Positions 1 through 64,000 of a stretch of DNA of 64,000 bases are shown here, piece after piece. The DNA lies in NCBI GenBank assembly GCA_946185285.1, contig CAMHIS010000004.1:1-64000 (forward strand). The letters run 5' to 3'. The first letter of the stretch is position 1. Every line of letters starts with the position of its first letter. The stretch is from an uncultured Prevotellaceae bacterium. Lineage in GTDB: Bacteria > Bacteroidota > Bacteroidia > Bacteroidales > Bacteroidaceae. The position numbers and the translations under genes are program-made. The notes beneath the pieces are model-generated. The model was not told the DNA's origin. It saw nothing but the letters and a program-made list of their open reading frames with translations, and ran no database searches.

Positions 1-110
1 TATAGAACTTGTTGATTGGCTCGCCGTTGTATTTGATGCTTCCGTTCTCTGCCACCTCCACGCCTGGCAAGCGACGTAGCACGTCGGCCATGTTGCGGTC
101 TTGTTTTTGT
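1..110 (-). pseudogene. Fragment of TonB-dependent receptor plug-like domain, runs off window start
   Basis: Minus-strand translation ..QKQDRNMADVLRRLPGVEVAENGSIKYNGEPINKFY; in-frame stop TGA (113-111) directly upstream, no plausible start. Confidence 0.6.
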
Positions 111-663
111 CATAGATTGTAAAGTAGATAGTTGAATGAGAAGGGGGAGGATACGAAGACTTGTTTTCTTTCTGTACTCCTGATTTGGGTTTACAATACC
201 TTATTTTATGTATAAGAACATCTAAACTTAAACCTAAACTGGTAAATTCGATTTGATTTGTTCGGAAAAAGAGAATTGTTTTACCCAAAAACCTTAATCA
301 TCCACAATACTCATTTGAATTTTCAACTCAAATGAGATCTCACATCGGTATATTTTCAAGTTGCAACAAAGAAGGAGTGGTAACAAACAGATGACTTTTC
401 AGTAAAAAGAAACTGTCGAGCGGATGGCGACAGATAATATTGTCATTTTGCTTGACAATTTCTCCTTCCGAGCCAGAAAGAACACTTTGGCGTGCTTTAT
501 GTCACCAACAGAGCATTGGTGGACATTTGGAAATGAACTGCGCATCAATGACAAAAGTGTCACTTTTCAGCGTAGCTATCTGTGCTACAACGTATTTACT
601 TAGGTGGTGGCTAATCAAAAAGCACCACCTTTTTCGAAAAGCGTCACTCTGCCAATTCCAACA

Positions 664-682
664 GTAAAACAACTTGTTTTAC
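664..682. repeat. Perfect palindrome GTAAAACAACTTGTTTTAC, copy 1
   Basis: Read directly; 9-bp arms around one central base. Confidence 0.8.
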
Positions 683-729
683 TTTAGGAAGATGGCGGGT
701 AGACGTAAGTTTGCCCGCGACTTACAACA

Positions 730-748
730 GTAAAACAAGTTGTTTTAC
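730..748. repeat. Perfect palindrome GTAAAACAAGTTGTTTTAC, copy 2
   Basis: Same arms as copy 1, 66 bp downstream (start to start). Confidence 0.8.
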
Positions 749-850
749 ATTCGCAAACACCCTGTACAACCAGTGTTTATCGGCATTCCAAGCAGGTTTT
801 ACCGCCTTGCAAAAAGGTGGTACTTTGAAGCTAAGCACCACCTTATATAA

Positions 851-1042
851 TTATCTATAGCACAGAAAGTTATATAGAAAAGTGGTACTTTTCCATATTT
901 TCATAATCTTGCGCCACGTCCTGACGTCGTTCAAGAAGGTATAGAACATATCCTTGTGGCAATTGACGAACCTAAACAGCGGCGAGTCGGTGTACTTTGA
1001 CGCCGGGTAAAGGCAGTCGTACTTCGGCTTAACGAAAGACAT
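851..1042 (-). pseudogene. Possible truncated transposase N-terminus
   Basis: MSFVKPKYDCLYPASKYTDSPLFRFVNCHKDMFYTFLNDVRTWRKIM resembles transposase N-termini by memory only; no catalytic domain follows. Confidence 0.25.
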
Positions 1043-1390
1043 GTGGCGGTAATCAAACTTTACATTCTTCAGTACGTTGGAGATGGTACCAGGGGCACTC
1101 CATCAATGATCAGGAACTATCACCACACGGAAAAATATCATGAAAGCGCATGTTATTTGCATTTAGTATAAAAAAAATTTGCAAGTTTCAGCAGAATTTC
1201 TTAATTTTGCACTTGATATTATTAAAGATGAACGCGAACACGACACATATCAACGATAAAGCAACCGGGCTTTTCTATGAAAAAGAGAGCCTCAGATGCG
1301 TGTGGAGCGTGCGTGGAAGAAGATTTAACAAAGAAAATTTGGCCGATTCAGATAAAAGTATCATATTTGCAGAATAAATGTTTGAAGAGA

Positions 1391-1870
1391 ATGTGTACAT
1401 TGAACGTTAGAATAGATGATAAAGTGATGGCGAGGGTTAAGCCTCATTTCACAGGAGACCATGCCATGCAGCTCTGGATAGAGGAGGTGCTGAAACGGGC
1501 AATGGAGGACTATGCCGAGGAACGGGAGTCGCAGCTGGCAGATGTCTATGAGCGACTTAGCCATTTGTCATCGCTGAAAAAAGGATGGGATGGCCGAGGT
1601 GCCTTGCCCGTTTCCCAAAGTGTAATAGGCAACGTCCGCAAGGTTATGAGTATTTCGGACAAAGAGGACTGGGAGGGATGGATGATTTCTCCAGACGTGA
1701 ATGCCACTCTTTGCTTGTTTGCTCCGAATACCAAGGCCAGCATCAGCCTTGGCTCACGTGAGTTCTCCTATTTCGCCCGAAAGGATGGAGAAAGACTGGG
1801 TGAAAGTCATGTTGTTTTTACGCCCGAAGTTTTTTTAAGTGTGATGCGTAAGTTGTGGCTGGGGGAGTAA
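1391..1870 (+). CDS. Hypothetical protein with ..LSSLKKGWDGRGALPVS.. motif
   Basis: ORF; start moved to ATG 1391 downstream of a promoter-like repeat at 1318-1378. Confidence 0.6.
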   Translation: MCTLNVRIDDKVMARVKPHFTGDHAMQLWIEEVLKRAMEDYAEERESQLADVYERLSHLSSLKKGWDGRGALPVSQSVIGNVRKVMSISDKEDWEGWMISPDVNATLCLFAPNTKASISLGSREFSYFARKDGERLGESHVVFTPEVFLSVMRKLWLGE

Positions 1871-1901
1871 ATGGTGCTTGGGGCAAAGTTTGTATTGATT
1901 A

Positions 1902-1934
1902 TTTGGAATTATCGGAGAAAAGTTGTAATTTTGC
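1902..1934 (+). promoter_or_regulatory. Bacteroidetes sigma-ABfr-like promoter upstream of rpn-like gene
   Basis: TTTG (1902-1905), 20-nt spacer, TAATTTTGC (1926-1934). Confidence 0.6.
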
Positions 1935-1956
1935 AGGATATTAAAATAAAGAAAAA

Positions 1957-2928
1957 ATGAAGGTTGCCAATCCTATTTATGACATAGTGTTTAAATACAT
2001 GATGGAGGATGAGCGCATCGCCCGCACCATCCTGTCGGCCCTGCTTAAGGTGGAGGTGCTGGCCGTAGAGGTGCGGCCACACGAATATAGTGACGACACT
2101 CACGAAAACCTGTCGGTGTTCCGCATTGATTTCGGAGCCACTATCCGCAGTGCAGGGGGAAATGAGAAGCTAATTCTGATAGAACTACAGAAAACCTGGC
2201 TTGAGACAGAGACACTTCGTTTCCGACAGTATTTAGGTGTTCATTACTCCAATCCGAAGAACATGCTGGCCAACGGCTCCGCACTGCCAATGGTTGCCGT
2301 ATACCTGTTAGGCCACAAGGTTGGCGACATAGAAGAACCCGTGCTTTACGTCAACCATCAGTCGCTTGACTATGATGGCAATGTCGTGACTAAAGGCCTT
2401 CCAAACTCCTTTGTCGACAGTCTGACGCATGATAGTATTATCGTCCAGATTCCCCGTTTGCACGGTCATATCAACAACCGCCTTGATATGGTTCTGAGCA
2501 TCTTTGATCAGTCCCGCCGTGACCAGGACGATAACCGTATCTTGCGCATTGATGACAAAGTATACGAGAATGATGCCGATATGGAGCATATTCTTCGTCG
2601 ACTGACAATGGCTGCGGCTGATGCCGACATACGCCACAAGATGAACGTAGAGGAAGAATATTTTAGCGCCATCGAAAAGCGTGACACAGAGATTCTACTT
2701 AGAGACAAACATATTGCAGAACAGAAGGCACAGATCACCGAACAGAAGGCACAGCTCACCGAACAGAAGGCACAGCTCACCGAACAGAAGGCACAGCTCA
2801 CCGAACAGAAGGCACAGCTACGGACAACCATAAAAATGCTGTTGGATGCAGGAAAGTCGCTGGAAGACATCTCTTCTGCTATCAACATGGATATAGACAC
2901 AGTCACCACACTGGCCAAGGAGTGGTGA
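1957..2928 (+). CDS. Rpn family PD-(D/E)XK nuclease / putative transposase
   Basis: MKVANPIYDIVFKYMMEDERIARTILSALL...LILIELQKTW N-terminal domain typical of Bacteroidetes Rpn/PDDEXK_2 proteins; coiled-coil tail. Confidence 0.8.
   Translation: MKVANPIYDIVFKYMMEDERIARTILSALLKVEVLAVEVRPHEYSDDTHENLSVFRIDFGATIRSAGGNEKLILIELQKTWLETETLRFRQYLGVHYSNPKNMLANGSALPMVAVYLLGHKVGDIEEPVLYVNHQSLDYDGNVVTKGLPNSFVDSLTHDSIIVQIPRLHGHINNRLDMVLSIFDQSRRDQDDNRILRIDDKVYENDADMEHILRRLTMAAADADIRHKMNVEEEYFSAIEKRDTEILLRDKHIAEQKAQITEQKAQLTEQKAQLTEQKAQLTEQKAQLRTTIKMLLDAGKSLEDISSAINMDIDTVTTLAKEW
2719..2823 (+). repeat. Five tandem 21-bp units encoding EQKAQ(L/I)T heptads
   Basis: gaacagaaggcacagctcacc units at 2719, 2740, 2761, 2782, 2803. 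Confidence 0.95.
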
Positions 2929-3008
2929 AACTCAACCAGATTGCTATTCAGCAAATGCGAGTACTGAACGATAATGAAGGACGAAAATTATTGAAGTAGA
3001 AACAAGAT

Positions 3009-3128
3009 ATGACATACAATATGAATCAGATTATGACAAACGATAAGGAACAACGGATTAAACGAATTGACGCCCTGCTGCTGGTGACTATCGGCAGCGG
3101 AGTGAATGGTGCGTTAGCGCAGATTTAA
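3009..3128 (+). pseudogene. Orphan leader/signal-peptide fragment (leader copy 1)
   Basis: MTYNMNQIMTNDKEQRIKRIDALLLVTIGSGVNGALAQI*; 35 bp (3033-3067) identical to 4791-4825 in the giant gene start. Confidence 0.65.
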
Positions 3129-3137
3129 CAAAGAAGA

Positions 3138-3170
3138 TTTGGCGGATTCAGAGAATAGTTGTATTTTTGC
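3138..3170 (+). promoter_or_regulatory. Bacteroidetes-type promoter for TA pair
   Basis: TTTG (3138-3141), 20-nt spacer, TATTTTTGC (3162-3170). Confidence 0.6.
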
Positions 3171-3186
3171 ACAAAATAAAAAAATT

Positions 3187-3456
3187 ATGAGCGAAGATAT
3201 TAAAAATGACGAGATGACTGTTGACGTAGCCAGTGAACCCATGACAGGATATGCATTGAATCATTATCCCTCATGTGACAAGGAAATGGAGATTGATTAC
3301 AATTTTCAAGGGAAAGACTTTGGCTATGCAAGAACGCTGGAGGAACTGGAGTTTGCACTTGACGAGGCTGATGCAGAACGTAGCGATCCATCAAAATGGA
3401 TTACTCCTGTAGAATTCCACACCCGTTTAGAGAAAAAATACGCATGGCTAAGGTAA
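3187..3456 (+). CDS. Putative antitoxin of a RelE/ParE-type TA pair
   Basis: Small acidic protein; overlaps downstream toxin ORF by 13 bp. Confidence 0.6.
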   Translation: MSEDIKNDEMTVDVASEPMTGYALNHYPSCDKEMEIDYNFQGKDFGYARTLEELEFALDEADAERSDPSKWITPVEFHTRLEKKYAWLR

Positions 3457-3767
3457 TTTGGCGTGAAAAAGCCTCGCTCTTGTTGGAGAACCATCTCGAC
3501 TATGCATTAGCCGAGTTTGGCCGAAAGGCAGTCAGTAATTGGTATAAGGAAATTCTCCGCATAGAGACCAGACTGGCGATGCATCCAGAGTCTTTCACTC
3601 CAGAGCCGTCACTCGCTCACAGAGGCAAGGCCTATCGCGGCGCGATACTGATGAAGAATTTTAAACTGATACATTATTACGATATTGAAAGTGACACTGT
3701 CTATATTGACTATATTTGGGATATGCGAATGAATCCCGTCAAGTTAAGACGAATGATATTTGACTAA
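3444..3767 (+). CDS. RelE/ParE-like toxin
   Basis: MAKVIWREKASLLLENHLDYALAEFGRKAVSNWYKEI...FKLIHYYDIESDTVYIDYIWDMRMNPVKL. Confidence 0.65.
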   Translation: MAKVIWREKASLLLENHLDYALAEFGRKAVSNWYKEILRIETRLAMHPESFTPEPSLAHRGKAYRGAILMKNFKLIHYYDIESDTVYIDYIWDMRMNPVKLRRMIFD

Positions 3768-3774
3768 TGTAATT

Positions 3775-4038
3775 ATGACACAAGATATGAACAAGCAGAT
3801 ATTAAGACGAGATATGGAAAAGTCTTGTTTCCGGAAAGGAAGGGCGTTGCTCTGCCTCTCCTTCCTCCTCCTGATGCTTTGCTTGGGAGTGAATGGGGCG
3901 TGGGGACAATTCAAAGAAAAACCCGCCGACTTGAAAGCAGGCGGGTATTCAGAAACTTGGTTACGTGTCATGAAGACAGAGGCTTTACCAAGCATTACGA
4001 CTGCAAAGATATATATTTTATTTGAAACCACCAAATGA
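3775..4038 (+). CDS. Orphan leader ORF with signal peptide (leader copy 2), probably a truncated giant-gene start
   Basis: MTQDMNKQILRRDMEK...ALLCLSFLLLMLCLGVNGAWGQ matches the giant gene leader, then unrelated sequence. Confidence 0.45.
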   Translation: MTQDMNKQILRRDMEKSCFRKGRALLCLSFLLLMLCLGVNGAWGQFKEKPADLKAGGYSETWLRVMKTEALPSITTAKIYILFETTK

Positions 4039-4757
4039 ATTACCATAAATTTGCAAAAATATATTCATATTCCCGAATCTCACGTTATCTGAAAGCTGCT
4101 AAGGGGAATAAGAAAAAGGCGCAAGCAATGTATTACGCCAATGCACGTCTTGCCCGTTCTTTTCAGCCCATTATCAGTTTCTTTGAGGTGATATTAAGAA
4201 ACCACCTGCATTACGCATTAGCCAATCATTTTGGTGATGTTCAATGGCTAATCAATCAGAAGACAGGGTTTATGTCAGCTCCATCTCTTACCCATACCAA
4301 CAAGAAAACAGGGGAAATCATAGTTAATGATTTCTTGAAAAAAGAGATAGAGCGAGCTGAGAAGATACTGACAGATAAAGGGCGGAACATAACGGCTGGA
4401 AGAATTATAGCGGAGTTGAACTTTGGCTTTTGGAACAGTTTATATGAAACGCACCATTACGCATTGTTAAGTGGTGTTCCTTGTACTATCTTTAATGGTT
4501 TGCCTGCTGGAGTCGGGCGGAAAAAGATAAACCAAAAGATACAATTGATAAGGAAAATGAGAAACAGAATAAGCCACAACGAGCCACTCTGTTTTAAAGA
4601 TAAATCTTTTGATATGACTTATGTAAATGATATGTATATAGTCATTTGTGATTTCATGTCATGGATTAATCCTAACATTCTCATAGAGCTAAGCAAAGAA
4701 AATCTTGACAAAGTCAAAAGTGAGATTTTGGCAACTGAGGCAATACTAAAAAGATAA
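4035..4757 (+). CDS. Abi-like (abortive infection) family protein
   Basis: SFQPIISFFEVILRNHLHYALANHFGD...NFGFWNSLYE...KIQLIRKMRNRISHNEPLCF motifs. Confidence 0.8.
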   Translation: MNYHKFAKIYSYSRISRYLKAAKGNKKKAQAMYYANARLARSFQPIISFFEVILRNHLHYALANHFGDVQWLINQKTGFMSAPSLTHTNKKTGEIIVNDFLKKEIERAEKILTDKGRNITAGRIIAELNFGFWNSLYETHHYALLSGVPCTIFNGLPAGVGRKKINQKIQLIRKMRNRISHNEPLCFKDKSFDMTYVNDMYIVICDFMSWINPNILIELSKENLDKVKSEILATEAILKR

Positions 4758-4763
4758 CGAAAT

Positions 4764-7700
4764 ATGACACAAGATATGAACAAGCAGATAATGACAAACG
4801 ATAAGGAACAACGGATTAAACGAATGGACAGAGATATGAATTGTGAAGTGATTCATGACGGGAAACTATTTGGGAACAGTTTCATGACTTCATGCGCCAA
4901 GGGAGTGCATGTCCTGCGCTGTGCCCTCCTCCTGCTGCTGATGGCTATCGGCGGCGGAGTGAATAGTGCGTGGGGACAAATAGATTATTCCGGAACTTAT
5001 TATATTGCGTTCGCTGGTAAAAGTGGTAATAATTTTGCCCCAAACAATCAGGGGAGCAACTACTATCTATGCCCTACAGAGAACTGGTGTTGGTATGAAG
5101 CCAACAACAACTTTACTAATTCAGACAACGGTCAGCCGTTCCTAACAACTCATAAAATTGCAAGTGGAGATGAAGAAAAATACAAATGGATTGTTGAAAA
5201 ACATACAAAAAACGGCAAAGACTATTACTCTTTCAGATATGGTGTTGATTATAACGAAGGAGGTTCTACTATTAGCAGGTATTTGATGTATAGCTTACAG
5301 ATAAGAACTGCAGCAGCAAATCGTATCCGAGTACATATTGAAAAGGTTTCATATAATGGTACTCCTGATGACAATGCTTTATTTGAAATCACAACGAATA
5401 AGAACGGTGGTTATAAGATTCGTCCGATTAACATAGAGGGTTATTGGATAAATGTTACAAATGGAAACTCAGATAGTTTTCAAGGTGTATCAGGTAAAAA
5501 CGATGGTCCTGATGGACATAAGGATGTAGGAGGAACTATTGGTATTTGGAATGAAGAAAACTATGAGGCTCGTTGCTATTTCGAGGATGTCATCACTCGT
5601 CCAACAATTACAATTAATTCGAGTAATTTAATTGAAATAACAGCGGCTCAGTCAGGTGCGACCATACGATATACTACCGATGGTTCTGAACCTACCGCAG
5701 AGAATGGAACAACATATACTGTACCTATCAATCCTAGCGTTGGAACTACGATTAAGGCAGTTGCAATTGTTTCCGGTGAGGCTTCAAATGTTGCTACTTT
5801 ACAGAGACGTTTGATTCAGAACCAAAACAATGGTTGGACGGTTGATGAAAGTACAACAGATTTCCATTTCTATTTGACTCAAGGTGATGATGACAACAAC
5901 ATCACCAAGGTTAACACAACGAGTCTGTTCCGTCCGTCGATGGAATGGTATATTATTGATAATAAAAATTGCTTCAACTACATTGTTAATGCATCGAACA
6001 ACAAGTATCTGTGTTACGATGCTACCAATACCAACAAGGTATATATGGCTGCTTATGACAATGCCAATGATAATAAATATAAGTTTAGTATTACGGAATC
6101 TCCAACAGCCGGTACATTCAACATCTATTCAGACGGACAGAATAAGCTTATCAACAAGGCTAATGGAAATAATAAAAGTGATGTCATAGCTACTCTCGAT
6201 TACACGGACCCTAATGCTAAAAATGGAACTGCCCGCTGGAAATTTGTTTTGCCAACGAGCCTTGACAAAACTGCTCCATTTACTGTATCTAACCCATCAA
6301 CAGGGAATTATACCTATTACAAGTTGCGTAGCAGTGGAGATGGATATTATATCAAAGCACCTGCTTCTGCTGACGCTAACGCTACGATGGTTGTTGCAGC
6401 GTCAGCAGACGATAATACCTATTGGTATCTTGAAGAGGCGGCTGCAGCCACCAACGCAGATTGGCTGACCTACTATTATATCCGCAATGCCAAGACAGGA
6501 GACTATCTTTATTATGCGAATGGCAATCCTAGCGATAATAATGCTGCTTTCAAGGCAAGTACGACCAACGGCGATGCAGACCGATACCAATTTGCATGGG
6601 CTCACTCAACGACGGCGGACTACTATTTTATAGTGCCCAAAATGCTGCTTAACCAAACATTGAATAATTTCAGTACTATGAACAGGAATAGCGGTACATT
6701 GAGAGTACAGAAAGTAAGAGACACAGGATCATCTGCGTGGTCTTTCTCTCAGGTTCCCAATTCCGATTTCAAATGCGCACAGCCAGTAATTACTTGGCGT
6801 GCAGGTGATGGCGGTTATGTTGTCACACCGACCGAATCAGACGCAAAGATTTACTATAAGATCGGAGAGGGCGTATTAACTCCTACTACAGGTACACTCT
6901 ATACAGGGGCTATTTCTGTTGCGGAGTTAGGAGTAGAATCGGCAACCATCAGAGTTATCGCCGCAAGAAACAGTGATGGCAGTGATGCATCTACAGAAGT
7001 GAGTGTGTCCGTCAGCAGAGTGGCAACGCCCGAAATATCACTGACAGAGGATGGAAAGGTTGAAATAACATGTGCTACTCCCGGGGCAAGCATCTTCTAC
7101 GAGATGGACACTACTAGTCCGAGCAACCCCACGTCATCCAGCACATCATATACAGGCCCCATCGAAGGCCCTACTGGCAAAGTCATCAAGGCCATAGCTG
7201 TAAAAGACGAATGGATTAATTCTGTTGTGACAACGAGTGAAACTATCGTATTTACTTGCGCCACACCTGTTATCAAGAAAACTTCTGCAACAACCTTCAC
7301 CATCCAATGTGTCTTCCCTACCAGCGGTGTCACAATCCGCTATACCAAGGGTGATGGCACTCAGGCCGACCCCACAGCATCGACTGGCACCGTATATAGC
7401 GAGCCTGTGACCTTCAGCGAGAGCGAACTGCCCTTTACCATCAAGGCCATTGCCGTAGCCGACGGTTACACCAGTTCGGAAGTAGTTACAAAGCAATTGA
7501 CCGAGAGTCTAAACGAAGATGTCGACGGCTACTATGAGATTGCTTCTGCTGATGACTTCAGCAAGTTTATCCAAATGGTGACCAGCGGCGATGCGGACAA
7601 GAAATACAAGATTACTGCTAATATCACCTTATCTGACATCGATGTTATCAGCGAACCTTTCACTGGAGAACTGATGGGTGTGGTCAAAGCCGATGGCACA

Positions 7701-10700
7701 ATCCCAGTCATTAGCGGGCTGAAACACGCAATATTTAACACTATCAATGGCGGAACGGTGAAGAATGTCATCCTCGACAATATCACAATTAGTGGCAATG
7801 GTAACAAGGGGGCTATTGCCAACGAGGCAACGGGAACCTCACGCATCTATAATTGCGGTGTACTGGCAACGGACAGTGAAGTGGAAACAGATGCCGATGG
7901 TTATACACACATCACTACATGCAGCAGTACCATCAGTAGCAACGGGGGCTATGTCGGCGGTATTGTTGGTCTGCTGGATGGCAGCTCGCGCGTTATCAAT
8001 TGCTTCAGTTATGCCAACATCACAAAAGGAAATGAGGTAGGCGGTATTGTAGGACATAACAACGTCGCCACGACATCTACCAATCTCCAGACGATGGTGA
8101 TGAACTGTATGTTCTATGGTGACATCGACGATGATTGGTGTACAAGTATTGCGCCCATTTATAACGGTGTAGAAATAACCAACGACGGTGATGCTGACGG
8201 TGTCAACAATTTCAATTATTTCTGGGCCGGAGCCTCATACGTCCAGGGTCAGAATATTGATGTATATAACTGTGCCCTTGCTGCTGAGACTCGTTTCTTG
8301 CAGCGTTTCGAATTCTTCCGTCCCCTGCTCAATAGTAACCGCGAGCTGGCTGCATGGTGGGCAAGTACACCCACCACCACCGTCACCAAGAGCGAGATAA
8401 TGAAGTGGGTGTTGGAACCAAGCCAGATAGGCACAGCCACCCCATATCCTATTTTAAAGGCTCCTAACAAATATTATCCGTCGGTGGTGAACATCGATGC
8501 TGACAATGCGGAAGAATTTTCCGCCGATGCCGATGAAAGGAAGTCGCAGCATAACCAGGGGCGCAAGTTCGGAACCCTTGCCGTACACATTCAGAACAGC
8601 ACCGTTAGTTCTTCCTCCACTACTGCTCCATACGGGCCACCTGCCAATGCCAGTATCACCAAAAGCGACACGACCCTTGTCATCACCGACAAGGACCCTG
8701 ACCACTTCAACTTTAATTATGGAAAGGTTCAATTACCTTATTACAATGATGTAGGAACGAAAAACTATACAGGCAACCGTGTAGTTACAGGCTGGAAGAT
8801 TGTCTCGATAACTGGTGAAGGCAGCGGCACGCACTCTTTCACTACAGGTTCTCATCCTGCAGATGCAACAGCCACTGTCAACAACGCAACAGGAGAAATC
8901 TCACTTACCACTCCTTATAACTTTGCGGACCGTAAATGTACCCAAAAGGACCTTTACGGCTCTGGTGGCAGTAACCGTATTTTCAACCAAGGTGCATACT
9001 GGGATGTACCTGACAGCGTTACCGCCATCACCATCGAGCCTTATTGGGCCAAGGCGGTTTATCTGTCCGATGAATATTGGGATGTGACATATAAGAATGG
9101 CGGTACTAACGGTACTGATGCCATGAAGACTCCCGCCAGTGTCACAACCGTCGGGGGTGGACAACACTATGAAAACGGCAAGAAATATGATCTTACTACC
9201 CATAGTCTTGATGAAACAAATGGTCAGATTGTTTACACCTCCATATACGGTAAAAGCGGTGCTATCGCAAGTTCGGGTTCGGCACTATTTTCGGGTGTTG
9301 ATGCGAGTACTCACTCCGTTTATGATTATGCCGTGGTGCTTGTTGGCAACTATCACCATTATGGCGATTTGAATGCAGATAACAACAAGCCCTATACGGT
9401 TACCTCTATTGACCTTGATGGCGACAATGAACCCGACTACTCCTATATCCTTCGTTTCGATAGTCGTTTAAGAGTTCATCCTGTAAGGATTGATTTTTTG
9501 AATGTCATAGGTCTTGGTATGGCACAGAAATCAACAGGTGGTACCGGTACTTATAATTTTGGTATTATGCAACCAAATGGTTGGTTTGAATGTACAAATA
9601 CAGGTTTGTTCCGAGTGACACAGTTCGAATATGATCTCTCCCCACGAACCCTAAGTCCCATCATCCTACAAGGTGGAGTTATGGAACAGTGGGTGACCTA
9701 CCAAAATGGAAATTCAACTGCAGCCGATGCTGTTGAATACTTTCATGTGGGTGGCAACGTGTGGTTCAAGGAGTTCCACATGGGTGTACACCAGGATAGA
9801 ACCGATGACAAAGTGACTCCACATCCCCCTGTGTCAGTTACTGGTGGCGATTTTAAAGAATTATATCTGACAGGTTTATATAATAGCCCCAACGTCAATT
9901 ATCCAGATAATGCTGAGTGTTATATCAATGGCGGTCGTTTCGGCAAGGTCGCTGGTACAGGCATGCAGGGCATTGGCAATACCGGTGGCATCCCTAATGA
10001 GGGTAGTGAAGAGACTACTGGAAATATCATCTGGCAGATTGACAATGCTGATATCGATGAGTTCTACGGTGGTGGCATCAACGCCGCCCACATCTCGGAG
10101 GGCGACATCATAACCGTCATCTCAAACAGTCGTGTCGACCAGTTCTGCGGCGGTCCCAAGTTCGGCGACATGAACAGCGATAAAAAAGTGGTAACCAATG
10201 CCTCCAACTGCACATTCCGCGCCTTCTTCGGAGCTGGTTATGGTGGAAATTCCTATGACCGTCGTTATCCTTATAACCAGAATAATAAAATAAATATTAA
10301 CTGGGATACGTGGATTCAAGGAAATGATGGATTAAAATATCGGGTTAGTCCAACAATTGATAATAAAACATATGTTGGTGTAGAAACGCGAATAGACTAT
10401 CAGTTCATCCCTATGTCTAGTAACATTGACAACGTATGCCGTCTGTTTGTTGACTACGTTACATTCTCACTGGCCACCACGTATGATGTTACATCAAAAC
10501 TTACGGATTGTACCGTTACTACCAGTCCTCTTGGGCGTCTCGATCTTTTCGATGAGTGTCTTGGTAACTTCTATGGTGGCGGCAGCCTTGGCAAGGTTGT
10601 TGGTGACGTAAAGTCTACGCTCACCAACTGCACCGTGGAAGGCAATGTGTTCGGCGCTGGCTATTCAGCATCACTCCCCCCAGTTCAGGTAATGGACAAC

Positions 10701-11123
10701 AAGTTCCGAACTCAGCCGCATTATGACGAGAACCTCGGTGCCTATTTGGAGGCGGAACTCCCAGACACCACCCGATATACCTGGGTTTATCGCAGCACAT
10801 TAGGTATTGACACAAACGCCAAGGTACTATTCACCACTATAGATTTGAGTAAGTCCAACCTCGGCTCGGTGAGTGGCCAAGTCACCCTTACTCTTCAAGG
10901 CAACACAAAAGTGGGTACACTTAATGCTGATAATACATTGAAAGAGAAAACCGGCGATGTCTATGGCGGAGGTGATGAGAGTTATGTCTTCAACGAGGAC
11001 GACAAGAAAAAAGCAAAAACCATTGTCAATATCAAAGGTAATACCGAGGTGCTCGGCAACGTCTTCGGCGGCGGCAACAGGGGTGAAGTCTCTGGCAGCG
11101 CGACGGTGAACATAGAGGAGTGA
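4764..11123 (+). CDS. Giant secreted protein 1: RICIN-like N-terminal repeats, CHB_HEX_C-like domains, GLUG-like segment, C-terminal GNVFGGG repeats
   Basis: 2119-aa ORF; signal peptide ALLLLLMAIGGGVNSAWGQ; GATIRYTTDGSEPTAENGTTYT; GGYVGGIVGLL..; ends mid-repeat at VFGGGNRGEVSGSATVNIEE*. Confidence 0.85.
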   Translation: MTQDMNKQIMTNDKEQRIKRMDRDMNCEVIHDGKLFGNSFMTSCAKGVHVLRCALLLLLMAIGGGVNSAWGQIDYSGTYYIAFAGKSGNNFAPNNQGSNYYLCPTENWCWYEANNNFTNSDNGQPFLTTHKIASGDEEKYKWIVEKHTKNGKDYYSFRYGVDYNEGGSTISRYLMYSLQIRTAAANRIRVHIEKVSYNGTPDDNALFEITTNKNGGYKIRPINIEGYWINVTNGNSDSFQGVSGKNDGPDGHKDVGGTIGIWNEENYEARCYFEDVITRPTITINSSNLIEITAAQSGATIRYTTDGSEPTAENGTTYTVPINPSVGTTIKAVAIVSGEASNVATLQRRLIQNQNNGWTVDESTTDFHFYLTQGDDDNNITKVNTTSLFRPSMEWYIIDNKNCFNYIVNASNNKYLCYDATNTNKVYMAAYDNANDNKYKFSITESPTAGTFNIYSDGQNKLINKANGNNKSDVIATLDYTDPNAKNGTARWKFVLPTSLDKTAPFTVSNPSTGNYTYYKLRSSGDGYYIKAPASADANATMVVAASADDNTYWYLEEAAAATNADWLTYYYIRNAKTGDYLYYANGNPSDNNAAFKASTTNGDADRYQFAWAHSTTADYYFIVPKMLLNQTLNNFSTMNRNSGTLRVQKVRDTGSSAWSFSQVPNSDFKCAQPVITWRAGDGGYVVTPTESDAKIYYKIGEGVLTPTTGTLYTGAISVAELGVESATIRVIAARNSDGSDASTEVSVSVSRVATPEISLTEDGKVEITCATPGASIFYEMDTTSPSNPTSSSTSYTGPIEGPTGKVIKAIAVKDEWINSVVTTSETIVFTCATPVIKKTSATTFTIQCVFPTSGVTIRYTKGDGTQADPTASTGTVYSEPVTFSESELPFTIKAIAVADGYTSSEVVTKQLTESLNEDVDGYYEIASADDFSKFIQMVTSGDADKKYKITANITLSDIDVISEPFTGELMGVVKADGTIPVISGLKHAIFNTINGGTVKNVILDNITISGNGNKGAIANEATGTSRIYNCGVLATDSEVETDADGYTHITTCSSTISSNGGYVGGIVGLLDGSSRVINCFSYANITKGNEVGGIVGHNNVATTSTNLQTMVMNCMFYGDIDDDWCTSIAPIYNGVEITNDGDADGVNNFNYFWAGASYVQGQNIDVYNCALAAETRFLQRFEFFRPLLNSNRELAAWWASTPTTTVTKSEIMKWVLEPSQIGTATPYPILKAPNKYYPSVVNIDADNAEEFSADADERKSQHNQGRKFGTLAVHIQNSTVSSSSTTAPYGPPANASITKSDTTLVITDKDPDHFNFNYGKVQLPYYNDVGTKNYTGNRVVTGWKIVSITGEGSGTHSFTTGSHPADATATVNNATGEISLTTPYNFADRKCTQKDLYGSGGSNRIFNQGAYWDVPDSVTAITIEPYWAKAVYLSDEYWDVTYKNGGTNGTDAMKTPASVTTVGGGQHYENGKKYDLTTHSLDETNGQIVYTSIYGKSGAIASSGSALFSGVDASTHSVYDYAVVLVGNYHHYGDLNADNNKPYTVTSIDLDGDNEPDYSYILRFDSRLRVHPVRIDFLNVIGLGMAQKSTGGTGTYNFGIMQPNGWFECTNTGLFRVTQFEYDLSPRTLSPIILQGGVMEQWVTYQNGNSTAADAVEYFHVGGNVWFKEFHMGVHQDRTDDKVTPHPPVSVTGGDFKELYLTGLYNSPNVNYPDNAECYINGGRFGKVAGTGMQGIGNTGGIPNEGSEETTGNIIWQIDNADIDEFYGGGINAAHISEGDIITVISNSRVDQFCGGPKFGDMNSDKKVVTNASNCTFRAFFGAGYGGNSYDRRYPYNQNNKININWDTWIQGNDGLKYRVSPTIDNKTYVGVETRIDYQFIPMSSNIDNVCRLFVDYVTFSLATTYDVTSKLTDCTVTTSPLGRLDLFDECLGNFYGGGSLGKVVGDVKSTLTNCTVEGNVFGAGYSASLPPVQVMDNKFRTQPHYDENLGAYLEAELPDTTRYTWVYRSTLGIDTNAKVLFTTIDLSKSNLGSVSGQVTLTLQGNTKVGTLNADNTLKEKTGDVYGGGDESYVFNEDDKKKAKTIVNIKGNTEVLGNVFGGGNRGEVSGSATVNIEE

Positions 11124-11142
11124 AAAGTGAAAAGTAAGAGGT

Positions 11143-12717
11143 ATGGGAACATATATAAATATAGGAAATGCAGGATTCCAGCGCGCCCGGAATAGTGAGT
11201 ACGTGGATAAGTCGGGACTGATAGCCGTGGTCAACAGTACGCTGTTCACCGAGCGCCAGTTCAGCTGTGTCACCCGCTGCCGCCGCTTCGGCAAGTCGAT
11301 GGCGGCCAAGATGCTGTATGCCTATTATGACCACTCCTGCGACTCGCGCAGCCTGTTCGCCGACTTGCAGATAGCCCATGACCCCTCATTTGAGAAGCAT
11401 CTGAACAAGTATGCCGCCATCTACCTTGACATGACCGACTTCGTCGCCAAGGAAAAGAGTGATGACATCGTCAGGAAGATAGATGCCGCCCTGCTGGCAG
11501 ACGTCAGCAAGGCCTACCCCGACGTAGCTGTTGAAGAGGAAGACTGGCTGATGGACTATCTGCTGCGTGTCAGCATTGCCACGGGCGAGCAGTTCGTCTT
11601 CATCATCGACGAGTGGGACGCCATCTGCCGCGAGTTCAGTCCCGGCACGAAGGCCATGGATACCTACGTCAGTTGGCTGCGGCGGATGTTCAAGAGCCAG
11701 CAGGCCATGCGCGTCTTCGCCTGTGCCTATATGACTGGCATCCTGCCTGTTAAGAAGTACAAGACGGAGTCGGCACTGAACAACTTCATCGAATACTCTA
11801 TGGTAATTCCTCGCAGTATGGCCCGCTACTTCGGTTTCACAAAGGATGAGGTGCGAACCCTGGCAGAAAAGAATAACATTGACTTCGACGGCCTCGTGAA
11901 ATGGTATGACGGATACCAGATTGGCAACGAGCCATCGATGTTCAATCCCAATTCTGTCATGCAAGCAATAGACAATGGTTATTGTACCAGTTTCTGGGCC
12001 TCGACCGGTGCCTACGATGCCGTTGCCCACTATATCGGGATGAACTACGACGGTCTGAAGGACGACATCATCAAGATGCTGGCAGGCGGGCGCTGTAAGG
12101 TGAACCCCACCAAATTCCAGAACGACATGTCCGTCATCCGCAGCAAGGACGACGTACTGACGGTGCTCATCCACTTAGGCTATCTCAGTTACAGCTGGCA
12201 GAAGAGCGAGTGCTACATTCCCAACAAGGAAGTGGCCGGCGAGATGGTGAATGCCATTGAGGACTGCAACTGGACTGAAGTGATGAAAGCGCTCCAAGCC
12301 TCGGAAGAGTTGCTTGAGGCCACGCTCAACGGCGACGAGGAGGCCGTGGCTCGTGGCATTGACATGGTACACGACGAGCATACCAGCATCCTGAGCTATA
12401 ACAATGAGAACTCGCTGGCCTGTGTGCTGAGTCTGGCTTATTACTATGCCAAGAATGACTATATCGTCCACCGCGAACTGGCAACGGGCAAGGGTTTTGC
12501 CGACTTGGTGATGATTCCGCGCAAGCACATCGATTTGCCGGCCATTGTGACAGAACTGAAATACAACAAGGATGCCGATACGGCCATCAACCAGATACTG
12601 AGAAAGCAATACCCGGCAAAGGTTGCGCAATACACTGGCGAGCTGCTCCTCGTGGGAGTCAACTACGACAAGGAGCAGAAGACGCACCAGTGTCATATTG
12701 TAAGAGTAAATAAATGA
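11143..12717 (+). CDS. AAA-ATPase-like / PD-(D/E)XK nuclease-like (DUF1703-type) protein, copy A
   Basis: YINIGNAGFQRARNSEYVDKSGLIAVVNSTL..CVTRCRRFGKSMAAKML; FIIDEWDAICREF; C-terminal AIVTELKYNKDADTAINQI. Confidence 0.9.
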   Translation: MGTYINIGNAGFQRARNSEYVDKSGLIAVVNSTLFTERQFSCVTRCRRFGKSMAAKMLYAYYDHSCDSRSLFADLQIAHDPSFEKHLNKYAAIYLDMTDFVAKEKSDDIVRKIDAALLADVSKAYPDVAVEEEDWLMDYLLRVSIATGEQFVFIIDEWDAICREFSPGTKAMDTYVSWLRRMFKSQQAMRVFACAYMTGILPVKKYKTESALNNFIEYSMVIPRSMARYFGFTKDEVRTLAEKNNIDFDGLVKWYDGYQIGNEPSMFNPNSVMQAIDNGYCTSFWASTGAYDAVAHYIGMNYDGLKDDIIKMLAGGRCKVNPTKFQNDMSVIRSKDDVLTVLIHLGYLSYSWQKSECYIPNKEVAGEMVNAIEDCNWTEVMKALQASEELLEATLNGDEEAVARGIDMVHDEHTSILSYNNENSLACVLSLAYYYAKNDYIVHRELATGKGFADLVMIPRKHIDLPAIVTELKYNKDADTAINQILRKQYPAKVAQYTGELLLVGVNYDKEQKTHQCHIVRVNK

Positions 12718-12724
12718 ATGAGGT

Positions 12725-14320
12725 ATGGGGACATATATAAATATAGGAAATGCAGGATTCCAGCGCGCCCGAAATAGTGAGTACGTGGATAAGTCGGGAC
12801 TGATAGCCGTGGTCAACAGTACGCTGTTCACCGAGCGCCAGTTCAGCTGTGTCACCCGCTGCCGCCGCTTCGGCAAGTCGATGGCGGCCAAGATGCTGTA
12901 TGCCTATTATGACCACTCCTGCGACTCGCGCAGCCTGTTCGCCGACTTGCAGATAGCCCATGACCCCTCATTTGAGAAGCATCTGAACAAGTATGCCGCC
13001 ATCTACCTTGACATGACCGACTTCGTCGCCAAGGAAAAGAGTGATGACATCGTCAGGAAGATAGATGCCGCCCTGCTGGCAGACGTCAGCAAGGCCTACC
13101 CCGACGTAGCTGTTGAAGAGGAAGACTGGCTGATGGACTATCTGCTGCGTGTCAGCATTGCCACGGGCGAGCAGTTCGTCTTCATCATCGACGAGTGGGA
13201 CGCCATCTGCCGCGAGTTCAGTCCCGGCACGAAGGCCATGGATACCTACGTCAGTTGGCTGCGGCGGATGTTCAAGAGCCAGCAGGCCATGCGCGTCTTC
13301 GCCTGTGCCTATATGACTGGCATCCTGCCTGTTAAGAAGTACAAGACGGAGTCGGCACTGAACAACTTCGTGGAATACTCTATGGTGGAGCCTATGGATA
13401 TGGGAAACTTCTTTGGATTCACGAAAGCCGAGGTGTACACTCTGGCCGGAAAATACGACATGGATTATGATGAGCTGGTGAAGTGGTACGACGGTTATCA
13501 GATAGGTGACGAGGAGTCCATCTTCAACCCCAACAGTGTCATGATGGCTTTGAGGAGCCGTCGCTGCCGCAGTTTCTGGGCCTCGACCGGTGCCTACGAT
13601 GCCGTGGCCCACTATATCGGGATGAACTACGACGGTCTGAAGGACGACATCATCAAGATGCTGGCAGGCGGGCGCTGTAAGGTGAACCCCACCAAATTCC
13701 AGAACGACATGTCCGTCATCCGCAGCAAGGACGACGTACTGACGGTGCTCATCCACTTAGGCTATCTCAGTTACAGCTGGCAGAAGAGCGAGTGCTACAT
13801 TCCCAACAAGGAAGTGGCCGGCGAGATGGTGAATGCCATTGAGGACTGCAACTGGACTGAAGTGATGAAAGCGCTCCAAGCCTCGGAAGAGTTGCTTGAG
13901 GCCACGCTCAACGGCGACGAGGAGGCCGTGGCTCGTGGCATTGACATGGTACACGACGAGCATACCAGCATCCTGAGCTATAACAATGAGAACTCGCTGG
14001 CCTGTGTGCTGAGTCTGGCTTATTACTATGCCAAGAATGACTATATCGTCCACCGCGAACTGGCAACGGGCAAGGGTTTTGCCGACTTGGTGATGATTCC
14101 GCGCAAGCACATCGATTTGCCGGCCATTGTGACAGAACTGAAATACAACAAGGATGCCGATACGGCCATCAACCAGATACTGAGAAAGCAATACCCGGCA
14201 AAGGTTGCGCAATACACTGGCGAGCTGCTCCTCGTGGGAGTCAACTACGACAAGGAGCAGAAGACGCACCAGTGTCATATCGTAAGAATCAGCAAGCCGA
14301 CTACGGATGTGAGAAGTTGA
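12725..14320 (+). CDS. AAA-ATPase-like / PD-(D/E)XK nuclease-like (DUF1703-type) protein, copy B
   Basis: Nearly identical to copy A except an internal segment of ~200 bp (about 13370-13575) and the extreme C-terminus. Confidence 0.9.
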   Translation: MGTYINIGNAGFQRARNSEYVDKSGLIAVVNSTLFTERQFSCVTRCRRFGKSMAAKMLYAYYDHSCDSRSLFADLQIAHDPSFEKHLNKYAAIYLDMTDFVAKEKSDDIVRKIDAALLADVSKAYPDVAVEEEDWLMDYLLRVSIATGEQFVFIIDEWDAICREFSPGTKAMDTYVSWLRRMFKSQQAMRVFACAYMTGILPVKKYKTESALNNFVEYSMVEPMDMGNFFGFTKAEVYTLAGKYDMDYDELVKWYDGYQIGDEESIFNPNSVMMALRSRRCRSFWASTGAYDAVAHYIGMNYDGLKDDIIKMLAGGRCKVNPTKFQNDMSVIRSKDDVLTVLIHLGYLSYSWQKSECYIPNKEVAGEMVNAIEDCNWTEVMKALQASEELLEATLNGDEEAVARGIDMVHDEHTSILSYNNENSLACVLSLAYYYAKNDYIVHRELATGKGFADLVMIPRKHIDLPAIVTELKYNKDADTAINQILRKQYPAKVAQYTGELLLVGVNYDKEQKTHQCHIVRISKPTTDVRS

Positions 14321-14347
14321 ACATTGAAGATTAAAGAAATACAAGAT

Positions 14348-17300
14348 ATGACTCAATACAACAGACGTGATATGAAGAACGAGATAGTGCTGAAACCGAC
14401 GACAAGGCAGAGGCTGCTGCGCAGGCTCCTGTTCCTGCTTGTGATATATGGAAGTGTAGCCACTTCGGCAATGGCCGGCGTCGTTATCAAAGGCAATGTC
14501 TATGGCGGCGGCAATGCTGCCAGTGTGGGAACAACAGGCCAGGGCGATTCGGCTGTGGTAAACATCAGCAACCCCGACGCGACGGTGTGGGGGCAGGTCT
14601 ACGGCGGCTGTAACTCCGAAGGATCGGTCATCGGAACGGCGGTCGTAAACATCACCGCAGGTATTGTCGGAAAGCCTGACACGATACAGAATGTCGTCTT
14701 CGGCGGCGGTAAGGGTCAGAATACACTCGTCGAGGGTAGCGTGGTGGTGAACATCGGCAAAACGGTGGGAGATTCAGCCACGATTTGGGGTCATGTCTAT
14801 GGCGGTTCAGCACTTGGTAATGTCAACGCCGAGAAATTACAGAATGATAGTCTTGCGCGCGTTGGTGATTCAACGACAGTTGTGAACATAATCAGCGGTA
14901 CCATCGTAGGTGATATTTATGGCGGCGGTCTGGGTTTCAAGGATGAACACGACAGCATTGCTGCTAATGTCTATGGCCGAGTGACCGTCAACATCGGTAC
15001 AGGCACGGTAGACGCCGCAGGGTTTGCAACGTCCACGGCAGGCAATGCCACCATCGGCCGCTCTGTCTATGGCTGTAACAACCTCAACGGTACGCCAAAG
15101 GACTCAGTCTTTGTGAATGTATATAAGACAGCGCACACAAAAGCCAACAGGTATCCGCAGGGTATCACCACTTTGGAGAAGTTAGATTCGTTAGTTGGCA
15201 ATACCGGGGAACATTATCGTGATTCATTTGCCATTGCCGCCGTTTATGGCGGTGGTAATCAGGCGTCATATAGTCCAAAAGACGACACAGACACGACGAC
15301 TGTTCACGTCTATGCCTGCGAGGAGAACACTATCCATACGCTGTATGGCGGCGGTAACGCGGCTGATGCCACCAATGTCAAAGTCATCATCGACGGCGGC
15401 TTCATCGACCGCGTGTTTGGCGGCGGTAACGGCTATAGTGCCACTGGCAACCACAATAATCCTAATGGGGAAGACTACAACCCCGGTGCCGACATTTCCG
15501 GCAGTGCCACCACTGAGATTCACGGCGGTCTCTTCCGCCAAATCTTCGGCGGCAGCAACCAATGGGGTAACGTGGCCAAGGTAGCGCTCTCCATCGATAA
15601 CGAGTCGCACTGTACGGAACTGATTCATGAGTCGTTCGGCGGTGCCAACGAAGCTGAAATCAGAAGCGATGTGACCACGACCCTCGCTTGTAGTCAGAAC
15701 AAAATCGGCACCTTCTACGGCGGTTCCAACATGGCTGACATCAATGGTAACGTCACCCTGAACGTTGAGGGCGGCACATATCTCAATGTGTTCGGCGGTT
15801 CGAAGGGTACAAAAAGCACCGCTGCCGACATTAGCGGCGACGTCACCCTTAACCTCTACGGCGGCACCATGACTAACGCCTTCGGCGGCAGCGATGTCAA
15901 CGGTAACATCACGGGTAAGATTACCGTGAACGTGCTGGACAAGGGCGGCGACTGCGGCCTGCAGGTGGACAGCATCTACGGCGGTGGCCGTGATGCTGCC
16001 TATACGCCTACCACGCCGGGAGCCTATCCAGAGGTGAACCTCATTCACGGTAAAATCTCCGGTAACGTCTTTGGCGGCGGCTTGGGTTCAAGTGCTATCG
16101 TTACTTCCAACCCCAAGGTCACTGTGGGCTATGTTGCTCGGACATCGGCGATGGTGGACTCTCTGGTGGCTCTGGCAGGGGCGTCTTTCAACGATACCGT
16201 CGTGGTGAGAGGCGATGTCTATGGCGGCGGTTCGGCTGCTGCCGTGACGGGCAAGGCCACGGTCATATTACAGGACAGCTGCTGTAGCGTGAGCAACCTG
16301 TTCGGCGGCGGTAAAGCAGCTGGCGTGAGCGACAGCACCTGGGTCACTATGACGGCAGGTACTGTTACCAATGCAGTCTATGGCGGCTGTAACACCAGCG
16401 GCACGGTGGGCGGTGCCCCGACTGTGACGGTGACCGGCGGTACCATCGGCACAGCCTATGCTTCAGCTCCCACTTCGATGGATGATGTACGGCAGGTGCT
16501 GTTCGGTGGCGGTAAGGGTAAAGACACGGATGTCACTGGCAAGATAACGCTGAACGTGGGAACAAAGACGGGTTCTGACTATGCCGGTACAGCCCACATC
16601 TATGGTAACGTTTATGGCGGCTCAGAGAATGGTAAAGTCTCGAACGTGGATGTATTCCTCTATGGCGACACCATTCATGGCAACGTCTTTGGTGGCGGCT
16701 ATGATACGGACGCCAGCCTTGCTCATGGAGATACGCTCGCTAGGCATGCACATGCAGCCGATACGGTGAGCGTGGTACTCGACGGCACGCTGCTCGACCG
16801 CAGCAATGCCTTTATGGCCCAAATCTTCGGCTGTAACAACAAGAGCGGTACGCCGCAGGGACCTGTTACGGTACACGTGATGCGGACAGTTGGTAGCGCG
16901 AAGGACGAAGGAACGCCTGTTGAAAACCGCAACGTCTACGACATCGCAGCCGTCTATGGTGGTGGTAACATGGCCGACTATGTGCCACGTGGCCTCAACG
17001 ACAGCACCCGTGTGATTATCGATGGTTGTAATTCGACCAGTATTGAGAACGTATATGGCGGTGGCAATGCAGCCGCAGTGTCAGCCACGGAAGTCATCAT
17101 CATGGGCGCATATATTATTAATAATGTGTTCGGCGGCGGTAACGGTGCCGGTTACATGGATCCTCCGACCAATTCAATACCGAATCCTGGTGCCAACGTT
17201 GGTTCTTACATCAGCGGAACGGATTCGATACCGTATGGCACGGGAAGAGCCGTGACCAGACTTCTTGGCGGCAACATTAACTCTGTCTTTGGCGGTAGCA

Positions 17301-20300
17301 ACACTAAAGGTAATATACACGGAGGTGCTAAGGTCTATACCATAAACGAGGATTCCAGTCTCGGAAGCAATTGTCGTTTGAATGTTGGCAAGGTTTATGG
17401 CGGTGGCAGTCAGGCCGATATGGCCGGTGGTACTGAGATTGTACTGAGTTGTATGCCTGACGACTGGATTGGGGAAATATATGCTGGAGCAAAGAGTGCC
17501 GACGTGGGTAATGACGTCAGTTTGACCATCACCAGCGGAAAGTTCGGCCGAGTGTTCGGCGGAAACATGTCGAGTGGTAAAATTGATGGTAGCATAATAG
17601 TGAACATTGAGGAAAATCCCGAGTGTGAAACACCTATCGTCATTGGCGAATTATACGGAGGCGGATTTGAGGCTCCCTATTCTGTCTACGGATATGGCGA
17701 AAACGGGCAACTGTTAGGGAAAGATTCCGTGGGTGCCTTGCCAACTCCATATCCAGGCCCCATCGTCAATGTCCGTTCGTTTACCAGTATCGGTAACATC
17801 TATGGCGGTGGCTATGGTGAAACTGCGACGGTAGTGGGTGAACCAACGGTGAACATCAATGAGGTGCTGGTTGCCGATACTGTCAAGGCATATAACCCAG
17901 CCGATGATAGAAACAAGCCATCCTTTATTGACAGTGTAAACGTAACACTCTATCCCCATACGGCCGGCACGATAGGTGTTATCGGCAATGTCTTCGGCGG
18001 TGGTAATGCTGCGAAAGTCATTGGTGCTACCCATGTGAATGTTTCTACAGGCGATTCTCGTTATAACGATGGAAGCCAGTTGAAAGTCAGATTTGAGTCA
18101 ACAGGCGATATCCATGAAGTGGCGGGTGCCGACATCCGCGGCAACGTCTACGGCGGCGGTAACCTGGCCGATGTGACAGATAGTACATACGTGACCATCA
18201 ACGGTGGCACCATTGCCAAGAACGTCTTTGGCGGCGGTAAAGGTGTGGCTGATAATTTCACCTGCGACAAAGCCATGGTGGGAGTAAACGACTCCGGTGA
18301 AGGCCAAAATCCTGATTCAGACGATAATAAAAACAAGGGAACGCACGTCACCATCAGCAATGGTACGGTGAATGGTAGCGTATATGGTGGCGGTGAGGTT
18401 GGCCGTGTGGAATGGAATACGCATGTGACGATAGGTGTCGAAAACGGAACGTCGGAACCCGTTATTGAGGGTAGCGTGTTCGGCGCCGGAGCAGGCGTAG
18501 AGACTCACGGCTACTCCGCTCTGGTACGTGGTAACAGTACTGTCGATGTCCAGGGTAATGCCCGAGTAAAGGGCAACGTCTATGGCGGTGGCGAGAAGGC
18601 TTCCGGGGGCAGGTATTATGTAAAAGGATTTGGTGATAATCCAGAAGAGTCACGTCCTGCCAATTATGATGACATACCTGATGGAATGCCGTACAAATCG
18701 AAAAGCGGTGGCTCATGTACCGTCAACATCTTAGGCTATGCCGTCATCGGGCCTGATGCGAAAGCAACAGCGACCGCAGGACACGTGTTTGGTGCCGGCA
18801 AGGGCGTTGAGCCTCATTTTATAGCAGGCATTTCGTACCGTATAGACAATACTGGCAATCCTGAAACATTCAATATAGAATCCAAATATTTGGAGTACCT
18901 GCAAACTCTGGCTTTGGTCATCAATACCCATGTGAATATTGGCGATGATGTCACCGTCAAGGGTAATGTCTATGGCGGCAGTGAGAGCGGTTTTGTGCAG
19001 GACAGTACTAACGTGAATATTCTGGGCGGCACGATTGGCACAGACACGTTAGGTAACGTCTTCGGCGGCGGTAAAGGTCTTGATGATTTTGCTGAAGCCG
19101 GTATAGTGAAGGGAAACACCAAGGTCACCATCGGCGGCAGCACCACCACTTCAGTCAATGGTAATGTCTACGGCGGCGGCGAGTTGGGCGATGTGTCAGA
19201 GAAAACCGAGGTGATCATCAGCGGTGGCACCATTGCCAAGAACGTCTATGGCGGCGGTAAGGGTAAGGGAGATAATTTCACCTGTGACAAAGCCATGGTA
19301 GGTATCAATGATGAGGGTAAAAATGTCGAGGATCCTGGCGATGATGAATACAAAGACAAAGGAACGCATGTCACCATCAGCAATGGAACGATAGGAACCC
19401 TTGACCATGACACTCTCGTCGTGGGCACCGGTAACGTCTATGGTGGCGGTGAGGTTGGCCGCGTGGAATGGAATACGCAGGTGGAAATTGGTGTCGATGA
19501 TGGAACACCCACTATTTATGGCGACGTGTTCGGTGCCGGTGCTGGTTTGAAGACCCACGGCTACTCTGCTCTGGTACGCGGAAACAGTACTGTCACCATT
19601 GATGGCTCTGCCGAGATTAGAAAGAATGTCTATGGCGGCGGTGAGATAGCAACAGTAGGCAGATATTGGGTAAAAAACATTAATAATAAAGATAGTAACG
19701 GAAACATTATTCCTGCAGCAAACCCTGTTCCTGTTGATTTGCCTTCAGGAATGCCCTATAAACAACAGAGCGGCGGTATATGCCGTGTAACCGTCCAGGG
19801 CAATGCACAAATCGGACCTGCTAATGGTAATGCAACAGCAACCGCAGGACACGTCTTCGGTGCTGGTAAGGGCGTTAGTGAATTATATGATGCGGATACG
19901 TCCAAAAAGATGACTGCAGACAGGGGATTGGTAGGTTTTGATGATGATCCCAACAAAACAGCTGAGGAGGAGTATTATGAATTCCTGCAAACCCTGGCCT
20001 TAGCCTCATATACCAATGTGAATATTGAAGAAAGCGCCATTGTCAAGGGTTCCGTGTATGGCGGTAGTGAAAGCGGTTTCGTGCAGGATAGTACTGACGT
20101 GAATATTCTGGGCGGCACGATTGGCACTGACACGTTGGGTAACGTCTTCGGCGGCGGTAAAGGTTTTGCAGAATTTGCCGAATCCGGTAAAGTGAAAGGA
20201 AACACCAAGGTCACCATCAGTGACGGTACCATGCGCGGTAACGTCTACGGCGGCGGTGAGCTTGGCGATGTCGGCACTATCAACAAGGCCAATATCAACA

Positions 20301-23300
20301 ACTACGTATGGACAGACAGTACCGGTATTTGCGCTGTTATAATCACTGGCGGCCAGGTAGGTCCTGACAGTGGAAATGGGGATGTAGACCACGGCAACGT
20401 GTTCGGAGCCGGTAAGGGTTCTATATCTTCATTCGAATGCGAGAAAGCCATGGTAGACAGTACGAGAGTCAGCATCAGCGGCGACGGTACTGTGAAACGC
20501 AACGTCTATGGCGGCGGCCAGTTAGGCCGAGTGGAACATAATACGGGCGTGACAATAGGCTCCGCTTCTGGAAACGATGCCCCCGAAATCTCTGGCGACG
20601 TATTCGGTGCCGGTGCCGGTGTGGGTACACACGGCTATTCAGCCCTGGTGCGTGGTAATGCAAATGTCCTCGTACAGGGCAAAGCCAAGGTCAGAGGCAA
20701 TGTCTATGGCGGCGGTGAGATTGCATCGGTAGGTAAATATTGGGTTACTGGGGTTAACTATGGAGATTTACCTCATCCCGAAATACCAGTTGAGCTAAGC
20801 GATGAAGCTCATACAGGTATGCCGTATGCAGCGCGTGAGGGTGGAAAATGTATTGTCATCGTCAAGGGCGGAGCCCAAATCGGCCCAGGCGATGGTGCTA
20901 CAGAGGATGCCGGACACGTGTTTGGCGCAGGTAAGGGTGTTATAGATAATTATAATAATACAGAGAACGACCCCAATCGCTCCAGCCGGATGAATGACCA
21001 GCACCGATATGTGTATTTTAATAATCGAGACGCATATCTATTATTCCTTGAAACGTTGGCCTTGGCCACTGATACATACGTGGAAATCAATGATACCGCC
21101 AAGGTTAAGGGTTCCGTCTACGGTGGCAGCGGATATGGCTTCGTACAGCAGAATACTGATGTAAGAATAAAGGGTGGCACAGTTGGAAACGTCTATGGCG
21201 GCGGTAAAGGTCTTACCACATTTGCCGAAGCAGGTAAAGTGAAAGGCAGCACTTCCATTAAGATGACATCCGGTAACGTGCTTGGTTCCATGTTTGGCGG
21301 ATGTAACGCCAGCGGTACCATTGTCGAAGATGTGGCCATCGACATCACCGGCGGCACCATCGGTGCAGGAATCGCTGCTGATAGCACGATAAATGGTAAC
21401 AAAAGCATTCCGACCTTAACGTACACATCGAAGGCTGAGGTTCATGGCGGTGGCTACGGTGAGAAAACCTACGTGAAAGGTAACGTAACCGTGAACATCG
21501 GAGCAAGGACAGGAAGAGATTCTACAGCCGAATGCTCAGGTACGGCCGTCATCTATGGCGACGTTTATGGCGGTGGTGCCTTAGGCCATGTAAATGCTTA
21601 TGACAGCTTAGGACTGAAATACAACGCTGCCAAGAAGACTATCATCAGTCTGAACAAGGGTGACATCTACGGCAATGTATATGGCGGCGGTCTGGGTAAT
21701 GACGCCACTCGCGCTTACGTAGGCGGCGATGTGGAAGTGACCCAGTATGATGTTGCTTACTATACCAGCTATGAAACAACGGGGTCGGATACCGACCTGC
21801 CCATACCGATGACGGGCCGTATCTTCGGCTGTAACAACCTGAACGGTACGCCACAGGGTAATGTCACGGTAGAAGTTTGGAAAACCCGACGGTTAGACAA
21901 TGGTGATCACAAAGAAGAGAATTATGAGATTCAGGCTGTCTATAGCGGTGGCAACAGGGCAGAATATGAGCCATCTGATGGAAAGAAGACACAGGTGAAA
22001 ATTCATGGTTGTCCAGACACTATGATTGAAAGCGTCTATGGCGGCGGCAATGCTGCCGACGTTCCTGCCAGTATGGTATCCATCTTTGGCGCACGAGAAA
22101 TTGAGTCAGTATTTGGCGGCGGTAATGGTAGTGAAAAGACCAAGCAAGCTGATGGTACCTGGGCAGCCCCCAAAGCAGCGAATATCAAAGGTGATGCCAA
22201 TGTGATTCTTTATGGCGGTAATATCCGCAGTGTGTTCGGCGGCAGCAACACCACGGGAAACATCGGCGGAACAGCCACCGTTACGGATATGACTGAACAA
22301 AATGGCGGGACCCAATTAGGTGAATGCGACCTGAGGATTCTAAACGTCTATGGCGGTGGCCGAAGCGCTGATATGGAGGGAGATGTCAACCTCTTTATTA
22401 CCGGCTGTAACACCAAGGAGAGTGTTGAAAACATCTATGGCGGTTCTTACAGTGCGAAAATCAACGGCAACGTCACGCTCACCGTCACCGGCGGCGTGTT
22501 CTATAAAGTCTTTGGAGGTAATGACCAGGGAGGACACATCAATGGGCGTATTACTGTTAATCTGGAGGAGGCCGACAATTGTAAACCGCTGATCATCAGC
22601 AATCTGTATGGTGGCGGTAACGAGGCTAACTATCCCGGTGCCGGTGCCAGTCAAGAATCAGGAACAATTACTGTGAACATCAAGTCGTGTACCAGAATTG
22701 ACAACGTTTATGGAGGTGCCCTCAATGCGAATGTGAAAGGTAATACTAACTTGAACATCAACTTGACGAAAGGAGCATGGGCGGGAAAGGACTTTATCCT
22801 TCCCTCACAATATAAGGGTACGCATGATATTCCTAATATTAAAAACAACACTATCGAAAATGCCATTGGAACCATCGGCAATGTATATGGCGGTGGTGAT
22901 AACGGTAAGATTATTGGTAACACCAACGTCAATATTGGTACGGAGACCGAAGTCTTTGTCGTGGATACCAGTGTTGTGGCGGGTACTAATGTAAGAGGCA
23001 AATACGCCTATGGAACATATACCCTCATAGATAAAGATTCTACGGCGGTTGAGGATGGGCATTACTACGTAAAGAAAACAGTTGATGGTGCGCGTATCAC
23101 TGGCAACGTCTTTGGCGGCGGTAAACTGGCCGACGTAGGTGACTATGAAGTGGTTACAAATAATGGTCAAAAGACAGATAACATTCTTGTCGTAGGACAT
23201 ACGAACGTGAACATCTGTGCTGTCGGTGATTCAATACGCGATGATGCCAACCAGGCTACCGGAGAGCTATCCTATACAAGCCGCAATTTCAGCGGCGAAG

Positions 23301-26300
23301 GCAAGCTCGTTGAGATTGGCGGTGATGTTTACGGCGGTGGCGAGGGTGTTGCCGACGATTTCAGGTGTGGCAAGGCCATGGTGACCGGCTCTACAAATGT
23401 CCACATCGGCAACGGCACGGTGACAGGTTCCGTCTTTGGCGGCGGTAAGGTTGGCCGTGTGGAGCAGAGCACGACGGTAATGGTAGGACTCACGCCCGAA
23501 ACAGGTGAGAAGAGTGCCCCCGTCATCAGAGGCAACGTCTTCGGTGCCGGTAAGGGTGTCGAGACCCACGGTTACTCAGCCCTGGTGCGCGGCAACAGCA
23601 CCGTCACCATCCAGCAGAAGGCCAAGGTTGGCGAGAGTGTCTACGGCGGCGGCGAGCTGGCCTCGGTAGGCCGATACAGCGTTGCCGACTCTGCCTACCA
23701 CAGCACGCATCCTGATGTAGGAATAGGTATGCCGTATTCTCTGGCAAATCCCAATAGCGGCAACTGCTACGTCATCGTCCGTGACAGTGCCGAAATCGGC
23801 CCTGACCACATGCAGATGCCCGAGTCCAAAGGAAATGTGTTTGGCGCCGGCAAGGGAATCATTCCTTTTAAAGACACAAAGGACCCCAAGCGTATGCTTC
23901 CTACCGACAAGTATGAAGTATATGGTACGGATACTGTAGGCTACCTCAAGTATGCCGAGACGCTGGCCCTGGCCACGAAGGCAGAAGTCACCATCGGCGG
24001 CGATGCCTTCGTGAAGGGTTCCGTCTACGGCGGCAGCGAGAACGGCCACGTGCAGCACGACACGAAGGTGATGATTCAGGATCATTGCCAGATTGGTGCC
24101 GGATATGATTATAGCCAGAAGAAGTTGAAGGCGAAATATGCTGCGACGGATTTCGTCCATCCGGATGCCATAACGGATGCAAATTTCTTGGCTGAGTGCA
24201 ACCACTGGCCTTACGGCAAGAATAATTATGTGCCCTACGACAAGTATGCCGATACTGCCGGCTACACCTCATACGCCAGCACTACCGGCGACGACGGTCA
24301 CACCTACTACGGCAACGTCTTCGGCGGCGGCTCGGGTAGGGAACCGTATGCACCGGGCAAGTGGCACTGGGAGGCCGGCTCCGTCGGCGGCAACGCCACG
24401 GTGGAGATTTCGGGCGGCCACATCCTGACCAACGTCTACGGCGGCAACGAGCTGACCAACGTTGAGGACACGTGCCGCGTGACGATGACTGGCGGCACCA
24501 TCGGCGTGCCGCGCACGCTCGACTCGATAGCCGTCCACCCCCTCACCTGCTACCTCTTCGGTGCAGGCAAGGGCGACCAGCGCGTATTCTTCAACAAGCA
24601 GACCAACGTGAAGGATGTCATCGTCGACGTCTCGGGCGGCATCATCTACGGCTCCGTCTTCGGCGGCGGCGAGGATGGCCACGTCATTCGCAATGCGAAG
24701 GTGAACATCAAGCCGGGCGCCTGGATTGGCACCTGGGGCACGAGCTACGTCGACGGTAACGTCTTCGGCGGCGGCCGCGGCTTTGCCGGCGATGCCTACA
24801 CGGCGGGCAACGTGGCCGACAGCGTCGTCGTCAACATCACCGGCGGCACGATGCTCGGCTCCATCTACGGCGGCGGCCGACTGGGTTCGGTGGGCTACGA
24901 CATGGTCGATGCAGGCAACGGTCGCTACGGCGAGATGTCGGACAACTTGAACCGCGGCCACGTCGTCATGAACATCAGCGGCGGTAAGATTGGTAACAAG
25001 TACGAGTTCAAGTCTATTGCAAACAATATAAAAATCGACGAAGCTTACCGCAAGACTAACCATATTCCCTCCACAGAGCTTGACTCCTTAAACCGCCTGA
25101 CCCACACCAAGGGCGGCAACGTCTATGCGGGCGGCATGGGCCGGTTCACGAAGCTGAACGGCGACTCCATCTCGCTGGCCAACGACGGTATTGACTGGAC
25201 GAAGTTAGGCAACGTGAAGAGCACCAAGCTGAGCATCAGTGACAGCACTTGGATTATGGGTAATGTCTACGGTGGCGGCGAGCTCGGTGCGGTGACCGAC
25301 AGCACCGTGATCAAGGTCACGGGCGGCGTCATCGGTACTGAGATAACGGCAGCTGCTCCCGACTCAACTACTCATGCTGCCGGCACTGAGGTGGCGTACA
25401 CCTTCGGCAGCATCTACGGCGGCGGCATGGGTATGGTTATGCACGACAAGCGCGACAACCACGGCGGCGACGTGGCCAGCAACACCCATGTGAGCATCAG
25501 CGGCGACGACACCAAGGTGCGTGCCAGTGTCTTCGGCGGCGGCGAGATGGCCACCGTCGGCGGCGATACCTACGTCGACATCAGCGACGGCAAGATTGGC
25601 CGCAACGAGGTATATACTACAGATGACGCTAACCAAGGCTACGTCAAGTTCGGCGGTGCCACGATGGGCAACGTCTTCGGCGGCGGTAAAGGCCACGTCG
25701 ACCACACGTTTGCCGGGCTCGTCAAGGGTAATACCAATATCAGCATCAGCGGCGGCAGCATCTACCACAACGTCTATGGCGGCGGCGCCATCGGCTCTGT
25801 GGGCACCTTTGACGTCGCTAAAGGCCATCCCTACATTCCCAACGGTTTGCCCTTAGCCCCGTGGAAAAGCGGCGGTACAGCCCGCATCACCATCACCGGC
25901 GGCACCATCGGCATCAGCGGCCGCGACAACGGTATGGTCTTCGGCTCGTCGCGAGGCGGCATTGCACAACCTGTTCCCACGACGTTAGGTTCTACTTCTG
26001 TAGACAAAGACCCCTACGACAAGGTGGCGTGGGTCTACGACACAGAAGTCACCATCGGCAAGAGCGGCTCCGCTGGTCCCAACATCAAGGGTTCCGTCTA
26101 TGGCGGCGGCGAGAACGGCCACAATGCCCACAATGCCCTGGTCAACGTCTACAGTGGCAACATCGGTATCTTTGACGGCGAGTCCTGGTACACGCTGACT
26201 AACGCTACAGCTGCGGCAGAGGCAAAAGTCACCCGTGGCAACGTCTACGGTGCCGGTTGCGGTACCGACACCTACACGGACAGCCAGGGTAAGAAGCATC

Positions 26301-29300
26301 ATAACCTGTGGGCGGGCATCGTGTCGGTCAACACCGAGGTCAACGTCCGTGGCGGCCACGTGGCGCGGAATGTCTACGGTGCCGGCTCCATGGGCTCGGT
26401 GGGAACGATTATCAGCGACATCGACTCTGAGGCCAAATGGCACAAGACAGCAACTGATGACGACAAAGAAACATACTACGGCTTCGGCCTCAGCTGGCCC
26501 ATAGAGATAGAATATGTCGACATGACCGGTTTAGCCCGCGTCAATGTTGCCGATTCAGCTATTGTCGAGGGTTCTGTATACGGTGCCGCCAGAGGCAAGG
26601 TCGACATCGAAGAGAACGACATCACCCGGCATCGCTACGTCGAGGCCAAGTTCGCCAATGTCCGCCAGACAGAGGTCAACATCGGTGAAAAAGGTACCCC
26701 CGTAATCAAGGAAGACGTCTTTGGCGGCGGTGAGGACGGTCACGTCTACGACAATGCTGTGGTTTACATCCACAACGGAACGGTTGCTCACAGCGTCTAC
26801 GGCGGCGGTAAGGGCGAAGGCACATACATGGCAACACTCTGGGAGCCGAAGGATGGAGCCGAAAACGACATCAGCCAGCACCAACCGAAGTCAAGCCCGG
26901 AATCTATCCACAGCATGGTAGCCGGCAAGGTTTACGGCAACACCACTGTCACCATCCTCGGCGGACATGTGGGCTGGTTCGTCTACGGCGGCGGCAACCT
27001 CGGCTCCGTGGGTAAGGGTAACTATGCCGGCGGTGCCGACGACTATGCCACCGGCGGCTACGGTGAACTGCCTGAGGACGCGACGGCTAACCTCTGGACG
27101 GTCGAGCGTGACTCGACAATGGCCTGGCACTTCCTGAACAGCGGCGTAGCCACGGTGAACCTGTTCGGTGGCGAAATCGGTACATACAAAGGTGAAGAGA
27201 CAGCAAACTTCGACCCTGTTGACCAGCTTCCCTACGGTTCCGTCTTCGGCGGCAGCCGCGGCAAGTCGGCCATGGACGTCGGTCAGCGCTCGCCTCGCTA
27301 CCGTTATGTGCCCGACTTCTTCTTAGGCTACGTCAACAAGGCCGTCATCAACGTGGGCGACACGTCGGCCACGGCCACCGGCGACGGGCCCAAGATATAC
27401 GGTTCTATCTATGGCGGCGGTCAGGACGGCCACGTGCGCAACAGCACCCACATCAACCTCTTCAAGGGAGAAGTCACGGGTCACCAGATTGACGCGGCGG
27501 CCCGCAGCGGCCACGTCTTCGGTGCCGGTTCGGGTATCGGTACCTACTTGGACACCGACGGCAAGCAGAAGGTCAGCTTCGCCTCAGGCTCCGTCACCGG
27601 CACGACGACAATCGAGGTTTACGACGGTGCGAAGATCAAGGGCAACATCTGGGGCGGCGGCGCTATGGCGGCCATCGGTCCTCCCAAGATGGGTACCGAC
27701 GAAGGTAAAGAGCCTTCGGGCACAAGGAAGTCATTCTCCTACACGAAGGTCGACGTCAAGGGCGGCGAGATCGGCGGCACCATCTACGGTGCGAGCCGCG
27801 GTCCCAGCGCGGCGTTCCGGAAGTCCAAGTTTACCGACATCGACGTGCCTTACGACTCCACCAAGTTTGCCACCGACATCTGGTCGGAGGTCATTGTCAG
27901 AGGCGGCACGATCGGCGGCAGCGTGTATGGCGGCGGCGAGTCCGGCCAGGTGAAGTGCGGCGTCAACGTCAACATCCTCGGCGGCAAGATCGGCAGCGAC
28001 GTCTATGGCGGCGGTGCCCTGGCCCATACCAACACGAGCAACCTGAAGCAAGACAGAACCACCCATCAGTGGGGTTGGTCTGACAGTGGAAAGACGACTG
28101 GCCTGTACACGACGACCGTGAACCTGCTCGGCGGCACCATTCAGGGCAATGCCTACGGCGGCGCACTGGGTCGGCGTAAGGTTGACGACCCTGTCGTGAC
28201 GCCCGTCGAGGCCAAGGTCTACGGCGACATCAAGGTGAACCTGAACGGCATTGAAAAGACTGACAGTGCCAGCATCCGAAGCGTGAAAGAAGACGTGAAG
28301 TCTTGGCTTGTCCCGACCACCAATGGCCATCATCAGGTAAATTCCACCAGACGTGGAGCCGCTGTCGGCCGCGTCTTCGGCTGCAACAACCTGAACGGCT
28401 CGCCTCAGGGCAAGGTCAGGGTGCATGTGTTTGCCACCCAGAAGGACTCTACTGATAACATCATCACGAAGTATCCGAAGTTCGGAAAGCGTGCCGACTA
28501 CACCCTCGACAGCTTAAGCAGCCTGACTGCTCTTGCAGGGCGCATGAATCTTGACGTTTCTTCTTATAGTGCTGTCGTTACGAGTGCCGCAAACGACTCG
28601 CTGAGACGCTTGGCCTTTAACACCATGATCGACGCTATAGCGGTCAAGAAGTACGACGTGCGCGGTGTCTATGGCGGCGGCAACCTGGCAGCCTATATGC
28701 CGATGGGACCGAACCCGGGTACAGACGGCAACGGCGGAATAATACACAACAACGATTTAACCAAGCAATCGACCGATGTCATCATAGACGGTTGCGAACT
28801 GACCAGCATCTATCAGGTGTATGGCGGCGGCAATGCCGCGCCGGTTCCGGCCGCTCATCTTGTGGTGAACGGTACCTACGAGATTGACGAGGCATTCGGC
28901 GGCGGTAACGGTGCCGACAGCTACTGGGTCGTTGAAGGCAATGACACGGTGTGGTATCAGAACCCAGGTGCCAACGTGGGTTACAAAGACTTCACCGAAG
29001 TTGTGAAGGATGCCAGCCACGATGGTAAAACGGAAGCCACAGCATATCTACAAAGTGACGTTTCGACGGCCTTGACACCTGAAATGAGAAAAGCGGGCTT
29101 CAGCTACGGCGACCAAAGCACCGCCGGCGTGGCCACAACCATTATCAACGGCGGTAAGATACACGTCGTCTATGGTGGCAGCAACAAGCGAGGTAACATC
29201 AGCACCACCGCCCTATCGCAGTATGAAGGCGCGTCAGACTGTCCGATGGACGTCGACGAGACCTACGGCGCCGGTAAGGACGCCCCCATCGACGGCGTCA

Positions 29301-32300
29301 TCGACATGAGGCTGAAGTGCGCCAAGGGTGTCAAGGAGATGTTCGGCGGTTCGAAGAACTCTGACGTCAATTCCGACATCAACCTCAAGATTACCAACGG
29401 CTCGTCATTGGAGCGCGTGTTCGGCGGCAACAACACAAGTGGTGCCGTCAACGGCTCCATCACCGTCACCATTGAGGAGGGCGGCTGCGAACCCATCAGG
29501 ATTAAGGAGCTGTATGCCGGCGGCTATCTGGCCCCCTATTCCATCTACGGCTACGCCCAGGACGGCCGGGGCGGCTATAAAGTTGATACAATCGACTACG
29601 GCGGCACCATCGGAAAGATTGAGCAGCGCATTCCTATCACGAAGTCGGAGTATGATACTCTCTACAAGCCAATGTATGAAAGATTATTAGAGATTGATTT
29701 GGGAAAAATGGGATGCTCAGGAACTGTTCCGACGGAGGCACAGATTCAAGCCATCCTGAGTGACAACAGTACAGATTCAACTAAAAGAGTAGCTACTTTG
29801 GAATATGTAGCCATCAGAGACCTGCTGGCCTCGCTCCCGAAGAAGCACCCGCGCATCAACGTGATTTCCGCCACAAGGATTGACACCATCTACGGCGGCG
29901 GCTATCAGGCCATTGTGGTGGGCAACCCGCGCGTCAATGTCAACATGACCAACGGTAAGGTGGAAGTGACGGAGACCGCAGACGGGAAGTTTGTGGATGC
30001 CTCCGGAACCGAATACCCTGCTGAGACCGTCGACACCAACCTGGTTGCCACGCTGCCTATCGGTACCATCGGCCACATCTTCGGAGGTGGCAACATGGCC
30101 AACATCGACGGCAACACCTTCGTGGAAATCGGTACGGGTGAGTGGCTGAACCAGAACGACCAGCGCGAAATGCTCGGCACCATCACGGTGAACGCCAAGG
30201 ACACCACCATGCTGTTCACCTATGACGACTCACGGCAGAAGTGGACGTACACGCAGGAAAGCGGCGACTCCATCGTGATAAACGGCGTCAAGACGGCACG
30301 CATCGACACCATTGCCATTGACGCCACCCCAACGCCCTTCCGCCGCGCAGCCACGATAACGGGCAACGTGTTCGGAGGCGGCAGGGGCGTTGCCGACAAC
30401 TTCTTCTGCGACAAGGCCATGATCGGCACTGACGGCGCAGGCGTAGACAAAGACTTTAATGACATACCAGACTATCTGGAGGGCAACACGAGCGTCACCA
30501 TTGCCAACGGCAGGGTGAAGGGCAACGTCTACGGCGGCGGTGAGATTGGCCGTGTGGAGAAGAACACAACGGTCACCATCGGTCTCGAGGATGACGCAGG
30601 CGAACCCGTCATCGAAGGCGACGTGTACGGTGCCGGCAAGGGCGTAGAGACTCATGGCTACTCCGCTCTGGTGCGCGGTAATCCTACTGTCATCGTCCAA
30701 GGCAAGGCCAAGGTGGGCCACAGCGTCTATGGCGGCGGTCAGACCGCCTCGGTGGCCAGGTATAAGGTTGTTGGCGGATCACCCGTTGCTTTGGCCAACA
30801 GCACCAGCGGCAACTGTAAGGTCATTGTCCGCGGCGAAGCCGAAATCGGCCCCGACTCGATGGTGATGACAAAGCCTGGCGGTCCCGACGACACCGGTTA
30901 CGTCTTTGGTGCCGGTAAGGGTGTCATACCTGGGGATTCTTCCTACATAGATAAAGACCACATGCCCAAGCGCATGATTCTCCGTGGCGATGATCACACA
31001 GACGCTTTGCAGGGTAAGACATGGGAGTATGTTTACCCAGACGACCCAACGAACAAGAACATCTGGGAATACTTCCCCAATGACAGCATTTATCTGTCGT
31101 TTATCGAGACGCTGGCGTTGTCGTCGAAGACCGACGTGACCATCGGCGGCCACGCCTTCATCAAGGGTGCTGTCTATGGCGGCAGTGAGAACGGACTGGT
31201 ACAGTACGACACGCACGTCAGGATTCAGGACAGCTGTCAGATTGGTAACGGCTATGTCCAGATGGACGAAGACGGCACGCTGCTCGACACGCCGATGGCC
31301 ATGAACCGCCGCTACACCGCTCAGGAGTGGAAGGAAGGCCGTCTCATCATGGGCGACGACGACAGGCCAGCTCTGAGGGAACTGGTCGGCACGCGCCTCT
31401 ACCAGCATTCACTGCCCGAATGTGCCAGCTGGCCGTACGAAGCGCCATACGCTCCCTACGACAGGTTGGCCGACGCTGATGGCCTGTATCCCGATGGCAC
31501 CGATGCCCGGGGCGGTAGAATTTCTGCCTCCGACGGCCACACGTTCTACGGCAACGTGTTCGGCGGCGGCTCGGGTCTCTACCCCTACAAGCCGGGCAAG
31601 TGGCACCGTGCGGCCGGACTCGTACGCGGCAACACCGTGGTTGACGTCACCGGCGGTCACATCCTGACCAGCCTCTACGGCGGCAACGAGATGACCGACG
31701 TGGGTACATACAGCAAAGACAGTCATGGCGAGCTTACCGTACCCGACACCTGCGGTATGTGTACCGTGAATATGGTGGGCGGCACCCTCGGCGTGCCACG
31801 CACCCTCGGACAGATTGCCGCTCACCCCGTCACCTGCTACCTGTTCGGTGCCGGCAAGGGCGACACACGTACCTTCTTCAACACCTGGACCAACGTCGAC
31901 AGCGTCAAGATCAACATCTCCGGCAATGCCCGCATCTACGGCTCAACGTTCGGCGGCGGTGAGGACGGCCACATCTTAGGAAGTGCCGTGACCAACATCG
32001 GCCTGCCCGTCACGCTGAACATCGACGGCAAGGACAGCGTGTTCACCGAGAGGGGCGTACTCATCGGCACGACGGGGTATTCGTATGTCGATGGCAACGT
32101 CTTCGGTGCCGGGCGTGGATTCAGCGGCGAAGCCATCACCGCAGGCAGCGTCGGCGGCAACGTCGAGGTGAACATTGGCGGCGGCACGATGCTCGGCTCC
32201 ATCTACGGCGGCGGACGTCTGGCCTCGGTGGGCATCGGCTTCAATACAACCGACAACGTCGAATACGGCTCGTTCACGAATGATGTCCCGGGCGACTCTA

Positions 32301-34780
32301 CCAAGACCTACGGCCACGTCACCGTGAACATCAGCGGCGGCACCATCGGCCACGACAGCATCTGGACACAGCAGTACGGCGGCAACGTCTTCGGCGGCAG
32401 CATGGGCCGACTCACGCACCTCGACAACACGGTCAACCCGATATGGCCGCAGCTGGGCCAGGTGAAGACTACCGAGATCAACATCACCGGCGGCACCATC
32501 AAGCGCAACGTCTATGGCGGCGGTGAGTTCGGCAGCGTCCGCGACAGTGCCTACGTGAACATCGGCGGCCGTAAGAATGCCGACGGCACCATCACCGCCG
32601 AGGGCAGTCCCGTCATCGAGCGCGATGTCTACGGCGGCGGCTACGGCAGCAAGGACACCCTCTCGCAGACCTTCATCACGCCCGTCAGCGGTATGACCTT
32701 CCGCTACACGCCGATGCAGTGGGCCGGCCTCGTGGGCATCAGCACCCACGTCAACATGCTGGGCGGCTGGGTGAAGAAGAGCATCTACGGCGGCGGCGAG
32801 CTGGCCTCGGTGGGCATCATCAACTACCTTGTCGAGCAAAAGGCTGACGGTGACTACACCTATTTCGGAACTGTCGACAGCCTGCAGGGCAAGAAGTTCT
32901 CCTACAGCAAAATTGAGAAACATGACGACGAGAACGACGGCTTCTACCTGAGCTGGCCTTACAAGTTCGAACATTTCTCTGGATACGATGGCTCGACGCA
33001 CGTAGCCATCCGCGGCGGACGACTCGGACTCACCGGTAAGGACTTCATGGGACCGTTTAACGCCGATGGCAAGGCCATCAGCCTGGCGGACGGTCATGAA
33101 CTGACTGATTCAGAAAAGAAAGAAGCCCGACTTGACAACGGCGACGTCTACGGCGGCAGCAAGGGCTTTGCCGACGACCGCTACTACGAGGGCTTCAGCG
33201 CCAACGTCGGGTCGACGGAGGTCATCATTGAGTATCCTGACTCCTGTACGGCCAACCCGGACAACTACAAAGACTTGAACAAGTGGTGTATTGCCGGTGC
33301 CGTCTATGGCGGCGGCGAGAACGGCCACGTCCTCGGCGACACTCACCTGACGCTCACCAACGGTCTGATAGGCCACTCCCTCTACGGCGGCGGTTCCGGT
33401 AAGGGACAGTTCGAGCAGAGGCTGCTGAAGGTTAAGGTTGATCCGGAATCTACGAATCCCAATGACTCTACTATCGTCAACATCTACAGTATCACCGCCG
33501 GCAAGGTCTATGGCAATACACATATCGACATGACGGGCGGCTACGTGGTGCGTAACATCTACGGCGGCGGCAACATGGGCTCCATTGGTAAGGGTAACTA
33601 CGCCGGAGCACCGGACGACTATTCAACGAAGAGCCCTGGCGGCGGCTACGGCGAGAAGATTTCGACCAACCTGTGGGACAACGTGTCGGACAACAGCAAG
33701 GCCTTCCTCAACAGCGGCCAGACGCACGTGACGATTACCGGCGGCCAGGTGGGCTATGTTGACACCGAGAAGCCTGCCGACAGCATGAAGGACGGCCTGC
33801 CCTACGGCAACGTCTTTGGCGGCTGCCGAGGCGAGTCGGCACCCAACATCACCGAGACGCCGCGCTTCCTCTACAGTCCGCAGTTCTTCTCTGGCTATAC
33901 CAACAAGTCCAACGTCACCATCGGTACTGAAGGTCAGGACAACAGCAAGGCCGGACAGAAGGGCAAGGCACCGCTCATCATCGGCTCCGTCTTCGGCGGC
34001 GGTCAGGACGGTCATGTGCGTCAGGATACATACGTCACCGTCAACAGCGGACAGATTGGTCTGTCGCTGGACGGCACGGACTTGGATACCCTGAACAACA
34101 GTAAGACCAATCTGAACGTCCTGGGACCACTCTACAACGACGACGAGACGGTCAATCCTCAGTGGCTGTACCGAGGCAACGTCTTCGGCGCAGGCTCCGG
34201 TATCGGCCAGTACCAGTTCGACTTCACATACGACGGTGACTTTGACGACACTGTTAAATATGGTGTAGACCGTGTGACCGGTGACTCTGTCGACGTTAAC
34301 GAGACGGGCTACAGCACCTCAGCCGGTTCGGTGACGCGCTTCACCAATGTCAACGTCAAGGGTGGCATCATCTACCGTAACGTCTACGGCGGCGGCTCGC
34401 TCGCCAGCGTCGGTCCGGCTAAGATTCCGGCTACCAGAATCGATGCCTGGCATCCCGAGGACACGATTGCCAACCATCGTGACAGCGTCGGCTGGCAGTC
34501 ACTCAACTCGGTCACCATCGGCGGACTGGTGGTCGACGGTAAGGTCGTCAGACCTCAGATCGGCGACGCCGCCAGTGTGAACGCCGGCTACGGCGGCAAC
34601 ATCTTCGGCGGTGGCCGTGGTGAACTGAGCATCGGCGACAACTATGGCACGTCTGTCTGGACGAAGGTGTACATCAAGAATGGCGCCAACATCTTAGGCA
34701 ACATCTTCGGCGGCGGCGACAACGGTACCGTCTATAAGGACACCGACGTACAGATAGGTGAACCGAAGAATGGGGATTAG
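14348..34780 (+). CDS. Giant secreted GNVYGGG-repeat protein 2, predicted beta-solenoid-like
   Basis: Uninterrupted ~20.4-kb ORF; signal peptide LLRRLLFLLVIYGSVATSAMA; G(N)VYGGG-x-T-x-V-x-I-x-GGT repeats throughout; start set at MTQYNRRDMK. Confidence 0.9.
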   Translation: MTQYNRRDMKNEIVLKPTTRQRLLRRLLFLLVIYGSVATSAMAGVVIKGNVYGGGNAASVGTTGQGDSAVVNISNPDATVWGQVYGGCNSEGSVIGTAVVNITAGIVGKPDTIQNVVFGGGKGQNTLVEGSVVVNIGKTVGDSATIWGHVYGGSALGNVNAEKLQNDSLARVGDSTTVVNIISGTIVGDIYGGGLGFKDEHDSIAANVYGRVTVNIGTGTVDAAGFATSTAGNATIGRSVYGCNNLNGTPKDSVFVNVYKTAHTKANRYPQGITTLEKLDSLVGNTGEHYRDSFAIAAVYGGGNQASYSPKDDTDTTTVHVYACEENTIHTLYGGGNAADATNVKVIIDGGFIDRVFGGGNGYSATGNHNNPNGEDYNPGADISGSATTEIHGGLFRQIFGGSNQWGNVAKVALSIDNESHCTELIHESFGGANEAEIRSDVTTTLACSQNKIGTFYGGSNMADINGNVTLNVEGGTYLNVFGGSKGTKSTAADISGDVTLNLYGGTMTNAFGGSDVNGNITGKITVNVLDKGGDCGLQVDSIYGGGRDAAYTPTTPGAYPEVNLIHGKISGNVFGGGLGSSAIVTSNPKVTVGYVARTSAMVDSLVALAGASFNDTVVVRGDVYGGGSAAAVTGKATVILQDSCCSVSNLFGGGKAAGVSDSTWVTMTAGTVTNAVYGGCNTSGTVGGAPTVTVTGGTIGTAYASAPTSMDDVRQVLFGGGKGKDTDVTGKITLNVGTKTGSDYAGTAHIYGNVYGGSENGKVSNVDVFLYGDTIHGNVFGGGYDTDASLAHGDTLARHAHAADTVSVVLDGTLLDRSNAFMAQIFGCNNKSGTPQGPVTVHVMRTVGSAKDEGTPVENRNVYDIAAVYGGGNMADYVPRGLNDSTRVIIDGCNSTSIENVYGGGNAAAVSATEVIIMGAYIINNVFGGGNGAGYMDPPTNSIPNPGANVGSYISGTDSIPYGTGRAVTRLLGGNINSVFGGSNTKGNIHGGAKVYTINEDSSLGSNCRLNVGKVYGGGSQADMAGGTEIVLSCMPDDWIGEIYAGAKSADVGNDVSLTITSGKFGRVFGGNMSSGKIDGSIIVNIEENPECETPIVIGELYGGGFEAPYSVYGYGENGQLLGKDSVGALPTPYPGPIVNVRSFTSIGNIYGGGYGETATVVGEPTVNINEVLVADTVKAYNPADDRNKPSFIDSVNVTLYPHTAGTIGVIGNVFGGGNAAKVIGATHVNVSTGDSRYNDGSQLKVRFESTGDIHEVAGADIRGNVYGGGNLADVTDSTYVTINGGTIAKNVFGGGKGVADNFTCDKAMVGVNDSGEGQNPDSDDNKNKGTHVTISNGTVNGSVYGGGEVGRVEWNTHVTIGVENGTSEPVIEGSVFGAGAGVETHGYSALVRGNSTVDVQGNARVKGNVYGGGEKASGGRYYVKGFGDNPEESRPANYDDIPDGMPYKSKSGGSCTVNILGYAVIGPDAKATATAGHVFGAGKGVEPHFIAGISYRIDNTGNPETFNIESKYLEYLQTLALVINTHVNIGDDVTVKGNVYGGSESGFVQDSTNVNILGGTIGTDTLGNVFGGGKGLDDFAEAGIVKGNTKVTIGGSTTTSVNGNVYGGGELGDVSEKTEVIISGGTIAKNVYGGGKGKGDNFTCDKAMVGINDEGKNVEDPGDDEYKDKGTHVTISNGTIGTLDHDTLVVGTGNVYGGGEVGRVEWNTQVEIGVDDGTPTIYGDVFGAGAGLKTHGYSALVRGNSTVTIDGSAEIRKNVYGGGEIATVGRYWVKNINNKDSNGNIIPAANPVPVDLPSGMPYKQQSGGICRVTVQGNAQIGPANGNATATAGHVFGAGKGVSELYDADTSKKMTADRGLVGFDDDPNKTAEEEYYEFLQTLALASYTNVNIEESAIVKGSVYGGSESGFVQDSTDVNILGGTIGTDTLGNVFGGGKGFAEFAESGKVKGNTKVTISDGTMRGNVYGGGELGDVGTINKANINNYVWTDSTGICAVIITGGQVGPDSGNGDVDHGNVFGAGKGSISSFECEKAMVDSTRVSISGDGTVKRNVYGGGQLGRVEHNTGVTIGSASGNDAPEISGDVFGAGAGVGTHGYSALVRGNANVLVQGKAKVRGNVYGGGEIASVGKYWVTGVNYGDLPHPEIPVELSDEAHTGMPYAAREGGKCIVIVKGGAQIGPGDGATEDAGHVFGAGKGVIDNYNNTENDPNRSSRMNDQHRYVYFNNRDAYLLFLETLALATDTYVEINDTAKVKGSVYGGSGYGFVQQNTDVRIKGGTVGNVYGGGKGLTTFAEAGKVKGSTSIKMTSGNVLGSMFGGCNASGTIVEDVAIDITGGTIGAGIAADSTINGNKSIPTLTYTSKAEVHGGGYGEKTYVKGNVTVNIGARTGRDSTAECSGTAVIYGDVYGGGALGHVNAYDSLGLKYNAAKKTIISLNKGDIYGNVYGGGLGNDATRAYVGGDVEVTQYDVAYYTSYETTGSDTDLPIPMTGRIFGCNNLNGTPQGNVTVEVWKTRRLDNGDHKEENYEIQAVYSGGNRAEYEPSDGKKTQVKIHGCPDTMIESVYGGGNAADVPASMVSIFGAREIESVFGGGNGSEKTKQADGTWAAPKAANIKGDANVILYGGNIRSVFGGSNTTGNIGGTATVTDMTEQNGGTQLGECDLRILNVYGGGRSADMEGDVNLFITGCNTKESVENIYGGSYSAKINGNVTLTVTGGVFYKVFGGNDQGGHINGRITVNLEEADNCKPLIISNLYGGGNEANYPGAGASQESGTITVNIKSCTRIDNVYGGALNANVKGNTNLNINLTKGAWAGKDFILPSQYKGTHDIPNIKNNTIENAIGTIGNVYGGGDNGKIIGNTNVNIGTETEVFVVDTSVVAGTNVRGKYAYGTYTLIDKDSTAVEDGHYYVKKTVDGARITGNVFGGGKLADVGDYEVVTNNGQKTDNILVVGHTNVNICAVGDSIRDDANQATGELSYTSRNFSGEGKLVEIGGDVYGGGEGVADDFRCGKAMVTGSTNVHIGNGTVTGSVFGGGKVGRVEQSTTVMVGLTPETGEKSAPVIRGNVFGAGKGVETHGYSALVRGNSTVTIQQKAKVGESVYGGGELASVGRYSVADSAYHSTHPDVGIGMPYSLANPNSGNCYVIVRDSAEIGPDHMQMPESKGNVFGAGKGIIPFKDTKDPKRMLPTDKYEVYGTDTVGYLKYAETLALATKAEVTIGGDAFVKGSVYGGSENGHVQHDTKVMIQDHCQIGAGYDYSQKKLKAKYAATDFVHPDAITDANFLAECNHWPYGKNNYVPYDKYADTAGYTSYASTTGDDGHTYYGNVFGGGSGREPYAPGKWHWEAGSVGGNATVEISGGHILTNVYGGNELTNVEDTCRVTMTGGTIGVPRTLDSIAVHPLTCYLFGAGKGDQRVFFNKQTNVKDVIVDVSGGIIYGSVFGGGEDGHVIRNAKVNIKPGAWIGTWGTSYVDGNVFGGGRGFAGDAYTAGNVADSVVVNITGGTMLGSIYGGGRLGSVGYDMVDAGNGRYGEMSDNLNRGHVVMNISGGKIGNKYEFKSIANNIKIDEAYRKTNHIPSTELDSLNRLTHTKGGNVYAGGMGRFTKLNGDSISLANDGIDWTKLGNVKSTKLSISDSTWIMGNVYGGGELGAVTDSTVIKVTGGVIGTEITAAAPDSTTHAAGTEVAYTFGSIYGGGMGMVMHDKRDNHGGDVASNTHVSISGDDTKVRASVFGGGEMATVGGDTYVDISDGKIGRNEVYTTDDANQGYVKFGGATMGNVFGGGKGHVDHTFAGLVKGNTNISISGGSIYHNVYGGGAIGSVGTFDVAKGHPYIPNGLPLAPWKSGGTARITITGGTIGISGRDNGMVFGSSRGGIAQPVPTTLGSTSVDKDPYDKVAWVYDTEVTIGKSGSAGPNIKGSVYGGGENGHNAHNALVNVYSGNIGIFDGESWYTLTNATAAAEAKVTRGNVYGAGCGTDTYTDSQGKKHHNLWAGIVSVNTEVNVRGGHVARNVYGAGSMGSVGTIISDIDSEAKWHKTATDDDKETYYGFGLSWPIEIEYVDMTGLARVNVADSAIVEGSVYGAARGKVDIEENDITRHRYVEAKFANVRQTEVNIGEKGTPVIKEDVFGGGEDGHVYDNAVVYIHNGTVAHSVYGGGKGEGTYMATLWEPKDGAENDISQHQPKSSPESIHSMVAGKVYGNTTVTILGGHVGWFVYGGGNLGSVGKGNYAGGADDYATGGYGELPEDATANLWTVERDSTMAWHFLNSGVATVNLFGGEIGTYKGEETANFDPVDQLPYGSVFGGSRGKSAMDVGQRSPRYRYVPDFFLGYVNKAVINVGDTSATATGDGPKIYGSIYGGGQDGHVRNSTHINLFKGEVTGHQIDAAARSGHVFGAGSGIGTYLDTDGKQKVSFASGSVTGTTTIEVYDGAKIKGNIWGGGAMAAIGPPKMGTDEGKEPSGTRKSFSYTKVDVKGGEIGGTIYGASRGPSAAFRKSKFTDIDVPYDSTKFATDIWSEVIVRGGTIGGSVYGGGESGQVKCGVNVNILGGKIGSDVYGGGALAHTNTSNLKQDRTTHQWGWSDSGKTTGLYTTTVNLLGGTIQGNAYGGALGRRKVDDPVVTPVEAKVYGDIKVNLNGIEKTDSASIRSVKEDVKSWLVPTTNGHHQVNSTRRGAAVGRVFGCNNLNGSPQGKVRVHVFATQKDSTDNIITKYPKFGKRADYTLDSLSSLTALAGRMNLDVSSYSAVVTSAANDSLRRLAFNTMIDAIAVKKYDVRGVYGGGNLAAYMPMGPNPGTDGNGGIIHNNDLTKQSTDVIIDGCELTSIYQVYGGGNAAPVPAAHLVVNGTYEIDEAFGGGNGADSYWVVEGNDTVWYQNPGANVGYKDFTEVVKDASHDGKTEATAYLQSDVSTALTPEMRKAGFSYGDQSTAGVATTIINGGKIHVVYGGSNKRGNISTTALSQYEGASDCPMDVDETYGAGKDAPIDGVIDMRLKCAKGVKEMFGGSKNSDVNSDINLKITNGSSLERVFGGNNTSGAVNGSITVTIEEGGCEPIRIKELYAGGYLAPYSIYGYAQDGRGGYKVDTIDYGGTIGKIEQRIPITKSEYDTLYKPMYERLLEIDLGKMGCSGTVPTEAQIQAILSDNSTDSTKRVATLEYVAIRDLLASLPKKHPRINVISATRIDTIYGGGYQAIVVGNPRVNVNMTNGKVEVTETADGKFVDASGTEYPAETVDTNLVATLPIGTIGHIFGGGNMANIDGNTFVEIGTGEWLNQNDQREMLGTITVNAKDTTMLFTYDDSRQKWTYTQESGDSIVINGVKTARIDTIAIDATPTPFRRAATITGNVFGGGRGVADNFFCDKAMIGTDGAGVDKDFNDIPDYLEGNTSVTIANGRVKGNVYGGGEIGRVEKNTTVTIGLEDDAGEPVIEGDVYGAGKGVETHGYSALVRGNPTVIVQGKAKVGHSVYGGGQTASVARYKVVGGSPVALANSTSGNCKVIVRGEAEIGPDSMVMTKPGGPDDTGYVFGAGKGVIPGDSSYIDKDHMPKRMILRGDDHTDALQGKTWEYVYPDDPTNKNIWEYFPNDSIYLSFIETLALSSKTDVTIGGHAFIKGAVYGGSENGLVQYDTHVRIQDSCQIGNGYVQMDEDGTLLDTPMAMNRRYTAQEWKEGRLIMGDDDRPALRELVGTRLYQHSLPECASWPYEAPYAPYDRLADADGLYPDGTDARGGRISASDGHTFYGNVFGGGSGLYPYKPGKWHRAAGLVRGNTVVDVTGGHILTSLYGGNEMTDVGTYSKDSHGELTVPDTCGMCTVNMVGGTLGVPRTLGQIAAHPVTCYLFGAGKGDTRTFFNTWTNVDSVKINISGNARIYGSTFGGGEDGHILGSAVTNIGLPVTLNIDGKDSVFTERGVLIGTTGYSYVDGNVFGAGRGFSGEAITAGSVGGNVEVNIGGGTMLGSIYGGGRLASVGIGFNTTDNVEYGSFTNDVPGDSTKTYGHVTVNISGGTIGHDSIWTQQYGGNVFGGSMGRLTHLDNTVNPIWPQLGQVKTTEINITGGTIKRNVYGGGEFGSVRDSAYVNIGGRKNADGTITAEGSPVIERDVYGGGYGSKDTLSQTFITPVSGMTFRYTPMQWAGLVGISTHVNMLGGWVKKSIYGGGELASVGIINYLVEQKADGDYTYFGTVDSLQGKKFSYSKIEKHDDENDGFYLSWPYKFEHFSGYDGSTHVAIRGGRLGLTGKDFMGPFNADGKAISLADGHELTDSEKKEARLDNGDVYGGSKGFADDRYYEGFSANVGSTEVIIEYPDSCTANPDNYKDLNKWCIAGAVYGGGENGHVLGDTHLTLTNGLIGHSLYGGGSGKGQFEQRLLKVKVDPESTNPNDSTIVNIYSITAGKVYGNTHIDMTGGYVVRNIYGGGNMGSIGKGNYAGAPDDYSTKSPGGGYGEKISTNLWDNVSDNSKAFLNSGQTHVTITGGQVGYVDTEKPADSMKDGLPYGNVFGGCRGESAPNITETPRFLYSPQFFSGYTNKSNVTIGTEGQDNSKAGQKGKAPLIIGSVFGGGQDGHVRQDTYVTVNSGQIGLSLDGTDLDTLNNSKTNLNVLGPLYNDDETVNPQWLYRGNVFGAGSGIGQYQFDFTYDGDFDDTVKYGVDRVTGDSVDVNETGYSTSAGSVTRFTNVNVKGGIIYRNVYGGGSLASVGPAKIPATRIDAWHPEDTIANHRDSVGWQSLNSVTIGGLVVDGKVVRPQIGDAASVNAGYGGNIFGGGRGELSIGDNYGTSVWTKVYIKNGANILGNIFGGGDNGTVYKDTDVQIGEPKNGD

Positions 34781-35101
34781 TGACTCGCTACACCGCAAGC
34801 TGAGTTAATTCGCGAAATCCGTGCCAAGAAAAAGCTATTTGGCACGGATTTCGTTTATTGATAAAAATCGGTCACATCCGTCACCACCGCGAATGCAGTT
34901 GATAGTCAGAATGATACGCAGTGACGGATATTGGTGACGGGTGACGGATGATGGGGACGGATGACTGATGCACGGCGGGGACGGATAGAAGCTGATGTTC
35001 ACGGACGGTGAATGTTTGTTCACTGACGGTGAGCCCTGCGGACGGCACAGACGACTGGCCGATTTCTCACCGTGCAGTCATCTATCCGTCATCCATCACC
35101 G

Positions 35102-35356
35102 CTATCCGTCACACCGTAACCTGCTGACAACGAGAACGATAGACGGAAAGTGACGGAATGAGGGATAAACGGTTAGAGACCCTCGTCCGCCAGGCCGCAC
35201 AATGGTATACTGCTGGCGCACACGTTCCTGCACGCCAATAGTAGTATAGCCCACCTTCAGGATGCCCTTCAGTTGTGGGTCGTATTTATCCTCATACGCA
35301 TAGATCATCGGAGCCGACTCCGACTTGCGTGGGAAATAATATTGAGTTGTTGCCAT
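35102..35356 (-). pseudogene. Truncated T5orf172-type (GIY-YIG-like) N-terminus of a helicase/restriction-like enzyme
   Basis: MIYAYEDKYDPQLKGILKVGYTTIGVQERVRQQYTIVRPGG then unrelated sequence and stop. Confidence 0.55.
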
Positions 35357-35387
35357 AACCTTGTCATTTTGTTATGGCGCTCAATGA

Positions 35388-35825
35388 CTAAAGTTCTTCG
35401 GGGAAATATTTGGAAAGGAAGTCGTGTGGTTCCAACACCTCAACAGTATCTGCAAACACGAAGTCCTTGACGTTGCGTGTCACGATGACTTTTGCCCCAG
35501 CTTGTTCGGCAGCAAAAAATTGTAGAGCATCTTCAAAGTCTTTGGCTTCGATGGCTAATGCCCTGTCAACCGCTTGTTCGCCAACGGGAACAATAGAATA
35601 AAACTCTCTACTAAGTTTCATTATCTTATAGAAATCCTGTAGAGGTATGGTTTTCCTCGTGCTATATTTTATATTGGCTATAGACAAATCAGAAACTTGC
35701 ATATCAACACATCGATTTGCAGCCAATCTAAAAATGGCGTGAGCTTCCTTCACCCCTACTGGTCTCCTCTCTATGAAATCAAGGAAAACGTTTGTGTCGA
35801 TAAATACTGTCAGCTTATTGCCCAT
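35388..35825 (-). CDS. PIN-domain protein (VapC-like toxin)
   Basis: LTVFIDTNVFLDFIERRP...DFEDALQFFAAEQAGAKVIVTRNVKDF..VEVLEPHDFL. Confidence 0.85.
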   Translation of the reverse strand: MGNKLTVFIDTNVFLDFIERRPVGVKEAHAIFRLAANRCVDMQVSDLSIANIKYSTRKTIPLQDFYKIMKLSREFYSIVPVGEQAVDRALAIEAKDFEDALQFFAAEQAGAKVIVTRNVKDFVFADTVEVLEPHDFLSKYFPEEL

Positions 35826-36072
35826 ACTTCTCTAACAAATATTCTTCCTTGTCCTTCTTGAAGTCAACCGTCTGGCAAGCAGAAAAAGCACCGCATAATT
35901 TGTCCACCAACTCCAGGCGTCTCTTTTGGTCAGGGGTCAATACTTCTTCATTTTCCGCTGGCTTTACTATCTGCCTCACATATAGCCACATGTCTTTCAC
36001 CTTCTCTTCGCTGGAGTCATCCATCTGATTGATCATGTGAACCATATCATTCTTCATTTCACGTACAGTCAT
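35815..36072 (-). CDS. Putative antitoxin partner of PIN-domain toxin
   Basis: Small ORF upstream, overlaps the toxin start by 11 bp; MTVREMKNDMVHMINQMDDSSEEKV. Confidence 0.65.
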   Translation of the reverse strand: MTVREMKNDMVHMINQMDDSSEEKVKDMWLYVRQIVKPAENEEVLTPDQKRRLELVDKLCGAFSACQTVDFKKDKEEYLLEKYGQ

Positions 36073-36183
36073 AATTGCATATTGTTTAATAATCGTTGCA
36101 AAGATAACGACTTTCCACGAAACTTCCAAACTTTCCAATCAAAAACTTGTCAAAGAGCGCCTGTGTTATTATTTTTTTTCTTC

Positions 36184-36253
36184 TTATTCCATCGGGCGAA
36201 TCATCGACTCGATGAACTGGATTTCCTCATCCGTCAGGCCGTACTTCGTGCAA
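36184..36253 (-). pseudogene. C-terminal remnant resembling restriction/methylase tails
   Basis: CTKYGLTDEEIQFIESMIRPME* on minus strand with no upstream gene body. Confidence 0.35.
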
Positions 36254-36334
36254 AGGTACAAAGAAAAAACATAAAAACAAATATCGGCAAATTTTTATGC
36301 CTGAAAACGCGCATTTAGTCCGGCTAAACGGCAC

Positions 36335-36386
36335 AATAAACATCGCCGCCTCACGGGATAGAACCCGAGAGGCGGCGATTATTGTT
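36335..36386. terminator. Strong hairpin downstream of MFS gene
   Basis: AATAAACATCGCCGCCTCaCGGG / CCCGaGAGGCGGCGATtATTGTT. Confidence 0.75.
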
Positions 36387-36401
36387 ACGAAGGTATGAGG
36401 C

Positions 36402-37814
36402 TTACTCCAACACGATGGGCTTGTACTTCGGTACGAGCGTCTTCATGATGACCCAACCGATGAGGTAGGCCACGGCACAGATGCAGAAGACGACCATATA
36501 GGCGGCAGGCTTGCCCTCGAACCCGAAGAAGGTGAAGCTGGCACCCTGGGCGGCTGCCCAGTCGAAGAACTTACCCGAGCCGAAGTTGATGCTCATGGAG
36601 CCGATACCGCCGGCCATCGTGCCGAGGCCGACGATGGTGCCGATGGTCGACTTCGGGAACATATCGCCGATGGTCGAGAAGAGGTTTGCCGACCAGGCCT
36701 GGTGCCCAGCACCGAGCAGACCGATGAGGATAGCAGGCCACCAGGCGCTGTAGGCACCGAGGGGCTGTGCAAAGAGTCCGAGAATGGGCAGACAGGCGAA
36801 GATGAGCATGGCGCGCATACGGCCTAAGTAGGGGTTCATGCCCTTCTTCTCGACGAAATAGGTGGGCAGGTAGCCGCCGCCGATGGAGACGATGGTGACG
36901 ATGGCATAGAGCGTGAAGATAAGCAGGATGCCCATGGTCGAGTCGCTGGTGTAGCCGTACTGGTCGCTGAAGTAAGCGGGAGCCCAGAACAGGAAGAACC
37001 ACCAGACGCCGTCGGTCATGAACTTGCCGACGAGGAAAGCCCACGTCTGCTTGAACGAGAAGCACTGGGCAAAGGGGATGGTCTTCTCGTCCTTCTGTGC
37101 ATTGCGGTTCTGAACCTCAGAGAGGTCGTTGTCCTGCTCAATATAGTTCAGCTCAGCCTGGTTCACGCGCGGGTTCTTGGCGGGTTTGTCATAGAGCCAG
37201 GCCCACAGGCCCATCCAGATGAAGCCGAGAGCACCGATGATGATGAAAGCCATCTCCCAGCCCCAGGCACGTGCCAGCAGGGGAATGGTGGCGGGAGCGG
37301 CGAGGGCACCGACGGAGGCGCCGCTGTTGAAGATGGAGGTCGAGAAGGCGCGGTCCTTCTTGGGGAAGTACTCGGCCGTGGCCTTGATGGCTGCGGGGAA
37401 GTTGCCGGCCTCGCCGACGGCGAGAATCATGCGGCAGAACAGGAAGAGCCAGACGGAGATGGTGGTCAGGGCGGTGATGCTGCCGCCGGCCAGACCTAAG
37501 GCCGTCCATCCGCAGGCGGCATGCAGGCAGGCACCAACCGACCATACGAAGATGGCGATGAGGTAGCCCTTCTTGGTGCCCATCCAGTCGATGAACTTTC
37601 CAGCGAAGAGGTTGGCAACGGCATAGAACAGCGAGAACATACCGGTAATGGTACCGTAGTCGCCGTCGGTCCAGTGGAAATCAGGGGCTATGAAGTCCTT
37701 CCAGGTTAGTGACAGGACCTGACGGTCCATGTAGTTGATGGTGGTTGCCAGGAACAGCAGCGCACAGATGACCCAACGGAAGTTGGACATTTTGGTGGTT
37801 TGTACGGGTGTCAT
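36402..37814 (-). CDS. MFS transporter, hexuronate (ExuT)-like
   Basis: FRWVICALLFLATTINYMDRQVLSLTWKDFIAPDFHWTDGDYG; start may be 37790 (MSNFRW). Confidence 0.8.
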   Translation of the reverse strand: MTPVQTTKMSNFRWVICALLFLATTINYMDRQVLSLTWKDFIAPDFHWTDGDYGTITGMFSLFYAVANLFAGKFIDWMGTKKGYLIAIFVWSVGACLHAACGWTALGLAGGSITALTTISVWLFLFCRMILAVGEAGNFPAAIKATAEYFPKKDRAFSTSIFNSGASVGALAAPATIPLLARAWGWEMAFIIIGALGFIWMGLWAWLYDKPAKNPRVNQAELNYIEQDNDLSEVQNRNAQKDEKTIPFAQCFSFKQTWAFLVGKFMTDGVWWFFLFWAPAYFSDQYGYTSDSTMGILLIFTLYAIVTIVSIGGGYLPTYFVEKKGMNPYLGRMRAMLIFACLPILGLFAQPLGAYSAWWPAILIGLLGAGHQAWSANLFSTIGDMFPKSTIGTIVGLGTMAGGIGSMSINFGSGKFFDWAAAQGASFTFFGFEGKPAAYMVVFCICAVAYLIGWVIMKTLVPKYKPIVLE

Positions 37815-37821
37815 AATTAAA

Positions 37822-37975
37822 AAGCCTCCCCAAGCCCCTCCGAAGGAGGGGATGTTTAGTTACATAACTGGGGTATTATTCTAAAGATTAAACATTAATT
37901 ATATATTCTTTATCATCCATACAGTCTCCTTGTCTATTCAGACATCCCCTCCTTCGGAGGGGCTTGGGGAGGCCT
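37822..37975. repeat. Inverted-repeat element (34-bp arms, ~85-bp core) between MFS gene and kduI
   Basis: aagcctccccaagcccctccgaaggaggggatgt ... acatcccctccttcggaggggcttggggaggcct; 33/34 arm identity; overlaps the kduI stop codon. Confidence 0.85.
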
Positions 37976-38975
37976 AACGGATGTCTATTACGGGAATGTT
38001 GTCCTTGTCGTTATAATACAGATTCTCGCCGGCCATGCCCCAGATGAAGGTGTAGTAATAGGTACCGGCAGCGGCATGCATCGACCACTCGGGCGACATG
38101 ATGGCCTGCTCGTTGTGGAGCCACACCACCCTACTCTCCTCGGGCTGTCCCATGATGTGGGCGATGGTCTGGTCCTGAGGCAGGTTGAAGTAGTAGTAAG
38201 CCTCGATGCGGCGACCGTGGGTGTGGGGCGGCATGGTGTTCCACGCAGCACCGGGATTGAGCTGCGTCAGTCCGAGCTGCAGCTGGCAGGGGCCTTCCTC
38301 GAGCACGTCGTTGACAATGAGCTTGTAGACGGTGCGGTTGTTGCACTCCTCAAGCGAGCCGACGGGTCCCCAGACGGCGGCCTTCAGTGAGCCCTTGCGG
38401 CCGTCGAGGGTGATCCATTGCGTCTTGAAATGCTGGTGAGCGGTGGCCGAGTTCAGGTAGAACTTGGCGGGCTTTGAGGCATCCTTCGAGCGGAACTGCA
38501 CCTTCTTGTTCACATCCTTGTCCTTGCCAATGTGGCCACGGCCGATGTAGAGGGCCTCCTTGGGTGAGAGGGCGTACTCCTTGCCGTCGACGATGACCAC
38601 GCCGTCGCCCGCGCCGCAGTTGACGACGCCAAGCTCACGGTTGTACATAAAATACTTCTCCTTGATGGTGTTGTCGACGTCGAGGCCCAGCTCCCAGAAG
38701 TTCTCTAAGGTCAGCGTGGTGTTGACGGGCATCGCCCCACCGAAGATGAAGCGGTCGTAGTGGGAATAGGTGAGCAGGATGGAGTCGGCAGCCATCACCT
38801 TCTCCATCACGAAACGGTCGCGGAGCAGCTTCGTGTCGTAGTGTTTAACATCCTCGGGATGGCAGGCCGTCTGGAACTTCACGTGCTGAACGCCCACATA
38901 CCTGTCGGCTTCCTGCGCCTGGGCAGAAAGCGTGAGGGCCAAAGCCCCCGCAATGGTTAGAATTGTTTTTTTCAT
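37974..38975 (-). CDS. kduI: 5-dehydro-4-deoxy-D-glucuronate isomerase (KduI) with N-terminal signal peptide
   Basis: [54 protein letters not shown]; leader [21 protein letters not shown]. Confidence 0.9.
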
Positions 38976-38985
38976 TGTCTTGCTT

Positions 38986-40353
38986 TTATTTGTTGTTCTT
39001 TTCTTCTTTAACGATGCGCATGCGGTTCCAGATGACCATGCCGATGGTGATGGCAGTGAGGACAGCAGCACCAATCCACTTCAGGTAAGCCACGCACTTG
39101 TAGATAACCCAGCCGAAGAGCGAGGAGGCGAAGTCGAGGGCACCGGCCTGGAACCCTTCGGGAATCTTGGCGGCAGGGTCCTGAGTCTGGGCATAGACGG
39201 TCTGGGCCGCCTGGGTAAAGGCGGGGGCCATGTCGGTGACAAACCACAGACCAATGCCGACGGCGACGATGCCGACGATGAGTGTCTTCACGACGTTACC
39301 CTTCGTGTAGGGCAACACCATGACGAACACATAGAACATACCGGCCAGCGATGCCAACGGCAGGAACTCGTTGCCAGGCAGTGCGACAGCCATCAGCAGG
39401 GCCAGAGGGATGAGGATGAGCGAGGCCACGAGCGTCGTGGGATGGCCGATGACCAGTGCGGGCGACATGCCGATATACACCTTCTTGCCGGCCCACTTTT
39501 TCTGCACCACCTCCTGCGTCTTCTCGGCAATGGGCTTCAAGCCATCGATGAAAAGCTTGGTGATGCGCGGTATGAGCTCCATCACGGCACCCATCGTCAC
39601 ACCAAGGAAGAGTATCTTCTTGATGTCCAACTGGGCCACGGCACCTATCAGTGCGCCCACGATGACACCCAGGACTATCGGCTCACCGAGTACGCCGAAC
39701 TTCTTCTTCAGGCCGTCGGCATCGATGTCGAGCTTTGAGAAGCCGGGGATCTTGTCCAGAAGCCAATTGATGCCGATAGCGAAAGCCGTGAAACTCTGGC
39801 AGAACGGCTGGGGAATGCTGATACCCTCCATGTCGTCATAATAGCCCTGGAAGCGGCCGGCAGTCAGGTCGGCCATCACCAATGTAATGATATAGCAGAC
39901 GATGGCTGCGAAATATCCCCAAGCCAGCGACTGGTCCATGACGAAATAAGCCACGGCACCGATAAAGGCAAAATGCCAGTAGTTCCACAGGTCGATGTTC
40001 ACCGTACGCGTACACTTCGTGACAAGCAGCAGGAAGTTGACGCCAAGGCAGATAGGGATGATCAGGGCGCCCACCGCCGTATTGTAGGCTACGGAGGCAG
40101 CAGCAGGCCACCCCATGTCGAACACGCCAAGCTGTAGGTCATAGAGCTTCGAGATGTCACTCAGCGGGTTGCCGAAGTTGCTGGTCAGCAGGGCGGTGAC
40201 AATTCCCAAGCCCACGAAACCGACTCCAACATAGAGGCCACTTTTCAGAGCCTTGCCGAACTTCATGCCTATGCACAGGCCGATGATAGTAAAAAGAATA
40301 GGCATCATCACTGATGCGCCTAAACTGATAATGTAACTGAATACTTGTTCCAT
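38986..40353 (-). CDS. PTS galactitol-type EIIC (GatC-like) membrane protein
   Basis: 455-aa polytopic protein; [37 protein letters not shown]-free EIIC-GAT pattern recognised by memory. Confidence 0.75.
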
Positions 40354-40483
40354 TTTATCGATTAGTTGTTTGTTTTAGCGCATAATACGGTGCAAAAGTA
40401 CTAAAATATTTTTAAATAGCAGCAGAAATTAAAAGAAATTGTGTAACTTTGTACCCTCATATTTGCTATCGTAACTATAATAT

Positions 40484-42013
40484 ATGACAAGAACAATATT
40501 GACGGCAGCCCTTGCGCTGCTCTTTTCGCTCACCACGGCCATGGCCGACTCGGCCCGCAAAGGCCCTGGCTGCTGGCGTAGCCAAACCACCCGCAAGAAG
40601 GCGGCATCGCGCCTGGCCACCCAGAAGCCGACGGACACAGAAGAGCTCACCTGCTACCGGGGACAGAAGAAAGGTCTGGTCATACTGTGCGAGTTCACCG
40701 ACAAGCAATTTGTCGACGGACACGACCGCGACAAGTACTTAGACATACTCAACACGGCGGGCTATACCACCAACGAGGGATTCAGGGGGAGCGTCGCCGA
40801 CTACTTCCGAGACCAGTCGGCAGGACTCTTCGAACTGCACTTCGACGTGGTAGGCCCCTACACCACCGCCAACGACTACAAATACTACGGCCAGAACGAC
40901 CAGGACGACCTGGACCTCTATCCGCACAAGATGATTATCGAGATGTGCAAGGCCGCCGACGGGGATGTGAACTTCGCCGACTACGACTGGGACGGTGACG
41001 GCTTCGTGGACGAGGTGTTCGTGGTCTACGCCGGAAAGGGCGAGTCGGACACCAACCAGAAGAACACCATCTGGCCACACATGTGGACACTGGAAGAAGC
41101 AGAGGGAAGCACCCTGACACTGGACGGCGTGGAGATAGACGTCTATGCCTGCGCCAACGAGCTGAAGTCGTCGGGGCGTATCAACGGCATCGGCACCTTC
41201 TGCCATGAATTCTCGCACTGCTTAGGGCTGCCCGACTTCTACGACATCTACTACACCGGGGGATTCGGCATGGACGACTTCGACGTGATGGCGGGTGGCA
41301 GCTATGGTGGCAACGGCTTTTGTCCCGTGGGCTACACGGCCTACGAGAAATTGGCCTGCGGCTGGCAGCAGCCTATCGTGCTCGGCAGCGAGGACGTGAC
41401 GGTGGACAGCCTGAAGCCTATGAACGAGCACGGCGAGACCTACATCATCTACAATGACGCCTATCCCGACGAGTACTACCTGATAGAGAACCGCCAACAG
41501 GAGGGCTGGGACGCTGACTACCCGGACAGAGGACTGCTCATTACCCACGTCGACTACGACGAGGAGGTGTGGTTCAACAACATCCCCAACAGCGTCATCT
41601 CGGACAAGGCAGCCAAGAAGGACGGGCTGACCTGCGGCAACGACCACCAGCGCATGACGCTGTTCCACGCCGACAACGACGACAAATACCTGGGCACCGA
41701 CCTATACCCCTACTACCGCAACGATTCGCTGTCGGCCACCTCGAAGCCCTGCGGCACGCTCTACCACAATAACTCGGAGGGCACTAAGCTGATGCAGGGT
41801 GCCATCCTCGATATCAAACAGAACCAGGACGGCACCGTAGCGTTCCATTACCGTGCTCCGAAACAGCCTGTTACCGACGGCATCGGTGAGGTGACTGACC
41901 GCAGTCACAGCAATAAGACGATATACACCCTCGACGGACGTGTCGCAGGGCCGGATATACAGTCCCTGCGACACGGTATCTATCTGATTGACGGCAAGAA
42001 GGTTGTCCGCTAA
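40484..42013 (+). CDS. Secreted M6-family metalloprotease-like protein
   Basis: Signal peptide; KGLVILCEFTDKQF; FCHEFSHCLGLPDFYD zinc motif; C-term IYTLDGRVAGPDIQSLRHGIYLIDGKKVVR resembles T9SS-type tail. Confidence 0.85.
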   Translation: MTRTILTAALALLFSLTTAMADSARKGPGCWRSQTTRKKAASRLATQKPTDTEELTCYRGQKKGLVILCEFTDKQFVDGHDRDKYLDILNTAGYTTNEGFRGSVADYFRDQSAGLFELHFDVVGPYTTANDYKYYGQNDQDDLDLYPHKMIIEMCKAADGDVNFADYDWDGDGFVDEVFVVYAGKGESDTNQKNTIWPHMWTLEEAEGSTLTLDGVEIDVYACANELKSSGRINGIGTFCHEFSHCLGLPDFYDIYYTGGFGMDDFDVMAGGSYGGNGFCPVGYTAYEKLACGWQQPIVLGSEDVTVDSLKPMNEHGETYIIYNDAYPDEYYLIENRQQEGWDADYPDRGLLITHVDYDEEVWFNNIPNSVISDKAAKKDGLTCGNDHQRMTLFHADNDDKYLGTDLYPYYRNDSLSATSKPCGTLYHNNSEGTKLMQGAILDIKQNQDGTVAFHYRAPKQPVTDGIGEVTDRSHSNKTIYTLDGRVAGPDIQSLRHGIYLIDGKKVVR

Positions 42014-44488
42014 TCAGTCTTGGAAATATACTTTCTTGACGCGCCCAGAAACCCCTGTGAGCACCTCATAGGGGATGGTGTCGATGGTATCGCTGAGCAC
42101 AGTCACAGGCAGGTTACGGCCGAAGATCTCGACGCTGTCGCCCTCATGGCAGTCAATGCCGGTGACATCAATCATGGCCACATCCATACAGATATTCCCT
42201 ACATACTCCGCCCGTTGGCCGTTTACCAGACAATAGCCGTGACGGTTGCCGAGGTGGCGATTCAGTCCGTCGGCATAGCCGATGGGGATGGCGCCTATCA
42301 GCGAATCGCGGTCGAGCACGGTGCGGCGGCTGTAGCCGACGGAGTCGCCAGCCTTCACGTGACGCAGCTGCAGGATGGTAGTCTTGAGCGTGCTCACGGT
42401 GCTCAGCATCTCATTGTTACGCGGATTCACCCCGTATAGCCCAATGCCCAGACGGCACATGTCCATCTGCCGCTGGGGGAAGTGCTCGATGCCTGCTGAG
42501 TTGTCGATATGGCGAAGGATCTTGTGGCTGAAGGCGGCCTGTAGACAGCGGCTGCCCTCGTCGAACAGCTGGAACTGCCGGGCCGAGAAGTCGTCGAACG
42601 AATCGCTGTCGCTGCCCACGAAGTGCGAGAAGACGGAGCGCGGAATCACCGCCTGCTGATGTTTCAGACGGTCAATCAGCTCGTCCATGTCGACCTCGGG
42701 GTTAAAGCCCAGGCGGTGCATACCCGTGTCGAGCTTGATGTGTACAGGCCATCCGGTGATACCCTCCTTGCGGGCGGCCTTAATCAGCGCGTCGAGCAGA
42801 CGGAAGGAGTAGACCTCGGGCTCCAGGTCGTAGTCGAACATCGTCTTGAAGGCCGTCATCTCGGGGTTCATCACCATGATGTTGGCCGTGATGCCTGCCT
42901 TGCGCAGTGTCACGCCCTCGTCGGCCACAGCCACGGCGAGGTAGTCGACACGGTGGTCCTGCAGCGTCTTGGACACCTCGACGGCACCAGCACCGTAAGC
43001 ATCGGCCTTGACCATACACACCAGCTTCGTCTCAGGACGGAGGAAGGAGCGGTAGTAGTTCAGGTTGTCGACCACGGCATTGAGGTTCACCTCGAGAATG
43101 GTCTCGTGGACCTTCTGCTCAAGCTGCTCCGTGATTTGCTCGAAGCCGAAGCGGCGCGCACCCTTCAGCAGGATGAGCTCGTCGTGAAGCTGGGCGAAAG
43201 CGGGGCTGGCGAGGAAGTCGCGGGTGGTAGCGAAAAAGGATTTTTCGCCCACAAGAAAGGTGTGGGAATGGGCGGAGATGGCATCGCCGATGCCAATGAG
43301 CTTGGTGACGCCGCGCTTCATGCAGAGATTGTCCACCTGACGGTAGAGTTCGTCGGGCTGTTCGCCACTCTGGTAGATGTCGCTCAGGATGAGGGTTCTC
43401 CTGGCTGCGGGCTGCTGTTGGCGACGATTCATGAAGTCAAGGGCGATGGCCAGCGAGCTGATGTCGTTGTTGTAAGAGTCGTTGATAATGGTACAGCCGC
43501 GCTGTCCCTGCTTCACCTCCAAGCGCATGGCTACAGGCTCCAAGGCAGGCATACGCTCGGCAATCTGCTCGGGGGTCAGTCCGAGGTGCAGGGCCGTAGC
43601 GGCGCAGATGATGCTGTCCTCGATACTGGCCTCGTCGATGAAGGGGATGGTGTATTCGCCTTGCGTACCTTTATATATATAGGTAATGTGGGCTGACTGG
43701 GCAGGATGGGATGACAGGGTAATCTCCTTGACAAAGAAGGGGGCCTGACTGTCGGAGCGCGACCAGCCGATGCGTTCGCCCTTGTAGTCGAGACGGCGTA
43801 TGCAGCGGCTCACGGTGTTGTCGTCCATCGGGTAGACGAGAGCCTTGGTGTCGTGCATCAGTTCCAGCTTCTCAAGGCATTTCTCCTCCAGCGAGCGGAA
43901 GTTCTCCTGATGGGCACTGCCCAAACAGGTGAGCACGCCGACGGTGGGCTGGATGATGTCGTGGAGGGCCATCATCTCGCCCGGCTGGCTGATGCCCGCC
44001 TCGAAGATGGCCACCTCGGTCTGCTCGCTAAGGAGCCAGACGGACAGCGGCACGCCGATTTGCGAGTTGTAACTGCGCGGGGAGCGCACGATTCTCTGCG
44101 ACGGCAGCAGCAACTGGTACAGCCACTCCTTGACCATCGTCTTGCCGTTGGAGCCGGTGATGCCCACCACGGGCATCGAGAACTCGTCACGGTGACGCTC
44201 AGCCAGCCGCTGCAGGGCGGCTAATGACGAGGGCACTTTCAGATAGTTGGCATCCGTCTGCGGATGCTCGGGTACCTGCTCCACCACGAATGAGCGGACA
44301 CCACGGCGGTAGAGGTCGTCAATGTAGCGGTGGCCGTCGTTGCGCTTGGTATGCAGGGCAAAGAACAGCGTCTCCTCAGGGAAACACAGTGAGCGGCTGT
44401 CGGTCAGCAGCCAGCGCACGTTGGCGTCGTGGTCGCCATAGCGGCGGGCGCCTATGAGTGTAGTAATCTTTTCTATCGTATATGTCAT
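42014..44488 (-). CDS. Bifunctional MurF ligase / alanine racemase
   Basis: N-terminal MurF (GITGSNGKTMVKEWLYQLL), C-terminal Alr (VCMVKADAYGAGAVEVSKTL); start at MTYTIEK. Confidence 0.92.
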   Translation of the reverse strand: MTYTIEKITTLIGARRYGDHDANVRWLLTDSRSLCFPEETLFFALHTKRNDGHRYIDDLYRRGVRSFVVEQVPEHPQTDANYLKVPSSLAALQRLAERHRDEFSMPVVGITGSNGKTMVKEWLYQLLLPSQRIVRSPRSYNSQIGVPLSVWLLSEQTEVAIFEAGISQPGEMMALHDIIQPTVGVLTCLGSAHQENFRSLEEKCLEKLELMHDTKALVYPMDDNTVSRCIRRLDYKGERIGWSRSDSQAPFFVKEITLSSHPAQSAHITYIYKGTQGEYTIPFIDEASIEDSIICAATALHLGLTPEQIAERMPALEPVAMRLEVKQGQRGCTIINDSYNNDISSLAIALDFMNRRQQQPAARRTLILSDIYQSGEQPDELYRQVDNLCMKRGVTKLIGIGDAISAHSHTFLVGEKSFFATTRDFLASPAFAQLHDELILLKGARRFGFEQITEQLEQKVHETILEVNLNAVVDNLNYYRSFLRPETKLVCMVKADAYGAGAVEVSKTLQDHRVDYLAVAVADEGVTLRKAGITANIMVMNPEMTAFKTMFDYDLEPEVYSFRLLDALIKAARKEGITGWPVHIKLDTGMHRLGFNPEVDMDELIDRLKHQQAVIPRSVFSHFVGSDSDSFDDFSARQFQLFDEGSRCLQAAFSHKILRHIDNSAGIEHFPQRQMDMCRLGIGLYGVNPRNNEMLSTVSTLKTTILQLRHVKAGDSVGYSRRTVLDRDSLIGAIPIGYADGLNRHLGNRHGYCLVNGQRAEYVGNICMDVAMIDVTGIDCHEGDSVEIFGRNLPVTVLSDTIDTIPYEVLTGVSGRVKKVYFQD

Positions 44489-44495
44489 GGCAATG

Positions 44496-45296
44496 TTATT
44501 TGTATTTCTGTAGAAAGGCATCGACCTTGGCGCGGGTGTCGGCCTGGAAGCGGCGGTACTCCTCGCTGTCGGGGTTAATGGGGCGGTGATTGAGGGCGGC
44601 CCTCAGCGGGGTCCACTCGCGGAGAAACGACTTGGCGCGGGGCGAAAAATAATGCTCTACCAACTGCTGCCAGATGTACTCGACGGCCTGTGACGACGGA
44701 TGGAGCATGTCGTCGGCGTAGAAGCGGTAGTCGCGCAGCTCGTCGAGCACGATTTCGTAGGCGGGGAAGTAGATGAGGTGATCGGTAAGAGGTGAGAGAC
44801 AAGAGATTACCTGATTAACGGCAAGGAGAAGGGTGGCTTTCGAGAGCTGGCTCCCGTGGTAGCCATACTTGCGATAACGGATGGGGCTGACGGTCAGGAC
44901 GACATGGACGTCGGGACGACGGCTGACGAGCAGGCTGACGGCACGGCGCAGGTAGTCGGCACACTCGTCGGCGGTGAGCTGCTCCTCCTGGAACAGCACG
45001 GCGGGGCGCTTCTGGCAGTTGTCGACAATCTCGCCCGTCTCCTTCAGGCGGTAAACGTGGTTGGTGCCAAGGGTAATGAATACGATACGCGGTGCTCCCT
45101 CGTAGCGCTCAATGGTGTGCAGCACGGAAGCGGGGTTGTACATCGTGCCGTAGGGATTGACCGTGGCACGGAACTGCTCGTCCTGAAAGCGGCGGCCAAT
45201 GCTGTCGGCAAAGCAACTGCCGACAAAGAGCATCTCCTCGCGCGGCTCAATCTGAAAGCCTGGCTGAGGTATATCGACTATCGTTCTGAATTCCAT
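44496..45296 (-). CDS. GSCFA domain protein
   Basis: EEMLFVGSCFADSIGRRF motif. Confidence 0.9.
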   Translation of the reverse strand: MEFRTIVDIPQPGFQIEPREEMLFVGSCFADSIGRRFQDEQFRATVNPYGTMYNPASVLHTIERYEGAPRIVFITLGTNHVYRLKETGEIVDNCQKRPAVLFQEEQLTADECADYLRRAVSLLVSRRPDVHVVLTVSPIRYRKYGYHGSQLSKATLLLAVNQVISCLSPLTDHLIYFPAYEIVLDELRDYRFYADDMLHPSSQAVEYIWQQLVEHYFSPRAKSFLREWTPLRAALNHRPINPDSEEYRRFQADTRAKVDAFLQKYK

Positions 45297-45299
45297 CTG

Positions 45300-47972
45300 T
45301 CAGCTTCGGCTAATCTGTAATCCTGTCTTCGACAGGGTCATATCGACAAAGCGGGCATTGGCATTGGGACGGTTGGCCTGCAGAATGGTCTTGATGCGGG
45401 CAGCAGCCTCGGGGTCCTTGGCCACCATATAGAGATAGCCACCACCGCCGGCCCCCGGCAGTTTGTAGCCCAAACAGAGGTCATCGACAAGGACGGTCAG
45501 CGCCGCCACTTCCGGCGGGTTCGTGCCGCTGTCGAGAAGCTGGTTCTGCTGCCACGTCTTGCGGACGATGCGGCCCATCGTCGGGAAGTCCTGCCGTTGG
45601 ATGGCCTCGTACATGTCCATCGTGTGCTGCTTCATCTGGCGCAGCAGGAGCAGCTGATTGTGCTCGTTGAGGAACATCCGGCGCACTATCTCGGCCAGGA
45701 TTTTCTTGGCCGTGCGGGTAATGCCCGTATAATATAATAGGTGGCACTGCTGGTACTCGGGTTGCGTATAGAGACCGTCGGGAAGCCAGCGCACCGAGGG
45801 GTTCTGGTCAAAGCCGCTGGTGGTCTGCAGCAGTTTGACGCCGCCAAGAACGCCGCCGAACTGGTCCTGCCAGCCGCCGCCAGTGGTGAGCATCTGCTCC
45901 AAGACAAGCGTACGGTGGCCTATCTCATTCTTATCCCAGCCTAACTGGCAGAAGTCGTTGAGGGCACCGAGGACGGTGGCTGCAAGGATGCTCGACGTGC
46001 CGAGGCCGCTGCCTGCGGGGACGGCTGAGAGAAGGGTCAGCTCGATGCCGCAGCCGAAGGCTTCGAGCTGGGAGCGGAGCGAGGAGGGCTGCGGCACCGC
46101 CGCAGCACAGCCGACAGCAACAGGACTGCCGAAGCCGGCGAGCGTCAGGGCGGCCTTGGGGATTGAGAAGGGCGAGCCCACTTTCCTATAGTCGGAGAGC
46201 TGCTCGTTGGTCTCCACGACTTCGGTGGCTCCGAGGTCGATGCTACGAAGGACGATGTGCGGCTCGCGGCAGGGTTTTACGTAGCACTGCAGCGGCGGCT
46301 GGCCGTTCAGTTCGATGGCGACGTTGACGACATTGCCGCCCTCCATCAGACAATAGGGCGGCGTGTCGGTCCATCCGCCGGCGATGTCGATGCGCACAGG
46401 GGAGCGCGCCCAGACGATCTGGTCGGGGAAAGCCTCACCCCCGCCCCCTCTCCAATGGGAGAGGGGAGTAAAATGCTTAACGGCAGTATCAGCAGCAGAG
46501 TAATCACTCCCCTCTCCCCTTGGAGAGGGGCTGGGGGTGAGGCTTTCCCGCAACAGCTCAAACGCCCGTTCGCTGTCACCACGGAACATAGCATCGTGGA
46601 TGCGTGTCATCAGCGGTGCGTCGGCGGGCAGGGGCGGTGGCAGGGGTATCTGTTCCTTACGGAACTGCTCGGCGGCATCGGCCAGGTCGAGCTGGTAGAA
46701 GACGGAGTGCCGCCAGTTTCGGGCCAGTGCCGGCCAGTTCTCGCGCTGGTAGTCGCGCCGCTGTTGGAACAGGCGGTGCAGGTTGGCACGCTCGGCCAGG
46801 GCGTTGCTATCCACCGGGGCGTCTATATGGTAGCGGCGCACCTCGTAGTCGCTTTCGCCTACGGGTACGACGTCTATGCACTCGCCAGGCTCGAGCGTGA
46901 CATCCCAGTCGTTGCGGGGCACGCCGGTGATGACGTGGTCGCGGGTGAGATGCCAACTCTTGGGTACGTGTGAGTTCTCTATCCAGATATTGGTGTTCTC
47001 CTCGGTGAACGTCACCTCAGTCACGGCGTTCTGCACAAAGATGTTGGGATGCGGCTTGCGGTCGAGGTGCATGATCTGGCGTTGGTCGCTGACCAGGCCC
47101 TGCAGGGCGAGCGTTGACGAAATCATCTCGCGCGACGTGCCAAAATGATAGAACTCGCCGCCCGTCAACGGCAGGATGGCCACGCTCAAGGAGCGCAGCT
47201 CCGCATCATCAATCGTCGGGTCAGTACCAAGCGAGCAACCAAACTCACCGTACAAATCGTATGGAGTAACCACTCCCCTCCCTTTAGGGAGGGGCTGGGG
47301 GTGGGTCTGCTGGGTCTTTTCCATCAGCACCCTCACCGCCCGGTCGCTCAACAGCCACACGCCGACATCGGTCAGGTAATAATGGTCTTTCTGCAACTCC
47401 TTCAGCGTCTGCACCGACGGTTTCTGCAGCATCTGCTTCAGCACGGTCGGCGTGTTACGGCTACTGACGAAAACACCGTGATGGGAGGCAGTCGAGGCAG
47501 GAAGCCACAGGCCATAGCACACCACGTCGGCATCGGGGATGGTCGGCAGGGGCTGCGTGGCGCGCACACAGACGTCACCGCTGACCACCATCGTATGGAT
47601 GGTATCGGGCGCCATCGCCATCATCTGCCGATAGAGGGGCAGCTGCAAGTCCATCAGCGTCTGAGACAACCGCTGGCCGCGCTCCCAGCGCAATACAGGG
47701 ACGGGCATCAGAATCTTTCCGCTGACGGCATACGACGGGAGCCGACGGCTCTGTCCGCCGGCGTGAACCAGGATGCGCTTGTCCTGTGCCAGCCAGCCGT
47801 CAAAATCCGACTGGGAGCCACAGGCCTGCTGCAGGAGCCACGCCGTGCCGCCACCACTGCCGAGGCGGTGACCGACGGGGTCGCAGGTGCAGAAAAACTC
47901 GTCGCGGCTCAGGCCGGTAATATCGTGAAAGCAGCCCACCACATTGGGGGGCAATGACAACAGAACCTCCAT
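45300..47972 (-). CDS. fkp: Bifunctional L-fucokinase / fucose-1-phosphate guanylyltransferase
   Basis: FFCTCDPVGHRLGSGGGTAWLLQQ and GHMP kinase region RSPVRIDIAGGWTDTPPYCLMEGG / VPAGSGLGTSSILAATVLGAL. Confidence 0.92.
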   Translation of the reverse strand: MEVLLSLPPNVVGCFHDITGLSRDEFFCTCDPVGHRLGSGGGTAWLLQQACGSQSDFDGWLAQDKRILVHAGGQSRRLPSYAVSGKILMPVPVLRWERGQRLSQTLMDLQLPLYRQMMAMAPDTIHTMVVSGDVCVRATQPLPTIPDADVVCYGLWLPASTASHHGVFVSSRNTPTVLKQMLQKPSVQTLKELQKDHYYLTDVGVWLLSDRAVRVLMEKTQQTHPQPLPKGRGVVTPYDLYGEFGCSLGTDPTIDDAELRSLSVAILPLTGGEFYHFGTSREMISSTLALQGLVSDQRQIMHLDRKPHPNIFVQNAVTEVTFTEENTNIWIENSHVPKSWHLTRDHVITGVPRNDWDVTLEPGECIDVVPVGESDYEVRRYHIDAPVDSNALAERANLHRLFQQRRDYQRENWPALARNWRHSVFYQLDLADAAEQFRKEQIPLPPPLPADAPLMTRIHDAMFRGDSERAFELLRESLTPSPSPRGEGSDYSAADTAVKHFTPLSHWRGGGGEAFPDQIVWARSPVRIDIAGGWTDTPPYCLMEGGNVVNVAIELNGQPPLQCYVKPCREPHIVLRSIDLGATEVVETNEQLSDYRKVGSPFSIPKAALTLAGFGSPVAVGCAAAVPQPSSLRSQLEAFGCGIELTLLSAVPAGSGLGTSSILAATVLGALNDFCQLGWDKNEIGHRTLVLEQMLTTGGGWQDQFGGVLGGVKLLQTTSGFDQNPSVRWLPDGLYTQPEYQQCHLLYYTGITRTAKKILAEIVRRMFLNEHNQLLLLRQMKQHTMDMYEAIQRQDFPTMGRIVRKTWQQNQLLDSGTNPPEVAALTVLVDDLCLGYKLPGAGGGGYLYMVAKDPEAAARIKTILQANRPNANARFVDMTLSKTGLQISRS
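46425..46549. repeat. Inverted-repeat element read in frame inside fkp
   Basis: ggggaaagcctcacccccgccccctctccaatgggagaggggagt ... actcccctctccccttggagaggggctgggggtgaggctttccc; encodes ESLTPSPSPRGEG...LSHWRGGGGEAFP. Confidence 0.9.
47267..47310. repeat. Single-arm related palindromic repeat inside fkp
   Basis: aaccactcccctccctttagggaggggctgggggtgggt; encodes THPQPLPKGRGVV; matches one arm of 46425-46549. Confidence 0.8.
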
Positions 47973-47977
47973 GACGA

Positions 47978-50476
47978 CTACTGTGCAGACTTCATCTTGC
48001 GGTATGAGAGGAACAGTGCCAACAGAATGAGCAACAGAAGTACGCCTAAAGAAGCGTAAGCTACGGTCTCGGTGACATCAAGCGACCTGGGGAAGAACGA
48101 CAGCACAACCTTATGCTGTCCGGGGCTGACGGTGAGGGCGCGCAGCACGTAGTTGACACGACCAAGCTCAACAGGCTGGTCGTCGACAGTGGCCGTCCAG
48201 CCGGGATAGTAGATTTCCGAGAACACCACTACCCCACCCCGTGCCGACTTCACGTCGTAGGTCAGCTGGTTGGGCTCATAGGCTGTCAGGGTGACCACGG
48301 CGACCGAGTCGGCAGCCTGCTCAGCCGAGACCTTCAGTTGTTCGCGGAACTTGGCATCGGCAACGGCCTCGTGGCGAAGATCGAGCTTGCCGAGGGCGTC
48401 GAGCTCCTGGTTGGCATTGTCGACGAACTTCACCGAGTTGACAAACCAGGCATTGCCATAGGTGTAGGGGTTCTGTAGGGGCACGGTCTTACCGTCCTGC
48501 AGCGGCAGGATGAAGTACTTGGTGTTGAGCATGTTGAGCACGGGATAGACGGAGTCGCCCTTCACCAGCGTCATGTCGCCGGCAGCCTCAGCCACGGCGG
48601 CAAAGGTCTGCTGCATCTCGGGCGAGATGTACGCCTCGATCAGCTCCTGATAGCGGCGCAGCTTGGCGGCGTGGTAGCCACCGATAGACTTATGGTAGTA
48701 GGATGTCTCGTTCTCGTTGAACGTGTTCGAGGCGAGGTTCAGCACGCGGTAGTCGAGCGACTTGTCGGCGAGGATCATCTCGTCGGTCTCAGTTTTGGGC
48801 TGCGCCTGCTCGCGCTCATACTTGGGCACGAACATCGCGTCGTTCAGGTAGCGCTTGTTCACCGTCCAGAGGTCGATGAGACAGAGTGCCAGGAGCAGGC
48901 CGGCCAGGGTAACAGCCTTCAGCTTGCGTGCCATGAAGAGCACCAGACAGACGGTGCCGATAAGGATAATAATGAACGAGCGCATGGCATCGCTGGTAAA
49001 CATGGCACGGCGCATCTCCGACAGATTGGCCAACAGCGGGTTGAGCTGGTCGGCAGGGAACTGCGACAGGGCCTGCATCTCGCTGGAGGAGACGTAATTA
49101 CCAAAGAACACGTCGGGCATCGCCCAGAACAGCAGGGCCACGCAGCCCGTGAGGGCGAACGAGGCGACAACGGCCTTACGCAACTTATCAGTTTTCACTT
49201 CCCCGCTCACCACTTCCTTCAGTGCCAGCATGGCCAACAGGGGAATGGTAAACTCGGCGATGACGAGGATGGAGGCCACGGTTCGGAACTTGGCGTACAT
49301 CGGCATATAGTCGATAAACAGGTCGGTCAGCCCCATGAAGTTCTTACCCCACGACAGCATGATGCTCAGCACCGTTGCCGCCAGGAGTGCCCACTTCATC
49401 GGACCTTTGACGATGAACAGGCCCAGCACGAAGAGGAAGAGCACGAAGGCACCGACGTAGACGGGCCCCGACGTGCCAGGCTGCTCGCCCCAATACTGTC
49501 CTAACTGTTGGTAGATGCCGATGTAGTTGTTGTCGGCGTGCTCCATCGCCGTCTTGTTCATCGCCAGCGGCTGCGAGGCACCGCCCTTCACGTTGGGCAC
49601 GAGGAGTGTCCACGTCTCGCCGATGCCATACGACCACTGGGTGATATAGTCGCGCTCCAGTCCGCTCGAGGTCTGGTTGGCGGTGTTCTCCTTCACCAGC
49701 TCACTCTTGCCGCGCATCGACTCTTTCTGGTATTGCCACGTATGGTAGAGGTTCGAGATATTGACCAACACGCCCACCAGACCGCCTACTATGCAGACGG
49801 CCGTAGCCTTCAGGAAGCGAGCCATCTGCTTCTGGCGGATGGCCTCGACCAGGTAGGCCAGTATCATAAAGAAGATGACAAACAGATAGTAGTACGTCAT
49901 CTGCACGTGGTTGGCCTTCACCTCGAAGGCCGCGAAAAGCGCCGTCACAACAAGTCCCCATAGGTACTTGCCGCGATAGGCCAGCACGATGCCCGCTATC
50001 AGCGGCGGCAGGTAGGCCAGGGCCCACACCTTCCAGATGTGGCCGGCGGCGATGATAATCAGGAAATAGGTGCTGAAGGCCCACATCACCGAGCCTAACG
50101 CCGCCAGATACCAGCGGAAATCGAAGGCCCGCAACAGGAGGTAGAAGCCTAAGAGGTAGACGAAGACATACCAGACATTCTCGGGCAGCCACAGGTGGTA
50201 GGCATCGATGGCCTTGTTCAGCAGATTGGAGCTGTCGTACGACGGTGCCGACTGGTAGGTGGGCATGCCGCTGAACAGGGCGTTGGTCCAGCGGGTAGCC
50301 TTGCCCGTACGCTGATAATACTCACCCTGCTCCTGTCCGGCTCCAACACTGGCAGAGGAATCGTGGCGATAGAGGATGCGCCCCTCCGTATCGGCAGGGA
50401 AGAAATAGGCAAAGGCCAGAACGGCGAACAATAACACGACCAAAATGTCGGGCACGAATTTCTTGAATTTAGTCAT
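47978..50476 (-). CDS. YfhO family membrane protein
   Basis: Large polytopic protein; VVVFSEIYYPGWTATVDDQPVELGRVNYVLRAL C-terminal motif; start at MTKFKK. Confidence 0.85.
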   Translation of the reverse strand: MTKFKKFVPDILVVLLFAVLAFAYFFPADTEGRILYRHDSSASVGAGQEQGEYYQRTGKATRWTNALFSGMPTYQSAPSYDSSNLLNKAIDAYHLWLPENVWYVFVYLLGFYLLLRAFDFRWYLAALGSVMWAFSTYFLIIIAAGHIWKVWALAYLPPLIAGIVLAYRGKYLWGLVVTALFAAFEVKANHVQMTYYYLFVIFFMILAYLVEAIRQKQMARFLKATAVCIVGGLVGVLVNISNLYHTWQYQKESMRGKSELVKENTANQTSSGLERDYITQWSYGIGETWTLLVPNVKGGASQPLAMNKTAMEHADNNYIGIYQQLGQYWGEQPGTSGPVYVGAFVLFLFVLGLFIVKGPMKWALLAATVLSIMLSWGKNFMGLTDLFIDYMPMYAKFRTVASILVIAEFTIPLLAMLALKEVVSGEVKTDKLRKAVVASFALTGCVALLFWAMPDVFFGNYVSSSEMQALSQFPADQLNPLLANLSEMRRAMFTSDAMRSFIIILIGTVCLVLFMARKLKAVTLAGLLLALCLIDLWTVNKRYLNDAMFVPKYEREQAQPKTETDEMILADKSLDYRVLNLASNTFNENETSYYHKSIGGYHAAKLRRYQELIEAYISPEMQQTFAAVAEAAGDMTLVKGDSVYPVLNMLNTKYFILPLQDGKTVPLQNPYTYGNAWFVNSVKFVDNANQELDALGKLDLRHEAVADAKFREQLKVSAEQAADSVAVVTLTAYEPNQLTYDVKSARGGVVVFSEIYYPGWTATVDDQPVELGRVNYVLRALTVSPGQHKVVLSFFPRSLDVTETVAYASLGVLLLLILLALFLSYRKMKSAQ

Positions 50477-50491
50477 AACTTGCATGTTTTT

Positions 50492-50548
50492 TATGTTTTT
50501 GCGTGCAAAGGTACGAAAAAAAATCGTACCTTTGCACGCAAAAACATA
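50492..50548. promoter_or_regulatory. Perfect palindromic divergent promoter region (yfhO-like / luxS)
   Basis: tatgtttttgcgtgcaaaggtacga-aaaaaaa-tcgtacctttgcacgcaaaaacata; 25-bp perfect arms, each containing TACCTTTGC. Confidence 0.9.
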
Positions 50549-50584
50549 GAAAAAATCGGATTTACACCCTGAACAAGCTGAATT

Positions 50585-51079
50585 ATGGAAGTCATACAAA
50601 GTTTCACCATCGACCACACCCGTCTGAAGCCGGGCATTTACGTCTCACGTGAGGACAAGGGTTTTACCACGTTCGACCTGCGCATCACCGAACCCAACAA
50701 GGAGCCTGCCGTGGCACCAGCTGCCATGCACAGTCTGGAGCACTTGATGGCTACGTGGTTCCGCAACTCCGAAGTCAAGGAAGACGTAGTATACGTAGGT
50801 CCCATGGGCTGCCTGACAGGTATGTACATCATCATGACAGGCTCTTATACCGTTGAGGGCATGCGCCAGCTGACCATTGAATGCTTAGAGTGGATTCTCA
50901 CGCAGACGGAGGTGCCTGCCACGGAGCCGCAGACCTGCGGCAACTACCTGCTCCACGACCTGCCAATGTGCCAGTGGGAGAGCCGCCGCTATCTCGACCG
51001 CCTGCTGCACGACTTCCACTCGGAGTACACCCGTCTGCAGGTCACCCTCAGCGACGGCCGCCAGTTTGCCGACGCATAA
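50585..51079 (+). CDS. luxS: S-ribosylhomocysteine lyase LuxS
   Basis: HSLEHLMATWFRN, VYVGPMGCLTGMY, CGNYLLHDL motifs. Confidence 0.93.
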   Translation: MEVIQSFTIDHTRLKPGIYVSREDKGFTTFDLRITEPNKEPAVAPAAMHSLEHLMATWFRNSEVKEDVVYVGPMGCLTGMYIIMTGSYTVEGMRQLTIECLEWILTQTEVPATEPQTCGNYLLHDLPMCQWESRRYLDRLLHDFHSEYTRLQVTLSDGRQFADA

Positions 51080-51250
51080 CCACGCGGCCGTTCTCGATGT
51101 AGAGTCCCTTAGCGGGCGGTGTCTGCAGACGCTGGCCGTTCAGGTTGTCGAACTTGATTATTGCCACCTGCTTCATCAGTCCGATAAAGGTTCGCTCGTC
51201 GCAGAACTCGGGGAATTCTGCCGGCAAAAGCCGCTATATATAGTATAAGC

Positions 51251-51647
51251 CAGAAAGAACCCGCACTTCTGACACTTAACCTCAGTATCAGCAGGTTAGA
51301 ACCACCTGAACCTGCACATAACCAACACCTGGACCTACACCTGATGAAGAGCGACGAATTGTGCGCAGAAAATCGGCATTTTACACGCAAAATGGCGGTT
51401 TATGCGCAATAAGAATAACGGGGTATGCACAAAAAGCAGCGGTTTATAATTATTCCACGGCGTGGAATGTTTGTTCCACGCCGTGGAAACAGGCTTTTGA
51501 AGCCGCCAAACGACATGAGTTGAGCCGTCAAACTCAGGTGCAGGTTCAGGTGTTGGTTAAGTGCTGGCTCCAAAAGAAACCATGCTCTGTAACCAGCAGT
51601 AAATCAGCCAGCTAAGCACTAAGTGACAGAAGTGCGGGGTCTTTCTG
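51251..51647. mobile_element. MITE-like noncoding element with 28-bp imperfect terminal inverted repeats
   Basis: cagaaagaacccgcacttctgacactta (51251-51278) vs revcomp of 51620-51647 cagaaagaccccgcacttctgtcactta; 26/28. Confidence 0.65.
51453..51488. repeat. Paired near-palindromes TTCCACGGCGTGGAA / TTCCACGCCGTGGAA in centre of element
   Basis: 51453-51467 and 51474-51488 are reverse complements, 6-nt spacer. Confidence 0.9.
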
Positions 51648-51650
51648 TCT

Positions 51651-53564
51651 TTACTTTACCCTAATACCCGCCTTCTTGCGCTGATCGTGGTCAAGGATAA
51701 TCTTGCGCATACGCATGGACTGCGGCGTCACCTCCACCATCTCGTCTTCCTTGATATACTCCAAGCACTCTTCCAACGACATGACCATCTTGGGGATGAT
51801 GCGCGCCTTGTCGTCGGTACCCGAGGCACGGACGTTTGTCAGCTGCTTTGCCTTGCAGACATTGATGACGAGGTCATTGTCGTGGACGTGCTCGCCGACG
51901 ACCTGACCGAAGTAGACTTCCTCGCCCGGGTCGATGAAGAACTTGCCTCGGTCCTGCAGCTTGTCGATGGCGTAGGCGTAGGCGGTACCCGTCTCGAGGG
52001 CAATCATCGAACCGTTGACGCGGCGCTCAATCTCACCCTTGTAAGGCTGGTACTCCTTGAAGCGGTGGGCCATGATGGCCTCGCCCTGGCTGGCCGTCAG
52101 CACGTTGGTGCGCAGGCCGATGATGCCGCGCGAGGGAATGTCGAACTCAATATTGGTGCGCTCGCCCTGCGACTCCATCGATGTCATCTCGCCCTTGCGG
52201 CGCGTCACCATGTCAATCATCTTCGAGGCAAACTCCTCGGGCACGTTGATGGTGAGCTCTTCGATTGGCTCGCACTTGATCAATTGAGAATTGAGAGTTG
52301 AGGATTGAGAATTATGATTACCTGCTTCAGCAGTGTTTCCGCCCTTGGAGTTATCATAATTCTCCATTTTCAATTCTCCATTCTCCATTCGTCCGTAACG
52401 GTAGATGACTTGTGGCTGGCCAACCTGCAGCTCGTAGCCCTCGCGGCGCATGGTCTCGATTAGCACGCTGAGGTGGAGCACGCCACGGCCGGAGACCACC
52501 CACTTGTCGGTGGAGTTCTCAAACTGCTCAACGCGCAGGGCGAGATTCTTCTCGAGCTCGCGCTCCAGGCGGTCGTTGATGTGGCGCGAGGTGACGAACT
52601 TACCCTCGCGGCCGAAGAACGGCGAGTCGTTGATGGTGAAGAGCATCGACATGGTGGGCTCGTCAATGGCGATGGGCGGCAGCGGCTCCGGGTTCTCCAG
52701 GTCGCAGATGGTGTCGCCAATCTCGAACTTCTCCAAGCCGATGACGGCGCAGATGTCGCCGCAGTCAACCTTGTCGGTGCGCGAGTGACCCATGCCGTCG
52801 AAAGTGTGTAACTCCTTGATCTTGGTTTTCTCCAACGAGCCGTCGCGGTGGGCAATGGTTATCTGCTGACCGTCGCGGAGCGAGCCACGATGGACGCGGC
52901 CCACGGCGATGCGGCCTGTGTACGAGCTATAGTCGAGCGAAGTGATGAGCATCTGGGGCGTACCTTCCAACTGCTTCGGGGCGGGAATCACCTCGATGAT
53001 CTTGTCTAATAAATAGGTGATGTCGGTGGTGGGCTTGTTGTAGTCCTCGCCCATCCAGCCGTTCTTGGCCGAACCGTAGACGACGGGGAAGTCGAGCTGG
53101 TCCTCGGTGGCATTCAACGAGAACATCAGGTCGAACACCATCTCGTAGACCTCCTCAGGGCGGCAGTTGGGCTTGTCGACCTTGTTCACCACGACGATGG
53201 GCTTCAGGCCAATCTGCAGGGCCTTTTGCAGCACGAAGCGCGTCTGCGGCATCGGACCCTCGAAGGCGTCGACCAACAGCAGACAGCCGTCGGCCATGTT
53301 GAGCACGCGCTCCACCTCGCCGCCGAAGTCGGAGTGTCCCGGGGTGTCGATGATATTTATTTTCGTGCCTTTCCAGTTGATACTTACATTTTTCGAGAGA
53401 ATGGTAATGCCACGCTCGCGTTCCAAATCATTAGCATCCAACACCTGACTCGAGAGATTCTGTCCCTCACGGAACAGATTGCCAGCCAACATCATCTTGT
53501 CCACAAGCGTCGTTTTGCCGTGGTCTACATGTGCGATAATCGCTATATTCCTAATATCCTGCAT
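51651..53564 (-). CDS. typA: Translational GTPase TypA/BipA
   Basis: [69 protein letters not shown]. Confidence 0.95.
52278..52395. repeat. Imperfect inverted-repeat insertion read in frame inside typA
   Basis: caattgagaattgagagttgaggattgagaattatgatt ... atcataattctccattttcaattctccattctccattc; encodes [37 protein letters not shown]. Confidence 0.85.
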
Positions 53565-53652
53565 AAGTCACTTTCTTAAAATCGGCTGCAAAGGTACGAA
53601 AAAAAAGCGTAAACCAAGTGGTTCACGCTTAAAAAAGTACTAAATGCGTCGT

Positions 53653-54252
53653 TTAGAGCGGAATCTTATAGCCGAGGGTCAGCATGATGACGCTGTTCTT
53701 CATATCCTTGTCCAAGAGTTTGTTATCCTTATTGACCTTGGTCAGGCCCAGGTTGTAGCGGGCGTCGATGACGAAGTCAGAGAACTCGTACGACAGGCCG
53801 AGGGGAATCGACAGGTCGAAGGTTTTCAGTTCGTCCGTGCTGGTGTTCTCTTCCTTTTCTCCCAGTATGGTATACTTAGACTTATGAGAGAGCAGGAAAC
53901 CGGGCTGGATACCAGCCTTCACGGCCAGACCGGGAATGATGTAGTAATTGGCCAGGATGGGAACGTTCAGGTAGGTCAGCGTGGTGCTGGCATCCTCAAG
54001 GCCTATACTCTTGTCATCATCCATTTTGGCACCCTGCATGCTGACCAGCGCACCGATGGTTACTGCAAACGGGTCGGCCACCTGATAACCAAACTCGGCA
54101 CCACCGACGAAGCCAAACTTCATCTTAGCGTCGTCCTGACCGGTCAGGGTAGAAAGCATTCCACCGACCATCGGCTTGAGGAACATCTGCTGTGCATTGA
54201 CAGTCACCGTAGCCATCATGGCGGCTACAACCATCATCAAAATCTTTTTCAT
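53653..54252 (-). CDS. Outer-membrane beta-barrel (PorT-like) protein
   Basis: MKKILMMVVAAMMATVTVNAQ signal peptide; GGAEFGYQVAD..YLNVPILANYYIIPGLAVKAGIQPGFLL. Confidence 0.8.
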   Translation of the reverse strand: MKKILMMVVAAMMATVTVNAQQMFLKPMVGGMLSTLTGQDDAKMKFGFVGGAEFGYQVADPFAVTIGALVSMQGAKMDDDKSIGLEDASTTLTYLNVPILANYYIIPGLAVKAGIQPGFLLSHKSKYTILGEKEENTSTDELKTFDLSIPLGLSYEFSDFVIDARYNLGLTKVNKDNKLLDKDMKNSVIMLTLGYKIPL

Positions 54253-54398
54253 GTTGTTCTTTTTTTTAAGTTTGACATGCATTTTTTCTTTTGCGGCTCA
54301 AAAGTAGTACTTTAAATTGAGATAAGGCGAAAAACGAGACGTCCCATAGCTATAACTTAAACATTTTTAACGCTTTTGGCAAAAAGAGGGGCCAAATA

Positions 54399-54431
54399 GT
54401 TGGCTGAATCGCAAAAAAGTAGTACCTTTGC
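54399..54431 (+). promoter_or_regulatory. Promoter upstream of rpsO
   Basis: TTGG near 54400 and TACCTTTGC 54423-54431. Confidence 0.5.
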
Positions 54432-54521
54432 AGCCGCATTTGAAAGATGTGCCTGTCCTGATGATGTGGCGGGCGGCATCTGAACGATGTTTAGTATTAA
54501 CAAAAATCATCATTAAAAGTT

Positions 54522-54791
54522 ATGTATTTAGACAAAGAGAAGAAAGTCGAGATTTTCAGCCAGTATGGCAAGTCGGCCACTGACACGGGTTCTCCCGAGG
54601 CTCAGATTGCCCTGTTCACCTATCGCATCAAGCACCTGACGGAGCACCTGAAGAAGAACCACAAGGACTTCGCTACCGCCCGTTCGCTGACCATGATGGT
54701 AGGCCGTCGCCGCAAGCTGCTGAAGTACCTCTATGTCAACGACATCAACCGCTACCGTGCTATCATCAAGACACTCGGTCTGCGTAAGTAA
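54522..54791 (+). CDS. rpsO: 30S ribosomal protein S15
   Basis: TGSPEAQIALFTYRIKHLTEHLKKNHKDF..LTMMVGRRRKLLKYL. Confidence 0.96.
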   Translation: MYLDKEKKVEIFSQYGKSATDTGSPEAQIALFTYRIKHLTEHLKKNHKDFATARSLTMMVGRRRKLLKYLYVNDINRYRAIIKTLGLRK

Positions 54792-54939
54792 AAGCAAAAA
54801 CAGTAAAAAGGCCTAAAGGTAAAAAGCCGCGTAGGGATTCCCCTATGCGGTTTTATGTTTTTCCCTCTTGACAATCCAGCAAAAAAGCGTAACTTTGCAC
54901 CAACAAACTTAGTTATTCACCTTTTAAAACTTAACGACA

Positions 54940-55488
54940 ATGAAGAAGATATACACACTCTTGGCAATGCTGCTGACCATGATGGCAGGCACGACCTTCA
55001 GCTCCTGCGACTGGGATGACGACGATGCCATCGCCTACACCTTAGAGGGAACATGGAAGGGAAACATGTATGTTAACACCTACTACGACGGCAACACCTA
55101 TTATGCTACAGCTACGGAAATCACATTCCTACGCGACCCCTACCGCTACTCCAGCGGCGACGGCTACTGGGTGGACTACTACTCCAGGGCACCATGGGAC
55201 TATGTGGCCAACCACATACGCTGGACGGTGAACTACGGCAGGATCCACGTCTACTTCGTCGAGGAGGGCACCGAGATGGAAATCTACAACTACCGTCTGA
55301 ACGACGACCGCTTCACGGGCTACATTGCCGAGTACGACAACGACGTGGAGTTCAGCCTCTACCACGTGTCGTCGCCCAACTGGAGCAGCTATCGCTGGGG
55401 TTACGACGCCTGGTATGACGATTACTACTGGTCGCGCGAGACACGCGGACTGGCAGCCGAAAAGCCGGTCAGAAGGATTGGCAAGTAA
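54940..55488 (+). CDS. Hypothetical lipoprotein, Tyr/Trp/Asp-rich
   Basis: Lipobox-like FSSCDWDDDD; tyrosine-rich body. Confidence 0.65.
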   Translation: MKKIYTLLAMLLTMMAGTTFSSCDWDDDDAIAYTLEGTWKGNMYVNTYYDGNTYYATATEITFLRDPYRYSSGDGYWVDYYSRAPWDYVANHIRWTVNYGRIHVYFVEEGTEMEIYNYRLNDDRFTGYIAEYDNDVEFSLYHVSSPNWSSYRWGYDAWYDDYYWSRETRGLAAEKPVRRIGK

Positions 55489-55498
55489 ACAACAAAAA

Positions 55499-55540
55499 GA
55501 AACGAGGAATGGACAAGTCGCCATTCCTCGTTTCTTTTTT
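55499..55540. terminator. Hairpin between convergent lipoprotein and GH28 genes
   Basis: GAAACGAGGAATGG-acaagtcg-CCATTCCTCGTTTC then T-run. Confidence 0.85.
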
Positions 55541-57005
55541 ATTTCACCTTGATACGGACATTGTCGCGGATGATGTTCTGGCAATGCTGGAACGTCGCAT
55601 CGTGCTTGGCGCTGATGTCAATGTTACGCAGGGTAATGCGGTCGATAGGCATCTCAGGCAGTCCGTTGAACTCCATGGCATAGCCGGCACCGTGGCAGAT
55701 GACGTTTCGGATGTCGATATTGCGGAATACGGGCGTCTCCTCGGTGACAGGCATCGCCTTCTCCTCCTGAGGGCTGCCGCCTTCGGCCAGCACCTCGGCC
55801 ACCGACTTCCCTCCATAGTACATATTGAAGGTCAGGGCGTAAGTCTTGATGTCGGTCATCGAGATTCCGTCGATGAAAATGTTCTCGACGACACCGCCAC
55901 GGCCACGCGTCGACTTGAAGCGCAGGCCGACGTCGGTGCCGAGAAACTGGCAGTTCCTGACGCTGATGTTCCTAACACCGCCGCTCATCTCTGACCCCAC
56001 GACGAAACCGCCATGTCCGGCAAAGACGGTACAGCCGTCGACGACGACGTTCTGGCAGGGCTTGCCGCGGCGGCGCCCGTCGGCGTCCTTGCCGCTCTTC
56101 AGGCAGATGCCGTCGTCGCCAGCATCAAACTTCGAGTTGACAATCAGGGCGTTGGTACACGACTCCAGGTCGAGCGCATCGCCGTTCTGGGCGAAAGCTG
56201 GGTTACGCGCGAGTACATTATCTATAATAATATTCTCGCACATCAGCGGATGGATGTTCCATGCTGGCGAGTTCTGGAAGATGACGCCCTCAAGCAGCAC
56301 GTTCTTGCAGCCCACGAGACTGACCATCACCGGGCGCAGGAACCGCTTCACCTGTTGCCACTCTTCTTCGGTCTGTGCGGCGGGGACGTTCATATTGGCG
56401 CCCTTTTCGCCCTTCTCGTAACCCTCGGAGGGCACCCAATAGTCCTTTCTCATCTCGCGGCCACCGGGGCGCTTCAAGATTTCCTTCCATTGGGCATCGG
56501 TCACCTTGGCCCGCTTCACCGGGCGCCAGTACTGACCGTTACCGTCGATGACGCCCTGGCCTGTAACGGAGATATTGGTGGCACCGTTGGCACTCAGCGG
56601 CGACTGGCAGCGGCGGGTGTCAAGTCCCTCGAACGAAGTCTTGACAAGCGGATAGAGGTCTTCGTCGGCAGCGAACTGGATGACAGCTCCCGCCTCTAAG
56701 TGCAGGTCGATGTTCGACTCTAACACGATGGGGCCGGTCAGCCACACGCCACGGGGCACGATGAGATGACCTCCGCCATTGCGCTTGAGATAGCTGATTC
56801 CTTTGGCAAAAGCTTCTGTACAGAGCTTCTCGCCAGTTCCCACGGCATCAAAATTTGTCAACTCCACCCGACGGTCAGGAATGACGGGGGCTTTCATCTC
56901 TGCCATCTGGAACGGAAGGTGTTCGGTATACGTTTTGTACTTATTCTGAGCATTCGCAGCGCAGAACAAGACAAGGCTCAAAATTAGTAAAGTAGTTCGT
57001 TTCAT
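55539..57005 (-). CDS. Glycoside hydrolase family 28 (polygalacturonase-like)
   Basis: Signal peptide; NSPAWNIHPLMCENIIIDNV; NGDALDLESC; GDDGICLKSGKDADG; FVVGSEMSGGVRNI. Confidence 0.9.
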   Translation of the reverse strand: MKRTTLLILSLVLFCAANAQNKYKTYTEHLPFQMAEMKAPVIPDRRVELTNFDAVGTGEKLCTEAFAKGISYLKRNGGGHLIVPRGVWLTGPIVLESNIDLHLEAGAVIQFAADEDLYPLVKTSFEGLDTRRCQSPLSANGATNISVTGQGVIDGNGQYWRPVKRAKVTDAQWKEILKRPGGREMRKDYWVPSEGYEKGEKGANMNVPAAQTEEEWQQVKRFLRPVMVSLVGCKNVLLEGVIFQNSPAWNIHPLMCENIIIDNVLARNPAFAQNGDALDLESCTNALIVNSKFDAGDDGICLKSGKDADGRRRGKPCQNVVVDGCTVFAGHGGFVVGSEMSGGVRNISVRNCQFLGTDVGLRFKSTRGRGGVVENIFIDGISMTDIKTYALTFNMYYGGKSVAEVLAEGGSPQEEKAMPVTEETPVFRNIDIRNVICHGAGYAMEFNGLPEMPIDRITLRNIDISAKHDATFQHCQNIIRDNVRIKVK

Positions 57006-57042
57006 TTTTGTTATAGTTATTAGTTATGGAATGTTAGCCATG

Positions 57043-57483
57043 TTAGTTTGGTTGGTATATCTCGCGTAGTGGTTTCATCACGAAATCGCGTTTATGCATC
57101 AACGGATGCGGTATCTTCAAGTCTGGCTCGTCGACCATCAGGTCGTCATAAAGCAAGATGTCAATGTCGATGGGCCTGTCAGCATACTGACGGGCAGACG
57201 AATTTTGGGAGACAGATTGACGGTTAGACTTTTTTTCCCGGCCTAAGTCACGCTCTATCTGCTGGGTCAGAGTCAGCACCTCATGTGGAGTCTTTGTGGT
57301 TTGGCACAGAATAACGGCATTGAGGAAGTTATGGCAGGACTCAAAGCCCCACGGTTCTGATTCCATGAGCGATGACTGGCGGACAACCAGCCCTACCCTT
57401 TCTTGCACAAGCCGTACAGCATTTTCAATATTTTGCTGCCGATTGCCCAGATTACTTCCTAATCCCAAATACACCTTATGCAT
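57043..57483 (-). CDS. folK: 2-amino-4-hydroxy-6-hydroxymethyldihydropteridine diphosphokinase
   Basis: VYLGLGSNLGNRQQNI; LNAVILCQT; RPIDIDILLYDD. Confidence 0.9.
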   Translation of the reverse strand: MHKVYLGLGSNLGNRQQNIENAVRLVQERVGLVVRQSSLMESEPWGFESCHNFLNAVILCQTTKTPHEVLTLTQQIERDLGREKKSNRQSVSQNSSARQYADRPIDIDILLYDDLMVDEPDLKIPHPLMHKRDFVMKPLREIYQPN

Positions 57484-57497
57484 CTCTTAATAAAAGC

Positions 57498-57531
57498 TAA
57501 CCGTCAAATCCGTCTAACCGTCAAATCTGTC
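57498..57531. repeat. Tandem 17-bp repeat taaccgtcaaatc(c/t)gtc
   Basis: Units 57498-57514 and 57515-57531; related sequence inside folK on opposite orientation near 57212-57229. Confidence 0.75.
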
Positions 57532-57534
57532 TAA

Positions 57535-58677
57535 TCAATCGTCAAGAATCAGCAGCGCATCACCATAGCATCCAAACTGGTAGCCCTTCTCAACTGCCTG
57601 CTCATAAGCCTCGTAGACGATGTCGTAGCCGCCAAAGGCCGCAGTCAGCATCATCATGGTCGACTCGGGATGATAGAAGTTGGCAATCATGGCATTGGCA
57701 AGGCCGAAATCATAGGGCGGGAAGATAAACTTGTTAGTCCAGCCGTCGAAGGGTTTTAGCATTCCGTCGGTACCCACTGCAGTCTCTGTGGCCCGGGTCG
57801 TACTGACACCCACAGTGCAGACACGATGGCCCGACAACTTAGTGTCGTTCACCAACTGACAACACTCGCTGCCGATTATCATCTGCTCTGAGCTCATCTT
57901 ATGCTTCGTCAAATCCTCCACTTCGATGGAGTCAAAGCAGCCCAGTCCGCAGTGGACGGTCAAATAGGCGAAGTTAAAACCGCGAATTTCCATCATCTTC
58001 ATCAATTCACGGCTGAAGTGCAGTCCCGTAGCGGGAGCCGTCACCGCTCCCTCGTTCTTGGCAAAGATGGTCTGGAAATTCTCCATGTCCTCAGGTACCA
58101 CCGCCCGCCTGTCAACGATATAGCGAGGCAGCGGTGCCGACCCCAAGGCAAAGAGTTCGCGTTTGAACTCATCATGGTCGCAGTCGTAGAGGAACCGCAA
58201 GGTACGACCGCGGCTGGTGGTATTGTCGATAACTTCAGCCACCATCGGTCCGTCCTCCTCGAAGAACAGTTTGTTGCCGATGCGGATTTTTCGTGCCGGT
58301 TCAACCAACACATCCCACAAGCGAAATTCCGCATTCAACTCGCGCAACAGGAACACCTCTATCTGCGCGTCTGTCTTCTCCTTGGTTCCAAAGAGGCGTG
58401 CCGGAAACACCTTTGTGTCATTGAAAACAAAGGTATCGCCCTCGTCAAAGTATTCCACGAGGTCACGGAACATCAGGAACTGATCGGTGTCATTCCCGTC
58501 GGCATCCTTCTTATACATCTCGATGGTCTGCCGCTTGCGGTGAATCACCATCAGGCGCGACTGGTCGCGGCTGTAAATACGCTCCTCAGTGCCGTCTTCA
58601 TTCTTGAAGGTGCGGTGCGGCGGGAACAGCGCCACCTGCTCCTCGGGCAGTCTGAATCTGAATTGTGATAGTTTCAT
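57535..58677 (-). CDS. queA: S-adenosylmethionine:tRNA ribosyltransferase-isomerase
   Basis: [34 protein letters not shown]. Confidence 0.92.
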
Positions 58678-58693
58678 CTATGTTCTTTTCGAT

Positions 58694-59407
58694 TTACTGA
58701 TTTTCGATTTTCGATTGAAATTGCTCGTCGAGCCATTGGGGGAAGCTGTCGAAAGTCTGGCAGTCGCCAATGCTGACATCTCCAAGACGGGTACGACAGA
58801 GGGCTGTAAGAAAAGCACCGCTGCCCAAGGCATAGCCGATGTCGCGAGCCAGCGAGCGGATATATGTGCCCTTGCCGCAGACTACGCGGATGCTCATCTG
58901 CATCTTCACAGGGTCGAAGGCTGTCAGTTCCAGCTCGTCGATGCGCACGGGCTTGGCAGCCAGTTCTATGTCGGCACCCTTGCGGGCCAGCTCGTAAGCC
59001 CGGTCGCCCTTGACCATGACCGCCGAGTAGACGGGCGGCACCTGCTGAATCTCGCCGACAAAGTCGGCGAGCACGCGAAGGATGAGTTCACGGGTGATAT
59101 GGCGCGTAGGATAGGTCATATCAACGGTGTGCTCGCGGTCGAACGACGGTGTGGTGGCACCAAGCTGCAGGGTGGCCGTATACTCCTTGTCGTGCAACTG
59201 GAGCGTCTCTATCTGCTTCGTAGCCTTACCTGTGCAAAGTATCAGGACACCAGTGGCCAAGGGGTCGAGCGTCCCTGCATGACCAGTCTTCACCCTCTTG
59301 ACGCGCATCTTCTTCGAGATAAGGTAGCGGATATGGGCCAATGCGCCGAACGACGACATGCCATAAGGCTTGTTGATATATATGAATGCGCCTTCGTTGA
59401 AGTCCAT
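58694..59407 (-). CDS. truB: tRNA pseudouridine(55) synthase
   Basis: NKPYGMSSFGAL; VKTGHAGTLDPLATGVLILCTGKATK. Confidence 0.93.
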   Translation of the reverse strand: MDFNEGAFIYINKPYGMSSFGALAHIRYLISKKMRVKRVKTGHAGTLDPLATGVLILCTGKATKQIETLQLHDKEYTATLQLGATTPSFDREHTVDMTYPTRHITRELILRVLADFVGEIQQVPPVYSAVMVKGDRAYELARKGADIELAAKPVRIDELELTAFDPVKMQMSIRVVCGKGTYIRSLARDIGYALGSGAFLTALCRTRLGDVSIGDCQTFDSFPQWLDEQFQSKIENQ

Positions 59408-60265
59408 TTAGTCGACCATTGCAAGTGAGTGACCTGTCAGCAGCAACACGATGATAATGGTGCCGACGATGATGCGATAGATACCAAAGGCCTTGAAGCC
59501 GTACTTGGTGAGGAAAGCCACGAACCACTTCATGGCCAACAGTGCCACGACGAACGCCACGGCACAGCCTAAGAGCAGCATCATGATGTTGTGAGAGGTT
59601 GCCCAGACAGCATCCTCCTTCACGAGATCGAGCAAGTCGAGCAGCGTGGCACCGGCCATAGTAGGTACAGCCAAGAAGAACGAGAACTCGGCAGCACGCT
59701 TACGGGTCAGTCCCTGCGTCATGCCGCCCACGATGGTAGCCATCGAGCGCGACACACCGGGTATAACTGATATGCACTGATAGAGGCCGATGTTGAATGC
59801 CCGCTTCTCGTTGACCTTCTTGTCATCGCTGCCCTTGTTGAACAACTTGTCGCAGAAAAGCATGAACACACCTCCGACAACCAGCATCACAGCCACCACC
59901 TCGACGCTGTCGAGGAGCCAGTCTAGCACACCCGACTTCTTAGCCAGCAGTCCGATGATGACTGCCGGCAGCACGCCAACAAAGAGCAGCCAGTAGAAGT
60001 AGTACTTATGCTTAAGCTTCTGCCACGCCGAACTGCCCTCAGGGGCTGGCGTATTGTCCAGCTTGAAGAACCGCTTCCAGTAGAGACAAACTACAGACAG
60101 GATGGCGCCAAACTGAATGATAAACGTAAAGGCATGGACGAAGGGGTCGCCCTGCTCAATGCCCAGCAGGTTCTGGGTGATAATCATGTGCCCCGTCGAC
60201 GATACTGGCAGAAACTCGGTGAGTCCCTCTACGATGGCAATAATGACGGTCTCTATCCAGGTCAT
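59408..60265 (-). CDS. uppP: Undecaprenyl-diphosphatase
   Basis: IVEGLTEFLPVSSTGHMII; VIPGVSRSMATIVGGM. Confidence 0.93.
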   Translation of the reverse strand: MTWIETVIIAIVEGLTEFLPVSSTGHMIITQNLLGIEQGDPFVHAFTFIIQFGAILSVVCLYWKRFFKLDNTPAPEGSSAWQKLKHKYYFYWLLFVGVLPAVIIGLLAKKSGVLDWLLDSVEVVAVMLVVGGVFMLFCDKLFNKGSDDKKVNEKRAFNIGLYQCISVIPGVSRSMATIVGGMTQGLTRKRAAEFSFFLAVPTMAGATLLDLLDLVKEDAVWATSHNIMMLLLGCAVAFVVALLAMKWFVAFLTKYGFKAFGIYRIIVGTIIIVLLLTGHSLAMVD

Positions 60266-60510
60266 TCCGTCACCTCCTTCTGTGCTTCGTCCTTCGGCTT
60301 ATGCACCACTGCGTAAATCATCGACACGAAGCCAAGCAGACACACGACAGGAGCCACAACGATACGGCGAGTGCTGAAGATGTCAGGATTGTAAGCTTCC
60401 TCAGACGAACTGCCTCCACTCATCAGAATAAAGCCGACGACAACCACCAGCATACCTACAGCAAGCAGGATGAAGTTCATGCGGCCAAATGCAAAATCTT
60501 TCTTTTCCAT
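60262..60510 (-). CDS. DUF3098 family small membrane protein
   Basis: FAFGRMNFILLAVGMLVVVVGFILMSGGSSSEEAYNPDIFSTRRIVVAP. Confidence 0.8.
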   Translation of the reverse strand: MEKKDFAFGRMNFILLAVGMLVVVVGFILMSGGSSSEEAYNPDIFSTRRIVVAPVVCLLGFVSMIYAVVHKPKDEAQKEVTE

Positions 60511-60525
60511 ATACTCTTTTCAGTT

Positions 60526-61404
60526 TTAAATCTTATAAAGGTCACGCGCCCGCATCCGCAGAAAGCGGTTCACCGAGATATACGAGCACAGCAACGTGAT
60601 AATCAGTCCAAACAGCAGTACCGCTGCCCCGGTAATGGCCAGCACCTGCCACGTGATGATGCCCGTCAGACCGGGCTCGTAGCGGAACAGCCACCACACG
60701 CCGCCGCCCAGCACGAGGCAGGCCAGCAGGGCAGCCACAAGGCCCACCACCATACCGTCGCGCATGAAGGGCCGCCGGATGAAGCCCCACGAGGCCCCCA
60801 CCAGCTTCATCGTGTGAATCAGGAAGCGGCGCGCATAGACGCCGAGCCTCACCGTGTTGCTGATGAGCTGGTAGCTGATGAACGTCAGCAGCGCCGCCAG
60901 TATCAGCAGCACCAGCGACACCTTCTGCAGGTTCTTGTTCACCTTGTCCATCAGGTCCTCCTGATAGACCACGTCGCTCACCTTCGGGTTGCCGGTCAGC
61001 TCCTTCTCAATCCACTGTAGCGAGTCGCGGTTGGCATAGTCCGACTTCAGCTGCAGTTCCAGGGTAGCCACAAAGGGGTTCACGCCGAGAAATTCCGACG
61101 GGTCGCTACCCATCGCCTCGCTCTGCTCCTTCAGGGCCTGCTCCTTGCTCACATAGTCAATGTTGCGCGCGTATGGGCGGTGGTAGAGGTCGCGGCACAG
61201 CCGGTGGGCTTCGTTCGTCGTCACCGTGTCGCCCAGCATGACGGTCACCGTCAGGTTCTCCTTCACGTAGTTCGACAAGTTGTGCGCCGTCAGCACCGAC
61301 AGCACCACAAGACCAATCAATATCAGCACCATAGTCGTACTGATACACAGTGTAACAACCTGCATACCATGGCGGCGCCGGGTCGTTTTTCTCCTTTTTC
61401 TCAT
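60526..61404 (-). CDS. ftsX: FtsX-like cell division permease
   Basis: YVSKEQALKEQSEAMGSDPSEFLGVNPF; four-TM topology; context. Confidence 0.85.
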   Translation of the reverse strand: MRKRRKTTRRRHGMQVVTLCISTTMVLILIGLVVLSVLTAHNLSNYVKENLTVTVMLGDTVTTNEAHRLCRDLYHRPYARNIDYVSKEQALKEQSEAMGSDPSEFLGVNPFVATLELQLKSDYANRDSLQWIEKELTGNPKVSDVVYQEDLMDKVNKNLQKVSLVLLILAALLTFISYQLISNTVRLGVYARRFLIHTMKLVGASWGFIRRPFMRDGMVVGLVAALLACLVLGGGVWWLFRYEPGLTGIITWQVLAITGAAVLLFGLIITLLCSYISVNRFLRMRARDLYKI

Positions 61405-61493
61405 TTACTTTACGTACGTAAAACTAAAATCGGTTGCAAAGATACGAATAATTTTTGGGGAAAACAAACTTTTTTCGTAATTTTGCGCCCGTT

Positions 61494-62258
61494 ATGAGTA
61501 CTATCATTTATCCGTCGCCCGTGTTCGGCCCTGTACAGAGCCGACGCCTGGGCATTTCGTTAGGCATCAACTTGCTGCCGGCAGACGGCAAGGTGTGCTC
61601 TTTCGACTGCATCTACTGCGAGTGTGGTTTCAACGAGAGCCACCGTCCCAAGCAGCCACTGCCCACACGTGAACAAGTGGCAACGGCCCTCGAACGGAAG
61701 CTCCGACAAATGCAGGAGGACGGGCAGATGCCCGACGTGCTGACCTTTGCCGGCAACGGTGAGCCGACTTGCCATCCCCACTTCGCTGACATCATCGACG
61801 ACACCATCCGGCTGCGCGACCTGTATTGTCCGCAGGCGAAGGTCAGTGTGCTGAGCAATTCAACCATGATTCACCGTCCGCAAGTTCATGATGCTCTCAT
61901 GCGTGTGGACAACAATATTCTGAAGCTCGACACCGTCGACCCCGACTTCATCCGCCAGGTAGACCACCCTGCCGGCGCCTACGATGTCAACGCCATCATC
62001 GAGCGGATGAAAGCATTTCAGGGTCACATCATCATACAGACCATGTTCCTGAAGGGGGACGGCATCGACAACACTACCGAACAATACGTTGCCCCGTGGC
62101 TTAAAGCCGTCAGAGAAATCGCGCCCTGTCAGGTGATGATCTACACCATCGACCGCGAGACACCCGACCAGTCGCTGCGTAAGGCCACCCACGAAGAACT
62201 CGATGCCATCCGCAACCGCGTCATCGCCGCCGGTATTCCCTGTACAGCTTCCTATTAG
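61494..62258 (+). CDS. Radical SAM protein
   Basis: CSFDCIYC motif; TFAGNGEPTCHPHF. Confidence 0.88.
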   Translation: MSTIIYPSPVFGPVQSRRLGISLGINLLPADGKVCSFDCIYCECGFNESHRPKQPLPTREQVATALERKLRQMQEDGQMPDVLTFAGNGEPTCHPHFADIIDDTIRLRDLYCPQAKVSVLSNSTMIHRPQVHDALMRVDNNILKLDTVDPDFIRQVDHPAGAYDVNAIIERMKAFQGHIIIQTMFLKGDGIDNTTEQYVAPWLKAVREIAPCQVMIYTIDRETPDQSLRKATHEELDAIRNRVIAAGIPCTASY

Positions 62259-62305
62259 AAACAAGCAGCGCAAACATTTCTGTCTGCGCTGCTTGTTTCT
62301 TTTCT
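62259..62305. terminator. Convergent terminator hairpin
   Basis: AAACAAGCAGCGCA ... TGCGCTGCTTGTTT then T-rich. Confidence 0.8.
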
Positions 62306-63081
62306 TACACCTTCGAGATGATGCCTAACTTCGTGGCACGCAGGAACTCGATGATGTGCCGAATCTCCGGGCCGTCGGGTACCTGCTCAGCTATCTGGTT
62401 GACAGCATCGAAGAGCGACGTACCGCCGTTGAATACCAGTCGGTAGGCGTTGGCTATGTGCTTCAGCGTCTTCTCGTCGACCCCGTGCTGACGGCCTACG
62501 GCGAAGTTCACGCCGCCGTAGGCATTTTTCTTCGTAGCCACGATGTAGGGCGGAATGTCGCGCGAGAAGGAGGTGCCGGCCTGCACCATCGAGCCTTTGC
62601 CGACGCGCGTGCCGGCATTCTCGATGACCGAGCTCGAGAAGATGACGCTGTCCTCAATCTCGCAGTCGCCGGCAATCTTCGTGCCGTAGCCGAAGACGCA
62701 TTGGTTGCCGACCTTCGTGTCGTGCGAGATGTGGGCACCCTCCATCAGCACGTTTCCGTTGCCGATGACGGTCTGGCCGCCGGTATGGGTGGCACGGTTG
62801 ACGACGACGTTCTCACGGAAGATGTTGCCGTCGCCGATGATGCACTCCGACCGTTCGCCGCGGAACTCGAAGTCCTGCGGCAGGGCGCCGATGACGCTTC
62901 CCTGGTGCACTTTGTTTCCCTTACCCATGCGCGTACCGCTACAGATACTGACGAAGGGGAAGATGATGCAGCCATCGCCTATCACCACGTCGTCCTCGAT
63001 ATACGCGAACGGGAATATCTTACAGTTGTCGCCGATTTTAGCCTTTGGGCTGATTTCGGCTTTCGGACTTATATCTGACAT
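62305..63081 (-). CDS. LpxA-like acyltransferase (left-handed beta-helix)
   Basis: Hexapeptide repeats; VHQGSVIGALPQDFEFRGERSECIIGDGNIFRENVVVNRAT. Confidence 0.8.
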   Translation of the reverse strand: MSDISPKAEISPKAKIGDNCKIFPFAYIEDDVVIGDGCIIFPFVSICSGTRMGKGNKVHQGSVIGALPQDFEFRGERSECIIGDGNIFRENVVVNRATHTGGQTVIGNGNVLMEGAHISHDTKVGNQCVFGYGTKIAGDCEIEDSVIFSSSVIENAGTRVGKGSMVQAGTSFSRDIPPYIVATKKNAYGGVNFAVGRQHGVDEKTLKHIANAYRLVFNGGTSLFDAVNQIAEQVPDGPEIRHIIEFLRATKLGIISKV

Positions 63082-63098
63082 AATTATAATGTTTTTTT

Positions 63099-63157
63099 GC
63101 AGCTGACAACAGGACTAAGACGACTTCCTTAAGTCCTTAAGTCCTGTAGTCAGCTGC
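63099..63157. terminator. Long imperfect hairpin between TolC-like gene and lpxA-like gene
   Basis: gcagctgacaacaggactaaga ... cttaagtcctgtagtcagctgc. Confidence 0.6.
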
Positions 63158-63164
63158 TTAATTA

Positions 63165-64000
63165 TTACTTTGCTCCGCCGCCTAAGGCCTGGTAGAGGTT
63201 GACGACAGCCTGCATCTTGTTAAACTGGTCGGTCACTTCCGAAATCTCGGCGTTGAGCAGGTTGCTTTGGGCAGAGATCACCTCGAGGTAGGTGGTGTTC
63301 GAACTGGACTCCATCAGCTTCTTGGTGTCCTCGACGTTCTGCTTCAGCACAGCGACGCGCTTCGAGTCGAGATCGCCTTTCTCAGCCGACGCATTGTAGC
63401 TGACCAACGCATTACTCACCTCGTTGCCAGCCTTCAGCACCGTGTTCTGCCACGTGTTGTACTTCTGCTCATACTGCATCTTGGCCACCTTCAGTCCAGC
63501 CACAATCTGACCATGCTGGAAGATGGGCTGGACAAGCGAGCCGACAGCCGACAGCAGCAGCTTGCCGGGATTCACCATACCGTTGTTATTGGTGAAGGCA
63601 CCTGTCCCCGAGATAGTGATACTGGGATAGAAACGCGAACGGGCCTGCTGCACGTCGTAGAAGCACTGGGCCAGTGCCATCTCGGCAGCGTGGACGTCGG
63701 CACGGTTGTTCAACAGGCCGATACTGACGCCCGTACTAAACGTCGAAGGCAGCGACTGGTCAGCCAGTTTGCCACGCTTGATAGTCTGGGCAGGCTGGGC
63801 AATAAGCAGCGAAAGGGAGTTTTCCACCTCGCGCATCTGGCGCTGCAAGTCTACCTTCTGAGCCTGTACCGAATAATAGGCAGCCTCAGCACTCTGGACA
63901 GCAGTGGAGCGGTAGCCCACACGGTTCTCGTGCATGAACTGCATCTTCTCCCACGTCGCCTTGGTCAGCTGCTCCATATCGGTGACAATCTCCATCTGGC
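63165..64000 (-). CDS. TolC-family outer-membrane efflux protein (partial, runs off window)
   Basis: NNRADVHAAEMALAQCFYDVQQARSRFYPSITISG; RND OMF pattern. Confidence 0.88.
   Translation of the reverse strand, partial: QMEIVTDMEQLTKATWEKMQFMHENRVGYRSTAVQSAEAAYYSVQAQKVDLQRQMREVENSLSLLIAQPAQTIKRGKLADQSLPSTFSTGVSIGLLNNRADVHAAEMALAQCFYDVQQARSRFYPSITISGTGAFTNNNGMVNPGKLLLSAVGSLVQPIFQHGQIVAGLKVAKMQYEQKYNTWQNTVLKAGNEVSNALVSYNASAEKGDLDSKRVAVLKQNVEDTKKLMESSSNTTYLEVISAQSNLLNAEISEVTDQFNKMQAVVNLYQALGGGAK

Follow-up and report, generated by a model that had tools for sequence, protein, structure and literature searches.

Between two divergent genes of the window, a stretch of 64,000 nucleotides, lies a perfect inverted repeat of 57 bp (50492-50548) in which, on sequence inspection, two 25-nt arms face each other with 0 mismatches across a 7-bp loop, AAAAAAA (50517..50523). 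The left, yfhO-side arm (50492..50516, read on the minus strand) is the exact reverse complement of the right, luxS-side arm (50524..50548, plus strand), as the preliminary description of this site had stated, and each arm, read outward, is TCGTACCTTTGCACGC. When two mismatches are allowed, the symmetry widens to 33-nt arms (50484-50516 and 50524-50556). On the plus strand the palindrome is followed by luxS (50585..51079), which encodes an S-ribosylhomocysteine lyase of 164 aa (PF02664, E 2.6e-46), and on the minus strand by a gene for a yfhO-like membrane protein (47978..50476; PF09586, E 6.7e-12), whose start we picked by conservation. For yfhO, the start conserved among relatives is the ATG at 50476; an in-frame ATG at 50485 is due to the window's CATGCAAG, where relatives have CTTGCAAG. 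Many species keep a 12-nt palindrome, AACTTGCAAGTT, right before the yfhO ATG (50474-50488 and the leaders of relatives), and the window has AACATGCAAGTT in its place, which gives rise to the extra ATG. The preliminary description had proposed a search for other copies in the genome; of the arm we found no second copy in the 3.08-Mb assembly when up to 3 mismatches were allowed; shuffled sequences likewise gave 0 matches for the palindrome.

Promoter elements in the palindrome core and across the genus

Each arm contains the same -7 box, TACCTTTG, an extended TAnnTTTG element pointing outward, at 50527..50534 (plus strand) toward luxS and, as its mirror, at 50506..50513 (minus strand) toward yfhO, which agrees with the divergent promoter proposed earlier. 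The promoter of Sigma-ABfr, the Bacteroidota primary sigma factor, has been described in Bacteroides with a -7 element TAnnTTTG and a -33 element TTTG (PMC7366714), and TACCTTTG is the consensus core of the former on both strands. De novo alignment of 147 promoters, most of them taken from loci in the genus, yielded the consensus G-TA[ACT]C-TTTGCA with an A-rich start after it, and the luxS box has the G before it and the CA after it that this genus consensus calls for. Each window arm reads TCGTACCTTTGCAC, the full consensus -7 region, and in each arm the inner 13 nt (TCGTACCTTTGCA) fit the promoter consensus; promoter function would thus account for about half of each arm. Further upstream, 71 one-way promoters, defined by the lack of an opposing box, show a TTG peak 19-20 bp from the TA. 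For a -33 element (TTTG or TTG at about 19-21 bp) the window offers a TG alone, which belongs to a TGCAAA, lies at 50504..50505 on the plus strand, 21 bp upstream of the TA of the luxS promoter, and forms the tetramer CGTG, a weak -33. We propose that this TG is common to the -33 contact of the luxS promoter and the opposite -7 region, and that the mirror TG at 50535..50536 (minus strand) would be the corresponding contact of the yfhO promoter.

Such an arrangement recurs in the genus. Back-to-back primary-sigma -7 boxes (TGCAAANNTA-N4-30-TANNTTTGCA) occur 11 times in the window genome and 1-25 times per genome in 35 sampled genus-mates, against 0-3 for a backwards control. Among 63 divergent box pairs that we fetched, the total length of the paired boxes falls at 31-33 in 37 and at 41-44 in 17, with the range between nearly empty, and a genome from another family of the same order (G400) shows similar groups, at 31-37 and 41-45. 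Discrete length classes about 10 bp apart are seen genus-wide (for example, L153-L163 and L171-L222), with a few pairs at 24. Pairs of the 31-33 class have the TG within a TGCAAA 19, 20 or 21 bp upstream of the TA of the opposite box, in agreement with the -33 spacing found independently in the one-way promoters, and a T precedes this TG in 34/74; the window site has length 33 and spacer 21. Because the TG of the short class sits at the -33 spacing of one-way promoters, we consider the palindrome core to be probably an interlocked bidirectional promoter, in which the TGCAAA complement of each TAnnTTTGCA box provides the TG of the other's -33, and the inner symmetry of the arms would follow from this double use of each -7 extension. 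Polymerase would then occupy the site in one orientation at a time, firing yfhO or luxS alternately, and while bound one way would block the other direction. The 41-44 bp class, about one helical turn longer, is unexplained by the shared TG. Paired boxes also show a surplus of matching NN letters (61 vs 45.6, p 0.003), which we rejected as support since genomes vary in composition.

In E. coli, divergent starts of bidirectional promoters lie inside a shared -10 element or to either side of it and are most often 18 bp apart (PMC12825309). These promoters (Warman et al. 2021 Nat Microbiol, cited in PMC12825309; Warman et al. 2026, PMC12825309) resemble the window site in having a pseudo-symmetric core that polymerase can engage either way, with one binding event barring the other. 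They differ in that the window has two distinct -7 boxes, with 13 bp separating their TA steps, in place of a shared symmetric -10; the -33 of one promoter would overlap the -7 extension of the other, and the predicted starts are separated by about 40 bp. The Sigma-ABfr promoter of Bacteroides shares its -7 box with the window site, and de novo analysis of the genus recovered a TTG at the corresponding distance upstream; it has been described as a one-way promoter, and the word 'bidirectional' does not appear in the main text of PMC7366714. A literature search, itself incomplete, found no description of an interlocked -7/-33 layout in Bacteroidota. This layout, a variant of known bidirectional promoters that is widespread in these bacteria, is more interesting than the mirror symmetry. 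If the starts are confirmed, a simple sequence rule based on length (31-33 or 41-44) could be used across Prevotella to predict which divergent genes are coupled and mutually exclusive, and it would probably extend to other Bacteroidales, whose promoter rules are less studied than those of E. coli. In its broadest form the proposal, which we hold at even odds, is that Bacteroidota use widespread interlocked bidirectional promoters, of 31-33 bp and of a class one helical turn longer, in which each -7 extension serves as the other's -33, and that template switching can turn these into perfect palindromes whose two genes share a start region.

Outer arms and the history of the locus

The outer 12 nt of the two arms are the same, CGCAAAAACATA, at 50492..50503 (minus strand) on the yfhO side and at 50537..50548 (plus strand) on the luxS side, where they probably comprise the start-site region and the first transcribed bases. 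From column frequencies, such an identity has a chance of about 3.4e-6 per promoter pair, and a comparison of 7,140 pairs drawn from other outer leaders gave a longest common run of 8 nt, against 12 in the window pair. The outer symmetry of the window palindrome is exceptional, because no significant excess of outer-arm symmetry is found in divergent promoters as a set (p ~0.06 to 0.33) or in the yfhO loci outside the clade described below (p 0.27).

Loci that share the yfhO site come mostly from rumen Prevotella genomes, and in many of them yfhO diverges from a pfs-luxS pair. In most near relatives the yfhO-side promoter is kept, with CACGCA after TTTG and then AACTTGCAAGTTATG, and the other side is variable. 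Specifically, in L062, L064 and L122, in which pfs and then luxS stand opposite yfhO, the yfhO side retains GTACCTTTGCACGCA, with one inner change in L062, and the pfs side reads TAGCCAAAACC in L062, CAGTCTAAAACAG in L064 and CACCACAAAC in L122. Because these three loci have both promoters without the outer symmetry, the outer 12 bp of symmetry appear to be dispensable for the two promoters. The preliminary description had judged the symmetry to be far beyond what two promoters need, which these loci bear out; it had also named relatives with both promoters and no symmetry as evidence that would speak against its reading, and such relatives these are. In two other yfhO-pfs lineages, L097 and L099, 8-9 outer bases match between the arms, with letters other than those of the window (CAGCCAAA and CAACCAAA); these may be further copying cases, although the yfhO loci outside the clade fall short of significance when taken together.

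The outer palindrome is confined to a clade of four species (the window, L032/G115, G260 and L038), in all of which a yfhO-like arm is present on the luxS side and luxS stands directly opposite yfhO, with no pfs between them. The arms of L038 have three mismatches, the palindrome of G260, pieced together across two contigs, lacks a loop and measures 50 bp, and loop length across the clade is 7, 4 or 0. Both arms read TTTCTGCG in L032 and G260 and both read TTTTTGCG in the window, a paired difference; the luxS side of the window is also short of one base. The yfhO tree, from which we took the polarity of events (the luxS DNA tree was too poorly resolved), joins the four species at 92/88; G067 is their sister, and the group that carries pfs lies outside. 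This grouping would place the origin of the palindrome on the stem of the clade or just before it.

Pfs (MTAN) makes the substrate of LuxS. Its gene is at another site in G115, G260, L038 and the sister G067, adjoining ksgA in G115, G260 and G067, and it was not found in the window assembly (G000), which is 71% complete. The link between AI-2 and YfhO that had been drawn from the facing of luxS and yfhO is not supported, and the tie between the two genes is secondary, given the many relatives with yfhO opposite pfs-luxS and the move of pfs in the clade; the present neighbourhood looks like a relic of an older divergent pair of yfhO and pfs-luxS, and we give it little weight. In the sister G067 (L230, 2480-3070), luxS sits between typA and yfhO in head-to-tail order, all on one strand. 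Its orientation is thus the reverse of that in the window, and no divergent promoter pair is present, which we read as a local inversion of luxS.

Proposed inverted copying and competing explanations

The reading that we favor, at a probability of roughly two in three, is that of an interlocked bidirectional promoter, served by the Bacteroidota primary sigma factor, in which inverted copying made the outer flanks identical. In the ancestor of the four-species clade, the yfhO-side arm (GTACCTTTGCACGCAGAAAC) would have been copied in inverted form to the luxS side; template switching during replication is the most likely mechanism, with the inverted repeat of the two boxes as its seed, and a later event in the window lineage would have altered both arms again. 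A template switch should leave several bases of one arm changed at once to those of the other, and this is the pattern observed: the luxS-side arm of the clade matches the yfhO-side arm, and the sister group has other letters. Inverted copying is favored because the luxS-side arm has the same letters as the yfhO-side arm, which is conserved, and because the paired difference separates species. Together, the TTTTTGCG shared by both arms and the base lost on the luxS side of the window suggest that one copying event could cover several changes. Of the origins offered in the preliminary description, an inverted copy created by duplication is thus the best supported. Template switching is known to make inverted repeats perfect (PMC8794818, PMC7202029), and the likeness to such quasipalindrome mutations lies in an imperfect repeat being perfected from its other arm with several changes at once; the window case differs in that it would have been seeded by a promoter pair and is deduced from species comparison, where those were observed as mutations. 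The event is rare and rests on one clade, because neither the divergent-promoter set nor the non-clade yfhO loci show an excess of outer symmetry. The extra symmetry would then be chiefly a by-product of mutation, and incidentally both mRNAs would be expected to carry the same leader; the palindrome, if this is true, would be a natural example of promoter-seeded template switching. Selection for symmetry is a possible alternative cause, because the clade offers essentially one clear paired substitution; relatives manage without the symmetry.

The strongest competitor, still an improbable one, is a symmetric operator at which a dimeric regulator binding the whole palindrome would co-regulate yfhO and luxS, a possibility raised earlier on account of the dyad symmetry. 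Perfect symmetry over 57 bp, kept in 3/4 clade members, is what such a site would display, but close relatives have the same two promoters without the outer part, the arm is found nowhere else in the genome, and L038 has lost the symmetry. Moreover, the letters shared by the arms differ between species and yet stay paired, whereas a site of fixed specificity would keep its letters, and inverted copying appears to fit the clade data better.

Less likely again is a DNA cruciform or hairpin acting as a functional element, for instance as a supercoiling sensor for divergent transcription. The earlier suggestion of a cruciform holds up as a physical possibility, as the strand folds perfectly at -29.4 kcal/mol (calculated for single-stranded DNA) vs -5.5 for shuffles, but any long palindrome folds in this way, the loop length is inconstant in the clade, and neither formation nor use of the structure is supported. 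No RNA hairpin would accompany it, since neither transcript should carry both arms; an RNA hairpin or attenuator was rejected for the same reason, each transcript being expected to hold one outer arm only. An Rfam scan of the palindrome returned just microRNA-like matches far below threshold, which are typical of any hairpin.

That two independent consensus promoters came to be identical by chance is very improbable: the idea accounts for the inner 13 nt, which are promoter consensus, and other perfect cores exist at L162 and L190, but it founders on the outer 12 nt, with their low expected frequency and nothing comparable among the other leader pairs, and on the recurrence of the outer match in relatives with different letters, so that the clade data already disfavor it.

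An artefact of assembly, or a chimera from metagenome binning, deserves slightly less credence. Draft genomes are involved, and the G260 assembly did break here: its yfhO contig (C57, L226) terminates in a fold-back of itself immediately beyond the palindrome, within which the luxS contig (C25, L225) stops. These breaks are a palindrome-induced assembly artefact, and such an element can therefore break short-read assemblies. The window, however, continues into luxS, and two separate assemblies (G115/L032 and L038) read through the same yfhO-promoter-luxS junction.

Least credible of all is a dispersed mobile repeat of the MITE or REP-like kind with outward promoters, which the short, palindromic form would suit, but which is opposed by the single genomic occurrence at 3 mismatches and by the conservation of the yfhO-side arm start in near relatives that have no palindrome.

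Other inverted repeats are present in the window. Two long, GC-rich ones, at 46416-46559 (inside a predicted 890-aa gene) and 37824-37973, resemble a dispersed repeat of the CCCCTCTCC type. An AT-rich inverted repeat at 52282-52389 (AATTGAGAATTGAG...) lies in frame in a typA-like gene and adds residues to the protein.
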